Notes under the pieces: generated by a model
The model's database searches: none
What the model was told of the DNA's origin: nothing
Seen by the model: only the letters and a program-made list of their open reading frames with translations
In this document: positions 1 to 64,000 of the stretch, one piece after another
Layout of the letters: the number at the start of each line of letters is the position of its first letter
Numbering within the stretch: the stretch's first letter is position 1
Program-made: the position numbers and the translations under genes
From: Morinoia aosen
Lineage: Eukaryota; Arthropoda; Malacostraca; Amphipoda; Talitridae
Length of the DNA: 64,000 nucleotides
Reading direction: 5' to 3'
Assembly (NCBI GenBank): GCA_030386875.1
Contig: CM059567.1
Coordinates: 57,396,020-57,460,019, forward strand

Positions 1-956
1 CTCTTGTTCAGCCAGAAATCGGATTTTTTTCTGTTTGGGCCTAGTAAATTGCGTGTGCAATCTACGCGTGCTTCTATTTTCTCGTGTCATGCTTGTATTG
101 TCAATTCGATCAATCATGAGGTTGATCTCCAATCCATTGCCTTGCTAGCGTTTGTTTATATACTGTTAATTTATATACTGTTAAACCACAGACCCAAAAT
201 TGGCTCGTTTATATTCATACATTTTCTTATTTTTATTGCTGGTTACACATTTATTTACTTCCAACTGCTCAGCTCATTTATACCTCGGTTGTTTGTCGTT
301 AAGCATTCCTCCCGAAACATATAGGCAGCGCCTAGAGTTTTTTACTATAGGAAGTCGAAAACTTATCTTCTCGAGTTTTGCAACGTTTTTACGTTTTTAT
401 TCTTTCAATCATGATAGTGTTCAATAAAAAAACTTTCATTGGTGCGGAATTTACTTTGACTGTCGAAAAATCCGGCATGACACATGTTTTAGGGTTCTTT
501 TCATTTTTTTAGTAAAAGTGTCGCCCTTACCTCGAACGGGCATCATTTTAAATAATTCAAACGGATTTCCATTACCTGTCATTTCATGGCAGTGGCCGAC
601 GTATCTTGGATACGAATGCGATATTCCACCTATTTGGTTACTTCATAATTTCATATTTGGTCCATTAATTGAGTACGTGCCCGGTAATACATTCTAAGAT
701 ATTCATGTATCCAAACGCGCATGTTTAGGTATGTAAACGAAGCATTTTTGAAACTGAAGTGTTAAAAAAAGATAAATTTGCGTATTTTGTCTTAAAATTA
801 TGGTGATTTTTCCACTTCGTTGTGTAGTTTTGGATGCATTTCGTGAGAAATGCATGTTTAATTTCATTTTGAAATGTTTTTTTTGTTCAATCATCGTTCT
901 TGCGAGAATTTTTGAACTGACGATTTTTCAACTGCAACTTCAGGTCGCGATGAGCC
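1..956. other. AT-rich sequence, no gene recognised
   Basis: Only short open frames occur here. None has a recognisable domain, and none is supported by splice or start context. I see no transposon ends. The stretch runs directly into the 22-bp array that follows. Confidence 0.5.
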
Positions 957-1617
957 CTCTATTTAAGATGTGTCAAGATTCTATTTAAGGTGTGTCAAGA
1001 TTCTATTTAAGGTGTGTCAAGATTCTATTTAAGATGTGTCAATATTCTATTTAAGGTGTGTCAAGATTCTATTTAAGGTGTGTCAAGATTCTATTTAAGG
1101 TGTGTCAAGAATCTATTCAAGGTGTGTCAAGATTCTATTTAAGGTATGTGAAAATTCTATTTAAGGTGTGTCAAGATTCTATTTAAGGTGTGTCAAGATT
1201 CTATTTAAGGTCTGTCAAGATTCTATTTAAGGTGTGTCAAAAATCAATTCAAGGTGTGTCAAGATTCTATTTAAGGTGTGTGAAAATTCTATTTAAGGTG
1301 TGTCAAGATTCTATTTAAGGTGTGTCAAGATTCTATTTAAGGTGTGTCAAGTTTCTATTTAAGGTCTGTCAAGATTCTATTTAAGGTGTGTCAAGAATCT
1401 ATTTAAGGTGTGTCAAGAATCTATTCAAGGTGTGTCAAAATTCTATTTAAGGTGTGTCAAGATTCTATTTAAGGTGTGTCAAGATTCTATTTAAGGTGTG
1501 TCAAGATTCTATTTAAGGTGTGTCAAGATTCTATTTAAGGTGTGTCAAGATTCTATTTAAGGTGTGTCAAGATTCTATTTAAGGTGTGTCAAGATTCTAT
1601 TTGAGGTGTGTCAAGAA
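957..1617 (+). repeat. 22-bp minisatellite, about 30 copies
   Basis: The unit contains the core CTATTTAAGGTGTGTCAAGA and recurs every 22 bp. Variants are mostly single substitutions, such as AAGATG for AAGGTG, CTATTCAAGG, and GTGAAAATT for GTCAAGATT. The edges are sharp: the left one follows a unique sequence ending in GAGCC and the right one ends at AAGAATTGGGG. Each unit carries a stop codon in some frames, so no long open frame results. Confidence 0.95.
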
Positions 1618-2169
1618 TTGGGGAGTAAAAAATAATTCGTATTCAGGATACGCATAAAATTTACTACTCCAAGAGCAATGCGCTAAAATCCCTCTCCTTT
1701 AATGGAACCACATCGAGATGCTGTACCAAATTGATGAAGTGATGACTCGTGCACCCTTTTTTATTACAAGCTAATGTATGTAGAAATTATTACATAATCC
1801 CTTTCTTTCCCGCACTACAGGTGTGTATGAAAATTTTAGGAGCATAAATTTATGTTTTAATAGAACTACGATATTTTTGGGAGAAGCGAAAGCTACCTTG
1901 CATAATTATTTCTTTAGTTAGTTAGCGTTTCATAAGTTACAATAGGACGATAACGATAAAAGTACCGGAAGCATAGCAGACAATTTGAAAGCTATATTTA
2001 AACGAACTTTGCCGTCGGATGTTCAAAAAAAGAAGAAGTTGACGCTCAGAGAAGAAGTTCTTCCCGGCATGTGGTAGGCGCCCCAGCGGAGCGCCATGCA
2101 ATCTTCTGCATTCAGGTGCGTTCTTTGTGATCTCTTGAGGGGCTTGTGACGTCCTCAAATTGATGTCTT
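1618..2169. other. Unique sequence, no gene recognised
   Basis: Mixed composition with no recognisable coding region. A minus-strand open frame of 73 codons at 1937-2158 has no domain I know and is not annotated as a gene. Confidence 0.45.
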
Positions 2170-2465
2170 ACTTCCCAATTTTGCTGGGGGTATGTGGACC
2201 TAAAATCATTTATTTCCTATCTATTGTTATTTTGTTGTGGACATAGGGACCGAAAATTACTTATTTTCTATCTGTTGCAATTTTGTGTGGATAAGTGGAC
2301 CTAAAACTTTCTATTACTTCGCAATTTTGCTGTGGACGTGTAAAATTGTGTATACCTAAAATTATTTATTTCCTTTCTCTTGAAATTTTGCTGTGGATGT
2401 ATGGACCAAAAAATATTTATTTCCTATCTCTTGCAATTTTACTGCGAATGTACGAGTATGAACCG
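2170..2465 (+). repeat. Degenerate tandem repeat, period about 52 bp, about 6 copies
   Basis: The phrases GGACCTAAAA, TTATTTCCTATCT and CAATTTTGCTGTGGA recur in fixed order, with spacings of about 42 to 62 bp. The copies differ by substitutions and indels, so this is an old or slowly homogenised array. It is separated from the 17-bp array by about 90 bp. Confidence 0.75.
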
Positions 2466-2554
2466 AATATTATCAAACTTGTGCGTTTCACGGAACATAT
2501 TCGGCAAAAAAGTATGTGTAATGAAAGTTATGTTGCAATATCGGAAACCTGAGT

Positions 2555-5500
2555 TGTCTGTGTGTTCAGTGAGGCTGTGTGTGCAGTGAGGCTGTGTGTG
2601 CAGTGAGGCTGTGTGTGCAGTGAGGCTGTGTGTGCAGTGAGGCTGTGTGTGCAGTGATGCTGTGTGTGCAGTGAGGCTGTGTGTTCAGTGAGGCTGTGTG
2701 TGCAGTGAGGCTGTGTGTGCAGTGAGGCTGTGTGTGCAGTGAGGCTGTGTGTGCAGTGAGGCTGTGTGTGCAGTGATGCTGTGTGTGCAGTGAGGCTGTG
2801 TGTGCAGTGATGCTGTGTGTGCAGTGAGGCTGTGTGTGCAGTGATGCTGTGTGTGCAGTGAGGCTGTGTGTGCAGTGAGGCTGTGTGTGCAGTGAGGCTG
2901 TGTGTGCAGTGATTCTGTGTGTGCAGTTAGGCTGTGTGTGCAGTGATGCTGTGTGTGCAGTGAGGCTGTGTGTGCAGTGAGGCTGTGTGTGCAGTGAGGC
3001 TGTGTGTGCAGTGATGCTGTGTGTGCAGTGAGGCTGTGTGTGCAGTGAGGCTGTGTGTGCAGTGAGGCTGTGTGTGCAGTGAGGATGTGTTTGCAGTGAG
3101 GCTGTGTGTGCAGTGAGGCTGTGTGTGCAGTGAGGCTGTGTGTGCAGTGATGCTGTGTGTGCAGTGAGGCTGTGTGTGCAGTGAGGCTGTGTGTGCACTA
3201 AGGCTGTGTGTGCAGTGAGGATGTGTTTGCAGTGAGGCTGTGTGTGCAGTGAGGCTTTGTGTGTAGTGAGGCTGTGTGCAGTGAGGCTGTGTGTGCAGTG
3301 ATGCTGAGTGTGCAATGAGGTTGTGTGTGCAGTGAGGCTGTGTGTGCACTAAGGCTGTGTGTGCAGTGAGGATGTGTTTGCAGTGAGGCTGTGTGTGCAG
3401 TGAGGCTGTGTGTGCAGTGAGGCTGTGTGTGTAGTGAGGCTGTGTGCAGTGAGACTGTGTGTGCAGTGATGCTGTGTGTGCTGTGATGCTGTGTGTGCAG
3501 TGATGCTGTGTGTGCAGTGATGCTGTGTGTGCAGTGAGGCTGTGTGTGCAGTGAGGCTGTGTGTGTAGTGAAACTGTGTGTGCAGTGATGCTGTGTGTGC
3601 AGTGAGGCTGTGTGTGCAGTGAGGCTGTGTGTGCAGTGAGGCTGTGTGTGCAGTGAGGATGTGTTTGCAGTGAGGCTGTGTGTGCAGTGAGGATGTGTTT
3701 GCAGTGAGGCTGTGTGTGCAGTGAGGCTTTGTGTGTAGTGAGGCTGTGTGCAGTGAGGCTGTGTGTGCAGTGATGCTGTGTGTGCAATGAGGCTGTGTGT
3801 GCAGTGAGGCTGTGTGTGCACTAAGGCTGTGTGTGCAGTGAGGATGTGTTTGCAGTGAGGCTGTGTGTGCAGTGAGGCTGTGTGTGCAGTGAGGCTGTGT
3901 GTGTAGTGAGGCTGTGTGCAGTGAGGCTGTGTGTGCAGTGATGCTGTGTGTGCTGTGATGCTGTGTGTGCAGTGATGCTGTGTGTGCAGTGATGCTGTGT
4001 ATGCAGTGATGCTGTGTGTGCAGTGATGCTATGTTTGCAGTGATGCTGTGTGTGTAGTGAGGCTGTGTGCAGTGAGGCTGTGTGTGCAGTGATGCTGAGT
4101 GTGCAATGAGGTTGTGTGTGCAGTGAGGCTGTGTGTGCACTAAGGCTGTGTGTGCAGTGAGGATGTGTTTGCAGTGAGGCTGTGTGTGCAGTGAGGCTGT
4201 GTGTGCAGTGAGGCTGTGTGTGTAGTGAGGCTGTGTGCAGTGAGACTGTGTGTGCAGTGATGCTGTGTGTGCTGTGATGCTGTGTGTGCAGTGATGCTGT
4301 GTGTGCAGTGATGCTGTGTGTGCAGTGAGGCTGTGTGTGCAGTGAGGCTGTGTGTGTAGTGAAACTGTGTGTGCAGTGATGCTGTGTGTGCAGTGAGGCT
4401 GTGTGTGCAGTGAGGCTGTGTGTGCAGTGAGGCTGTGTGTGCAGTGAGGATGTGTTTGCAGTGAGGCTGTGTGTGCAGTGAGGCTGTGTGTGCAGTGAGG
4501 ATGTGTTTGCAGTGAGGCTGTGTGTGCAGTGAGGCTTTGTGTGTAGTGAGGCTGTGTGCAGTGAGGCTGTGTGTGCAGTGATGCTGTGTGTGCAATGAGG
4601 CTGTGTGTGCAGTGAGGCTGTGTGTGCACTAAGGCTGTGTGTGCAGTGAGGATGTGTTTGCAGTGAGGCTGTGTGTGCAGTGAGGCTGTGTGTGCAGTGA
4701 GGCTGTGTGTGTAGTGAGGCTGTGTGCAGTGAGGCTGTGTGTGCAGTGATGCTGTGTGTGCTGTGATGCTGTGTGTGCAGTGATGCTGTGTGTGCAGTGA
4801 TGCTGTGTATGCAGTGATGCTGTGTGTGCAGTGATGCTATGTTTGCAGTGATGCTGTGTGTGCAGTGATGCTGTGTGTGCAGTGATGCTGTGTGTGCAGT
4901 GAGGCTGTGTGTGCAGTGAGGCTGTGTGTGTAGTAAGGCTGGGTGCAGTGAGGCTGTGTGTGCAGTGAGGCTGTGTGTGCAGTGAGGCTGTGTGTGCAGT
5001 GAGGCTGTGTGTGCAGTGATGCTGTGTGTGCAGTGATGCTGTGTGTGCAGTGATGCTGTGTGTGCAGTGAGGCTGTGTGTGCAGTGATGCTGTGTGTGCA
5101 GTGATGCTGTGTGTGCAGTGATGCTGTGTGTGCAGTGAGGCTGTGTGTGCAGTTAGGATTTGTGTGTAGTGAGGCTGTGTGCAGTGAGGCTGTGTGTGCA
5201 GTGATGCTGTGTGTGCAGTGATGCTGTGTGTGCAGTGATGCTGTGTGTGCAGTGATGCTGTGTATGCAGTGATGCTGTGTGTGCAGTGATGCTATGTGTG
5301 CAGTGATGCTGTGTGTGCAGTGATGCTGTGTGTGCAGTGATGCTGTGTGTGCAGTGAGGCTGTGTGTGCAGTGAGGCTGTGTGTGTAGTAAGGCTGTGTG
5401 CAGTGAGGCTGTGTGTGCAGTGAGGCTGTGTGTGCAGTGAGGCTGTGTGTGCAGTGAGGCTGTGTGTGCAGTGATGCTGTGTGTGCAGTGATGCTGTGTG

Positions 5501-6669
5501 TGCAGTGATGCTGTGTGTGCAGTGAGGCTGTGTGTGCAGTGATGCTGTGTGTGCAGTGATGCTGTGTGTGCAGTGATGCTGTGTGTGCAGTGAGGCTGTG
5601 TGTGCAGTGATGCTGTGTGTGCAGTGATGCTGTGTGTGCAGTGATGCTGTGTGTGCAGTGATGCTGTATGTGCAGTGATGCTGTGTGTGCAGTGAGGCTG
5701 TGTGTGCAGTGATGCTGTGTGTGCAGTGATGTTGTGTGTGCAGTTATGCTGTGTGTGCAGTGATGCTGTGTGTGCAGTGAGGCTGTGTGTGCAGTGAGGC
5801 TGTGTGTGTAGCAAGGCTGTGTGCAATGAGGCTGTGTGTGCAGTGAGGCTGTGTGTGCAGTGATGCTGAGTGTGCAGTGATGCTGTGTGTGCAGTGATGC
5901 TGTGTGTGCAGTGAGGCTGTGTGTGCAGTGATGCTGTGTGTGCAGTGATGCTGTGTGTGCAGTGAGGCTGTGTGTGCAGTGATGCTGTGTGTGCAGTGAT
6001 GCTGTGTGTGCAGTGATGCTGTGTGTGCAGTGATGCTGTGTGTGCAGTGAGGCTGTGTGTGCAGTGATGCTGTGTGTGCAGTGAGGCTGTATGTGCAGTG
6101 AGGCTGTGTGTGCAGTGATGCTGAGTGTGCAGTGAGGCTGTGTGTGCAGTGAGGCTGTGTGTGTAGTAAGGCTGTGTGCAGTGAGGCTGTGTGTGCAGTG
6201 AGGCTGTGTGTGCAGTGATGCTGTGTATGCAGTGATGCTGTGTGTGCAGTGAGGCTGTGTGTGCAGTGAGGCTGTGTGTGCAGTGAGGCTGTGTGTGCAG
6301 TGAGGCTGTGTGTGCAGTGAGGCTGTGTGTGCAGTGAGGCTGTGTGTGCAGTGAGGCTGTGTGTGCAGTGAGGCTGTGTGTGCAGTGAGGCTGTGTGTGC
6401 AGTGAGGCTGTGTGTGCAGTGAGGCTGTGTGTGTGCAGTGAGGCTGTGTGTGTAGTAAGGCTGTGTGCAGTGAGGCTGTGTGTGCAGTGAGGCTGTGTGT
6501 GCAGTGAGGCTGTGTGTGCAGTGAGGCTGTGTGTGCAGTGAGGCTGTGTGTGCAGTGAGGCTGTGTGTGCAGTGAGGCTGTGTGTGCAGTGAGGCTGTGT
6601 GTGCAGTGAGGCTGTGTGTGCAGTGAGGCTGTGTGTGCAGTGAGGCTGTGTGTGCAGTGAGGCTGTGTG
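2555..6669 (+). repeat. 17-bp minisatellite, about 240 copies, with higher-order repeats
   Basis: The unit is GAGGCTGTGTGTGCAGT. The main variants are GATGCTG, GAGGATGTGTTTG, GTGTAGTGA, and copies shortened by 2 bp. Because 17 is not a multiple of 3 and the unit has no stop codon on the minus strand, three minus-strand frames stay open for hundreds of codons. They encode a repetitive HTQPHCTHSLTAHTASL pattern, which is an array artefact rather than a gene. A variant block near 3347 recurs near 4138 (offset 791), and one near 3819 recurs near 4627 (offset 808), showing a second-order repeat of about 0.8 kb. The 286 bp after the array (6670-6955) is unremarkable. Confidence 0.95.
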
Positions 6670-6989
6670 CATCGAGAGTATCCCCAAAAATGTACTCATT
6701 CCTTGGTTCACAATTACTCGTATATTCGTCATTTCAGTTTCCGATGCGTGTTTTCTTTTTTGGCATTTAATTTTCTTAAGTTTATGTTTATTTTCTTCGA
6801 TTGAAATCGATAAATTTCTATTCATGCCGTTAAACACTTTCCTCAAAAAAATACAGGAGCACTGTTCAGTCAAAGAGTGAGCACTTTTTTTTCGAAACAC
6901 CCAGCACTTGTTGTGTGTTGTTGGTGACCATTTCTTTGTTTTGAGGCGGTGTGGACCTCTGTCACTTGCCTGGTCAGTTAATCACTTCA

Positions 6990-8210
6990 ATGTTGAGAAA
7001 TATGTTAAATATTTCAACAAAATGTACCAGGTTTAGGACTGCTATGTTAGGAAATATGCCAAATATACCAACGAAATGTACCAGGCTTTGGACTGTTATG
7101 TTGGGAAATATGCCAAATATATCAACAAAATGTACCAGGTTTAGGACTGCTATGTTGGGAAATATGCCAAATATACCAACAAAATGTACCAGGTTTAGGA
7201 CTGCTATGTTGGGATATATGCCAAATATACCAACGAAATGTACCAGGTTTAGGACTGCTATGTTGGGAAGTATGCCAAATATACCAACAAAATGTACCAG
7301 GTTTAGGACTGCTATGTTGGGATATATGCCAAATATACCAACGAAATGTACCAGGTTTAGGACTGCTATGTTGGGATATATGCCAAATATACCAACAAAA
7401 TGTACCAGGTTTAGGACTGCTATGTTGGGATATATGCCAAATATACCAACGAAATGTACCAGGTTTAGGACTGCTATGTTGGGAAACATGCCAAATATAC
7501 CAACAAAATGTACCAGGTTTAGGACTGCTATGTTGGGAAATATGCCAAATATACCAACGAAATGTACCAGGTTTAGGACTGCTATGTTGGGAAATATGCC
7601 AAATATACCAACGAAATGTACCAGGTTTAGGACTGCTATGTTGGGAAATATGCCAAATATACCAACAAAATGTACCAGGTTTAGGACTGCTATGTTGGGG
7701 TATATGCCAAATATACCAACAAAATGTACCAGGTTTAGGACTGCTATGTTGGGAAACATGCCAAATATACCAACAAAATGTACCAGGTTTAGGACTGCTA
7801 TGTTAGGATATATGCCAAATATACCAACGAAATGTACCAGGTTTAGGACTGCTATGTTGGGAAATATGCCAAATATACCAACGAAATGTACCAGGTTTAA
7901 GACTTCTATGATGAGAAATATACCCAATATGACAACGAAATGTACCAGGTTTAAGACTGCTATGTTGGGAAATATCCCAAACATACCAATGAAATATACC
8001 AGGTTTTGGACTTCTATGTTGAGAAATATACCAAATATGACAACGAAATATACTAGGTTTAGGACTTCTATATTGAGAAATATTCCAAAGAAATTTACGA
8101 TATTTAGGACATTTTTGTTGAAAAATATTCTAAATAAATATGTTAAATTTAGGAATTCTGTGTTGAAGAATATGCCAAAGAAATATACCAAGTTCGGACT
8201 TTTATGGGAA
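6990..8210 (+). repeat. 54-bp tandem array, decaying to shorter units on the right
   Basis: Units contain CCAAATATACCAAC, AAATGTACCAGGTTTAGG and ACTGCTATGTTGGGA, with a period of 54 bp. From about 7900 the units diverge and shorten, in steps that keep the forward frame open. The forward frame encodes an 18-residue repeat (MPNIPTKCTRFRTAMLGN) for 440 codons from 6951, and the reverse frame is open for about 405 codons. With a period divisible by 3, one stop-free unit suffices to produce both. No signal peptide, domain or non-repeat coding region flanks it, so I call it a repeat and not a gene. Confidence 0.9.
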
Positions 8211-8435
8211 AAAATATACTCAAATCTAGTTCTCGTAATGCATTATAGGTGTCCACTTTTTAAGGTGAACTGATTTTCTTTCTCATTTGTTTGCTGACCG
8301 CGGTATAACGATAGTTCACGACAAGCCCCTGCTTGATTGCCCCTCACGAAAATCAAAATAGAAGAAAAAACCTCTCGGATTCTTTACCAGATTGCTCAAG
8401 GCTGGAAGTTTGAGAAGCTTTTGCATGTAAAGCAA

Positions 8436-9182
8436 TACTTGGGTCGGGAAAAATTAATCTTGGTATTATGAAATTTTTGGGGTCGGGTATAAATTAATCT
8501 TGGTATTATTAAATTTTTTTGGGTCGGGAATAAATTAATCTTGTTATTATTAAATTTTTGGGGTCGGGAAAAAATTATTCTTGGTATTATTAATTTGTTG
8601 GGGTCGGGAAAAAATTAATCTTGGTATTGTTAATTTTTTGGGGTCGGGAAAAAATTAATCTTGTTATTATTAAATTTTTGGGGTCGGGAAAAAATTAATT
8701 TTGGTATTGTTAGTTTTTTGGGGTCGGGAAAAAATTAATCTTGTTATTATTAAATTTTTGGGGTCGGGAAAAAATTAATCTTGGTATTGTTAATTTTTTG
8801 GGGTCGGGAAAAAATTAATCTTGTTATTATTAAATTTTTGGGGTCGGGAAAAAATTAATCTTGGTATTGTTAATTTTTTGGGGTCGGGAAAAAATTAATC
8901 TTGTTATTATTAAATTTTTGGGGTCGGGAAAAAATTAATCTTGTTATTATTAAATTTTTGGGGTCGGGAAAAAATTAATCTTGGTATTATTAAATTTTTG
9001 GGGTCGGGAAAAAATTCATCTTGTTATTATTAAATTTTTGGGGTCGGGAAAAAATTAATCTTGGTATTGTTAGTTTTTTGGGGTCGGGAAAAAATTAATC
9101 TTGTTATTATTAAATTTTTGGGGTCGGGAAAAATTTAATCTTGGTATTATTAATTTTTTGGGGTCGGGAAAAAATTAATTTG
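8436..9182 (+). repeat. 40-bp tandem array, about 19 copies
   Basis: The unit has a GC-containing core GGGGTCGGGAAAAAATTAAT followed by an AT-rich half. The AT half alternates between two forms (TTGTTATTATTAAA and TTGGTATTGTTAAT), so part of the array behaves as an 80-bp dimer. It is separated from the 54-bp array by about 225 bp of unremarkable sequence. Confidence 0.93.
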
Positions 9183-9249
9183 GTGTATTATTTCACTTGT
9201 TACTAAAGTGGCTGGCGCTTGAGAAAACGTGCTAATTTTTATTCTTGTT

Positions 9250-9478
9250 TGCATTCTCTGAACATTAGTTGTATGTGTGTGCTTGTGTGTGTTTGTATGT
9301 GATGTGTTTGTGTGTGTGAGCATGAGTCAGTATGAGTGTGATTGTGTGTGTTTGCGTGTGATGTGCTTATGTATGTGTGTGTTTATGCATATGTGAGTGT
9401 GATGTTTTTGTGTGGTGTGATGTGTGAGTGTTTTTGTGTGTGTGTTAGTGTGTGCGTGTTTGTGTGTGTGTGTGTGAA
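9250..9478 (+). repeat. TG-rich simple repeat tract
   Basis: Imperfect (TG)n with interspersed TTTGTGTG, GTGATGTG and GTGAGTG. It is a degenerate microsatellite region of alternating purine and pyrimidine. Confidence 0.9.
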
Positions 9479-9798
9479 GAAATGTTATATTTGGAGACTT
9501 TGCATCTTCCCAACTTGAGGATCAGAGTTTCAAACAATTTGCTATCACTGCCATGCAGCAGTAGCGTAAACTCGACAACATGAACTTACGCTGCCAACCG
9601 TGCCGCTACGACGACGTACATTGCTTGCAACAGCCGGGTATGCCCCGGGTATGGAGCAAGCTGCGCTATGGAACTGTGTTCTTCTAGTCTACAAATCTAA
9701 AAATTTGTAAAAAAAGCAGAGAAAAATGGATTCGAAAAAGGGTAAAATATAGTGAAAAAGAAAAAAACAAAAAATAGGGAAAAATAGAATGGAAATTT
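9479..9798. other. Unique spacer between TG tract and LINE 3' end
   Basis: No gene seen. It contains a GC-richer stretch (9555-9680) and an A-rich stretch (9700-9780) that borders the LINE tail. Confidence 0.45.
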
Positions 9799-9879
9799 AA
9801 TACGTACATACATACATACATATACCGGGCTTGTCCTCCCTATGGGAGGATAGATGACAGCAGGCCACAATCACCACAC

Positions 9880-11946
9880 TTAGTCACTAGGAGGCGAGAG
9901 AGGCAGCACTGGCCGCACCTGAACTGCCAGGATCAGCAGCAGCCCAGCACAACCACCTTCCACAGTCAGGCCCGACAGCCACAGCTGGTTTACCCCGACC
10001 GCTTCATTGAGTGCAGCCCCTCCCCCCGCACATGACAGGTCAACCCCATCACACGCGGGCAGCTTCCAGTAACGCGTCAAAAATAAAATTACCTCCTTAT
10101 ACACTGCCCCCCACTCACTTCTGTCCGCAGCCATCCCTCTCGCCACGTCCACAGTCAGACCCCTCCCATACAAAGCACGTCGCACCCCATCCATCCAACT
10201 CATCCGTGGTCTACCTCGCGCTCGAAGACCACTCACTTCCGACATATATATCTTTTTCACCAGCCGATCAACATTCATTCTTTCTGCATGCCCAAACCAT
10301 CCAAGCACTCTTTCATCCACTCGCCTGCTCAACTTTTTGATAACACCCGTCTGCTCCCTAACCAACTCATTCCTGATCCTATCTCTTCTAGTTACTCCAT
10401 ACATGCTCCTCAAACACTTCATCTCGAACACATCCAACTTCCTCCTCTCAGCTGCTCTCAACCCCCAGGACTCTGCTCCATACAACAAAACTGGCACAAT
10501 CAAACTTTCATACAGTCCCCTCTTAGCATTCATACTCAAACTCCTGCATTCAAAAACTTTCCTCATTGCACCCAATGTCTTACAACCTTCTCTCACTCGA
10601 TGCTTCACTTCTACTTCCATACTATCCTTAATAGTCACATCCGACCCGAGGTACCTAAAATGCTCTACCTCCTCTACAACTTCCCCATTCAACCTCACAT
10701 CCAAAGTTCCAAACACTCCACCTCTTGAACATCTCATCACCTTACTTTTATTCACATTTACCCTCAATTTCCGCCTTTCGCACACTCTACCAAACTCTGC
10801 AACCAGTCTCCTCAGTTTTTCCTCTGAATCAGCCACAAGCGTTGTATCATCTGCAAACAACAGCTGACACACTTCCCAATACATACCATTTCGTCCCACC
10901 AACTGCGCACCTTTTCCCAACACTCTGGCATTCACTTCGCTCACCACACCATCCATAAACAAATTAAACAACCACGGCGACATCACACATCCCTGTCTCA
11001 CACCTGTCACAACTGGGAACCATTCACTCACCTCATTCCCTACTCTCACACATGCTCTGCTATCAATGTAGAAACTCTTGATCGCATTCAACAGTCTCCC
11101 ACCCACTCCATACAAACTTACCACTTGCCATAGAGCCTCGCGATCCACTCTGTCATACGCCATCTCTAGATCCATAAATGCCCAATATACATCCTTTCCC
11201 TTTAATAAGTATTTTTCATTCACCTGCCTCACAGCAAACATTTGATCCACACAACCTCTACCACACCTAAAACCCCACTGTTCTTCAGCAAGCACACGAT
11301 CCGTCAACACTCTCACTCTTCCAATTAACACTCTTCCATACAGCTTCCCAACGACACTCAGTAGACTTATACCCCTAGAATTACTGCACTCATACCTGTC
11401 ACCTTTCCCCTTGTACAACGGAACTACGCACGCGCTACTCCAATCAACCGGCACTTTACTAGCCTCGAAACACACATTTAATAAACGCACCAACCATTCT
11501 ATAACCACATTTCATCCTTTCTTTAGACATTCAGCTGTGCAGCCATCCAAACCTGGAGCTTTCCCATTTTTCATTTCATCCAACGCACATCTCACCTCTG
11601 CACTTCTTATTCGACTTCTATTCACTTCACCAAACACAGGCATTCTAACATCACTTCCAACAGCTACTACTCTCGCAATCCTATCATCCCTCACATTCAG
11701 CAGTTCCTCAAAATACTCCGCCCATCTCTTTCTCACATCACAACTCTCCACTAGCAGCCTACCATTTGTATCCTTCACTCTTGCCTCATTCTCCACCTGA
11801 CCCTTCCCAATTCTCTTCACTTCCTTCCAGAAAACCTTCCTTCTCTCCATGAAATCCCCTCCCAACTTCCTCCCCCATTTCTCATCCGCCGATCTCTTCG
11901 CTCTCCTTACCATTCTTTGTACCTCTTTCTTCCTCTCCTTATACTC
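9880..11946 (-). pseudogene. LINE reverse transcriptase, broken by an in-frame stop
   Basis: The upstream section includes DEMKNGKAPGLDGCTAECLKKG, the usual entry to a LINE reverse transcriptase. It is followed by a TGA codon at about 11512-11514, after which the same frame continues for 542 codons. Residues numbered from the methionine at 11508: VVPLYKGKGD 28-37, SRGISLLSVVGKLYGRVL 44-61, FMDLEMAYD 111-119 (first catalytic aspartate), VRQGCVMSPWLFNLF 170-184, FADD 218-221 (the xxDD active site), YLGSDV 286-291, LLYGAESWGLR 341-351, LGWFGHAERM 402-411 and GRPRMSWMDGVRR 432-444. The polymerase motifs are intact but the gene as a whole is not. Confidence 0.93.
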
Positions 11947-12460
11947 TTAAAATTTTGCTGGTTGCCTCGTTGCAGCCACCTTTCGAACGCCCCCCGCTTT
12001 CTTTTCACAGCCGCTCCTACTTCTCCGTTCCACCATTCACTCTCCTTTCTAATCCCCCCTCCAACCTTCCTTACCCCACACACTTCCCTTGCACATTTTT
12101 CCACCGCATCTTTAAACAACTTCCATTCCCCTTCCACTCCACCCACCTCACTTTCATTCACCCTCCCATACTCCACTTTCATCTTCTTCTGATACTCGCA
12201 CTCACGCTCAGAATCATGTAACTTGCTTACATTTAACACCTCCCTTCCACTCCTCCTTTTTACACCTCCCCACATTCCACTGACTCTCAGCTTTCCTTCC
12301 ACCAAAAAATGATCCGAAATCCCATTCATCTCACCACGGAACACATGCACAGCGAGCAAACGACCCATCACTCCCCTGCTAACCAAAATATAATCCATCA
12401 ATGCTCTCTCCTCAATCACACCTCCATTCGTCCTCACATATGTATACTTGTTTATACTTT
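11947..12460 (-). pseudogene. LINE endonuclease C-terminal part and linker
   Basis: The frame contains RTNGGVIEERALMDYILVS and then ISDHFLVEGKLRV. The SDH triplet is the late conserved catalytic motif of APE-like endonucleases. A charged linker rich in E, K and R follows. Near 11945 the frame shifts by one base. The sequence after the shift (EYKERKKEVQRMVRRAKRS) continues the same protein. This segment can only be a product of the broken LINE. Confidence 0.85.
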
Positions 12461-12742
12461 TTTCTGAAACAAACTATTCCCAACCACTAACTCACTCTCC
12501 ACACATAACCCCACCAAGAAATCCCCCCTCTCATTCACCCCAGCTACTCCGTACTTACCAACAACACCATCCACCACCTCATCACCCACTCTTGCATTCA
12601 GGTCCCCCATCACCACAACTCTACAACCACTCCCCACTCTAGCCACACACTCGGACAACTTCTCCCAAAACTCCTCTCTCTCTTCCCCACTCCTCTCCAA
12701 TCCCGGTCCGTACGCGCTCACAAACACCCATGACTCTTCCCC
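12461..12742 (-). pseudogene. LINE endonuclease domain, partial, N-terminus missing
   Basis: The minus-strand frame opens with ESWVFVSAYGPGLERS and contains the motif VVMGDLNARVGDE, the conserved GDxN segment of APE-type endonucleases in LINEs. It belongs to the same element as the reverse transcriptase downstream. The reading frame is lost in an A-rich run near 12460-12466, just after FQKK, and continues in a neighbouring frame as KYTYVRTNGG. The catalytic residues upstream of this segment are absent because the element is truncated at about 12742. Confidence 0.85.
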
Positions 12743-12900
12743 CCATACGAATAATATAATAATTCGAATTGCATGAAACAGAATGAAAACGAAAAAAAAG
12801 GCTACAAGCTGAGCCGCTTTTTGGGTTGCTACATAAGTTTCACTGCGACAATTGGAAACGACGAGGCCTTCCGAACCTGCCGAGTGCGGCTGCTGCTGTG

Positions 12901-13179
12901 CTCGTCATAGCCGTGTGATTTAAGGGCTCCGTGCAGGCATCGAGGGTTCGAATCCCGGCGGTGGTGGCGATTTTCTCTGTTGGGTATAGGGGAAAAATTC
13001 TAAGCACAATACCCCACTCTACCCAGGTGTCTGAAATGGGTACCGGTCTTGACCGGGGGAAAGCGTCATGGCGTCCTGGTGCTAGCTATAAGGCATTAGA
13101 AGAACCAATGTACAGGGTGATTTGTATCAGGCTTGAAATTGGAAATAAAACATCCGTAGATGCCGATGTTTGTTTGTTT
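12901..13179 (+). mobile_element. Probable tRNA-derived SINE
   Basis: A B-box-like sequence GGGTTCGAATCCCGGCG lies at about 12946-12962, with an A-box-like TAGCCGTGTGATTTAAGG about 40 bp before it. That is the internal RNA polymerase III promoter spacing of a tRNA-derived head. A non-tRNA body follows and ends in a (TTTG)n-like tail near 13167-13180. Imperfect matching sequences flank the unit (GCTGCTGCTG at about 12889 and GCTACTGCTGC at about 13180) and may be a target-site duplication. A full tRNA cloverleaf does not form, so it is not a tRNA gene. Confidence 0.6.
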
Positions 13180-13208
13180 GCTACTGCTGCCTTGGTGAGA
13201 TTTTATAA

Positions 13209-13403
13209 CAGTGGTTCTTAACCTTTTTACTCCCACACCCCATTAAGTATTGTACCGGGATATTGTGTGCAGATTGACTGGTAAATAAGAGCTCACAACA
13301 AAGAATATGGTAAGTAGGTCCTCAAACATATTCAACAGTGAAAGTTCACTCTTTTGTCGAAAACATCACAGAGAAAAATCAGGCTTTATTTTAAGAACCA
13401 CAG
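13209..13403. mobile_element. hAT-like MITE
   Basis: The left end reads CAGTGGTTCTTAACC and the right end, read inverted, begins CTGTGGTTCTTAA. This is the typical hAT terminal style. The 8 bp flanking left (TTTTATAA) and right (TTTTAGCC) agree in the first five positions, so the duplication is only partly preserved. The 195-bp interior has no coding capacity. Confidence 0.55.
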
Positions 13404-13414
13404 TTTTAGCCCCT

Positions 13415-13935
13415 CAAGGCCCGTCCACACCATCAATCTTCCGGCCGAATCTTGTGTTTTTCGGCAGTCCGTGAACACAGATAGAACACCGCCACATTTC
13501 GGTGTGTTCGTGTTATCGAAACTGTTGGAAAACTCCGAACACAAACTTCCGTGGAAACAGCGAACACTCGCTTGTATATGTGTTGTGGATGGTGTTTTTG
13601 ATCGTGAATTGTTTAGTTTCCACGTGCTTTTCCTATTTTATCGATTTGATTGTGTTTTTATCGCAAATAAAGTAAATTGTAGGACTGCATGGATATTGTA
13701 TTCACCGAAATTAACTACGTAACGGGTACAATTTTTATTCAGTAATAACATAATATGTCAATAGGTTTATATTTAATTTTTTTGACTTAATCAAAATAAC
13801 AACTAATTGACAGTGTACTTCGGCTTCACGCAGCCGAAAACGTAGTCTGAACACGATTCAGAAAAGTTCGTGTTTTTGTTAGCGTTTTGATGAGTTTGTG
13901 ATCGACGAAAAGTTGGACAGTGTAGACGGGCCTTG
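13415..13935. mobile_element. Inverted-repeat element, about 520 bp, superfamily unknown
   Basis: The left end CAAGGCCCGTCCACAC and the inverted right end CAAGGCCCGTCTACAC match closely. Subterminal sequences also pair, for example a CCGAAxxxGTGTTTTT-like segment on the left and its inverse near 13850-13880. No transposase is encoded, and I could not settle a target-site duplication. The right end borders the 20-bp array by only about 50 bp. Confidence 0.6.
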
Positions 13936-13983
13936 TCTCTTGGGTCTTGTTTAGCTGCCGAAATTTTGGACAGCCGCTCACTT

Positions 13984-14778
13984 TGACATGCTCCAGCCTT
14001 CCCTGACGTGCTCCAGCCTTCCCTGACATGCTCCAGCCTTCCCTGACGTGCTCCAGCCTTCCCTGACGTGCTCCAGCCTTCCCTGACGTGCTCCAGCCTT
14101 CCCTGACGTGCTTCAGCCTTCCCTGACGTGCTCCAGCCTTCCCTGACATGCTCCAGCCTTCCCTGACGTGCTCCAGCCTTCCCTGACGTGCTCCAGCCTT
14201 TCCTGATGTGCTCCTGCCTTCCCTGTCGTGCTCCAGCCTTCCCTGTCGTGCTCCAGCCTTCCCTGACGTGCTCCAGCCTTCCCTGACGTGATCCAGCCTT
14301 CCCTGACGTGCTCCAGCTTTCCCTGACGTGCTCCAGCCTTCCCTGACGTGCTCCAGCCTTCCCTGACGTGCTCCAGCCTTCCCTGACGTGCTCCAGCCTT
14401 CCCTGACGTGCTCCAGCCTTTCCTGACGTGCTCCAGCCTTCGCTGTCGTACTCTAGCCTTCCCTGTCGTGCTCCAGCCTTTCCTGTCGTGCTCCAGCCTT
14501 CCCTGTCGTGCTCCAGCCTTCCCTGACGTGCTCCAGCCATCCCTGACGTGCTCCAGCCTTCCCTGACGTGCTTTAGCCTTCCCTGTCGTGCTCCAGTCTT
14601 CCCTGACGTGCTCCAGCCTTCCCTGCCGTGCTCCAGCCTTCCCTGTCGTGCTCCAGCCTTCCCTGACGTGCTCCAGTCATCCCTGATGTGCTCCAGCCTT
14701 CCCTGACGTGCTCCAGCCTTCCCTGTCGTGCTCTCCAGTCTTCCCTGATGGGCTCCAGCCTTCCCTGCCGTGCTCCAG
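13984..14778 (+). repeat. 20-bp minisatellite, about 40 copies
   Basis: The unit is GACGTGCTCCAGCCTTCCCT, with variants such as GTCGTG and GACATG. No stop codon occurs on the minus strand, which gives a 329-codon repetitive open frame (REGWSTSGKAGARQGRLEHV). That frame is an array artefact. Confidence 0.95.
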
Positions 14779-14988
14779 CGACCGTCTTGCATTTCACGCG
14801 AGGCGTCGAGTTTTCTTGCCCCGGGAACTTGTTTCCTCGACGCGTCTCGCTGCCTGCGGGTCGGGTGTCGGCCGGTGTGGTGCGCTGTGTAACCTTACCT
14901 GGTTGGCGTCGCAACCGGTTGTGGGTAGTGCGCTGGTTTCACGGAGAGAATCGGTTCAGGGGGCTAGAACCGGGTTGAGAATGACTTC
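14779..14988. other. GC-rich spacer between two arrays
   Basis: A 210-bp non-repetitive stretch separates the 20-bp and 37-bp arrays. No gene or transposon end is evident. Confidence 0.4.
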
Positions 14989-14989
14989 A

Positions 14990-16872
14990 ATGGATAGCAA
15001 CTGGTTCAAGGATGAGAATAGGTTCAAGGGGTGAGAACTGGTTCGAGGGTGAGAACCTGTTCAAGGCGTGAGAACTGGTTCGAGGGCGAGAACCTGTTCA
15101 AGAGGTGAGAACTGGTTCGAGGGTGAGAACCTGTTCAAGGCGTGAGAACTGGTTCGAGGGTGAGAACCTGTTCAAGAGGTGAGAACTGGTTCGAGGGTGA
15201 GAACCTGTTCAAGGCGTGAGAACTGGTTGGAGGGTGAGAACCTGTTCAAGGCATGAGAACTGGTTCGAGAGTGAGAACCTGTTCAAGGCGTGAGAACTGG
15301 TTCGAGGGTGAGAACCTGTTCAAGGCGTGAGAACTGGTTCGAGGGTGAGAACCTGTTCAAGGCATGAGAACTGGTTCGAGGGCGAGAACCTGTTCAAGAG
15401 GTGAGAACTGGTTCGAGGGTGAGAACCTGTTCAAGGCGTGAGAACTGGTTCGAGGGTGAGAACCTGTTCAAGGCATGAGAACTGGTTCGAGGGTGAGAAC
15501 CTGTTCAAGGCGTGAGAACTGGTTCGAGGGTGAGAACCTGTTCAAGGCGTGAGAACTGGTTCGAGGGTGAGAACCTGTTCAAGAGGTGAGAACTGGTTCG
15601 AGGGTGAGAACCTGTTCAAGGCGTGAGAACTGGTTCGAGGGTGAGAACCTGTTCAAGGCATGAGAACTGGTTCGAGGGTGAGAACCTGTTCAAGGCGTGA
15701 GAACTGGTTCGAGGGTGAGAACCTGTTCAAGGCATGAGAACTGGTTCGAGGGTGAGAACCTGTTCAAGGCATGAGAACTGGTTCGAGGGCGAGAACCTGT
15801 TCAAGAGGTGAGAACTGGTTCGAGGGTGAGAACCTGTTCAAGGCGTGAGAACTGGTTCGAGGGTGAGAACCTGTTCAAGGCGTGAGAACTGGTTCGAGGG
15901 CGAGAACCTGTTCAAGAGGTGAGAACTGGTTCGAGGGTGAGAACCTGTTCAAGGCGTGAGAACTGGTTCGAGGGTGAGAACCTGTTCAAGAGGTGAGAAC
16001 TGGTTCGAGGGTGAGAACCTGTTCAAGGCGTGAGAACTGGTTCGAGGGTGAGAACCTGTTCAAGGCATGAGAACTGGTTCGAGGGTGAGAACCTGTTCAA
16101 GGCGTGAGAACTGGTTCGAGGGTGAGAACCTGTTCAAGGCGTGAGAACTGGTTCGAGGGTGAGAACCTGTTCAAGGCATGAGAACTGGTTCGAGGGCGAG
16201 AACCTGTTCAAGAGGTGAGAACTGGTTCGAGGGTGAGAACCTGTTCAAGGCGTGAGAACTGGTTCGAGGGTGAGAACCTGTTCAAGGCATGAGAACTGGT
16301 TCGAGGGTGAGAACCTGTTCAAGGCGTGAGAACTGGTTCGAGGGTGAGAACCTGTTCAAGGCGTGAGAACTGGTTCGAGGGTGAGAACCTGTTCAAGAGG
16401 TGAGAACTGGTTCGAGGGTGAGAACCTGTTCAAGGCGTGAGAACTGGTTCGAGGGTGAGAACCTGTTCAAGGCATGAGAACTGGTTCGAGGGTGAGAACC
16501 TGTTCAAGGCGTGAGAACTGGTTCGAGGGTGAGAACCTGTTCAAGGCATGAGAACTGGTTCGAGGGTGAGAACCTGTTCAAGGCATGAGAACTGGTTCGA
16601 GGGCGAGAACCTGTTCAAGAGGTGAGAACTGGTTCGAGGGTGAGAACCTGTTCAAGGCGTGAGAACTGGTTCGAGGGTGAGAACCTGTTCAAGGCGTGAG
16701 AACTGGTTCGAGGGTGAGAACCTGTTCAAGGCGTGAGAACTGGTTCGAGGGTGAGAACCTGTTCAAGGCATGAGAACTGGTTCGAGGGTGAGAACCTGTT
16801 CAAGGCGTGAGAACTGGTTCGAGGGTGAGAACCTGTTCAAGGCGTGAGAACTGGTTCGAGGGTGAGAACCTA
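14990..16872 (+). repeat. 37-bp minisatellite (internal half-repeats), about 50 copies
   Basis: Each unit has two related halves, GAGAACTGGTTCGAGGGT and GAGAACCTGTTCAAGGCGT, so the 37-bp unit descends from an 18-19 bp ancestor. The final tetranucleotide alternates between GCGT, GCAT and AGGT. The order of these variants over 15 successive units from 15358 is repeated from 16172, an offset of 814 bp, which is exactly 22 units. Confidence 0.95.
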
Positions 16873-17185
16873 TCGGAGGGCTACTGCCCAGTTGAAGGGA
16901 TAACTTGAAAGGGTACAGCAAAATTTAAGGTTTATGCTGAAGAGCGAGAATTGATTGAAGGTTGAGAACCACAAGTGAGAACTAGTAAAAGTGGCGAGAG
17001 CCGGTAGATGAGGTAAGAACCGGTTGAAGGGATGAGAACCAGTTGATAGTGAACTATTTCAATAACGCTTGCTCAGGAAAGGGAAGGGTTTTGAGTTTCT
17101 GACGAAAAATCAACCAGAAGCTGCCACGGATGATTTCTTAGCACACGATACTTCTAGATCCTGCTTGAGGCGAACCTTTTTCACT
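16873..17185. other. Degenerate edge of the 37-bp array and spacer
   Basis: Scattered GAGAACC and GGTTGAAGGG motifs up to about 17045 show the array fading out. The rest is unique sequence with no gene. Confidence 0.6.
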
Positions 17186-17957
17186 CTTCGAGAGTTAGCG
17201 CAAAACTAGTGTGCGTTGTTATACCTCTTTTGCTCTTTGAGAGTTAGCGCAAAACTAGTGTGCGTTGTTATACCTCTTTTGCTCTTTGAGAGTTAGCGCA
17301 AAACTAGTGTGCGTTGTTATACCTCTTTTGCTCTTTGAGAGTTAGCGCAAAACTAGTGTGCGTTGTTATACCTCTTTTACTCTTTGAGAGTTAGCGCAAA
17401 ACTAGTGTGCGTTGTTATACCTCTTTTGCTCTTTGAGAGTTAGCGCAAAACTAGTGTGCGTTGTTATACCTCTTTTACTCTTTGAGAGTTAGCGCAAAAC
17501 TAGTGTGCGTTGTTATACCTCTTTTACTCTTTGAGAGTTAGCGCAAAACTAGTGTGCGTTGTTATACCTCTTTTGCTCTTCGAGAGTTAGCATAAAACGT
17601 GTGAGTGTTGCCATACTTCTTTTACTCTTTGAGAGTTAGCATAAAACGAATGAGTTTTGCCATACTTCTTTTACTCTTTGAGAGTTAGCATAAAACGAGT
17701 GAGTGTTGCCATACTTCTTTTACTCTTTGAGAGTTAGCATAAAACGTGTGAGTGTTGCCATACTTCTTTTACTCTTAGAGAGTTAGCATAAAGCGAGTGA
17801 GTGTTGCCATACTTCTTTTACTCTCTGAGAGTTAGCATAAAACGTGTGAGTGTTGCCATACTTCTTTTACTCTTTGAGAGTTAGCATAAAACGTGTGAGT
17901 GTTGCCATACTTCTTTTACTCTTTGAGAGTTAGCACAAAACGAATGAGTTTTGATAT
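17186..17957 (+). repeat. 49-bp tandem array, about 16 copies in two subfamilies
   Basis: The shared core is CTCTTTGAGAGTTAGC. The left half of the array (to about 17570) continues GCAAAACTAGTGTGCGTTG. The right half continues ATAAAACGTGTGAGTGTTG. The switch occurs at a single unit boundary near 17580, so the two subfamilies are homogenised separately. Confidence 0.95.
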
Positions 17958-18258
17958 GCTTTACTGAAAAAATAACTCGAATTTCTGGTCACGAGAATTT
18001 CTTCGTGAAACAATCGCTGCACTTCCGTTAGCGTGTATCCTCGAGTGAATACGTGACCACGGTCTAAAATTTCTACCCATACAATCGGGTCAGAGCAGCT
18101 GTATTTCAAGCTGTACTCTGAAATATGACCGATGTCATTTTTCCCAACTCAAAGAAGTTCATGAAAATGGAAAATGGCGATAGGAAATGTGAACCTTTTA
18201 GTCTGTTACTTTCTAGCCTGCAGAAATACCTTAGCAATGTTAATATAAGTAAATAGTT
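17958..18258. other. Unique spacer, no gene recognised
   Basis: No repeats or coding features stand out. It ends at the target-site duplication of the first R18 copy. Confidence 0.4.
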
Positions 18259-18270
18259 ACTAGTTTAATT

Positions 18271-18627
18271 CCCCTCAGGGGGATACAACTATTGTATCTA
18301 TGGGAATTAGCGCTCCCAGGGGGACCATGTAAGGGCCTGAGCTAAAGGTTAGGTAGGCTTCATTTTGTTAAAATAGAATAGGTTTTTGTTTTGTTACGGA
18401 CCATCTTTTTTCGGTTCACTGCTGTCCTGTTTTTCAGCACCTACTACTTTCTTCTTCAACTTTTTCTTGTTTCATGAACTTCTTTCTTAGCTTTCTGTTT
18501 CTGTGCCCTTTCTGCACAGATTCCACGTTTCTTTAACTCCATACTAAATGGTGCCTTCTTCCTTCCTCTCTTTGGATAGCCTTTGTTGCGGATAGGGAGG
18601 CTTAAACTAATTAATAATCTAATCTAA
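18271..18627 (+). mobile_element. R18 dispersed element, copy 1, with 12-bp direct repeats
   Basis: The element begins CCCCTCAGGGGGATACAAC. It contains GGGAATTAGCGCTCCCAGGG and GTAAGGGCCTGAGCTAAAGG, then a TTTCGGTTCACTGCTGTCCT segment, and ends GGGAGGCTTAAACTAA followed by a TAATC-type tail. Identical 12-bp sequences ACTAGTTTAATT flank it at 18259-18270 and 18628-18639. A 12-bp duplication plus a short repetitive tail indicates a retroposon (SINE or LINE 3' fragment). No protein is encoded. Related copies lie at 18668-18750, 22431-22735, 40237-40590 and 52410-52482. Confidence 0.75.
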
Positions 18628-18667
18628 ACTAGTTTAATTATTCAGGAGTTAGCTGATATAACATCGA

Positions 18668-18750
18668 TGATTAGATTAGATGAGTTAGTTTGAGACTCCC
18701 TAGCAACAACAAAGGAGTTTCAAAGAGAGAAACAGTAAGGAAGAATCTGA
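18668..18750 (-). mobile_element. R18 dispersed element, copy 2, 3' end only, inverted
   Basis: Read on the minus strand, this ends with AGGGAGTCTCAAACTAA and a TCTAATC tail, matching the 3' end of copy 1 only 40 bp away. The two copies are tail to tail. Only about 80 bp is clearly homologous. Confidence 0.65.
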
Positions 18751-18857
18751 ACATTAACTGCATAACATGTAAAAGAAATTGGTTATAAAGGCTTATAGTT
18801 TTGAAATACCAGAGGTTGTCTGAAGGATTTGCTTTTCTACGCTCCAAGATCCAGTAT

Positions 18858-19098
18858 AATACGCAGCATACAACACACCAGCATACAACACACCAGCATA
18901 CAACACACCAACACACCAGTACACGCCATACAACACACCAACACACCAGTACACGCCATACAACAAACCCACACAGCATGTACTCCAACACACCAGCACA
19001 CAATACACCACCACAGCACCACACACCCCATAACACACCAGCACACACAGCGTGCACACAACACACCAGCACACACAGCGTGCACACAACACACCAGC
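18858..19098 (+). repeat. ACACCAGC-rich minisatellite
   Basis: Units built on ACACACCAGCATACAAC and ACACACCAGTACACGCC, with a basic period of about 15 to 17 bp and a duplicated block containing CACACAGCGTGCACACAA. C/A-rich on the plus strand. It lies 130 bp before an even longer strand-asymmetric G/T array. Confidence 0.85.
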
Positions 19099-19299
19099 AA
19101 CTCGTGGCCCGCAAATGAAAATTCTTACCCACTTGCCGGCGTCACCGCGCGCCTCCGACGCTCGCGGCAACTTCCCTGATTAAAACTTGCAAAATTACCG
19201 TCCAGGTCAGGACATTTCGAGATAACTTCATTAGACTTGCATCAATTTTGGGGCCGTGTTGCTCGCCTGCTTCTGCTCACGTTTTTGTTGGGGTTGTGG

Positions 19300-22212
19300 C
19301 CTCGTGAGGTTGTGGTGGTGGTGGTGGGGAGGTTGTGGTGGTGGTGGTGGGGAGGTTGTGTTGTGTGGTGGTGGAGGGGAGGTTGTGTGGTGGTGGAGGG
19401 GAGGTTGTGTTGTGTGGTGGTGGAGGGGAGGTTGTGTTGTGTGGTGGTGGAGGGGAGGTTGTGGTGGTGGTGGTGAGGTTGTGTTGTGTGGTGGTGGTGG
19501 GGAGGTTGTGTTGTGTGGTGCTGGAGGGGAGGTTGTGTGGTGGTGGAGGGGAGGTTGTGTTGTGTGGTGGAGGGGAGGTTGTGTTGTGTGGTGGTGGTGG
19601 GAGGTTGTGTTGTGTGGTGGTGGTGGGAGGTTGTGTTGTGTGGTGGTGGTGGGAGGTTGTGTTGTGTGGTGGTGGTGGTGGTGGGGAGGTTGTGTTGTGT
19701 GGTGGTGGTGGTGGTGGGAGGTTGTGGTGGTGGGGAGGTTGTGTTGTGTGGTGGTGGTGAGAAGGTTGTGTTGTGTGGTGGTGGTGGAGGGGAGGTTGTG
19801 TTGTGTGGTGGTGGTGGAGGGGAGGTTGTGTTGTGTGGTGGTGGTGGTGGGAGGTTGTGGTGGTGGGGAGGTTGTGTTGTGTGGTGGTGGTGGGGAGGTT
19901 GTGTTGTGTAGTGGTGGTGGAGGGGAGGTTGTGTTGTGTGGTGGTGGTGGAGGGGAGGTTGTGTTGTGTGGTGGTGGAGGAGGGGAGATTGTGGTGGTGG
20001 TGGTGAGGTTGTGTTGTGTGGTGGTGGTAAGGAGGTTGTGGTGGTGGTAGGGAGGTTGTGTTGTGTGGTGCTGGTGGTGGGGAGGTTGTGGGGGTGGTAG
20101 GGAGGTTGTGTTGTGTGGTGCTGGTGGTAGGGAGGTTGTGTTGTGTGGTGGTGGTGGGGAGGTTGTATTGTGTGGTGCTGGTGGTGGGGAGGTTGTGGTG
20201 GTGGTGGGGAGGTTGTGTTGTGTGGTGCTGGTGGTGGGGAGGTTGTGGTGGTGGTAGGGAGTTGTGTTGTGTGGTGGTGGTGGAGGGCAGGTTGTGTTGT
20301 GTGGTGGTAGAGCAGGGGAGGTTGTGGTGGTGGTGGTGGTAGGGAGGTTGTGTTGTGTGGTGCTAGTGGTGGGGAGGTTTTGGGGGTGGTAGGGAGGTTG
20401 TGTTGTGTGGTGGTAGAGGAGGGGAGGTTGTGGTGGTGGTGGTGGTAGGGAGGTTGTGTTGTGTGGTGCTGGTGGTGGGGAGGTTGTGGTGGTGGTAGGG
20501 AGGTTGTGTTGTGTGGTGGTGGTAGAGGGGAGGTTGTGTTGTGTGGTGGTTGAGGAGGGGAGGTTGTGGTGGTGGTGGTGGTAGGGAGGTTGTGTTGTGT
20601 GGTGCTGGTGGTGGGGAGGTTGTGGGGGTGGTAGGGAGGTTGTGTTGTGTGGTGGTAGAGGAGGGGAGGTTGTGGTGGTGGTCGTGGGGAGGTTGTGTTG
20701 TGTGGTGCTGGTGGTGGGGAGGTTGTGTTGTGTGGTGGTGGTGGGGAGGTTGTGGTGGTGGTAGGGAGGTTGTGTTGTGTGGTGCTGGTGGTGGGGAGAT
20801 TGTGTTGTGTGGTGGTGGTGGGGAGGTTGTGGTGGTGGTAGGGAGGTTGTGTTGTGTGGTGCTGGTGGTGGGGAGGTTGTGGGGGTGGGAGGGAGGTTGT
20901 GTTGTGTGGTGGTAGAGGAGGGGAGGTTGTGGTGGTGGTGGTGGTGGAAAGGTTGTTGGGGTGGTCGTGGGGAGGTTGTGTTGTGTGGTGCTGGTGGTGG
21001 GGAGGTTGTGTTGTGTGGTGGTGGTGGGGAGGTTGTGGTGGTGGTAGGGAGGTTGTGTTGTGTGGTGCTGGTGGTGGGGAGGTTATGGGGGTGGTAGGGA
21101 GGTTGTGTTGTGTGGTGGTAGAGGAGGGGAGGTTGTGGTGGTGGTGGTGGTGGGGAGGTTGTGGGGGTGGTCGTGGGGAGGTTGTGTTGTGTGGTGCTGG
21201 TGGTGGGGAGGTTGTGTTGTGTGGTGGTGGTGGGGAGGTTGTGGTGGTGGTAGGGAGGTTGTGTTGTGTGGTGCTGGTAGTGGGGAGGTTGTGGGGGTGG
21301 TAGGGAGGTTGTGTTGTGTGGTGGTAGAGGAGGGGAGGTTGTGGTGGTGGTGGTGGTGGGGAGGTTGTGGGGGTGGTCGTGGGGAGGTTGTGTTGTGTGG
21401 TGCTGGTGGTGGGGAGGTTGTGTTGTGTGGTGGTGGTGGGGAGGTTGTGGTGGTGGTAGGGAGGTTGTGTTGTGTGGTGCTGGTGGTGGGGAGGTTGTGG
21501 GGGTGGTAGGGAGGTTGTGTTGTGTGGTGGTAGAGGAGGGGAGGTTGTGGTGGTGGTGGTGGTGGGGAGGTTGTGGGGGTGGTCGTGGGGAGGTTGTGTT
21601 GTGTGGTGCTGGTGGTGGGGAGGTTGTGTGGTGCTGGTGGTGGGGAGGTTGTGTTTTGTGGTGTTGGTGGGGAGGTTGTGGTGGTGGTAGGGAGGTTGTG
21701 TTGTGTGGTGCTGGTGGTGGGGAGGTCGTGGGGGTGGTAGGGAGGTTGTGTTGTGTGGTGGTAGAGGAGGGGAGGTTGTGGTGGTGGTGGTGGTGGGGAG
21801 GTTGTGGGGGTAGTCGTGGGGAGGTTGTGTTGTGTGGTGCTGGTGGTGGGGAGGTTGTGTTGTGTGGTGGTGGTGGGGAGGTTGTGGTGGTGGTAGGGAG
21901 GTTGTGTTGTGTGGTGCTGGTGGTGGGGAGGTTGTGGGGGTGGTAGGGAGGTTGTGTTGTGTGGTGGTAGAGGAGGGGAGGTTGTGGTGGTGGTGGTGGT
22001 GGGGAGGTTGTGGGGGTGGTCGTGTGGAGGTTGTGTTGGGTGCTGGTGGTGGGGAGGTTGTGTTGTGTGGTGGTGGTGGGGAGGTTGTGGTGGTGGTAGG
22101 GAGGTTGTGTGGTGGTGGTGGTGGGGAGGTTGTGGGGGAGGTCGTGGGGAGGTTGTGTTGTGGTGCTGGTGGTGGGGAGGTTGTGGGGGTGGTCGCGGTG
22201 GTCGTGGGGAGG
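19300..22212 (+). repeat. 2.9 kb G/T-rich array with about 206-bp higher-order unit
   Basis: The plus strand is almost wholly G and T, made of GGGGAGGTTGTG, TTGTGTGGTGGTGG and GTGGTGGTGG modules. The left third is irregular. The right part (about 20.4-22.1 kb) is ordered in a repeating cassette of about 206 bp carrying GGGGGTGGTCGTGGGG, GTGCTGGTGGTGG and GTAGAGGAGGGGAGG. Minus-strand frames stay open for about 1,000 codons (Pro/His/Thr-rich) because CCACCAC-type DNA contains no stop codon. These are not genes. Clustered G runs could form G-quadruplexes. Confidence 0.93.
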
Positions 22213-22430
22213 TATGGTGAATACAAATAAAATACATATATTTGCACCTCTCAATTTATGTTCATCTAGCGGAAATTTTGTCTTCGTTCCATCAAGTTCA
22301 TTATTCTTTTATAAGAGTTTTCATCGTTGTGGTAACTTCCGTTTTAATTCGTTACCGTTTGCAGCATTTGCTGATATTGCCGTCATTACAACCCCGTCAT
22401 TAGACTGGCACTGGCATCCAGTTCTCACCG

Positions 22431-22735
22431 ACTGTTTCCCATGGGGAAAATGTGAGGTCCCGAGCTGATGAGCGTTTTTTTGAAATTAAGTAGGTTTTCG
22501 TTTGGTTTCGGGCCTTTTTAATCCTTTCTCTTCATCAATTTTCAGTCCATATTACTTTCTCATTCAAGTTTTAACTTGTTTCATGAACTTCATAATTCAC
22601 TATTTACCATCTTGTGCGAAAACATGTCCTGTGCTTAGCTTCCCGAAACTTTATATTATTAAGTGGCTTCCTCTCTCTTCTCTTTGGGATACCTTCGTTA
22701 TGGTTTAGGGAGGGTTAAACTATCTCTTAATCTAA
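22431..22735 (+). mobile_element. R18 dispersed element, copy 3, diverged
   Basis: Homology begins around CCCATGGGGAAAATGTGAGG and continues with TTGTTTCATGAACTTC and CTTCCTCTCTCTTCTCTTTGG, ending TTTAGGGAGGGTTAAACTA. It matches copies 1 and 4 in order but with many substitutions, and lacks the head. It lies 0.2 kb after the G/T array. Confidence 0.65.
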
Positions 22736-22968
22736 CCTTATGCATTAAGGAACATCTATAGTAAAAGAAGGAAAACCAACATGGCTAAGAATATCATGTT
22801 AAAAAACAAACGTTTTCCTTTTTATCCGGAATGATATTTTCTAAAAACGAGTATATTTCATTTAGGACATGACAAGATTTGTCTTGCGAATTAGTACTCG
22901 TACGCATCTCACCTAAATGAGTTACCCCGTGTGGGGGCAGCGGTGGGTGTGGTGGGGAAGCCTAGTAC

Positions 22969-23239
22969 CACGGTAGAGGAAACAAGGTAGGTCCAAACCA
23001 GTCTTTTTTCGTTGGCGGTGTGGTTTTGCTGACGTCACGGCAACGAAATAATAGCAGCGCTCATATTGCATCTGGTAGCACTGCTACCCCCAAATCTGGC
23101 TCCACTATTGGCCTAACGACACGTCGTTTTGGTGACGTCATAAAATTTGTTTGAAATAAAGCCTTTCTATTGACTAGCCGAACAAGATGAGGTGCATTTT
23201 CCCCCATAGAAATGACCCTACCTTGTTTCCTCTACCGCG
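22969..23239. mobile_element. hAT-type MITE with 8-bp target-site duplication
   Basis: Terminal inverted repeats share the core CGGTAGAGGAAACAAGGTAG (plus-strand left) and its inverse at the right end. The flanking 8-mers CCTAGTAC (22961-22968) and GCTAGTAC (23240-23247) match at 7 of 8 positions, the duplication length of hAT transposons. The 271-bp interior carries subterminal GACGTCA motifs on both sides and no coding sequence. Confidence 0.8.
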
Positions 23240-23266
23240 GCTAGTACTAAACTTAAGTTGAGTTAA

Positions 23267-23486
23267 CGCTTTGACTAGGACGTGACCCACCGGTGGTCAC
23301 AGGAGGAGTTTTCATGATGCTGCTGACCGAGCAGTAGTGACAAACTCAATTTTCTTGAATTCTTAATCAAAACTAAACGAATGCTCGATCCAGTTAATGA
23401 CTGGTGTTTACAATACTGCTTACCTCAATTGCCTTTAAATTTGAGTTGAATATTAAACTTTATTTTAACCTGCCGCAGTCAAAGTG
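23267..23486. mobile_element. piggyBac-like MITE, copy A (TTAA target site)
   Basis: The element is bounded by TTAA at 23263-23266 and 23487-23490. Ends read CGCTTTGACTAGGACGTGAC on the left and, inverted, CACTTTGACTGCGGCAGG on the right. Subterminal sequence contains CCACCGGTGGTCAC and, read inverted, matches the other two copies (51036-51254 and 61169-61388). Length is 220 bp with no coding capacity. TTAA duplications are the hallmark of piggyBac. Confidence 0.82.
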
Positions 23487-23490
23487 TTAA

Positions 23491-24100
23491 AGAATAGGCC
23501 TACGAAACCAAAGTTTAGTTAAAGAAATCACTTAAACAGCCAAAGTTAAGTTAAAGAATTTACCTACGCGGTTAAAGTTGTATCTAGGATACTTCTAACC
23601 GGACAGAAATTAAGTAAAGGAATCTTGCTATGAAACTAAAGTTAAGTTAAGTTAAAGATAAACAGCTAAAGTTATATGTAGGATTCCTATTACCGAACAA
23701 AAATTAAATTGATGAATATTCCAACGAGACTGAGGTTGAGTTTACAAATCTTCTTGTGCAACTAAAGTTGAGTTTAAGAATCTTTACTTTTGGCTTAGAG
23801 ACGTTTCCTTAGCTTTCCGAATACTTACCACGACTTCTTGCTTCTTACAGCTCTGGTGACGGATTTTTTGAGCGCTGTAACATTTCATTTTACGTTTTTA
23901 TGCTCGGATTTTGGCGTTGTGCGTGCGAGGCTGCATCGCTAGTGTTTTGCTTTTGCTTTCTGTTGACTAAGTTTCCCTTGCGTATTACATGAGCAATAGG
24001 GTAAAGGGGAAAATCGTATTTTATCCAGTACATCAACTTCAAGTTTTGCTTCCTCTTTTGGTTGGTTGTGATAAGTGCAATGCGTTGTGTCTACTTGTAT
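23491..24100. other. Degenerate GTTAAGTTAAAG-rich spacer, no gene
   Basis: Phrases such as CTAAAGTTAAGTTAAAG and TATCTAGGAT recur irregularly from 23490 to about 23790, suggesting an ancient tandem repeat of about 60 bp. The remaining 300 bp to the next array is unremarkable. Confidence 0.5.
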
Positions 24101-24103
24101 AGC

Positions 24104-24750
24104 GTCTACGTGACTGGTGTTGTGTCTATTTGACTGGTGTAGTGTCTACTTGACTGGTGTAGTGTCTACTTGACTGGTGTAGTGTCTATTTGACTGGCAT
24201 AGTGTCTACTTGACTGGTGTAGTGTCTATTTGACTGGCGTAGTGTCTACTTGACTGGTGTAGTGTCTACTTGACTGGTGTAGTGTCTATTTGACTGGCAT
24301 AGTGTCTACTTGACTGGTGTGGTATCTATTTGACTGGTGTAGTGTCTACTTGACTGGTGTAGTGTCTACTTAGCTGGTGTAGTGTCTACTTGACTGGTGT
24401 TGTGTCTACTTGACTGGTGTAGTGTCTACTTGACTGGTGTAGTGTCTACTTGACTGGCGTAGTGTCTACTTAGCTGGTGTAGTGTCTACTTGACTGGTGT
24501 AGTGTCTACTTGACTGGTGTAGTGTCTACTTGACTGGTGTAGTGTCTACATGACTGGTGTTGTGTCTACTTGACTGGTGTAGTGTCTACTTGACTGGTGT
24601 AGTGTCTACTTGACTGGCGTAGTGTCTACTTAGCTGGTGTAGTGTCTACTTTACTGGTGTAGTGTCTACTTGACTGGTGTAGTGTCTACTTAGCTGGTGT
24701 AGTGTCTACTTGACTGCTGTAGTGTCTACTTGACTTGTGTAGTGTCTACT
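24104..24750 (+). repeat. 20-bp minisatellite, about 32 copies
   Basis: The unit is GTGTCTACTTGACTGGTGTA, with variants TAGCTGG, GGCGTAG, GGCATAG and TCTATTTG. The array is close to in register with no long interruptions. Confidence 0.95.
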
Positions 24751-25160
24751 AGGAAAATTAAGTTTCGTCTACATCGGTACACTACTTTTCCATCAAGTTT
24801 TCATACCCGGACGGCATAAGCCTTTCAATCAATGGGCTTACCAAAAAAAAAATTATATCCCAAATTACGGTAGTTATTCAGATGAAAACGATGATGAAGT
24901 CATCGCAAAAGAAATGCTCAACTAAGCTCGACAAAACGATTATTCATTGAAATGATTACTCGACATCATGCAGCGAAGGCAGTTACTTGAGAGTAATCCT
25001 ACCTGATTACGATTGCCTGTCTCCTCTTCTGACTCGTTCTGAAGGTTCACAGCGTTGTTGTGTGCTGTCGTCGTGGCTACAGCACGATACAAGCATACTG
25101 TAGGTACAGCACTCATGCGTGCACACTACGCACGGCCGTATTTCGACGGACCTCCTATCT
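24751..25160. other. Unique spacer, no gene recognised
   Basis: No recognised domain or element end. Short open frames that begin here continue into the downstream arrays and are not credible. Confidence 0.4.
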
Positions 25161-25167
25161 TTTACCG

Positions 25168-25626
25168 TGCATCGCTGCCCCGTGTATCGTGCATCGCTGC
25201 CCGTGTATCGTGCATCGCTGCCCGTGTATCATGTATTGCTGTCCGTGTGCCGTGCATCGCTGCCCGTGTATCATGTATTGCTGCCCGTGTACCGTACATC
25301 GCTGCCCGTGTATCATGTATTGCTGCCCGTGTGCCGTGCATCGCTGGCCGTGTACCGTGCATCGCTGCCCGTGTGCCGTGCATCGCTGCCCGTGTACCGT
25401 GCATCGCTGGCCGTGTATCATGTATTGCTGCCCGTGTGCCGTGCATCGCTGCCCGTGTACCGTGCATCGCTGCCCGTGTGCCGTGCATCGCTGGCCGTGT
25501 ACCGTACATCGCTGCCCGTGTATCATGTATTGCTGCCCGTGTGCCGTGCACCGCTGCCCGTGTACCGTGCATCGCTGCCCGTGTGCCGTGCATCGCTGCC
25601 CGTGTACCGTGCATCGCTGGCCGTGC
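25168..25626 (+). repeat. 21-bp minisatellite, about 22 copies
   Basis: The unit contains GTGCATCGCTGCCCGTGT. It mixes CCGTGCATCGCT with ATCATGTATTGCT variants. The period is 21 bp, a multiple of 3, so several frames on both strands stay open. No gene is implied. Confidence 0.93.
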
Positions 25627-26150
25627 ACCATTTTGCCCGTTCGCATCACCTTGCCCGTTTGCATCACTTTGCCCGTTCGCATCACTTTGCCCGTTTGCAT
25701 CACCATGCCCGTTCGCATCACTTTGCCCGTTCGCATCACTTTGCCCGTGCATCACTTTGCCCGTGCATCACTCTGCCCGTTCGCATCACTCTGCCCGTTC
25801 GCATCACTTTGCCCGTGCATCACTTTGCCCGTGCATCACTCTGCCCGTGCATCACTCTGCCCGTGCATCACTCTGCCCGTTCGCATCACTCTGCCCGTTC
25901 GCATCACTTTGCCCGTGCATCACTCTGCCCGTTCGCATCACTCTGCCCGTTCGCATCACTCTGCCCGTGCATCACTCTGCCCGTTCGCATCACTCTGCCC
26001 GTTCGCATCACTCTGCCCGTGCATCACTCTGCCCGTGCATCACTCTGCCCGTGCATCACTCTGCCCGTGCATCACTCTGCCCGTGCATCACTCTGCCCGT
26101 GCATCACTCTGCCCGTGCATCACTCTGCCCGTGCATCACTTTGCCCGTTC
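25627..26150 (+). repeat. Mixed 16/18-bp minisatellite continuous with the 21-bp array
   Basis: Two unit types, TGCCCGTTCGCATCACTC (18 bp) and TGCCCGTGCATCACTC (16 bp), alternate in blocks. The shared GCCCGT and GCATC cores suggest it grew from the adjacent 21-bp array at 25626 by an internal deletion. The right end is dominated by the 16-bp type. Confidence 0.92.
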
Positions 26151-26766
26151 GCACGAGGCACCCACACGCCGGAGGCACTTAGCGCCCTTTTCCAAGCGCC
26201 CGCCGCGACCCACTTGCCCGGTCATATATCTATTGAACGATCGAATGAACGCCTCTTCGCTCGACCGATACGAACCATTATTGGCAAGCCTTACCCAATC
26301 AATGGGAGTTTCGGCGAGCGTTGCTTTGCTTCTGCACGATTTCGCTGAGATAACGCCTGTCGGATTTCGTATCGTTTGCAGCTGATGTCTATTTTAAGTT
26401 CCGTCAACACGGGTGGCTTGGATTGAATTCAAGTTTTTGATTGCTCAACGTCTGGTGGTTTTGGAGTGTCTCTGTGAAGGATGTTTTTTGTTCCAATCAA
26501 GCCTGATGCATATCATCTTGTATATTGTGGTTTTTCAAATGCCTTATGACTATCACATGGTCGCGAGGTCGGTTACCTCCGGTTCGACACCTGGGTAGAG
26601 AGGTGAATTGTGGCTGAGTTCTCGCTTTTCCCAACGAGGAGAATCATCGAGGGGCATTACCGGGATATTAGCCGCGAAATGAAAGCTTTTGAGCAATTTT
26701 CGGTCGATGGTTTGACGACTGAACTTGTGATGGATGCCTATCATCGTCAATATGCATTTTAGACAT
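26151..26766. other. Unique spacer with a weak tRNA-like B-box
   Basis: No gene seen. At about 26550-26600 the sequence GGTTACCTCCGGTTCGACACC contains a B-box-like GGTTCGA core and could be the remnant of a tRNA-derived SINE, but the A box and tail are not convincing. Confidence 0.35.
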
Positions 26767-29700
26767 GGTCTCTTGGCTCGTTATTACCCACTACAGTCAG
26801 TAGTGATGACGTTGTAGACATGATCGCCTGTATAACCACCCACTACAGTCAGTAGTGATGGCGTTGTAGACATGATCGCCTGTATAATCACCCACTACAG
26901 TCAGTAGTGATGGCGTTGTAGACATGATCGCCTGTATAATTACCCATTACAGTCAGCAGTGATGGCGTTGAAGACATGATCGCCTGTATAACCACCCACT
27001 ACAGTCAGTAGTGATGGCGTTGTAGACATGATCGCCTGTATAATTACCCATTACAGTCAGTAGTGATGGCGTTGTAGACATGATCGCCTGTATAACCACC
27101 CACTACAGTCAGTAGTGATGACGTTGTAGACATGATCGCCTGTATAACCACCCACTACAGTCAGTAGTGATGGCGTTGTAGACATGATCGCCTGTATAAT
27201 CACCCACTACAGTCAGTAGTGATGACGTTGTAGACATGATCGCCTGTATAATTACCCACTACAGTCAGTAGTGATGACGTTGTAGACATGATCGCCTGTA
27301 TAACCACCCACTACAGTCAGTAGTGATGACGTTGTAGACATGATCGCCTGTATAATTACCCATTACAGTCAGTAGTGATGGCGTTGTAGACATGATCGCC
27401 TGTATAATTACCCATTACAGTCAGCAGTGATGGCGTTGTAGACATGATCGCCTGTATAATTACCCATTACAGTCAGTAGTGATGGCGTTGTAGACATGAT
27501 CGCCTGTATAACCACCCACTACAGTCAGTAGTGATGGCGTTGTAGACATGATCGCTTGTATAATTACCCATTACAGTCAGTAGTGATGGCGTTGTAGACA
27601 TGATCGCCTGTATAACCACCCACTACAGTCAGTAGTGATGACGTTGTAGACATGATCGCCTGTATAACCACCCACTACAGTCAGTAGTGATGGCGTTGTA
27701 GACATGATCGCCTGTATAATCACCCACTACAGTCAGTAGTGATGACGTTGTAGACATGATCGCCTGTATAATTACCCACTACAGTCAGTAGTGATGACGT
27801 TGTAGACATGATCGCCTGTATAACCACCCACTACAGTCAGTAGTGATGACGTTGTAGACATGATCGCCTGTATAATTACCCATTACAGTCAGTAGTGATG
27901 GCGTTGTAGACATGATCGCCTGTATAATTACCCATTACAGTCAGCAGTGATGGCGTTGTAGACATGATCGCCTGTATAATTACCCATTACAGTCAGTAGT
28001 GATGGCGTTGTAGACATGATCGCCTGTATAACCACCCACTACAGTCAGTAGTGATGGCGTTGTAGACATGATCGCCTGTATAATTACCCATTACAGTCAG
28101 CAGTGATGGCGTTGAAGACATGATCGCCTGTATAATCACCCACTACAGTCAGTAGTGATGGCGTTGTAGACATGATCGCCTGTATAATCACCCACTACAG
28201 TCAGTAGTGATGGCGTTGTAGACATGATCGCCTGTATAATCACCCACTACAGTCAGTAGTGATGGCGTTGTAGACATGATCGCCTGTATAACCACCCACT
28301 ACAGTCAGTAGTGATGGCGTTGTAGACATGATCGCCTGTATAATCACCCACTACAGTCAGTAGTGATGGCGTTGTAGACATGATCGCCTGTATAATCACC
28401 CACTACAGTCAGCAGTGATGGCATTTTAGACATGATCGCCTGTATAATCACCCACTACAGTCAGCAGTGATGGCATTGTAGACATGATCGCCTGTATAAT
28501 CACCCACTACAGTCAGCAGTGATGGCATTGTAGACATGATCGCCTGTATAATTACCCGTTACAGTCAGCAGTGATGGCATTGTAGACATGATCGCCTGTA
28601 TAACTACCCATTAAAGTCAGCAGTGATGGCATTGTAGACATGATCGCCTGTATAATTACCCATTACAGTCAGCAGTGATGGCGTTGAAGACATGATCGCT
28701 TGTGTAATCACCCATTACAGTCAGCAGTGATGGCGTTGAAGACATGATCGCCTGTATAATTACCCGTTACAGTCAGCAGTGATGGCATTGTAGACATGAT
28801 CGCCTGTATAACTACCCATTAAAGTCAGCAGTGATGGCATTGTAGACATGATCGCCTGTATAATCACCTGTTACAGTCAGCAGTGATGGCGTTGAAGACA
28901 TGATCGCTTGTGTAATCACCCATTACAGTCAGCAGTGATGGCGTTGAAGACATGATCGCTTGTATAATCACCCATTACAGTCAGCAGTGATGGCATTGTA
29001 GACATGATCGCCTGTATAATTACCCATTACAGTCAGCAGTGATGGCATTGTAGACATGATCGCCTGTAGTATTACCCATTACAGTCAGCAGTGATGGCGT
29101 TGAAGACATGATCGCCTGTATAATTCCCCATTACAGTCAGCAGTGATGGCATTGTAGACATGATCGACTGTATAATTACCCATTACAGTCAGCAGTGATG
29201 GCATTGTAGACATGATCGCTTGTGTAATCACCCATTACAGTCAGCAGTGATGGCGTTGAAGACATGATCGCTTGTATAATCACCCATTACAGTCAGCAGT
29301 GATGGCGTTGTAGACATGATCGCCTGTATAATTACCCATTACAGTCAGCAGTGATGGCGTTGTAGACATGATCGCCTGTATAATTACCCATTACAGTCAG
29401 CAGTGATGGCATTGTAGACATGATCGCCTGTATAATTACCCGTTACAGTCAGCAGTGATGGCATTGTAGACATTATCGCTTGTATAACTACCCATTACAG
29501 TCAGCAGTGATGGCATTGTAGACATGATCGCCTGTATAATTACCCATTACAGTCAGCAGTGATGTCATTGTAGACATGATCGCCTGCATAATTACCCATT
29601 ACAGTCAGCAGTGATGGCATTGTAGACATGATCGCCTGTATAATTACCCATTACAGTCAGCAGTGATGTCATTGTAGACATGATCGCCTGCATAATTACC

Positions 29701-29800
29701 CATTACAGTCAGCAGTGATGGCATTGTAGACATGATCGCCTGTATAATTACCCATTACAGTCAGCAGTGATGTCATTGTAGACATGACCACTTGCACAAT
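26767..29800 (+). repeat. 52-bp tandem array, about 58 copies
   Basis: Units carry ACAGTCAGTAGTGATGGCG, TAGACATGATCGCCTGTAT and a short variable junction (AACCACCCAC, AATCACCCAC or AATTACCCAT). In many left-hand copies CACTAC and GTAGTG flank AGTCA, giving a perfect 6-bp hairpin stem per unit. In right-hand copies (after about 28400) CATTAC with GCAGTG replaces it and weakens the stem. A block of variants near 27121 recurs near 27641, an offset of 520 bp or 10 units. Confidence 0.95.
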
Positions 29801-30140
29801 CAGCCATTGCAGAGCAGCCATTTGACGGCATTGAAATGGGGCTCCAAAAACAATTTTCCATCTATTAAACCATCCAAATTTTAATCAGTGGATGAAAGGA
29901 AATTTCACGCCTTTGAGTGTCTTTTAGAGTTGAAGTGTTTGGTTTCATTTTGATTCACGTGCGTTCGTTGTTTGCTGTTTTAGAGCTCAAGTTTTGTCGA
30001 CAGGTTGGGCTGAAAAAATGTTCGCATGTTACACGCGAGTTTTTCGCTTGTGTTTCAGCTGCAACTCTTATTTCATGACTGTTAATTTGCCTAAGTTTGT
30101 TGTACATTTTTTCGATTGAACTCATCAGTCTTCTAGTTAC
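29801..30140. other. Unique spacer, no gene recognised
   Basis: AT-leaning sequence with no recognised features. It ends at an inverted GTGACGTGTGACGTGAC motif that opens the next array. Confidence 0.4.
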
Positions 30141-32290
30141 GTGACGTGTGACGTGACACGCTCACGTCACGTAGCGTATCACGTCACACGTCACGTAGCG
30201 TATCACGTCACACGTCACGTAGCGTATCACGTCACACGTAGCGTATCACGTCGCACGTCACGCTGCGTATCACGTCACACGTCACGCAGCGTATCACGTC
30301 ACACGTCACGCAGCGTACCACGTCACACGTCACGCAGCGTATCACGTCACACGTCACACGTAGCGTATCACGTCACACCTCACGCAGCGTATCACGTCAC
30401 ACGTCACGCAGCGTATCACGTCACACGTCACGCAGCGTATCACGTCACACGTCACGCAGCGTATCACGTCACACGTCACGCAGCGTATCACGTCACGAAG
30501 CGTATCACGTCACACGTCACGAAGCGTATCACGTCACACGTCACGAAGCGTATCACGTCACACGTCACGCAGCGTATCACGTCACACGTCACGCAGCGTA
30601 TCACGTCACACGTCACGAAGCGTATCACGTCACACGTCACGAAGCGTATCACGTCACACGTCACGCAGCGTATCACGTCACGAAGCGTATCACGTCACAC
30701 GTCACGAAGCGTATCACGTCACGAAGCGTATCACGTCACACGTCACGACGCGTATCACGTCACGCAGCGTATCACGTCACGCAGCGTATCACGTCACACG
30801 TCACGAAGCGTATCACGTCACGAAGCGTATCACGTCACACGTCACGAAGCGTATCACGTCACACGTCACGAAGCGTATCACGTCACGCAGCGTATCACGT
30901 CACGAAGCGTATCACGTCACACGTAGCGTATCACGTCGCACGTCACGCTGCGTATCACGTCACACGTCACGCAGCGTATCACGTCACACGTCACGCAGCG
31001 TACCACGTCACACGTCACGCAGCGTATCACGTCACACGTCACACGTAGCGTATCACGTCACACCTCACGCAGCGTATCACGTCACACGTCACGCAGCGTA
31101 TCACGTCACACGTCACGCAGCGTATCACGTCACACGTCACGCAGCGTATCACGTCACACGTCACGCAGCGTATCACGTCACGAAGCGTATCACGTCACAC
31201 GTCACGAAGCGTATCACGTCACACGTCACGAAGCGTATCACGTCACACGTCACGCAGCGTATCACGTCACACGTCACGCAGCGTATCACGTCACACGTCA
31301 CGAAGCGTATCACGTCACACGTCACGCAGCGTATCACGTCACACGTCACGCAGCGTATCACGTCACACGTCACGAAGCGTATCACGTCACACGTCACGAA
31401 GCGTATCACGTCACACGTCACGCAGCGTATCACGTCACGAAGCGTATCACGTCACACGTCACGAAGCGTATCACGTCACGAAGCGTATCACGTCACACGT
31501 CACGACGCGTATCACGTCACGCAGCGTATCACGTCACGCAGCGTATCACGTCACACGTCACGAAGCGTATCACGTCACGAAGCGTATCACGTCACACGTC
31601 ACGAAGCGTATCACGTCACACGTCACGAAGCGTATCACGTCACGCAGCGTATCACGTCACGAAGCGTATCACGTCACACGTCACGAAGCGTATCACGTCA
31701 CGAAGCGTATCACGTCACACGTCACGAAGCGTATCACGTCACACGTCACGAAGCGTATCACGTCACGCAGCGTATCACGTCACACGTCACGCAGCGTATC
31801 ACGTCACACGTCACGAAGCGTATCACGTCACGAAGCGTATCACGTCACACGTCACGAAGCGTATCACGTCACGAAGCGTATCACGTCACACGTCACGCAG
31901 CGTATCACGTCACGCAGCGTATCACGTCACACGTCACGCAGCGTATCACGTCACGAAGCGTATCACGTCACACGTCACGAAGCGTATCACGTCACACGTC
32001 ACGAAGCGTATCACATCACACGTCACGTAGCGCATCACGTCACACGTCACGCAGCGTATCACGTCACACGTCACGCAGCGTATCACGTCACACGTCACGT
32101 AGCGCATCACGTCACACGTCACGCAGCGTATCACGTCACACGTCACGCAGCGTATCACGTCACACGTCACGAAGCGTATCACGTCACACGTCACGAAGCG
32201 TATCACGTCACGAAGCGTATCACGTCACACGTCACGTAGCGTATCACGTCACACGTCACGAAGCGTATCACGTCACACGTCACGTAGCAC
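30141..32290 (+). repeat. CACGTCAC-rich array, 24-bp and 17-bp units
   Basis: Long units contain ACGTCACACGTCACG plus AAGCGTATC, CAGCGTATC or TAGCGTATC (24 bp). Short units lack the ACACGTC part (17 bp). The block that begins near 30251 recurs near 30936 (offset 685 bp). The left edge has GTGACGTGTGACGTGAC, the reverse complement of the array's GTCACGTCACACGTCAC, so the array starts at an inversion. The repeated TCACGTCA is similar to a CREB/ATF half site, but its sheer number argues for a satellite. Confidence 0.95.
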
Positions 32291-32394
32291 ACACAGCAGC
32301 AGAGCGGCGAGACGTCCGCTGATATGAGGACGAAGTAAACAGTTGATGTGAGGTGCGGGCGTACACACTCTCGCGCTGCCCGGCTTGTCGTGTA

Positions 32395-32600
32395 AACACT
32401 GGTGTGGTGTTGTGGTGGTGCTGTGTGGAGGTGGTGATGCTGTGCTGTGTAGAGGTGATGGTGCAAGTACTAATGATGCTGGTGCTGGTATTAGTGATGT
32501 TGGTGCCAGTGCTGTGTAGTGCTGGTGCTAGTACTAGTGATGTTGGTGCTGGTATTAGTGATGCTGGTGCTAGTACTATGTAGGAGTGATTGCGCTGGCA
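32395..32600 (+). repeat. Degenerate GTGCTGG/TAGTGATG repeat
   Basis: A short imperfect tandem of GGTGCTAGTACTAGTGATG and GGTGCTGGTATTAGTGATG type units, period about 24 to 30 bp, six or seven copies. Confidence 0.7.
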
Positions 32601-32727
32601 CTAGCACTGCTAGTAATGGTGCTAGTGTATGTAGATAATGCCAGACCTGACACCATGGAGACAAAGGTGTGAACTACTGTGCTCCTCCTTCCCCTACTAA
32701 AGCAGTAATTATGATCCACTCAGTATA

Positions 32728-33497
32728 CCGGCTGCCCCACAAAAATGTCCCCGACTTTTTAACTTATCATATCTTCGCTTTAAATAAACATTTTATGTAT
32801 TGTATTTTTTCATAATGTAGTGAATTTTGTTTTTTTCGTATAATTTTAGTTTTTAAAAATCGTTTAATAACCACTTTGCAGTGATCGATTTACTGAAAGG
32901 GTTAGAAAAACTATTTGTTCAAAGGAAAAGTTTTAAAAACTACACTGGTGTTCTTCTTCATTTTTCAATACCTACTGTTAAGAAAATTTCACAAAGATGT
33001 ATCCTTCATATCACCAAGTATGCATCACCTTTGTCATAAATAATTCTTCGACAACGAATTGAGGAAGTGTTTCAAGAACTGAAAAAAACGGTGAAATAAT
33101 CCGCAAAACTCAATAGTGGCCAGACGTAATACTTGCCTTGAGAGAAATGGAGGGTATGTCGAAGGATACTAAATTACTTTATTCATTTAGGCGACGTTTA
33201 AAGTAGGGATTTGTTACTCTTTTAATTTTTTGTTTGTTCAGTTTTTTGTAAAGTACAAAATAAGGAAGAATATCACTATTGTTTTAAAAACTTTTCCTTT
33301 GAACAATTAGTTTTTCTACCCCTTTCAGTAAATCGACCATTGTAAAGTGGTTGTTCAAACGATTTTCAAAAACTTAAAATTATTCGAAAAGGAAACAAAA
33401 TTCACCCTATTTTGGAAGAAAATATAATTCAAATATATTAATTTAAAAAGGAGATATAATCAATTAAAAAGTCGGGGACATTTTTAAGAGACACCCG
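32728..33497. mobile_element. Long-TIR element of Tc1/mariner type, 770 bp, non-coding
   Basis: About 220 bp at each end are inverted copies of one another. Examples are AAAAATGTCCCCGACTTTTT at the left and its inverse at 33464-33483, and the CTTTCAGTAAATCGA segment in both arms. The outer ends are CCGGCTGCCCCAC on the left and, inverted, CGGGTGTCTCTT on the right. TA dinucleotides flank both ends (32726-32727 and 33498-33499). The middle section encodes no recognisable transposase. The terminal motif resembles that of the MITE at 53033-53161. Confidence 0.8.
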
Positions 33498-33499
33498 TA

Positions 33500-33902
33500 A
33501 CAGAGCCTAATTGAAAAGGCATATTGACGTGTGACTAGAGCCATAACCCTTCCTCTATTAAAGCAGTAAATACGATGCCCTTCAAATAACGGCATCTCAG
33601 GTAAGCCGAACTCGTCAAAACTCTGATCGTTTGATTTTTGACCTTTGCTGCATTCACTGATTAAATTTCCTGGTTGTCATCTCCTACGTGCCGCTTTGTT
33701 TCTCCTAATACTCAATTAAAAAAAAACATATATAACTTTGTTCAACAAAGTTAATTTAAGAGAGAAATGATTGAGTAGCATGCATGCCCACTGTACAGCT
33801 CACATAAATTGAGGGTCAACCTGACTACAGTTGTGCAGTTAACTTACTTCCTTTATTTAATGTGTGGGATATTGTCTGTTATCAAAATGTCCATAAAATT
33901 GA
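33500..33902. other. Spacer, includes a diverged duplicate of the element's left flank
   Basis: The segment at about 33525-33592 aligns with 32665-32733 on the other side of the element; CTATTAAAGCAGTAAATACG here corresponds to CTACTAAAGCAGTAATTATG there. Otherwise no gene is seen. Confidence 0.5.
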
Positions 33903-36900
33903 AGAATCACAAGTAAAGTACCACACTAACAAAAGCATCACAAGTAAAGTACCACACTAACACAAGCATCACAAGTAAAGTACCACACTAACTAAAGCAT
34001 CACAAGTAAAGTACCACATTAACTAAAGCATCACAAGTAAAGTACCACACTAACTAAAGCATCACAAGTAAAGTACCACACTAACTAAAGCATCACAAGT
34101 AAAGTACCACACTAACTAAAGCATCACAAGTAAAGTACCACACTAACTAAAGCATCACAAGTAAAGTACCACACTAACTAAAGCATCACAAGTAAAGTAC
34201 CACACTAACTAAAGCATCACAAGTAAAGTACCACACTAACTAAAGCATCACAAGTAAAGTACCACACTAACTAAAGCATCACAAGTAAAGTACCACACTA
34301 ACTAAAGCATCACAAGTAAAGTACCACACTAACTAAAGCATCACAAGTAAAGTACCACACTAACTAAAGCATCACAAGTAAAGTACCACACTAATGAAAG
34401 CATCACAAGTAAAGTACCACACTAACTAAAGCATCACAAGTAAAGTACCACACTAACTAAAGCATCACAAGTAAAGTACCACACTAACTAAAGCATCACA
34501 AGTAAAGTACCACACTAATGAAAGCATCACAAGTAAAGTACCACACTAACTAAAGCATCACAAGTAAAGTACCACACTAACTAAAGCATCACGAGTAAAG
34601 TACCACACTAATGAAAGCATCACAAGTAAAGTACCACACTAACTAAAGCATCACAAGTAAAGTACCACACTAACTAAAGCATCACAAGTAAAGTACCACA
34701 CTAACTAAAGCATCACAAGTAAAGTACCACACTAACTAAAGCATCACAAGTAAAGTACCACACTAACTAAAGCATCACAAGTAAAGTACCACACTAATGA
34801 AAGCATCACAAGTAAAGTACCACACTAACTAAAGCATCACAAGTAAAGTACCACATTAACTAAAGCATCACAAGTAAAGTACCTCACTAATGAAAGCATC
34901 ACAAGTAAAGTACCACACTAACTAAAGCATCACGAGTAAAGTACCACACTAATGAAAGCATCACAAGTAAAGTACCACACTAACTAAAGCATCACAAGTA
35001 AAGTACCACACTAACTAAAGCATCACAAGTAAAGTACCACACTAACTAAAGCATCACAAGTAAAGTACCACACTAACTAAAGCATCACAAGTAAAGTACC
35101 ACACTAATGAAAGCATCACAAGTAAAGTACCACACTAACTAAAGCATCACAAGTAAAGTACCACACTAACTAAAGCATCACAAGTAAAGTACCACACTAA
35201 TGAAAGCATCACAAGTAAAGTACCACACTAACTAAAGCATCACAAGTAAAGTACCACATTAACTAAAGCATCACAAGTAAAGTACCTCACTAATGAAAGC
35301 ATCACAAGTAAAGTACCACACTAATGAAAGCATCACAAGTAAAGTACCACACTAACTAAAGCATCACAAGTAAAGTACCACATTAACTAAAGCATCACGA
35401 GTAAAGTACCACACTAACTAAAGCATCACAAGTAAAGTACCACACTAACTAAAGCATCACAAGTAAAGTACCACACTAACTAAAGCATCACGAGTAAAGT
35501 ACCACATTAACTAAAGCATCACAAGTAAAGTACCACACTAACTAAAGCATCACAAGTAAAGTACCACATTAACTAAAGCATCACAAGTAAAGTACCACAC
35601 TAACTAAAGCATCACGAGTAAAGTACCACACTAACTAAAGCATCACAAGTAAAGTACCACACTAACTAAAGCATCACAAGTAAAGTACCACATTAACTAA
35701 AGCATCACAAGTAAAGTACCTCACTAATGAAAGCATCACAAGTAAAGTACCACACTAATGAAAGCATCACAAGTAAAGTACCACACTAACTAAAGCATCA
35801 CAAGTAAAGTACCACATTAACTAAAGCATCACGAGTAAAGTACCACACTAACTAAAGCATCACAAGTAAAGTACCACATTAACTAAAGCATCACAAGTAA
35901 AGTACCACACTAACTAAAGCATCACGAGTAAAGTACCACATTAACTAAAGCATCACAAGTAAAGTACCACATTAACTAAAGCATCACAAGTAAAGTACCA
36001 CACTAACTAAAGCATCACAAGTAAAGTACCACACTAACTAAAGCATCACAAGTAAAGTACCACACTAACTAAAGCATCACAAGTAAAGTACCACACTAAC
36101 TAAAGCATCACGAGTAAAGTACCACACTAACTAAAGCATCACGAGTAAAGTACCACACTAACTAAAGCATCACAAGTAAAGTACCACACTAACTAAAGCA
36201 TCACGAGTAAAGTACCACACTAATGAAAGCATCACAAGTAAAGTACCACACTAACTAAAGCATCACAAGTAAAGTACCACACTAACTAAAGCATCACAAG
36301 TAAAGTACCACATTAACTAAAGCATCACGAGTAAAGTACCACACTAACTAAAGCATCACAAGTAAAGTACCACACTAACTAAAGCATCACAAGTAAAGTA
36401 CCACACTAACTAAAGCATCACAAGTAAAGTACCACATTAACTAAAGCATCACAAGTAAAGTACCACATTAACTAAAGCATCACGAGTAAAGTACCACACT
36501 AACTAAAGCATCACAAGTAAAGTACCACACTAACTAAAGCATCACAAGTAAAGTACCACACTAACTAAAGCATCACAAGTAAAGTACCACACTAACTAAA
36601 GCATCACAAGTAAAGTACCACACTAACTAAAGCATCACAAGTAAAGTACCACACTAACTAAAGCATCACAAGTAAAGTACCACACTAACTAAAGCATCAC
36701 AAGTAAAGTACCACACTAACTAAAGCATCACAAGTAAAGTACCACACTAACTAAAGCATCACAAGTAAAGTACCACACTAACTAAAGCATCACGAGTAAA
36801 GTACCACACTAACTAAAGCATCACAAGTAAAGTACCACACTAACTAAAGCATCACAAGTAAAGTACCACACTAACTAAAGCATCACAAGTAAAGTACCAC

Positions 36901-39900
36901 ACTAACTAAAGCATCACAAGTAAAGTACCACACTAACTAAAGCATCACAAGTAAAGTACCACACTAACTAAAGCATCACGAGTAAAGTACCACACTAACT
37001 AAAGCATCACAAGTAAAGTACCACACTAACTAAAGCATCACGAGTAAAGTACCACACTAATGAAAGCATCACAAGTAAAGTACCACACTAACTAAAGCAT
37101 CACGAGTAAAGTACCACACTAACTAAAGCATCACAAGTAAAGTACCACACTAACTAAAGCATCACGAGTAAAGTACCACACTAATGAAAGCATCACAAGT
37201 AAAGTACCACACTAATGAAAGCATCACGAGTAAAGTACCACACTAACTAAAGCATCACAAGTAAAGTACCACACTAACTAAAGCATCACAAGTAAAGTAC
37301 CACACTAACTAAAGCATCACGAGTAAAGTACCACACTAACTAAAGCATCACAAGTAAAGTACCACACTAACTAAAGCATCACAAGTAAAGTACCACACTA
37401 ACTAAAGCATCACAAGTAAAGTACCACACTAACTAAAGCATCACAAGTAAAGTACCACACTAATGAAAGCATCACAAGTAAAGTACCACACTAACTAAAG
37501 CATCACGAGTAAAGTACCACACTAACTAAAGCATCACAAGTAAAGTACCACACTAACTAAAGCATCACGAGTAAAGTACCACACTAACTAAAGCATCACA
37601 AGTAAAGTACCACACTAACTAAAGCATCACAAGTAAAGTACCACACTAACTAAAGCATCACAAGTAAAGTACCACACTAACTAAAGCATCACAAGTAAAG
37701 TACCACACTAACTAAAGCATCACAAGTAAAGTACCACACTAACTAAAGCATCACGAGTAAAGTACCACACTAACTAAAGCATCACAAGTAAAGTACCACA
37801 CTAACTAAAGCATCACAAGTAAAGTACCACACTAACTAAAGCATCACAAGTAAAGTACCACACTAACTAAAGCATCACAAGTAAAGTACCACACTAACTA
37901 AAGCATCACAAGTAAAGTACCACACTAACTAAAGCATCACGAGTAAAGTACCACACTAACTAAAGCATCACAAGTAAAGTACCACACTAACTAAAGCATC
38001 ACAAGTAAAGTACCACACTAACTAAAGCATCACAAGTAAAGTACCACACTAACTAAAGCATCACAAGTAAAGTACCACACTAACTAAAGCATCACAAGTA
38101 AAGTACCACACTAACTAAAGCATCACAAGTAAAGTACCACACTAACTAAAGCATCACAAGTAAAGTACCACATTAACTAAAGCATCACAAGCAAAGTACC
38201 ACACTAACTAAAGCATCACAAGTAAAGTACCACACTAACTAAAGCATCACAAGTAAAGTACCACATTAACTAAAGCATCACAAGCAAAGTACCACACTAA
38301 CTAAAGCATCACAAGTAAAGTACCACACTAACTAAAGCATCACAAGTAAAGTACCACACTAACACAAGCATCACAAGTAAAGTACCACACTAACTAAAGC
38401 ATCACAAGTAAAGTACCACACTAACTAAAGCATCACAAGTAAAGTACCACACTAACTAAAGCATCACAAGTAAAGTACCACACTAACTAAAGCATCACAA
38501 GTAAAGTACCACACTAACTAAAGCATCACAAGTAAAGTACCACACTAACTAAAGCATCACAAGTAAAGTACCACACTAACTAAAGCATCACAAGTAAAGT
38601 ACCACACTAATGAAAGCATCACAAGTAAAGTACCACACTAACTAAAGCATCACAAGTAAAGTACCACACTAACTAAAGCATCACAAGTAAAGTACCACAC
38701 TAACTAAAGCATCACAAGTAAAGTACCACACTAACTAAAGCATCACGAGTAAAGTACCACACTAACTAAAGCATCACAAGTAAAGTACCACACTAACTAA
38801 AGCATCACAAGTAAAGTACCACACTAACTAAAGCATCACAAGTAAAGTACCACACTAACTAAAGCATCACAAGTAAAGTACCACACTAACTAAAGCATCA
38901 CAAGTAAAGTACCACACTAACTAAAGCATCACGAGTAAAGTACCACACTAACTAAAGCATCACAAGTAAAGTACCACACTAACTAAAGCATCACAAGTAA
39001 AGTACCACACTAACTAAAGCATCACAAGTAAAGTACCACACTAACTAAAGCATCACAAGTAAAGTACCACACTAACTAAAGCATCACAAGTAAAGTACCA
39101 CACTAACTAAAGCATCACAAGTAAAGTACCACACTAACTAAAGCATCACAAGTAAAGTACCACATTAACTAAAGCATCACAAGCAAAGTACCACACTAAC
39201 TAAAGCATCACAAGTAAAGTACCACACTAACTAAAGCATCACAAGTAAAGTACCACATTAACTAAAGCATCACAAGCAAAGTACCACACTAACTAAAGCA
39301 TCACAAGTAAAGTACCACACTAACTAAAGCATCACAAGTAAAGTACCACACTAACACAAGCATCACAAGTAAAGTACCACACTAACTAAAGCATCACAAG
39401 TAAAGTACCACACTAACTAAAGCATCACAAGTAAAGTACCACACTAACTAAAGCATCACAAGTAAAGTACCACACTAACTAAAGCATCACAAGTAAAGTA
39501 CCACACTAACTAAAGCATCACAAGTAAAGTACCACACTAACTAAAGCATCACAAGTAAAGTACCACACTAACTAAAGCATCACAAGTAAAGTACCACACT
39601 AATGAAAGCATCACAAGTAAAGTACCACACTAACTAAAGCATCACAAGTAAAGTACCACACTAACTAAAGCATCACAAGTAAAGTACCACACTAACTAAA
39701 GCATCACAAGTAAAGTACCACACTAACTAAAGCATCACAAGTAAAGTACCACACTAACTAAAGCATCACGAGTAAAGTACCACACTAACTAAAGCATCAC
39801 AAGTAAAGTACCACACTAACTAAAGCATCACAAGTAAAGTACCACACTAACTAAAGCATCACGAGTAAAGTACCACACTAACTAAAGCATCACAAGTAAA

Positions 39901-40040
39901 GTACCACACTAACTAAAGCATCACAAGTAAAGTACCACACTAACTAAAGCATCACAAGTAAAGTACCACACTAACTAAAGCATCACAAGTAAAGTACCAC
40001 ACTAACTAAAGCATCACAAGTAAAGTACCTCACTAATGAA
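33903..40040 (+). repeat. 31-bp satellite-like array, about 198 copies
   Basis: The unit contains GCATCACAAGTAAAGTACCA followed by CACTAACTAAA. Frequent point variants are CACGAG, CATTAAC, CTAATGA, CCTCACTA and CAAGCAAAG. Copies are nearly identical over 6.1 kb. A rare variant order (CATTAACT, CAAGCAAAG twice, then CTAACACAAG near 38361) recurs with CTAACACAAG near 39353, an offset of 992 bp or exactly 32 units. Every unit contains stop codons, so no open frame arises. This is the largest repeat in the window. Confidence 0.97.
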
Positions 40041-40236
40041 AGCTACAAAGGAAATGGGACGCTCACGCGACGCAATGCACAGCTTCCGCTGGCAAAAATA
40101 GCGGCTCAGACGCTGTCAGTTTTATACGCATCATGAGAGGCGTGTATCAATATGGCAGCAGTGTTAAGTCCTGTTCTGCTTGTGGACAGTTCTGTTAATA
40201 GGTCTCGTGGTTGATTATTATTGGTGAATTGGCCCC

Positions 40237-40590
40237 TTAGGAGGATACAATTGTTGTATCTATGGGAATTAGCGCTCCCTGGGAAAAATGTGTAAGGGCC
40301 TGAGCTGAGAGTTAGGTAGGCCTTCTTGTTGTTGAATTAAAATGTTTTTTGTTGTTGTTGTTATGTTAAGGACCACCTTTTTCGGTTCACTGCTGTCCTG
40401 TTTTTCAGCACTTACTACTTTATTCTTTAATATTTATTTTGTTTCATAAACTTCTTTCTCACCTTTGTGTTTCTATGCCCCTTCTGCATAGATTCTGCGT
40501 TCCCTTACCTCCATCCTAAATGGTGCCTTTCTCCTTCCTCTCTTCAGAACACCATTTTTTAGCGGTTAGGGAGGCTTAAACTAACGTCCA
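40237..40590 (+). mobile_element. R18 dispersed element, copy 4
   Basis: Starts CCTTAGGAGGATACAATTG, keeps GGGAATTAGCGCTCCCTGGG, GTAAGGGCCTGAGCTGAG and TTTCGGTTCACTGCTGTCCT, and ends TTAGGGAGGCTTAAACTAA. It is about as long as copy 1 and highly similar. It lies 0.2 kb after the end of the 31-bp array. I could not see flanking direct repeats. Confidence 0.75.
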
Positions 40591-40900
40591 ATTTAATCTT
40601 TTATAGGCTTGTTTCTTTTGATTCTCCAAAATCGGTTGGTTGTTAGGGCTTGCGCACCAGCACTGACAGTCAATATCACGGAAATTAAATCATCCCAACT
40701 TCAGTTCCACACTAAATCGACCTCCTCAAACATGAGGTCTTGCAGATAAATCCTCTCAATACCCCTTTCTATGCTTAAATCCTAAAAAAAACAAAGAATA
40801 AGTAAAAAAAAGTAAAAAGTAAAAAGTAATTCGAAAAGTGAAAAGTAAAAGTAAAAAGTATGAGATATTGATCGATTATTTAGCTGTGCATGAGAATAAA
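40591..40900. other. Spacer with (AGTAAAA)-type microsatellite
   Basis: An A-rich simple repeat built on AAAAGTAAAAAGT lies at about 40790-40860. No gene is seen before the mariner remnant. Confidence 0.6.
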
Positions 40901-40903
40901 TTT

Positions 40904-41590
40904 TTATTCGATATGACCGTTTTCAGCCATGACAACGGTTTCTACACGCTTTCGAAAGCTGTACACGGTGCGAATAACTTCTGCTGTTTCCTACAACTAA
41001 AGCCTTTTTCCCTAAAGCCTTTTTCGTACAAGGGCTGTGACGCTGTTGTGGGGGCTTGTACTAGCTTTTACCGCAATTTGCGACCAAAAATTGTGATCCA
41101 ACGAGTTCGGGTCAGGTGAGTTGGAGGACCAACGTCTCTCTCTCAGAATCGCACGCCGAACTCTTTCAGCAAGTCAACGGTTTTGCTCGCCGTGTGGGCA
41201 GGAGCCACGTCCTGTTGAAACACGAACTTCTCATTTCGAGCATTTGCCTTTACCAATGGAATGATTCCCTTTTGCAAGACATTGCAGTAGGATTCGGAGT
41301 TCACTATTTTGTTGTTGTCAAATACATCACCCTCACTCGAAACCACGCAGTGCAGATCATGACGCTAGCTGGTTCCTTCGTGTTCATCGTGGGTTGAACG
41401 CCAGGACTCGAGGAAACAAGCAATCCAGTGGTCGTTACGTTTGTCACAAGCCCTATCAACTGCAAAAATCTTCTCGTAAGAAAAGAACTGGCTGGTTTGG
41501 TTTTCAACCCAAGTAAAACTGACTCACTCCTCTCTGAACGAACGTCTTTCATTATATTAGTTAAATGTTTTGTTTCGTGTGTATATATTT
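40904..41590 (-). pseudogene. mariner-type transposase pseudogene (DDE/D)
   Basis: Minus-strand fragments in three alternating frames reconstruct the order of a mariner transposase: FSYEKIFAVDRACDKRN at about 41435-41485 (first catalytic aspartate region), PTMNTKEPASVM near 41360, VFQQDVAPAHTASKTVDLL near 41160-41215 (second aspartate), SPDPNSLDHNFWS near 41080-41120 (third aspartate region) and a C-terminal AENGHIE ending in TAA at 40904-40906. At least three frameshifts make it non-functional. The N-terminal helix-turn-helix part and clear terminal inverted repeats are not recognisable. The protein cut DNA at TA sites in life; this copy is a fossil. Confidence 0.88.
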
Positions 41591-41683
41591 CCAATTGGTA
41601 GATTCTTAGGGAATCTCACGCGCATGATAAAAAGGAGAACCAACGTAAAAATGTACATTTTTATTTGTTTCCATTTGGCAAAC

Positions 41684-41712
41684 GTTTCGGAATGTTAAAA
41701 TTCCATCTTCAG
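41684..41712 (-). ncRNA. Hammerhead-like motif in the Penelope left arm
   Basis: On the minus strand, CTGAAGA is followed by a short hairpin (GGAAT, loop, ATTCC) and then GAAAC. This is the CUGANGA ... stem II ... GAAA layout of a hammerhead core, which is known in Penelope pseudo-LTRs. The expected NUH cleavage site after the short third stem reads GCC here, so this copy is probably degenerate. Confidence 0.5.
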
Positions 41713-42046
41713 GGCTGAAAAACATACAACGAGGTCAAAAATATTAAAAAACACAAAAGTTCAAAAAAATGCGGAAAATAAGTAAACAAACATCTATAAA
41801 AACTTCAATCCTATTTCTCATTCAAGTGCAGTAAAAACGATCATTCTCATTGGCTCACCTACCCACCCTTTCACAAGCACATACATTCATAAATGTACAC
41901 ATAGGAACCTAACAAACAGACGCGCGCAAACACATTCCACATACATACACACACAGAAATATGTCAGTAGGTTTAGGCAATGTTTAGTTTGACAGCACTC
42001 AAGTCTTTATTTAAGTCAGGTTTATGGGTAGATGTGAATGAAGATT

Positions 42047-42560
42047 CTAAAATGCGAAAAGCCTGTTCGCTTTTGGTGGTACACAGAGTGGAGAAGTTTT
42101 TGTTCTGAAAGGATGATTAAATTGCTGACAATGATCTCGGATTGCAGAATGAGAATGAGAGGAAAGTATGCGACCGGTTCTATGGGAAATTCCTGAATGT
42201 TGGCTGTGTCTGATAAATTGTTGTAGTTTAGTACTACCAACATAAGTCTGCATGCAGCAGTCACACTTATATAAATAAACACATCCACTCCACAGGCAGT
42301 CCTCCAGACGTTCTTTCCTCCTAAAAAATGAACCGATTTTAAAACTATTTCTATAAAACACTCTGATGTCAACTGTAGTGAAAAACCTACTAACCAGAGC
42401 TACGACTTCTCTTTTCAGCTCCGAGTTCAAATAACCCAAAAAAGGTAATTCTATATACAATTTCTGTTTTGCTACGCTCAAGGTGACAGGAGAGGGACAA
42501 TATTCTCGTTGTATGTTTTTCAGCACTGAAGATGGAATTTTAACATTCCGAAACGTTTGC
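42047..42560 (-). pseudogene. Penelope-like C-terminal region with GIY-YIG endonuclease, partial
   Basis: The minus-strand frame reads through the inverted arm and then LYIELPFLGYLNSELKREV, VDIRVFYRNSFKIGSFFRRK, CVYLYKCDCCMQTYVGST and HSGISHRTG, followed by SAIRDHC. The Cys pair before YVGST and the downstream SAIRDH are typical of the GIY-YIG nuclease fused to Penelope reverse transcriptases. The methionine at 42574 is within the terminal arm and is not a natural start. The polymerase domain is absent. Confidence 0.85.
42526..42554 (+). ncRNA. Hammerhead-like motif in the Penelope right arm
   Basis: The inverted arm carries the same CTGAAGA, GGAAT/ATTCC hairpin and GAAAC on the plus strand. 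Both copies keep the core exactly while surrounding bases differ. Outer stem I pairing is possible between GTTTTT before the core and AGAAAC after it, but the bases next to the core do not pair well. Confidence 0.45.
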
Positions 42561-42784
42561 CAAAATAGAAACAAATAAAAATGTATATTTTTACGTTGGT
42601 TCCCCTTTTTATCTTGCGTGTGTACATATATGAGGTTACACTAAGCTTTTAAATCGCTCTGTGAATTGTCGTGATGCCTCCGAGCCTCTTCTTAACCAAT
42701 GTCAATAATGACAGTTAAATTTGTGTTACTTTTTCATGAGGTCACGACACACAACCACACAGCGTTACCCAGCAATGAAAATAT

Positions 42785-43520
42785 AGGAGGGTGGCGAAAA
42801 TGGGAGAACTGTGAAAATAGGAGGGGGCGGTGAAAATAATGAGGAGCGCCGAAAACGATGATAGGCAGCAGATATATTGGAGGGCAGCGAAAATATTGGA
42901 GGGCGGCAGAAATATGTCAAAGGGGCGAAAATATTGGAGGGCGGCAGAAATATGTCAGAGGGGCGAAAATATTGGAGGGCGGCAGAAACATGTCAGAGGG
43001 GCAAAAATATTGGAGGGCGGCAGAAATATGTCAAAAGGGCGAAAATATTGGAGGGCGGCAGAAATATGTCAAAGGGACGAAAATATTGTAGGGCGGCAGA
43101 AATATGTCAAAGGGACGAAAATATTGTAGGGCGGCAGAAATATGTCAAAAGGGCGAAAATATTGTAGGGCGGCAGAAATATGTCAAAAGGGCGAAAATAT
43201 TGTAGGGCGGCAGAAATATGTCAAAGGGACGAAAATATTGTAGGGCGGCAGAAATATGTCAAAGGGACGAAAATATTGTAGGGCGGCAGAAATATGTCAA
43301 AGGGACGAAAATATTGTAGGGCGGCAGAAATATGTCAAAAGGGCGAAAATATTGTAGGGCGGCAGAAATATGTCAAAAGGGCGAAAATATTGTAGGGCGG
43401 CAGAAATATGTCAAAGGGACGAAAATATTGTAGGGCGGCAGAAATATGTCAAAAGGGCGAAAATATTGTAGGGCGGCAGAAATATGTCAAAGGGGCGAAA
43501 ATATTGTAGGGCAGGAAAAT
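42785..43520 (+). repeat. 38-bp tandem array, about 18 copies
   Basis: Units contain AAAATATTGTAGGGCGGCAG and AAATATGTCAAAGGGACG. The leftmost units (42785-43080) are shorter and use TTGGAGGGCGGC in place of TTGTAGGGCGGC. Forward open frames rich in GGRNMSKGRKY are by-products. Confidence 0.93.
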
Positions 43521-43529
43521 ACTGAAGGG

Positions 43530-45560
43530 GGACGAAAAAAAAGGAGCGAGCGAAGAAAAAGGAACGAGCGAAAGAGCGAGTGATGGATAAGGAGTAAAAC
43601 ACAGACCAAATGAAAGGTAAAAGAGCAAGTGAAAAGAATAAGCGAATGAAGGATGTAGAATAAAAGAGAAAGGCCAAGTGATAGGAGAAAGAGCGAGGGA
43701 AATAGAAGAAGTAAGTGAAGGATAAGGAGCGAGGGAAATAGAAGAAGCAAGTAAAGGATAAGGAGCGAGGGAAATAGAAGAAGCAAGTAAAGGATAAGGA
43801 GCGAGGGAAATAGAAGAAGCAAGTAAAGGATAAGGAGCGAGGGAAATAGAAGAAGCAAGTAAAGGATAAGGAGCCAGGGAAATAGAAGAAGCAAGTAAAG
43901 GATAAGGAGCGAGGGAAATAAAAGAAGCAAGTAAAGGATAAGGAGCCAGGGAAATAGAAGAAGCAAGTGAAGGATAAGGAGCGAGGGAAATAGAAGAAGC
44001 AAGTAAAGGATAAGGAGCGAGGGAAATAGAAGAAGCAAGTAAAGGATAAGGAGCGAGGGAAATAGAAGAAGCAAGTAAAGGATAAGGAGCGAGGGAAATA
44101 GAAGAAGCAAGTAAAGGATAAGGAGCGAGGGAAATAAAAGAAGTAAGTAAAGGATAAGGAGCGAGGGAAATAGAAGAAGCAAGTGAAGGATAAGGAGCGA
44201 GGGAAATAGAAGAAGCAAGTAAAGGATAAGGAGCGAGGGAAATAGAAGAAGCAAGTGAAGGATAAGGAGCGAGGGAAATAGAAGAAGCAAGTAAAGGATA
44301 AGGAGCGAGGGAAATAGAAGAAGCAAGTGAAGGATAAGGAGCGAGGGAAATAGAAGAAGCAAGTGAAGGATAAGGAGCGAGGGAAATAGAAGAAGCAAGT
44401 AAAGGATAAGGAGCGAGGGAAATAAAAGAAGTAAGTAAAGGATAAGGAGCGAGGGAAATAGAAGAAGCAAGTGAAGGATAAGGAGCGAGGGAAATAGAAG
44501 AAGCAAGTAAAGGATAAGGAGCGAGGGAAATAGAAGAAGCAAGTGAAGGATAAGGAGCGAGGGAAATAGAAGAAGCAAGTAAAGGATAAGGAGCGAGGGA
44601 AATAGAAGAAGCAAGTGAAGGATAAGGAGCGAGGGAAATAGAAGAAGCAAGTGAAGGATAAGGAGCGAGGGAAATAGAAGAAGCAAGTAAAGGATAAGGA
44701 GCCAGGGAAATAGAAGAAGCAAGTGAAGGATAAGGAGCGAGGGAAATAGAAGAAGCAAGTAAAGGATAAGGAGCGAGGGAAATAGAAGAAGCAAGTAAAG
44801 GATAAGGAGCGAGGGAAATAGAAGAAGCAAGTAAAGGATAAGGAGCGAGGGAAATAGAAGAAGCAAGTAAAGGATAAGGAGCGAGGGAAATAGAAGAAGC
44901 AAGTAAAGGATAAGGAGCCAGGGAAATAGAAGAAGTAAGTGAAGGATAAGGAGCGAGGGAAATAGAAGAAGCAAGTAAAGGATAAGGAGCCAGGGAAATA
45001 GAAGAAGCAAGTGAAGGATAAGGAGCGAGGGAAATAGAAGAAGCAAGTAAAGGATAAGGAGCCAGGGAAATAGAAGAAGCAAGTAAAGGATAAGGAGCGA
45101 GGGAAATAGAAGAAGCAAGTGAAGGATAAGGAGCGAGGGAAATAGAAGAAGCAAGTAAAAGATAAGGAGCCAGGGAAATAGAAGAAGCAAGTGAAGGATA
45201 AGGAGCGAGGGAAATAGAAGAAGCAAGTAAAGGATAAGGAGCGAGGGAAATAGAAGAAGCAAGTGAAGGATAAGGAGCCAGGGAAATAGAAGAAGCAAGT
45301 AAAGGATAAGGAGCCAGGGAAATAGAAGAAGCAAGTAAAGGATAAGGAGCCAGGGAAATAGAAGAAGCAAGTAAAGGATAAGGAGCCAGGGAAATAGAAG
45401 AAGCAAGTAAAGGATAAGGAGCCAGGGAAATAGAAGAAGCAAGTAAAGGATAAGGAGCGAGGGAAATAGAAGAAGCAAGTGAAGGATAAGGAGCCAGGGA
45501 AATAGAAGAAGCAAGTGAAGGATAAGGAGCCAGGGAAATAGAAGAAGCGAGTGAGGGAGA
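43530..45560 (+). repeat. 36-bp polypurine array, about 52 copies, with GA-rich left edge
   Basis: Units contain GATAAGGAGCGAGGGAAATA and GAAGAAGCAAGTAAAG. The plus strand is almost entirely purine. Variants include GTGAAG, GAGCCAGG and ATAAAAG. The ATAAAAGAAGTAAG variant near 44132 recurs near 44420, an offset of 288 bp or 8 units. The period of 36 is a multiple of 3, so two minus-strand frames stay open for 700 to 1,000 codons (SLASSISLAPYP type). This is not a gene. Polypurine tracts of this kind can form triplex DNA. Confidence 0.95.
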
Positions 45561-45689
45561 AGAGAGGCGGAGAGGAGGCGGAGGAGACACAGGAGGAAGC
45601 GCAGGTCCGGACACAGATGCAGGAATGGCGCGACGGCTGTCAAGCGCCGTGCTGAGAACGTCTCCTGTTTGATGGACAGTCAATGAGGC

Positions 45690-46350
45690 GACGGACGTGT
45701 GGGTGTGGGTGTGGATGTGGGTGTGTGGGTGTGTTGGGCCAGTGTTGTGTGCTGTAGAGTGGGTGTGGGTGTGTTTGGGCCTGTGTTGTGTGCTGTAGAG
45801 TGGGTGTGTTGGGCCAGTGTTGTGCGCTGTAGAGTGGGTGTGGGTGTGTTGGGCCAGTGTTGTATGCTGTAGAGTGGGTGTGGGTGTGTTGGGCCTGTGT
45901 TGTGTGCTGTAGAGTGGGTGTGTTGGGCCTGTTTTGTGTGCTGTAGAGTGGGTGTGGGTGTGTTGGGCCAGTGTTGTATGCTGTAGAGTGGGTGTGGGTG
46001 TGTTGGGCCTGTGTTGTGTGCTGTAGAGTGGGTGTGTTGGGCCAGTGTTGTGCGCTGTAGAGTGGGTGTGGGTGTGTTGGGCCAGTGTTGTATGCTGTAG
46101 AGTGGGTGTGGGTGTGTTGGGCCTGTGTTGTGTGCTGTAGAGTGGGTGTGTTGGGCCAGTGTTGTGCGCTGTAGAGTGGGTGTGGGTGTGTTGGGCCAGT
46201 GTTGTATGCTGTAGAGTGGGTGTGGGTGTGTTGGGCCTGTGTTGTGTGCTGTAGAGTGGGTGTGTTGGGCCTGTTTTGTGTGCTGTAGAGTGGGTGTGGG
46301 TGTGTTGGGCCTGTTTTTGTGCTGTAGAGTGGGTATCAACACCGTGTGGG
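45690..46350 (+). repeat. GTGTTGGGCC array with about 114-bp higher-order unit
   Basis: Basic modules GTGGGTGTGTTGGGCC plus AGTGTTGTGTGCTGTAGA recur every 40 bp or so, with three module types (TTGTGCGC, TTGTATGC, TTGTGTGC) forming a cassette. The TTGTGCGC type occurs near 45822, 46050 and 46164, spaced 228 and 114 bp. Confidence 0.92.
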
Positions 46351-46800
46351 TGTGGTGTGTTGTGTGAGTGTAATAAGGGTGTAGTGCAATGTATTGTGTG
46401 TGCAGAAGATGTGTTGTGCACGGCGCACAGTGAATAATGATTACATTCAACGGTTAACCTGCCCATAGTTAAACAATTACCACACACATAGTCTGTAAAA
46501 TATGAGTTCAAAGGTCACCTGGAGAGCGAAAAAATGTCGATGTCTCGGTTGGCCCAGCACGCTACTTTGGCAAAAGAAGGTGTCACCATTTCCAAAACAT
46601 TAACGCATATGTAGCTTGCATGTGAACAATCATGGGTCGATGAACAGTGTAACTATTTCTTAAAGATTTTGAGCAAATGAAGCTGAGAAATTTTAAATTA
46701 AATAAAAAATGAAACGCAGTTAGCTCAACGTAAAGCTTTTTTGATATCCTGCGAGATTTGCGTTGGTGTTGTGGTGTGGCTTGGAGAGACGGCCACGCAC
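46351..46800. other. Unique spacer, no gene recognised
   Basis: No recognisable domain. A minus-strand open frame that spans the region is a read-through of the arrays on its left. Confidence 0.4.
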
Positions 46801-47150
46801 AGTTTTGGCATCACTGAGGCATCACTGAGGCATCACTGAGGCATGACAGAGGCATCACTGAGGCATCACTGAGGCATGACAGAGGCATCACTGAGGCATC
46901 ACTGAGGCATCACTGAGGCATGACAGAGGCATCACTGAGGCATCACTGAGGCATGACAGAGGCATCACTGAGGCATCACTGAGGCACCACTGAGGTATCA
47001 CTGAGGCATGACTGAGGCATCTCTAAGGCATCCCTGAAGCATCACTGAGGCATCACTAAGGTATCACTGAGGCAAAACTGAGGCATCACTGAGGCATCCT
47101 TGAGGCATCACTGAGGCATCACTGAGGCATCACAGAGGCATCAGAGGAGG
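46801..47150 (+). repeat. 11-bp minisatellite
   Basis: The unit is GAGGCATCACT, about 30 copies. The variant GAGGCATGACA occurs at intervals of about four to six units in the left half. The right half is more diverged. Confidence 0.95.
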
Positions 47151-47214
47151 ACATCACAGTGGTGAGCAGGCCAATATTTACAGAGCGATGCCCTGTGCAC
47201 CAGTTGATCGTGTC

Positions 47215-47600
47215 TGCACACGCACACGTGTGTGTGTGTGTATGTGTGTGTGTGTACACACTTGTATACTCATGGGGGTGGCATTGGGGAGATATAGAGA
47301 GAGGGCAGAGGAGAGAGAGAAATGGAGGGAGAGATAGAAGGTGAGAGAGAAAGAAAGAGAAGAAGAGAGAGACGGAAAGAGAATAGGAGAGACAGAAAGA
47401 GGGAGACGGAAAAAGGTATAGAGAAAAAAGGCAGAGAGAGGAAGAGAAAAAGGAGATACCGGGAGAAAGAGATGGGGAAAAGGAGAGAATAAGGAAAAAG
47501 AGAGAGAGAGAGAACAAAGAATGAAAGAAAAAATGACGCAAATAAGACAGGAATGGATTTAGAAAAACAGAAGGAAGGAAGGAATAAGAGAGAAAAATAA
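47215..47600 (+). repeat. TG microsatellite followed by GA-rich tract
   Basis: (TG)n at 47227-47255 gives way to an extended GAGAGA/GAAAGA purine tract from 47285 to about 47600. This is low-complexity sequence; the Ser/Phe/Leu-rich minus-strand frames across it are artefacts. Confidence 0.9.
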
Positions 47601-47975
47601 ACGAAAGAAAAATAGGCATCACATTGAGGAATGGATAGGTTAGACTTTCCCAAAGAGTTGAGAAATGAAGCAGCAGAAATAAATGAAGGAAGAGGTCCGC
47701 GAAGAAGAGAATGAAGAGTACCAACTACAGTGACCTTCGTGAAGGTGCGATGTGCGAGCAGCCAAATCTTCAATAAAATAAAAATTTCCCAGCGTCGTCG
47801 CTGCTGAATAGAACACAAACAAATATTTTGTTTACAAAACATGAGAGCTAAAAACCGTACAACTGACAGGAAATGGGAGAAGCTTTTGAGAAAATCTTCG
47901 TCGCCTGAAAACGTTCGAAACTTTTTTTTGCACCCAAAGGAGCTGAAAATTTTTCTGATCTGCGGACACTGTTGA
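47601..47975. other. Unique spacer, no gene recognised
   Basis: No element ends or coding signal recognised before the 30-bp array. Confidence 0.4.
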
Positions 47976-49378
47976 TAATAGTGGGAACCAAAACATTGTT
48001 AGTATTAGTAGTGCGAACCAAAACATCATTAGTATTAGTAGTGCGAACCAAAACATCATTAGTATTAGTAGTGCGAACCAAAACATCATTAGTATTAGTA
48101 GTGCGAACCAAAACATCATTAGTATTAGTAGTGCGAACCAAAACATCATTAGTATTAGTAGCGCGAACCAAAACATCATTAGTATTAGTAGTGCGAACCA
48201 AAACATCATTACTATTAGTAGTGCGAACCAAAACATCATTAGTATTAGTAGTGCGAACCAAAACATCATTAGTATTAGTTGTGCGGACCAAAACATCATT
48301 AGTATTAGTTGTGCGGACCAAAACATCATTAGTATTAGTTGTGCGAACCAAAACATCATTAGTATTAGTTGTGCGGACCAAAACATCATTAGTATTAGTT
48401 GTGCGGACCAAAACATCATTAGTATTAGTAGCGCGAACCAAAACATCATTAGTATTAGTAGTGCGAACCAAAACATCATTAGTATTAGTTGTGCGGACCA
48501 AAACATCATTAGTATTAGTAGTGCGAACCAAAACATCATTACTATTAGTAGTGCGAACCAAAACATCATTAGTATTAGTAGTGCGAACCAAAACATCATT
48601 AGTATTAGTTGTGCGGACCAAAACATCATTAGTATTAGTTGTGCGAACCAAAACATCATTAGTATTAGTAGTGCGAACCAAAACATCATTAGTATTAGTA
48701 GCGCGAACCAAAACATCATTAGTATTAGTAGTGCGAACCAAAACATCATTAGTATTAGTTGTGCGGACCAAAACATCATTAGTATTAGTAGCGCGAACCA
48801 AAACATCATTAGTATTAGTAGTGCGAACCAAAACATCATTAGTATTAGTTGTGCGAACCAAAACATCATTAGTATTAGTAGTGCGAACCAAAACATCATT
48901 AGTATTAGTAGCGCGAACCAAAACATCATTAGTATTAGTAGTGCGAACCAAAACATCATTAGTATTAGTTGTGCGGACCAAAACATCATTAGTATTAGTA
49001 GTGCGAACCAAAACATCATTACTATTAGTAGTGCGAACCAAAACATCATTAGTATTAGTAGTGCGAACCAAAACATCATTAGTATTAGTTGTGCGGACCA
49101 AAACATCATTAGTATTAGTTGTGCGAACCAAAACATCATTAGTATTAGTAGTGCGAACCAAAACATCATTAGTATTAGTAGTGAGGACCAAAACATCATT
49201 AGTATTAGTAGTGCGAACCAAAACATCATTAGTATTAGTAGTGCGAACCAAAACATCATTAGTATTAGTAGTGCGAACCAGAACATCATTAGTATTAGTA
49301 GTGCGAACCAAAACATCATTAGTATTAGTAGTGCGAACCAAAACATCATTAGTATTAGTAGTGCGGACCAAAACATCA
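47976..49378 (+). repeat. 30-bp tandem array, about 46 copies
   Basis: Units contain AGTATTAGTAGTGCGAACCA and AAACATCATT with perfect 30-bp spacing. Two unit types alternate (GTAGTGCGAACC and GTTGTGCGGACC). Variant order from about 48481 to 48690 is repeated from 48961, an offset of 480 bp or 16 units. A period divisible by 3 with no stop keeps one plus and two minus frames open for about 500 codons. I regard these as non-genic. Confidence 0.96.
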
Positions 49379-49720
49379 CTCCAGCCAACCCCTTACGCTG
49401 ATATACCAGATGATTTAAAAGTATCTCCCTGTTTTAAAAGTCTTTTAATTTTTTAGTATGGAGTTATCTTTTGTTCAGATTTTCAAAGTATGTTTCTTAA
49501 TGTATGATAATTTAATTGTTCTTGTTTTTCTCGCAACACAGGCTCTATGGGCCTTCGAATTTGAATGCAAAATAATCAATCTGAAAATAAAAACAAGATC
49601 TATTAGATTATCATGTATGAAGGAACGTACATTAAAATTTGAACAGAAAATAACTGCACATTAAAAAATTACAAGATTTTTAAAACAGAGAACTACTTTT
49701 CAATCACCCTATACTTCAGA
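49379..49720. other. Unique AT-rich spacer
   Basis: No recognised gene; a forward 68-codon frame at 49458 has no domain I know. Confidence 0.4.
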
Positions 49721-49935
49721 ATCAAATTACAAAGTCTTTCAAATTACAAATTTTAACAAATTAGAAAAATTATCATATTACAAATTACAGAAATTAAATT
49801 ACAACGTTAATCAAATTGCAAATTACAGAAATCAAATTACAACGTTAATCAAATTGCAAACTACAGAAATCAAATTACAACGTTAATCAAATTGCAAATT
49901 ACAGAAATCAAATTAAAACGTTTATCATATTAAAA
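49721..49935 (+). repeat. ATTACAGAAATCAAATTACA repeat, period about 38 bp
   Basis: Four to five units of ATTACAGAAATCAAATTACA plus ACGTTAATCAAATTGCAA, with a more diverged left part. Confidence 0.85.
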
Positions 49936-50482
49936 ATTGCAGCAATCCAATTAGCAAAGGCTCTTGCCGTTATCCAGCAGATCGTAAACGGCACGAGACG
50001 CACCAAATGAACAGGATACCAGGGAAGTCCTTGTAGCAAACACCAGCGGATTAGAAATTGTCTGCACCTTGAAAGTAAATTTAAGTGAAGTTGTACAGAT
50101 GAAGATTGGAGGTTTTTGTTTTCTTTTGGTATTACAGAGGAAGATTGGAGGTTGTTGTTTTTTTTTGTATTAACGGAACATCGACGGGAAAATTTTGGGG
50201 TATGGCTCCATTGAAAAACACAAATTATAATGAAAAGTATAGAGAAAATCATAACGATAAAATTGATGAAGAATTTTACAATACGTAAGAATTAAAGACC
50301 GCTACAAAAAACCAACAAAACCATCCGAATCAAAGGCCTCATGACTTTATTTTAAGTGACGAACAGGCGTTTTTTTTGACAGACAACACACGCTGTTCAT
50401 GCATTTTTCCTGTAATTTAATTTATAAGAAATGAACCAACAATATTTGTTCCATTAGAAAAACAGCTTTTTTCTCCAAATGC
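49936..50482. other. Spacer with one imperfect 45-bp duplication
   Basis: GAAGATTGGAGGTTTTTG near 50101 and GAAGATTGGAGGTTGTTG near 50142 start two copies of an approximately 41-45 bp unit. No gene seen. Confidence 0.5.
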
Positions 50483-50655
50483 TCCTTCATTTACCTCAAG
50501 AGACTTATCTTGACAAACACAATTTCCCAAAAGACGTTCTTTCAGCAGAGCAATATCGCTGAACAGATGTTCGTTCAGAAAAGCAATTATCCTAAGTAGA
50601 AGTTCCTTCAAGGAGAGGACTCCCGCACATAGAAGTTCCATCAGCAAAGTAATAC
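50483..50655 (+). repeat. Very degenerate repeat, period about 35 bp
   Basis: GTTCTTTCAGCAGAGCAA, GTTCGTTCAGAAAAGCAA, GTTCCTTCAAGGAGAGGA and GTTCCATCAGCAAAGTAA recur about every 29 to 36 bp. Five diverged copies suggest an old minisatellite. Confidence 0.55.
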
Positions 50656-51031
50656 CCTGAACAAAAATACTTCCTGCATAGAAAACTAAAAAAAATACTC
50701 ATTCCCTTGACTCGTGCTGCAAGAGAAACAAGTTCGTAAATGAAACCAAATTAAAGTCAGAGCCGATAAGAATCACAACATCAAAATCCCGCAAGATCAT
50801 TAAGCAACATTAATGCTACACCGAATGATAACTGAATGCAGTACAATCATCATGGCACGGCAAAAAGTGAGTTGAAAACATTCAACATCAATTTCTTTTT
50901 AAAGCGATCTGCACAGAGAAAAAATTGCCCAACGCGAAGCAGTTGGTAACACATTCAAAACAGCCGCACACTTTTTAGATGTGAAACACGTTAAATGAAG
51001 CAAAAAAGTATCACAGCGACTGGAAATGAGC
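50656..51031. other. Unique spacer, no gene recognised
   Basis: Nothing recognised up to the TTAA-bounded element. Confidence 0.4.
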
Positions 51032-51035
51032 TTAA

Positions 51036-51254
51036 GGCATTGACCGCAACAGGTAAAACTGAAGTTCAATATTCGACTCAAGTTTAAAGTCTATTGTAGT
51101 AAACAATTTTGTAAATAGCGAACATAAACTGCATTGTGCCTTCATTTAGCTTTCATTAAGTATCTATGAAAATTGAGTTGTTGACAACTGGTCGGTCAGT
51201 AGCATTACGAAAATCCCTCCGTGGCCACCGGTGGCCCACGTTGCGGTCAAACTG
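51036..51254. mobile_element. piggyBac-like MITE, copy B
   Basis: TTAA at 51032-51035 precedes GGCATTGACCGCAACAGG; the right end reads GTTGCGGTCAAACTG followed by TTTA, one base off TTAA. Internal GACAACTGGTCGGTCAG and CACCGGTGGCCCACG match copy C. Length is 219 bp with no coding capacity. Confidence 0.78.
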
Positions 51255-51339
51255 TTTAGGTATTGGAAGCGGGGGAATCGCCGCTGCAGAGAGGAATAGT
51301 CGGGCCAGTTTGTGGGGCAGTTAGCGACTCGACATCGCT

Positions 51340-52400
51340 GGTGTGGTGTTGTGTGGTGCTATGTGGCTGTGTGGTGCTGTGAAGCTGTGTGGCTGTGTGG
51401 CGCTGTGTGGCTGTGTGACTGTGTGGCGCTGTGATGCTGTGTGGCGCTGTGATGCTATGTGGCTGTGTGGTTCTGTATGGCTGTGTGGCGCTGTGATGCG
51501 GTGTGGCTGTGTGGCGCTGTGATGCTGTGTGGTGCTGTGATGCTGTGTGGCTGTGTGGTGCTGTGTGGCTGTGTGGTGCTGTGTGGTGCTATGTGGCTGT
51601 GTGGCGCTGTGATGCTGTGTGGCTGTGTGGCGCTGTGAAGCTGTGTGGCGCTGTGATGCTGTGTGGCTGTGTGGCGCTGTGATGCTGTGTGGCTGTGTGG
51701 TGCTGTGTGGCTGTGTGGCGCTGTGATGCTGTGTGGCTGTGTGGTGCTGTGATGCTGTGTGGCTGTGTGGTGCTGTGTGGCTGTGTGGTGCTGTGTGGTG
51801 CTATGTGGCTGTGTGGCGCTGTGATGCTGTGTGGCTGTGTGGCGCTGTGAAGCTGTGTGGCGCTGTGATGCTGTGTGGCTGTGTGGCGCTGTGATGCTGT
51901 GTGGCTGTGTGGTGCTGTGTGGCTGTGTGGCGCTGTGATGCTGTGTGGCTGTGTGGTGCTGTGATACTGTGTGGCTGTGTGGTGCTGTGTGGCTGTGTGG
52001 TGCTGTGTGGTGCTATGTGGCTGTGTGGCGCTGTGATGCTGTGTGGCTGTGTGGCGCTGTGAAGCTGTGTGGCGCTGTGATGCTGTGGGGCTGTGTGGCG
52101 CTGTGATGCTGTGTGGCTGTGTGGTGCTGTGTGGCTGTGTGGCGCTGTGATGCTGTGTGGCTGTGTGGCGCTGTGATGCTGTGTGGCTGTGTGGCGCTGT
52201 GATGCTGTGTGGCGCTGTGATGCTGTGTGGCTGTGTGGCGCTGTGATGCTGTGTGGCTGTGTGACGTGCTGTGTGGCTGTGTGGCGCTGTGATGCTGTGT
52301 GGCTGTGTGGCGCTGTGATGCTGTGTGGCTGTGTGGTGCTGTGTGGCTGTGTGGCGCTGTGATGCTGTGTGGCTGTGTGGCGCTGTGGCGCTGTGTGGCT
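51340..52400 (+). repeat. GCTGTGTGGCTGTGTGGCGC array with about 212-bp higher-order unit
   Basis: Short modules (GCTGTGTGG, CGCTGTGATG, TGCTATGTGG) combine into a cassette of about 212 bp. The marker GGTGCTATGTGG occurs near 51585, 51797 and 52010. A minus-strand Thr/Gln/His/Ser-rich open frame (51801-52403) is an artefact. Confidence 0.93.
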
Positions 52401-52409
52401 CACATTTTC

Positions 52410-52482
52410 CCCCTGGGAACGCTAATTTCTACACACACAATAGTTGCAATCCCCCTGAGGGGGGTACGGGCCCTGAGAATTA
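52410..52482 (-). mobile_element. R18 dispersed element, copy 5, head only, inverted
   Basis: Read on the minus strand, CCCTCAGGGGGATTGCAACT, then AATTAGCGTTCCCAGGGGG and AAAATG match the head of copies 1 and 4. The match stops where the GCTGTGTGG array begins, so the element abuts the array directly. Confidence 0.65.
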
Positions 52483-52539
52483 TCATGTTTTTAGTTGCAG
52501 TCGTTTGTATTTGCCTACACCGCTAACGTTCACCACGTG

Positions 52540-52790
52540 CACGTGCTGCACGTGGTGCACGCGACGCACGCGACGCACGTGGTGCACGCTACGCACGCGA
52601 CGCACGCAACGCACGCGACGCACGGGACGCGCACGACGCACGTGACGCACACGACGCACGCGACGCACGCAACGCACGCGACGCACGCGACGCACGCAAC
52701 GCACGCGACGCACGCAACGCACGCGACGCACGTGACGCACGCGACGCACGGGACGCACACGACGCACGTGACGCACACGAAGCACCAGGC
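52540..52790 (+). repeat. 9-bp ACGCACGCG-type array
   Basis: Units of 9 to 10 bp such as CGACGCACG and CAACGCACG. The stretch is strongly alternating purine/pyrimidine and CpG-rich, with Z-DNA potential. All frames on both strands are free of stops, giving three-residue repeats (HAT, CVA, ASR). Confidence 0.93.
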
Positions 52791-53032
52791 CGCCCGACGC
52801 TCGGAAGGAACATCAAATATTCATTCCAGAGCTGACGTCTCCCTCGCTCGCTCTCGAGTCTTGAAGTCTTCACTATATTCCCTTATTGAGCACCAGCTCC
52901 CCGTGACGTAAACGACTTAGACCTCGACCTTGGTCTCCTGTCAGCCCTGGTCGACCTCAGCGACGTGTTGAAGTCATGGTCCTTGCTGGACTTTTCAAAA
53001 ACGAAAAGTGTTCCTTTGGAGTGCCGCCTGTA

Positions 53033-53161
53033 CAGGGTGTCCACAAAAAATGTATCCATTGATTGATATGTGTGTATATGATACCGGGAATAATTCAGAA
53101 TTAAGCTGTTGTATGGTTCCGGTATCGTATATGCATGTAGATACTTTTTGTGGACACCCTG
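53033..53161. mobile_element. Tc1/mariner-type MITE, 129 bp
   Basis: Ends CAGGGTGTCCACAAAAA on the left and, inverted, CAGGGTGTCCACAAAAA on the right match exactly for 17 bp and then diverge by one base. TA lies on both sides (53031-53032 and 53162-53163). The interior is non-coding. The TA target and CAGGGTG start are typical of mariner-like elements. Confidence 0.88.
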
Positions 53162-53163
53162 TA

Positions 53164-53560
53164 TAGGCGGTAGGGGTTTGCAATGGGCTGTGTGAGTTGA
53201 ATATAAACAGTAAATTGAGAAAAAAGGAGCCACAAAACAAGATAAAAGTGTTGTGTATCTGAGATTCGTATAATTCACTTATCCTTTCTTTAGACGACTG
53301 ATTTTTGTATTTTGCCAAGTTTTCAACCATTATTTGCTGGTGTATCATCACGGTCAAAATTCTTTTGTTCTGAAAATCGATAACGAGAACACCGTGGTAC
53401 CGAAAGAGTTCGGGATGATTTATAATAATGCGGAAGAGTTTGGAGTTTTATTTGTACGCACCGATTTAGTAAAATATCATTTAGGCGACTACCATCATTG
53501 TTCAAATGAACATATGTTATTTTAATTGTATTCAGTGTTCTTTACTTTACCCTAAGCTTT
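53164..53560. other. Unique spacer, no gene recognised
   Basis: A forward 63-codon frame at 53334 has no recognised domain. Nothing else seen. Confidence 0.4.
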
Positions 53561-53564
53561 TCGA

Positions 53565-53784
53565 GTTACACTGTCAAGGTTCTCGAAAGGTAATGCATTT
53601 TAATTTCTTTGAGATATTAAGTTTTTTGATACAAAATTTTCCCTTCAAATATCCTCTGAGGAAGAAATTTTAATCCGGAGATCGAGGTGGCCATGATAAG
53701 TCCCCGTGACGTGAAATTTATCGGTGGGAAAATATTGCTCTCTCGCTTTGTGAGGTGCTGCTCCGTCTTGTGGGAACTGAAGCT
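53565..53784 (-). pseudogene. mariner-type transposase relic, C-terminal half
   Basis: Minus-strand fragments read LQFPQDGAAPHKARE (second aspartate region), then in another frame RHGDLSWPPRSPD, a stop, and NFFLRGYLKGKILYQKT. This matches the order QQDGAxPH ... WPPRSPDL ... FFLWGYLK of one class of mariner transposases. A frameshift and stops show it is dead. It differs in motif style from the mariner at 40904-41590. Its N-terminal side is cut by the MITE that starts at 53785. Confidence 0.82.
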
Positions 53785-53963
53785 GCCCATAGACGATCAA
53801 TTTTATTGTCAATATAATTGACAATGATGAATATTGACAATTTAATTGATCGTCTGAGGGGCTTGATTGACGACCGTCAATTAAATGACTTAGTGGGCAT
53901 CAAAAAATTTCATCAGCAGATTGAGTCAATGATTTTGACGATTAAATTGTTCGTCTATGGACC
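53785..53963. mobile_element. MITE with ATAGACGA inverted ends, 179 bp
   Basis: Left end GCCCATAGACGATCAATTT and inverted right end GGTCCATAGACGAACAATTT match well. Internal TTGTCAATATAATTGACAAT is itself palindromic. No clear target-site duplication was identified. It appears to be inserted in, or immediately next to, the transposase relic on its left. Confidence 0.65.
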
Positions 53964-54480
53964 GCTTAAGTATTCTCTCTGTTATTATTTCCAACTCAGG
54001 AACAAATTTTCTGGTGTCATCAACCTGTGCTGCGTTCTATCAACAGTCGCCGCATTGCCACATTCTTCAAAACAATACGAATAAATAGTTCTTTAAGATG
54101 CAAAACCTCTCCTCGCTCTAACTTCAGCTGTATTGAGTAGATACTGAAATATTCTTTAGGACTTTCAGACGCCAAGAATCTTTAATTTTTGTTTTCGAAA
54201 GAAATTTCGTTTGTTTTCTGTTTCAATTTACTATATTAATCCTACACGCTGTATTGTAGATACGATACGGTCTGCAACATATGTCTGAGTTACATTGTCC
54301 ACTGACTGCAGCAATAAAATGAAGGAGAGCCGTCTTCCGCTGATGCTGAGTAAGCTTTATTTTCGTAAAATGCGTCATAAGCATTTAATTGAACGCTTGA
54401 AAATCAAGCACAAAAAAAAACAAGATTTACTTGGATCACTGGGGGTGTAGGCGAGAAATTTGCGTGTTTGTTGTGAAATT
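53964..54480. other. Unique spacer, no gene recognised
   Basis: No recognised features. A short A run occurs near 54410. Confidence 0.4.
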
Positions 54481-55230
54481 TTGGGTTGTTGAAATTTACA
54501 GTTGCAGCAAATGTGTGTTTTTTACAAATTTGCATTGGTTAGAAATTTGCGTTCTTTAGAAATTTAAGTTTTTTTTGGAAATTCGTGGGCTTTAGAAATA
54601 AGCCACTGCAATTGATAATTCGCGAAATTTCGGAACACGTGCCCTTTTAGGACTGACATCGCCACCAGCACCACACTAACGCTCTCTGATTTTCTTTTAC
54701 GAGAAAATTGTTTAAATAATTATCTCTTACCTTTATACACCGGGAACTAGCTTATGTTCTATTACGAGAAAATAATTTAAATTGTTAACTCCTACATTTT
54801 TTACACCGGAAGCTAGCAGCTACCTTCAAATTAAGTTCTGAAGGAACCGCATGTGTCAACCAATTACCGCAGAGGAAGTTTAACATAAGTTACCAGCTTT
54901 AGAAGGGCTCGTAATCTCCATTTGTGTAGCGCAGGGCAGCTTCCGCTTTTCGCTTGCAAATCTCACGTTCCAGGTCGCCGACTGCGGTTTTTAGAAATCT
55001 GCGGGTCTTAGAAATTTGTAGTTGCTAGAAATTTGCAGTCGTTAGAAAATTGCGGCTTTTAGAAATTTGCCTCTTGTGGAAATTAGTGGTTGTTAGAAAT
55101 TTTCAGCTTTTGCGGATTAGCGTTTTTTGTAATTTTGTGGTGGTTATAAATTTGTACTTTTTATAAATTTGAGGTTGTTAGAAAATAACGTTTTTTAGAA
55201 ATTTGCAGTTTTCAAAAATTTGCGGGTTAC
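54481..55230 (+). repeat. Degenerate TTAGAAATTTGC repeats with a non-repeat middle
   Basis: TTAGAAATTTGCGTT, TTAGAAATTTGTAGTTG and related 20-22 bp units occur at 54481-54640 and 54980-55230. Between them is a 340-bp stretch with a duplicated CACCGG(G/A)A(A/G)CTAG motif. This could be one array split by an insertion. Confidence 0.6.
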
Positions 55231-55439
55231 GGAAGTTTATGTCGTAGGTGCCACGGAAGAAACTTGTTTAGACGCCGACGTCTGCAGTGACCGTCGATGT
55301 TATTTTGGCCTTCTGGCGGGAATTACATTTCTACCGAGCGCTGAAGAAACTGAGCGCCGCACGAAAATAATTCTGGGTAACTTGAATTTCATGAATTTTT
55401 TAAAAGTATGGTAAAAAAGAGGAGTTCCAATCCGAATGT

Positions 55440-55695
55440 CTGGTATGGGAATATTACTTGAACTAGTTATAGTTGGATATATTATTTGAACAAGTTGTAA
55501 TTTTATTACTTGATCAAGTTATGGTTTTATTATTTGAACCAGTTATAGTTTTGTTATTTGTACAAGTTATATTTTATTACTTGAACAAGTTTTGGTTATA
55601 TTACTTGAAATGATTGGTTATATTACTTGAAAAAGTTATAGTTATATTACTTGAACATGTTATAGTTACATTACTTGAACAAGTTATAGCTTGCG
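55440..55695 (+). repeat. Degenerate 24-bp repeat
   Basis: TTATATTACTTGAACAAG plus TTATAGT recurs about ten times with indels. Confidence 0.8.
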
Positions 55696-55872
55696 GTTAG
55701 CGTATGTGTGTGTGTGTGATGCAGGCATCATTACCTGTTCAATGTTTCTTGTTTAAATCCCTCAGATGTCGGTAAAATACTCCAATATAATTAAATTTCC
55801 GTACGAAATCAGAAATTTTATGTTATTATTATTAATGTCACAGCTATTTAATTAGGAATTTGTTCATTTTCA

Positions 55873-55970
55873 GTAGGTTGGCATAAAGGCCTCGTAGCCC
55901 ATCAGGTTGCCAGATGTAGAAGCCTCGTAGCCCATCAGGTTGCCATATATAGAAGCCTCGTAGCCCATTC
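55873..55970 (+). repeat. 34-bp unit, three copies
   Basis: GCCTCGTAGCCCATCAGG then TTGCCAGATGTAGAA recurs three times, the last copy truncated. Confidence 0.8.
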
Positions 55971-56227
55971 AGCCCACATTGCTAAGATTGTCGTCAGCTA
56001 CAGTTAGATTCTGAGTTTATTCACATGTCTTACTTATAACAATGCACAAATGCACCGGCTTGTAATAAATATTTCTCTCAAATCTTTCAAGGTTATGTAG
56101 CGTTGAGGCCTCCCCATAACGGTGTGTGATTTTCGCTTTATCATGAATATATTTTTTCGTTCTTGTGTACTTAGCGTCGCTAATTTGTACCATTGGTCAG
56201 GGGGGAAGCTAAGGAAACTGCGTGTTG

Positions 56228-56516
56228 TATATATTATACACAGGTATTATATTGTATACACTATACACAGATATTATGTTTTATATATTGTGCACATATT
56301 TTATATTGTATATATTATGCACAGATATCATATTGTATATATTATACACAGATATTATATTGTATATATTATAGGCATATATTTTTTTATATATTGTGCA
56401 AAAATATTATATCGTATATATTATGCACAGATATTATATCACATATTATACACAGATATTAAATTGTATATAATTACACAGGAATTACATTGAACACATT
56501 ATACACAGATACATAG
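56228..56516 (+). repeat. 27-bp AT-rich repeat, about 10 copies
   Basis: TATATTATACACAGATATTA recurs every 27 bp with moderate divergence. The Tyr/Ile-rich forward frame over it is an artefact. Confidence 0.88.
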
Positions 56517-57099
56517 TATCGGAGCCTGTCGTGTGAGCCACGCCGCGCCGTAATAAGGAGACAATGCCTTCATTAGTGTCGATGTTGCAATTAATTTAGC
56601 TGCGGGTGGCAAGCTTGTTTGCAAGCGAAATCCATGTTGCAGATAATTCCTATTTGTGCCCGAGGTATTTGCCCTCTTTTTGGTTCAGTTTGCGATACAT
56701 TAGTCTCGCTGAGTTGTGGGCTTATGCCTGCGAGATATAGCGTAACTTCGTCTGTTGTGTATTGGACGTTTCCGTGCAATATGATATGTCTCGAACTGTA
56801 CTCTGCTCTGTTATAGAGTGCAGACTTATCGATTTTGTTTTAAAATTTGTTTAAATGAGAATCAGGAAAAAATGATGCAGCTATTTTAAAAATTTACCGA
56901 AGCGACTCTAGTAATAAAACAAGTAAAGCTGTGAGCTACTGCAAAATATTTAACGCAATACCGTTTTGAAAGGATTTGAAAATCTTATCCTTTAGATTGC
57001 GACTGCCAATGGCGATGCAATTATGGAATCAGTAACGGAAGTCCGCCTTGGTCTTTCAAATCATGTCCCGTGCAACACGGATTTCCTGAGTTATTTTTG
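56517..57099. other. Unique sequence, no gene recognised
   Basis: Short open frames on both strands around 56600-56816 overlap each other and have no recognised domain. Confidence 0.4.
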
Positions 57100-57107
57100 C
57101 TTAAGAT

Positions 57108-57703
57108 CAGTGGTCTCCAAACCACGGCCCACGGCCGAATCCGGCCCGCCAGTGTGACCAATCCGGCCCGCCAGTGTGACCAATCCGGCCCGCCAGTGTG
57201 ACAAATCCGGCCCGCCAGTGTGACCAATCAAGCCCGCCAGTGTGACCAATCCGGCCGGCCAGTGTGACCAATCCGGCCCGCCAGTGTGACCAATCCGGCC
57301 CGCCAGTGTGACCAATCCGGCCGGCCAGTGTGACCAATCCGGCCGGCCAGTGTGACCAATCCGGCCCGCCAGTGTGACCAATCAAGCCCGCCAGTGTGAC
57401 CAATCCGGCCGGCCAGTGTGACCAATTCGGCCGGCCAGTGTGACCAATCCGGCCCGCCAGTGTGACCAATCCGGCCCGCCAGTCTGACCAATCCGGCCGG
57501 CCAGTGTGACCAATTCGGCCCAGAACGATACAAAATAATCATTGAACTAGCGAATTTAGCAAGCTTAACCTCGCTCAGACAGCGTATTCGGCGATTACTC
57601 ATGAAATTATAGATAAAGGGAGGAAAATTAAATTCCTTTTAGCCCTTGGAACTTACTGGAGTAATCAGAACGGCCCGAAGTCGGGAAACTTTGGAGACCC
57701 CTG
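57108..57703. mobile_element. hAT-type non-autonomous element containing a minisatellite
   Basis: The left end CAGTGGTCTCCAAACCACGG and inverted right end CAGGGGTCTCCAAAGTTTCC are hAT-like. The flanking 8-mers CTTAAGAT (57100-57107) and CTTTAGAT (57704-57711) agree at 7 of 8 positions. Most of the interior is a 22-bp minisatellite. No transposase is encoded. Confidence 0.87.
57135..57530 (+). repeat. 22-bp minisatellite inside the hAT element, about 18 copies
   Basis: Units read CCAATCCGGCCCGCCAGTGTGA, given here as CCAATCCGGCCCGCC plus AGTGTGA. Variants are CCGGCCGGCC and CAAGCCCGCC. The first unit lies immediately inside the left terminal repeat, whose GGCCCACGGCCGAATCCGG sequence resembles the unit, suggesting the array arose from subterminal sequence of the transposon. 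Confidence 0.93.
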
Positions 57704-57711
57704 CTTTAGAT

Positions 57712-58395
57712 TTACGATACTTGAGCGGCAAACATATCGCATTCGATTCAGAGGAAACGTCAAGAGACATGCGATGTTGCTCCGTCTTTTTGAAACCATA
57801 GATCATGAGGATCATGATTGGTGAGGAATCCGGCACCCCTTGAATAGAAAAGTTCCAATCATTTCACTGCAGCAGGCTCTATCAGTCGCAAAATAGTTTT
57901 ATACTTTGGAAAAATAGCTCCATGCGCTGAAATCTTGCATGGGATGGCATGACCTTAGCTGGTTGCAATGGTCTGCCACACTGGCATCGAAAGTTGTGTT
58001 CGTTTAACATTTTCTTCGCGGGGTGGACAACAAAAAAGTTTCTTTCAGGCACATATAACTTAGAATCGTAACCATTTATAGAATTGCCGAAGAAATGTAT
58101 TATTGCCACGCCATTCCTATTTATGAGACCGTTCTTAGTTTAATTTAAATTTACAAATACAGAACTTGAATTCCTATTAATCAAACCCCTATTTACCTTA
58201 AGGCAATTCTGACCTAATTTTGAGTTTTGGAGTTGAATAGAGTAAAATTATCTGATTAATTCGTGTAGGCAGAGCGCCCTCTGCTGCCTCATTAACGCGG
58301 CACCTGCGATCCGCTGCCTAATTACCAGCATACCTGTTCCTGTGGGGGTAAATCCGGGGCTTAATTAGGGTTGGGTTGATATCAGCGACTGGTGA
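57712..58395. other. Unique sequence, no gene recognised
   Basis: A minus-strand frame of 75 codons at 57882-58109 has no recognised domain. No transposon ends. Confidence 0.4.
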
Positions 58396-58575
58396 TGGTT
58401 GACAGGGTGTTGCCTGCCAGTTGTGTCGCCAGATGATGGCGGATTGGGTGTTGCCTGCCAGGTATGTTGCCAGATGATGGCGGGCTGGAGAAAATGTTGC
58501 CAGATGATGGCGGACTGGGAAGAATGTTGCCTATGATGGACTGTGTGTTGCCTGGCAGTTACGTCGCCAGATGAC
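58396..58575 (+). repeat. GTTGCCAGATGATGGCGG repeat, four copies
   Basis: GTGTTGCCTGCCAGTTGTG and CGCCAGATGATGGCGG recur at about 45-bp spacing with deletions. Confidence 0.75.
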
Positions 58576-58764
58576 GGTTGACTGCGTGTACTGCGCTAGT
58601 TGCCGTGCAGGCGGTTGGGTTTCATACAACTGGCAGGTCCTGACGGAGATTTATAACATTTTATATTTTTTTATTTTGGGTGGAAAATTTTTAACGGAAA
58701 ACGCCCGTACGTCTCCTTACTTGCTCTCATTCTTCTCACTTCCCCTCATTTCCTCCCTCTCCCC

Positions 58765-59785
58765 TCACTTCACTTCCGACCACTTCACTTCCGACCACTT
58801 CACTTCCGACCACTTCACTTCTGACCACTTCACTTCCGACCACTTCACTTCCGACCACTTCACTTCCGACCACTTCACTTCCGACCACTTCACTTCTGAC
58901 CACTTCACTTCCGACCACTTCACTTCCGACCACTTCACTTCTGACCACTTCACTTCCGACCACTTCACTTCCGACCACTTCACTTCCGACCACTTCACTT
59001 CCGACCACTTCACTTCTGACCACTTCACTTCCGACCACTTCACTTCCGACCACTTCACTTCCGACCACTTCACTTCTGACCACTTCACTTCTGACCACTT
59101 CACTTCCGACCACTTCACTTCCGACCACTTCACTTCCGACCACTTCACTTCCGTCCACTTCACTTCTACCCACTTCACTTCTGACCACTTCACTTCCGAC
59201 CACTTCACTTCTGACCACTTCACTTCCGACCACTTCACTTCCGACCACTTCACTTCCGACCACTTCACTTCCGACCACTTCACTTCCGACCACTTCACTT
59301 CCGACCACTTCACTTCCGACCAATTCACTTCCGACCACTTCACTTCCGACCACTTCACTTCCGACCACTTCACTTCCGACCACTTCACTTCCGACCACTT
59401 CACTTCCGACCACATCACTTCCGCCCACTTCACTTCTGACCACTTCACTTCCGACCACTTCACTTCCGACCACTTCACTTCCGACCACTTCACTTCCGAC
59501 CACTTCACTTCCGACCACTTCACTTCCGACCACTTCACTTCCGACCACTTCACTTCCGACCACTTCACTTCCGACCACTTCACTTCCGACCACTTCACTT
59601 CCGACCACTTCACTTCCGACCACTTCACTTCCGACCACTTCACTTCTGACCCCTTCACTTCCGACCACTTCACTTCCGACCACTTCACTTCCGACCACTT
59701 CACTTCCGACCACTTCACTTCCGACCACTTCACTTCCGACCACTTCACTTCCGACCACTTCAATTCCAACCACTTCACTTCCCAT
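58765..59785 (+). repeat. 15-bp minisatellite, about 68 copies
   Basis: The unit is CACTTCACTTCCGAC with rare variants (TTCTGAC, TTCCGTC, TTCTACC). The period is a multiple of 3 without stops, so all forward frames and two reverse frames stay open (FTSDH, VVGSE and KWSEV pentapeptides). Not a gene. It sits within a longer pyrimidine-rich tract. Confidence 0.97.
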
Positions 59786-60345
59786 TATTTGGTCTCGCTA
59801 CCCCTCCTCCTCCCATGCCCTCCCCTCACTATCTCTTCCCCTTTCCCCCTTCCTTCCTTACATTTTTCCTCTCTTCCCCACGCTTTTTCTGCTTTCCCCT
59901 TTCCCTCCCCATCATCCCCACTCGTTTTCTCTCTTCCTCACACTCTGCCTCTCTTCCCCCGCGCTTTTTCTCACCCTCACCCTCACTTTCTCATACTCAC
60001 CCTTACCTTCTCACACTCACCCTTACCTTCTCACACTCACCCTTACCTTCTCACACTCACCCTTACCTTCTCACACTCACAATCATATTCCATGATCCTT
60101 AGAAACTTTCACTTCCCCTCACTTTTACTTTTCTAGACTTCTCTTTCCCATACTCTCCCTCACTCTCTCTTATTCTCCACTCACTATCGCCTTCTATCAT
60201 TTCCCGTCATTCTCCTTCGCTTTCTCTCCCCTCCCTCATTTTCCCTTTTCCTCTTCCTCCTCCGCTTCTAACCCCCCCCCCCCCTCACTCTTTCCTCCCC
60301 TCATTCTTTCCCCCACTCCCCCCTCCCTCACTCCCCACAAACCCA
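59786..60345 (+). repeat. Pyrimidine-rich low-complexity tract with a 20-bp subrepeat
   Basis: C/T-rich sequence. CTTACCTTCTCACACTCACC recurs about five times at 59990-60080. A C homopolymer lies near 60271-60284. It could be an extension of the same strand-asymmetric domain as the 15-bp array. Confidence 0.85.
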
Positions 60346-60534
60346 CCTCTGAAGTTCACTGAAGTTGAGCTGAAATTGATAAGCGGATCAGGAAACTGCG
60401 TCCGCGCTTTGTGTCCGTCATTGGATTATGCGGACGGCGCTGCGGCGTCCGACGGGGGCCGGGCCGGCCGTTTGGCGGCGTGCGACTCTGGGCGCTGTGT
60501 CCCCGTCGCTTTGTAGCGCTGGCGTTCGAGTTAT

Positions 60535-60930
60535 CAATGTGTTGCTTACTTTGTAACGCGTAGTTACTAAAATAGCATCAATGGTTTAAGATGCCTGCGA
60601 TCTGGTGTTCAAGTAATGCCCGTGTTGCTTACGTTTCGATGCGCTGTAGCTAAATTAATATCTATGGTTTAAGTCGCCTATGATTGGGGTTCAAGTAATC
60701 TCTGTCTTACCTACGTTTCGATGCGCTTTAACTGTTTTAATATTGATGGTTTAAGATGCCTCCGATCAGGGGTTCAAGTAATTCCTGTATTGCTTACTTT
60801 TTGATGCGTAGCTACTAAATTAGCATCAATGGTTTAAGATGCTGGCGATCTGGGGTTCAAATATTTCCTGTCGTACATACATTTCGACGCACTGCAACTG
60901 TATTAGCGCATCTATGGCTTGAGATGTCTG
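60535..60930 (+). repeat. 83-bp tandem repeat, about 5 copies
   Basis: The marker GGTTTAAG recurs at about 60583, 60666, 60749 and 60831, and as GGCTTGAG near 60916. Units also share GGGGTTCAAGTAAT and TTTCGATGCGCT. The GGTTCAA core is B-box-like, but the repeat is not tRNA-shaped. Confidence 0.85.
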
Positions 60931-61168
60931 AGTATAAATCCTGCTTTGAGCTGCTAAAATTGCAGATCCTCCTTCGTAAAAAGTTGGGCTGGAATAAAGA
61001 TTTGCGTCATTTGGATGATGGTGGTCTGCAGTCGCCGTGTTGTTTAGATTAATTAGGCTAGTTGTGTAGAATAACTCATGTGGAGGCCTGTAGAGCAAGT
61101 TTTAAATATGTGCTCTTTGATGGTAAATGCGATTTCTGTAAAATGAAGTTTACTATTCATTGAATTAA

Positions 61169-61388
61169 CACTTTGGCTGTGGTAGGTATAACTGAAGTTT
61201 ACATTCAAGTCGAATTTAAAGTCAATTGTAGTAAGCAATGTTGAAAATAGTTAATATTCACTGAATCGTGGCTTCATTTAGTTTTGATTAAGTGTTTAAG
61301 AAAATTTAGTTAGTGACAACTGGTCGGTCAGCAGAATTATGGAAATTCACTCCTCGTACCACCGGTAGCTCACGTCGGAGTCAAAATG
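61169..61388. mobile_element. piggyBac-like MITE, copy C
   Basis: TTAA lies at 61165-61168 and 61389-61392. Ends CACTTTGGCTGTGGTAGG and, inverted, CATTTTGACTCCGACGTG correspond. The interior contains GACAACTGGTCGGTCAG and CACCGGTAGCTCACG, as in copies A and B. Length 220 bp, no coding capacity. Confidence 0.83.
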
Positions 61389-61539
61389 TTAAATTCTGAT
61401 GTATTTTTTTATCGGTAGTCTGAATTTTTGCCGACGTGTGAGTGTTTGTGGAAGAGTTGTCATGACTACGCTGATGACTTTGTGTGGTTAATGTTCGAGT
61501 TATGTTGCAATGAGTGATAGCTCTTCAAATTTGAAAGTT

Positions 61540-61815
61540 TTAAAGATATTAGCCTCAATAGTCGAGACATTTTCACCACCACAATTTAAGATTGTTCAGA
61601 TAAGTAACAGCAACAATCGAAACATTTTCAACGCCCAAATAAAAAATTGTTGAGATATGTAAGTAGCCGAGGCAATCAAGACATTTTCTTCATCAAGATT
61701 GAAAATTGTTAGAGTAAGCAGCCTCAACAATCGGAGCATTTTCAACAGCCAAAATTGAAGATTATCAACGTAAGTAACCTCAACAATCGAGACATTTTCA
61801 ACGCCAAAAAGATTA
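61540..61815 (+). repeat. 54-60 bp degenerate repeat, about 5 copies
   Basis: CAACAATCGAGACATTTTCA recurs near 61565, 61619, 61679, 61735 and 61789, with GTAAGTAACCTCAACAAT between copies. Confidence 0.82.
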
Positions 61816-62225
61816 CAATTGTAATTTTATTCTAAGATTCCACGCGCCCATATAGTGTAAATTCCAAGAAAATGAGCGGACCCAATGATGACGTGGTGCA
61901 CTAGTGCCGCCTTGCTTCACTGTCCCCAACACACTACACCTCAGCGAGCTCAATGAGAATAGGTTGCTTACACGCTGCTCTTCAGTGCTCTGTTTTCTTC
62001 TTCCTCGCCAACTTCGATGCCTTCTGACTCACTCTCTAATTACCAGAATAGGTCGTTTAAATTCTTCTATTCTTGTACGCGAGCTTTCCCTCTATTACGG
62101 CTGGAGATTGAGTAATACGTGTCACCGCTCACCCCCAGTTGTCATGAATAGCCCTTTACAAGCTGGAAATATCAGCCGCCTCGCCAACTCGTGTGCCGCA
62201 CTACCAAGAAAACCGGAGTAAATGC
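61816..62225. other. Unique sequence, no gene recognised
   Basis: A forward 105-codon frame at 61904-62221 has no recognised domain and is not supported. Confidence 0.35.
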
Positions 62226-62227
62226 AT

Positions 62228-62480
62228 CATAAAATAAATAATGATAAAACCAGCCAAAACAACAGTCGACCAGTTTCAAAAATTCAACCAGTCGACCAGT
62301 TTCAAAACCGTTTCAAAAATTCACTGGGGAGGTGAAAAATTAATAATGATGTATCCAGCCATATTAGCAGTCGACCCCAAGAAAAAGTCCTCGTCTCAAA
62401 ACATGACTGTGGAGATGAAAGAATTGAGAAATGATGTTTCCAGCCATATTAGCAGTCGACCCTGAGAAAAAAATCCTCGT
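62228..62480 (+). repeat. About 110-bp tandem duplication, two to three copies
   Basis: AATGATGTATCCAGCCATAT near 62347 and AATGATGTTTCCAGCCATAT near 62431 each begin a block with TTAGCAGTCGACCC, an A-rich run and ATCACTGTGxAGATG. A more diverged block precedes them, containing AACAGTCGACCAGTTTCAAA. The arrangement lies just before a transposase relic. Confidence 0.7.
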
Positions 62481-62519
62481 TTGAAAACATCACTGTGAAG
62501 ATGATCGCGCATGAGTCGC

Positions 62520-62800
62520 AGAAGGATCTGAAAATGCCAGCTCAACATGCAGCCAAAAGCACTTACTCGCAAAAAAAACAAGGATGAGAAACGGCTATTT
62601 TTTTGTCACAAATCTGACATCAGAGCGACGGGAGGCGATTTTCAGTGACGAAAGCTCCCTCAAGTCGGCCAGAAACTGCTCCAAGATTGTTCAACGTCCT
62701 CCTGAGGTAACCAGGTGCGACCCCCGGTACCTATACAATTGTGGCAGTGCAACTCTCTGGTCTCTGGCAGTGTGATGGCGAGGGTAGCCGCGCTGGTAAT
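62520..62800 (+). pseudogene. Tc1-like transposase fragment
   Basis: Forward fragments read LTRKKNKDEKRLFFCHKSD in one frame and, from about 62628, REAIFSDESSLKSARNCSK and VQRPPEVTRCDPRYL in another. IFSDESS contains the first catalytic aspartate of Tc1-type DDE transposases, and RPPG-like plus DPRYL motifs normally follow. The rest of the catalytic core is missing or unrecognisable. It is a decayed fragment. Confidence 0.75.
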
Positions 62801-62929
62801 AAAGTGAAAGGGAACTTAGTTTCATCCTAGCGTGAGAGCACTAATCCTTGAGCGCTGCTTTGGAGCTACACCGATTGATCGGAGCTTGATTGACTCGAGC
62901 TTTACAGCTTGTCTGGAGCTACGTGTACT

Positions 62930-63260
62930 GTCTTGATTAAACTCATACAGATTACCTGGAGCTTTACAGATTGCCTGGAGCTTACAGATTGCCTGGAGCT
63001 CTACAGCTTGCCTAGAGCTACATATACTGTATTGATTAAACTCATACAGATTACCTGGAGCTTTACAGATTGCCTGGAGCTTACAGATTGCCTGGAGCTT
63101 ACAGATTGCCTGGAGCTTACAGATTGCCTGGAGCTTACAGATTGCCTGGAGCTTTACAGCATTCCTGGAGCTACACAAATTGATTGAACTCATACAAATT
63201 GCCGGGAACTACATGAAATGATTAGAATCACACAGATTGCTTGAAGCCATGCAAATGGCC
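62930..63260 (+). repeat. 18-19 bp GATTGCCTGGAGCTTACA repeat within a larger duplication
   Basis: The basic unit GATTGCCTGGAGCTTACA recurs about ten times. A larger block, TGATTAAACTCATACAGATT followed by several units, is duplicated (about 62934 and 63033), so this region also has two levels of repetition. Confidence 0.87.
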
Positions 63261-63439
63261 TGGTGCTCTACTGATTGCCAAGAGCTACGCAGATTGATTG
63301 GAGCTACAAAATTGCTTGGAGTGCTTCTCTCCGCCGTGAGGAATTGCTGCCGGGCCTCGCAAGCGATAAACGGGCCCATATTTTTAGGACTTTTTGTTCG
63401 GTTTTTGTCGGTCTCTCACCGAACACGGAATGTTTTTAG

Positions 63440-63745
63440 AGTACTTTTCTGCCCTATGTTTACCGGGAATGTTGCCCTATGTTTACCGGGAATGTTGCCC
63501 TATGTTTGCCGGGAATGTTGTTCTATTTTTATCGGGAATGTTGCCCTATGTTTACCGGGAATGTTGCTCTATTTTTACCGGGAATGTTGCCCTATGTTTA
63601 CCGGGAATGTTGCTCTATGTTTACTGGGAATATTTTTGGAGCACTTTCCTGCCCTATGTTTACTGAGATTTTTTTGGGGAGCACTTTCCTGCCCTATGTT
63701 TACTGGGAATTTTTTTGGAGCACTTTCCTGCCCTATGTTTACAGG
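63440..63745 (+). repeat. 23-bp CCCTATGTTTACCGGGAATG repeat, with longer right-hand units
   Basis: CCCTATGTTTACCGGGAATG plus TTG recurs about eight times. The last three units insert TTTTTTGGAGCACTTTCCTG, giving a longer repeat. All forward frames are open as a by-product. Confidence 0.9.
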
Positions 63746-64000
63746 GAATGTATTTTCGTAGTGTTGATATTCGCAAAGGGTTTCTAGATATTGATGAACT
63801 TTTGATTGATTTTTGATGAGTTTTTCTCATTTCAGGTGAGTCTACGGAAATGATGCTGCCGAGTTCAAACCACTTGCTTCATCGTCGTGAGTATTCTCTT
63901 TATCTTTTTTGAGTTGAACTTTGCGCTAGTTTGACACACCGATTTGTAGACGTTGAATTTTTGCATTGTTTGAAATATGGAGAATTTTTCAATATTTTTT
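63746..64000. other. AT-rich right edge, no gene recognised
   Basis: No recognised features before the end of the window. Confidence 0.4.

Follow-up and report, generated by a model that had tools for sequence, protein, structure and literature searches.

Can a transposon give rise to a minisatellite from its own end, and can such elements thereby seed the many tandem arrays of a genome? The question is raised by a 22-bp array enclosed by hAT-like ends in the 64-kb window, as the whole stretch of DNA analysed is called here, for which the original prediction had proposed both. On balance, the segment 57108-57703 is read as a non-autonomous, MITE-like element of the hAT type, the left subterminal region of which has turned into a minisatellite, with the element's own left end as the most likely seed.

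Anatomy of the element

The 596-bp element (57108-57703) possesses 14-nt inverted ends that start with CAG in hAT style. The left terminal inverted repeat CAGTGGTCTCCAAA (57108-57121, plus strand) is complementary at 13 of 14 positions to 57690-57703, where the right terminal inverted repeat TTTGGAGACCCCTG on the minus strand reads CAGGGGTCTCCAAA inwards. The unstranded target-site duplications CTTAAGAT (57100-57107) and CTTTAGAT (57704-57711) immediately outside differ by one mismatch, so that the inverted ends and the near-identical 8-bp flanks of the original prediction stand. Behind the left repeat follows the subterminal stretch CCACGGCCCACGGCCG (57122-57137, plus strand) in which, counted from the tip, CGGCC stands at offset 18 and again at offset 25, a third CGGCC being found at offset 35. 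The 22-bp minisatellite with the consensus AATCCGGCCCGCCAGTGTGACC (57138-57521, plus strand), delimited by TRF and a unit table, begins at element base 31 and occupies 384 of the 596 bp. The other end of the element is a unique, non-repetitive right arm of 182 bp, which ahead of its terminal repeat (57522-57689, plus strand) carries a lone CGGCCCG at 57671, approximately 30 bp from the right tip. The copy number of about 18 proposed initially is thus close to the 17.5 copies found, while the array does not fill the interior, as 30 bp precede and 182 bp follow it.

Short inverted ends (14 nt, 13/14) and an 8-bp target-site duplication (7/8) are traits that the element shares with the hAT transposons, and its length, its inverted ends and its lack of coding capacity are traits shared with the MITEs, which are shorter than about 600 bp. 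For the two long minus-strand open reading frames that span the array, Pfam yielded nothing above the cut-off and a single match below it (E 0.057), upon which the array as coding sequence was rejected; the reading frames of the element are by-products of the array. A non-autonomous element needs no transposase of its own. Neither the left nor the right arm has a second copy elsewhere within the 64-kb window.

How readily could such borders arise by chance? A scan for 14-nt ends with at most one mismatch and 8-bp flanks with at most one mismatch at a spacing of 200-1500 bp retrieved four matches in the window, two of them within one long inverted repeat; 60 block-wise dinucleotide shuffles gave six matches in total, or about 0.1 per shuffled window, so that ends and flanks alone are just moderately unlikely. 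The remaining weight for an element is carried by the CAG...CTG tips at the exact borders together with CGGCCC near both tips. On the plus strand of the window CGGCCC occurs 12 times, always in the element (ten times in the array, at 57125 on the left tip side and at 57671 on the right tip side), while outside the element it is found three times on the minus strand and not at all on the plus strand, a confinement quoted without a probability as the motif was picked after looking. Together, ends, flanks and the motif near both tips support a hAT-type element as the host of the array.

The 22-bp array

With head-to-tail units of 22 bp in 17.5 copies (period 22, 93% matches, TRF score 670), the array falls within the range of minisatellites, the units of which measure about 10-60 bp. 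Cut every 22 bp, it yields 17 full units, each with zero to two differences from AATCCGGCCCGCCAGTGTGACC, and a last piece of about 10 bp. The full units are of six types, among which the consensus itself occurs seven times, a C to G change at position 10 five times and a double change of CG to AA at positions 5-6 in two of the 17. In the unit map, aabacdaaddacdeafd, the block acd is repeated at a distance of seven units, and unit similarity is raised at lag 7 (p 0.01, uncorrected for 8 lags) and below random at lag 2 (p(low) 0.99); the recurrence of acd and the similarity at lag 7 are what block-wise duplication would leave. The portion GTGTGACC of the unit has all of its 15 occurrences in the 64-kb window inside the element, and a free array of the 22-bp unit outside the element is not found within the window.

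Origin of the unit

When the unit is rotated to start with CAGTG (CAGTGTGACCAATCCGGCCCGC), it aligns with the first 25 bases of the element (CAGTGGTCTCCAAACCACGGCCCAC) with a score of 9. This score is equalled by 2/300 mononucleotide and 4/300 dinucleotide shuffles of the unit and by 61/3000 shuffles in which CGGCCC is kept, and it is reached by none of 2528 forward (best score 7) and none of 1265 reverse pseudo-tips taken from across the window, many of which fall in arrays and are not independent. The 39 other unit consensuses of the window (all TRF rows of period 15-28, in both orientations) score at most 4. The similarity to the tip is nevertheless modest (p 0.007 to 0.02), which counts against an origin from the tip, and free local alignment of the unit with the left 30 bp, with the left end shuffled, gives a weaker p of 0.079. 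The hallmark of Tetris- and Galileo-type repeats, a unit sharing sequence with the terminus, is accordingly found by the anchored score and less distinctly by local alignment. These alignments make it probable, though not certain, that the unit derives from the left tip as a degenerate copy.

The sequence next to the left terminus had originally been named as the source in the form of GGCCCACGGCCGAATCCGG. The relation of the unit to the left end persists at the tip, in the first 25 bases, but GGCCCACGGCCGAATCCGG as sole origin was rejected, since its part before the array (57122-57137) matches the unit in CGGCCC only (p 0.67); its last seven bases (57138-57144) already belong to the array. The right tip shows no likeness to the unit (score 2, p 0.37 and 0.48) and was dismissed as source as well.

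Several other histories have to be weighed. A possible, if doubtful, one starts from an ancestral hAT element with at least two spaced CGGCCC-type sites behind its left tip, one spacing of which became the 22-bp unit, the likeness to the tip being secondary. The ends of hAT elements do carry repeated motifs bound by the BED domains of the transposase, such as the 17 left and 14 right AAGT motifs of Hermes (PMC10368747), and CGGCC at offsets 18, 25 and 35 is consistent with such a series of sites. The subterminal stretch outside the array, however, has nothing but CGGCCC in common with the unit. It is unlikely that a 22-bp minisatellite, pre-existing or grown from unrelated filler, became surrounded by a hAT MITE or entered one by insertion and resembles the tip by coincidence. 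Capture of a pre-existing repeat has been proposed for miDNA4 of Xenopus, as a review relates (PMC12628747), unrelated arrays abound in the window, and the local alignment p of 0.079 is compatible with coincidence. Against capture speak the alignment of the unit, which starts at base 1 of the tip, the presence of CGGCCC in the unit and both element ends while the rest of the window holds only the three minus-strand copies, and the restriction of GTGTGACC to the element.

That inverted ends and flanks surround an ordinary minisatellite by chance, with no element at all, is highly improbable. The flanks are imperfect and about 0.1 comparable match is expected per shuffled window, but the borders of one array combine hAT-style CAG...CTG tips with a repeated 8-bp flank and with CGGCCC close to either tip, a combination of ends and flanks seen at one of 38 arrays as compared to one of 1406 mispaired flanks. 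The favoured reading, a non-autonomous hAT-type element with the seed in its left end, has its own burdens besides the modest likeness to the tip, namely the imperfect 7/8 flank match, the dissimilarity of the unit to the right tip, the below-random similarity at lag 2 and a host window so rich in tandem arrays that an array might arise anywhere.

A possible route from tip to array

If the left end was the seed, a degenerate copy of its first approximately 25 bp, comprising the tip and the CGGCCC motif, would have come to adjoin the tip, such a short duplication leaving two similar stretches side by side. Replication slippage or unequal exchange may then have expanded the array in place to 17.5 copies, with at least one block-wise duplication during growth. 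Mobility would have been provided in trans by a hAT transposase encoded elsewhere, and surplus units, recurring at about two helical turns, may have offered this transposase extra contact sites. As a single copy is known, it is unproven that the form with the array has transposed.

By analogy with Galileo and Tetris one may go further, although this extension is decidedly speculative and rather improbable. In such a hAT counterpart of these elements, multiplication of the left end would have built a ladder of 17 tip-like units on one side, with the CGGCC of each unit as a putative contact site facing almost the same way on the double helix. By trapping transposase or enhancing its action, the array could help the element to compete with longer relatives for this enzyme, and array growth would have been a by-product of selection for sites before the array became a runaway minisatellite in an array-prone genome. 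For Tetris, the authors suggest that more repeats may first boost and later disrupt transposition (PMC4079207). The Hermes sites are rigidly spaced relative to the tip (PMC10368747), and a long one-sided array may therefore equally be neutral or harmful.

The other arrays of the window

Tandem arrays make up 58.5% of the window: 38 arrays of at least 137 bp, which together cover 37,434 bp, were obtained by manual merging of 93 TRF rows, excluding nine rows no longer than 80 bp. Their units are many and unrelated and range from 15 bp to about 200 bp. Seeding of the many arrays by transposons, as the original prediction envisaged, is not supported within this window. hAT-like ends combined with 8-bp flanks within 250 bp are present at 1/38 arrays (1/1406 in a control that pairs the left and right flanks of different arrays), a count that covers 8-bp flanks only, so that Helitron, TA or TTAA elements may remain among the arrays. 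Ends alone are found at 8/38 arrays versus 197/1406 mispaired flanks, which is not much richer. As 37 of the 38 arrays show no such borders, hAT ends are evidently not required for an array to arise in this window. The simplest picture is a genome that readily expands short duplications, with a transposon as the chance location of one of them.

The window holds further sequences of mobile-element character. At 13209-13403 lies a short hAT-like element with CAGTGGTTCTTAA on the left and TTAAGAACCACAG on the right, flanked by TTTTATAA and TTTTAGCC (5/8) and with no tandem array reported inside. A MITE-like sequence at 22968-23240, listed as 22969-23239 among the end-and-flank candidates, has 24-nt inverted ends (23/24) and the flanks CCTAGTAC and GCTAGTAC (7/8), likewise with no array inside. 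A long inverted repeat (41617-42622) is built of two neighbouring pairs of arms of 60 nt (98% and 92%) with approximately 770 bp between them; the end-and-flank candidate 41659-42580, with its nested pair, encloses no reported tandem array. A minus-strand reading frame (42047-42640) overlaps the right arm of this inverted repeat and is without a match in Pfam; it contains what we take to resemble a GIY-YIG-like stretch. A reverse transcriptase reading frame (9883-11511, minus strand; RVT_1, E 3.7e-35) is neighboured by minus-strand reading frames (11515-12904) that have no Pfam match and resemble the remaining parts of a broken retroelement.

Relatives and comparable systems

Patterns combining the tip with CGGCCC had no match in the collections viral_contigs and genome_contigs, and the 22-bp unit had none in viral_contigs. 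As these collections comprise viruses and prokaryotes, their silence says little on a eukaryotic element. A looser pattern matched one viral contig and the bare 15-nt tip 28; compared with the first 30 bases of the left end, the latter share 15-21 identical positions except for the phage-like contig L026 with 26/30. This stretch falls in overlapping open reading frames, one of 219 aa, and L026 is taken as a probable chance match.

Tandem arrays located in DNA transposons or derived from them have been reported for Tetris and Galileo, for Helitrons, for MITEs of Xenopus and, with a unit of 23 nt, for a bacterial MITE, so that a transposon-borne array is of a known kind. A similar layout is offered by Tetris/TIR-220 of Drosophila virilis, a non-autonomous DNA transposon with tandem repeats that adjoin and share sequence with the terminal domain, namely a 37-bp stretch of the 220-bp repeats with approximately 80% identity, and with a repeat copy number that varies between alleles (PMC4079207). 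While the Tetris unit measures about 220 bp and is present at both long foldback ends, the unit here has 22 bp and lies on the left only, between short hAT-type ends. Galileo also has an internally repetitive end region, the repeats of which contain binding sites for the THAP domain of the transposase; it belongs, however, to the P superfamily, possesses long inverted repeats and has its binding demonstrated by footprints (PMC3688188), whereas contact sites in the present element are putative.

The MITE BrickBuilt of Porphyromonas gingivalis has inverted-repeat ends, and its body, located between leader and tail, consists of a 23-nt minisatellite, but this element is bacterial, present in 19 copies in one strain, and not hAT (PMC4596501). 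Xstir and Xmix of Xenopus exist as MITE, array and composite and show that tandem repeats can derive from MITEs, although of another element family (PMC12628747, PMC9659126). The TPE repeats of hobo represent a tract of varying repeat number in a hAT element, located in the transposase reading frame rather than subterminally (PMC4807377). Searches of the open-licence PMC literature brought up no hAT MITE with an end-derived minisatellite, which is weak evidence of absence. The element is thus a neat new example and not a new principle.

Implications

The general question is whether end repeats multiply through transposase binding or through the host's tendency to expand short duplications. Within this window the latter answer is at least as likely, given that 37/38 arrays are without hAT-like borders. 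In this element the tip of the transposon, as the likely seed of the minisatellite, lies beside the array that has grown, so that the birth of an array in a hAT element may be traceable across insertions.
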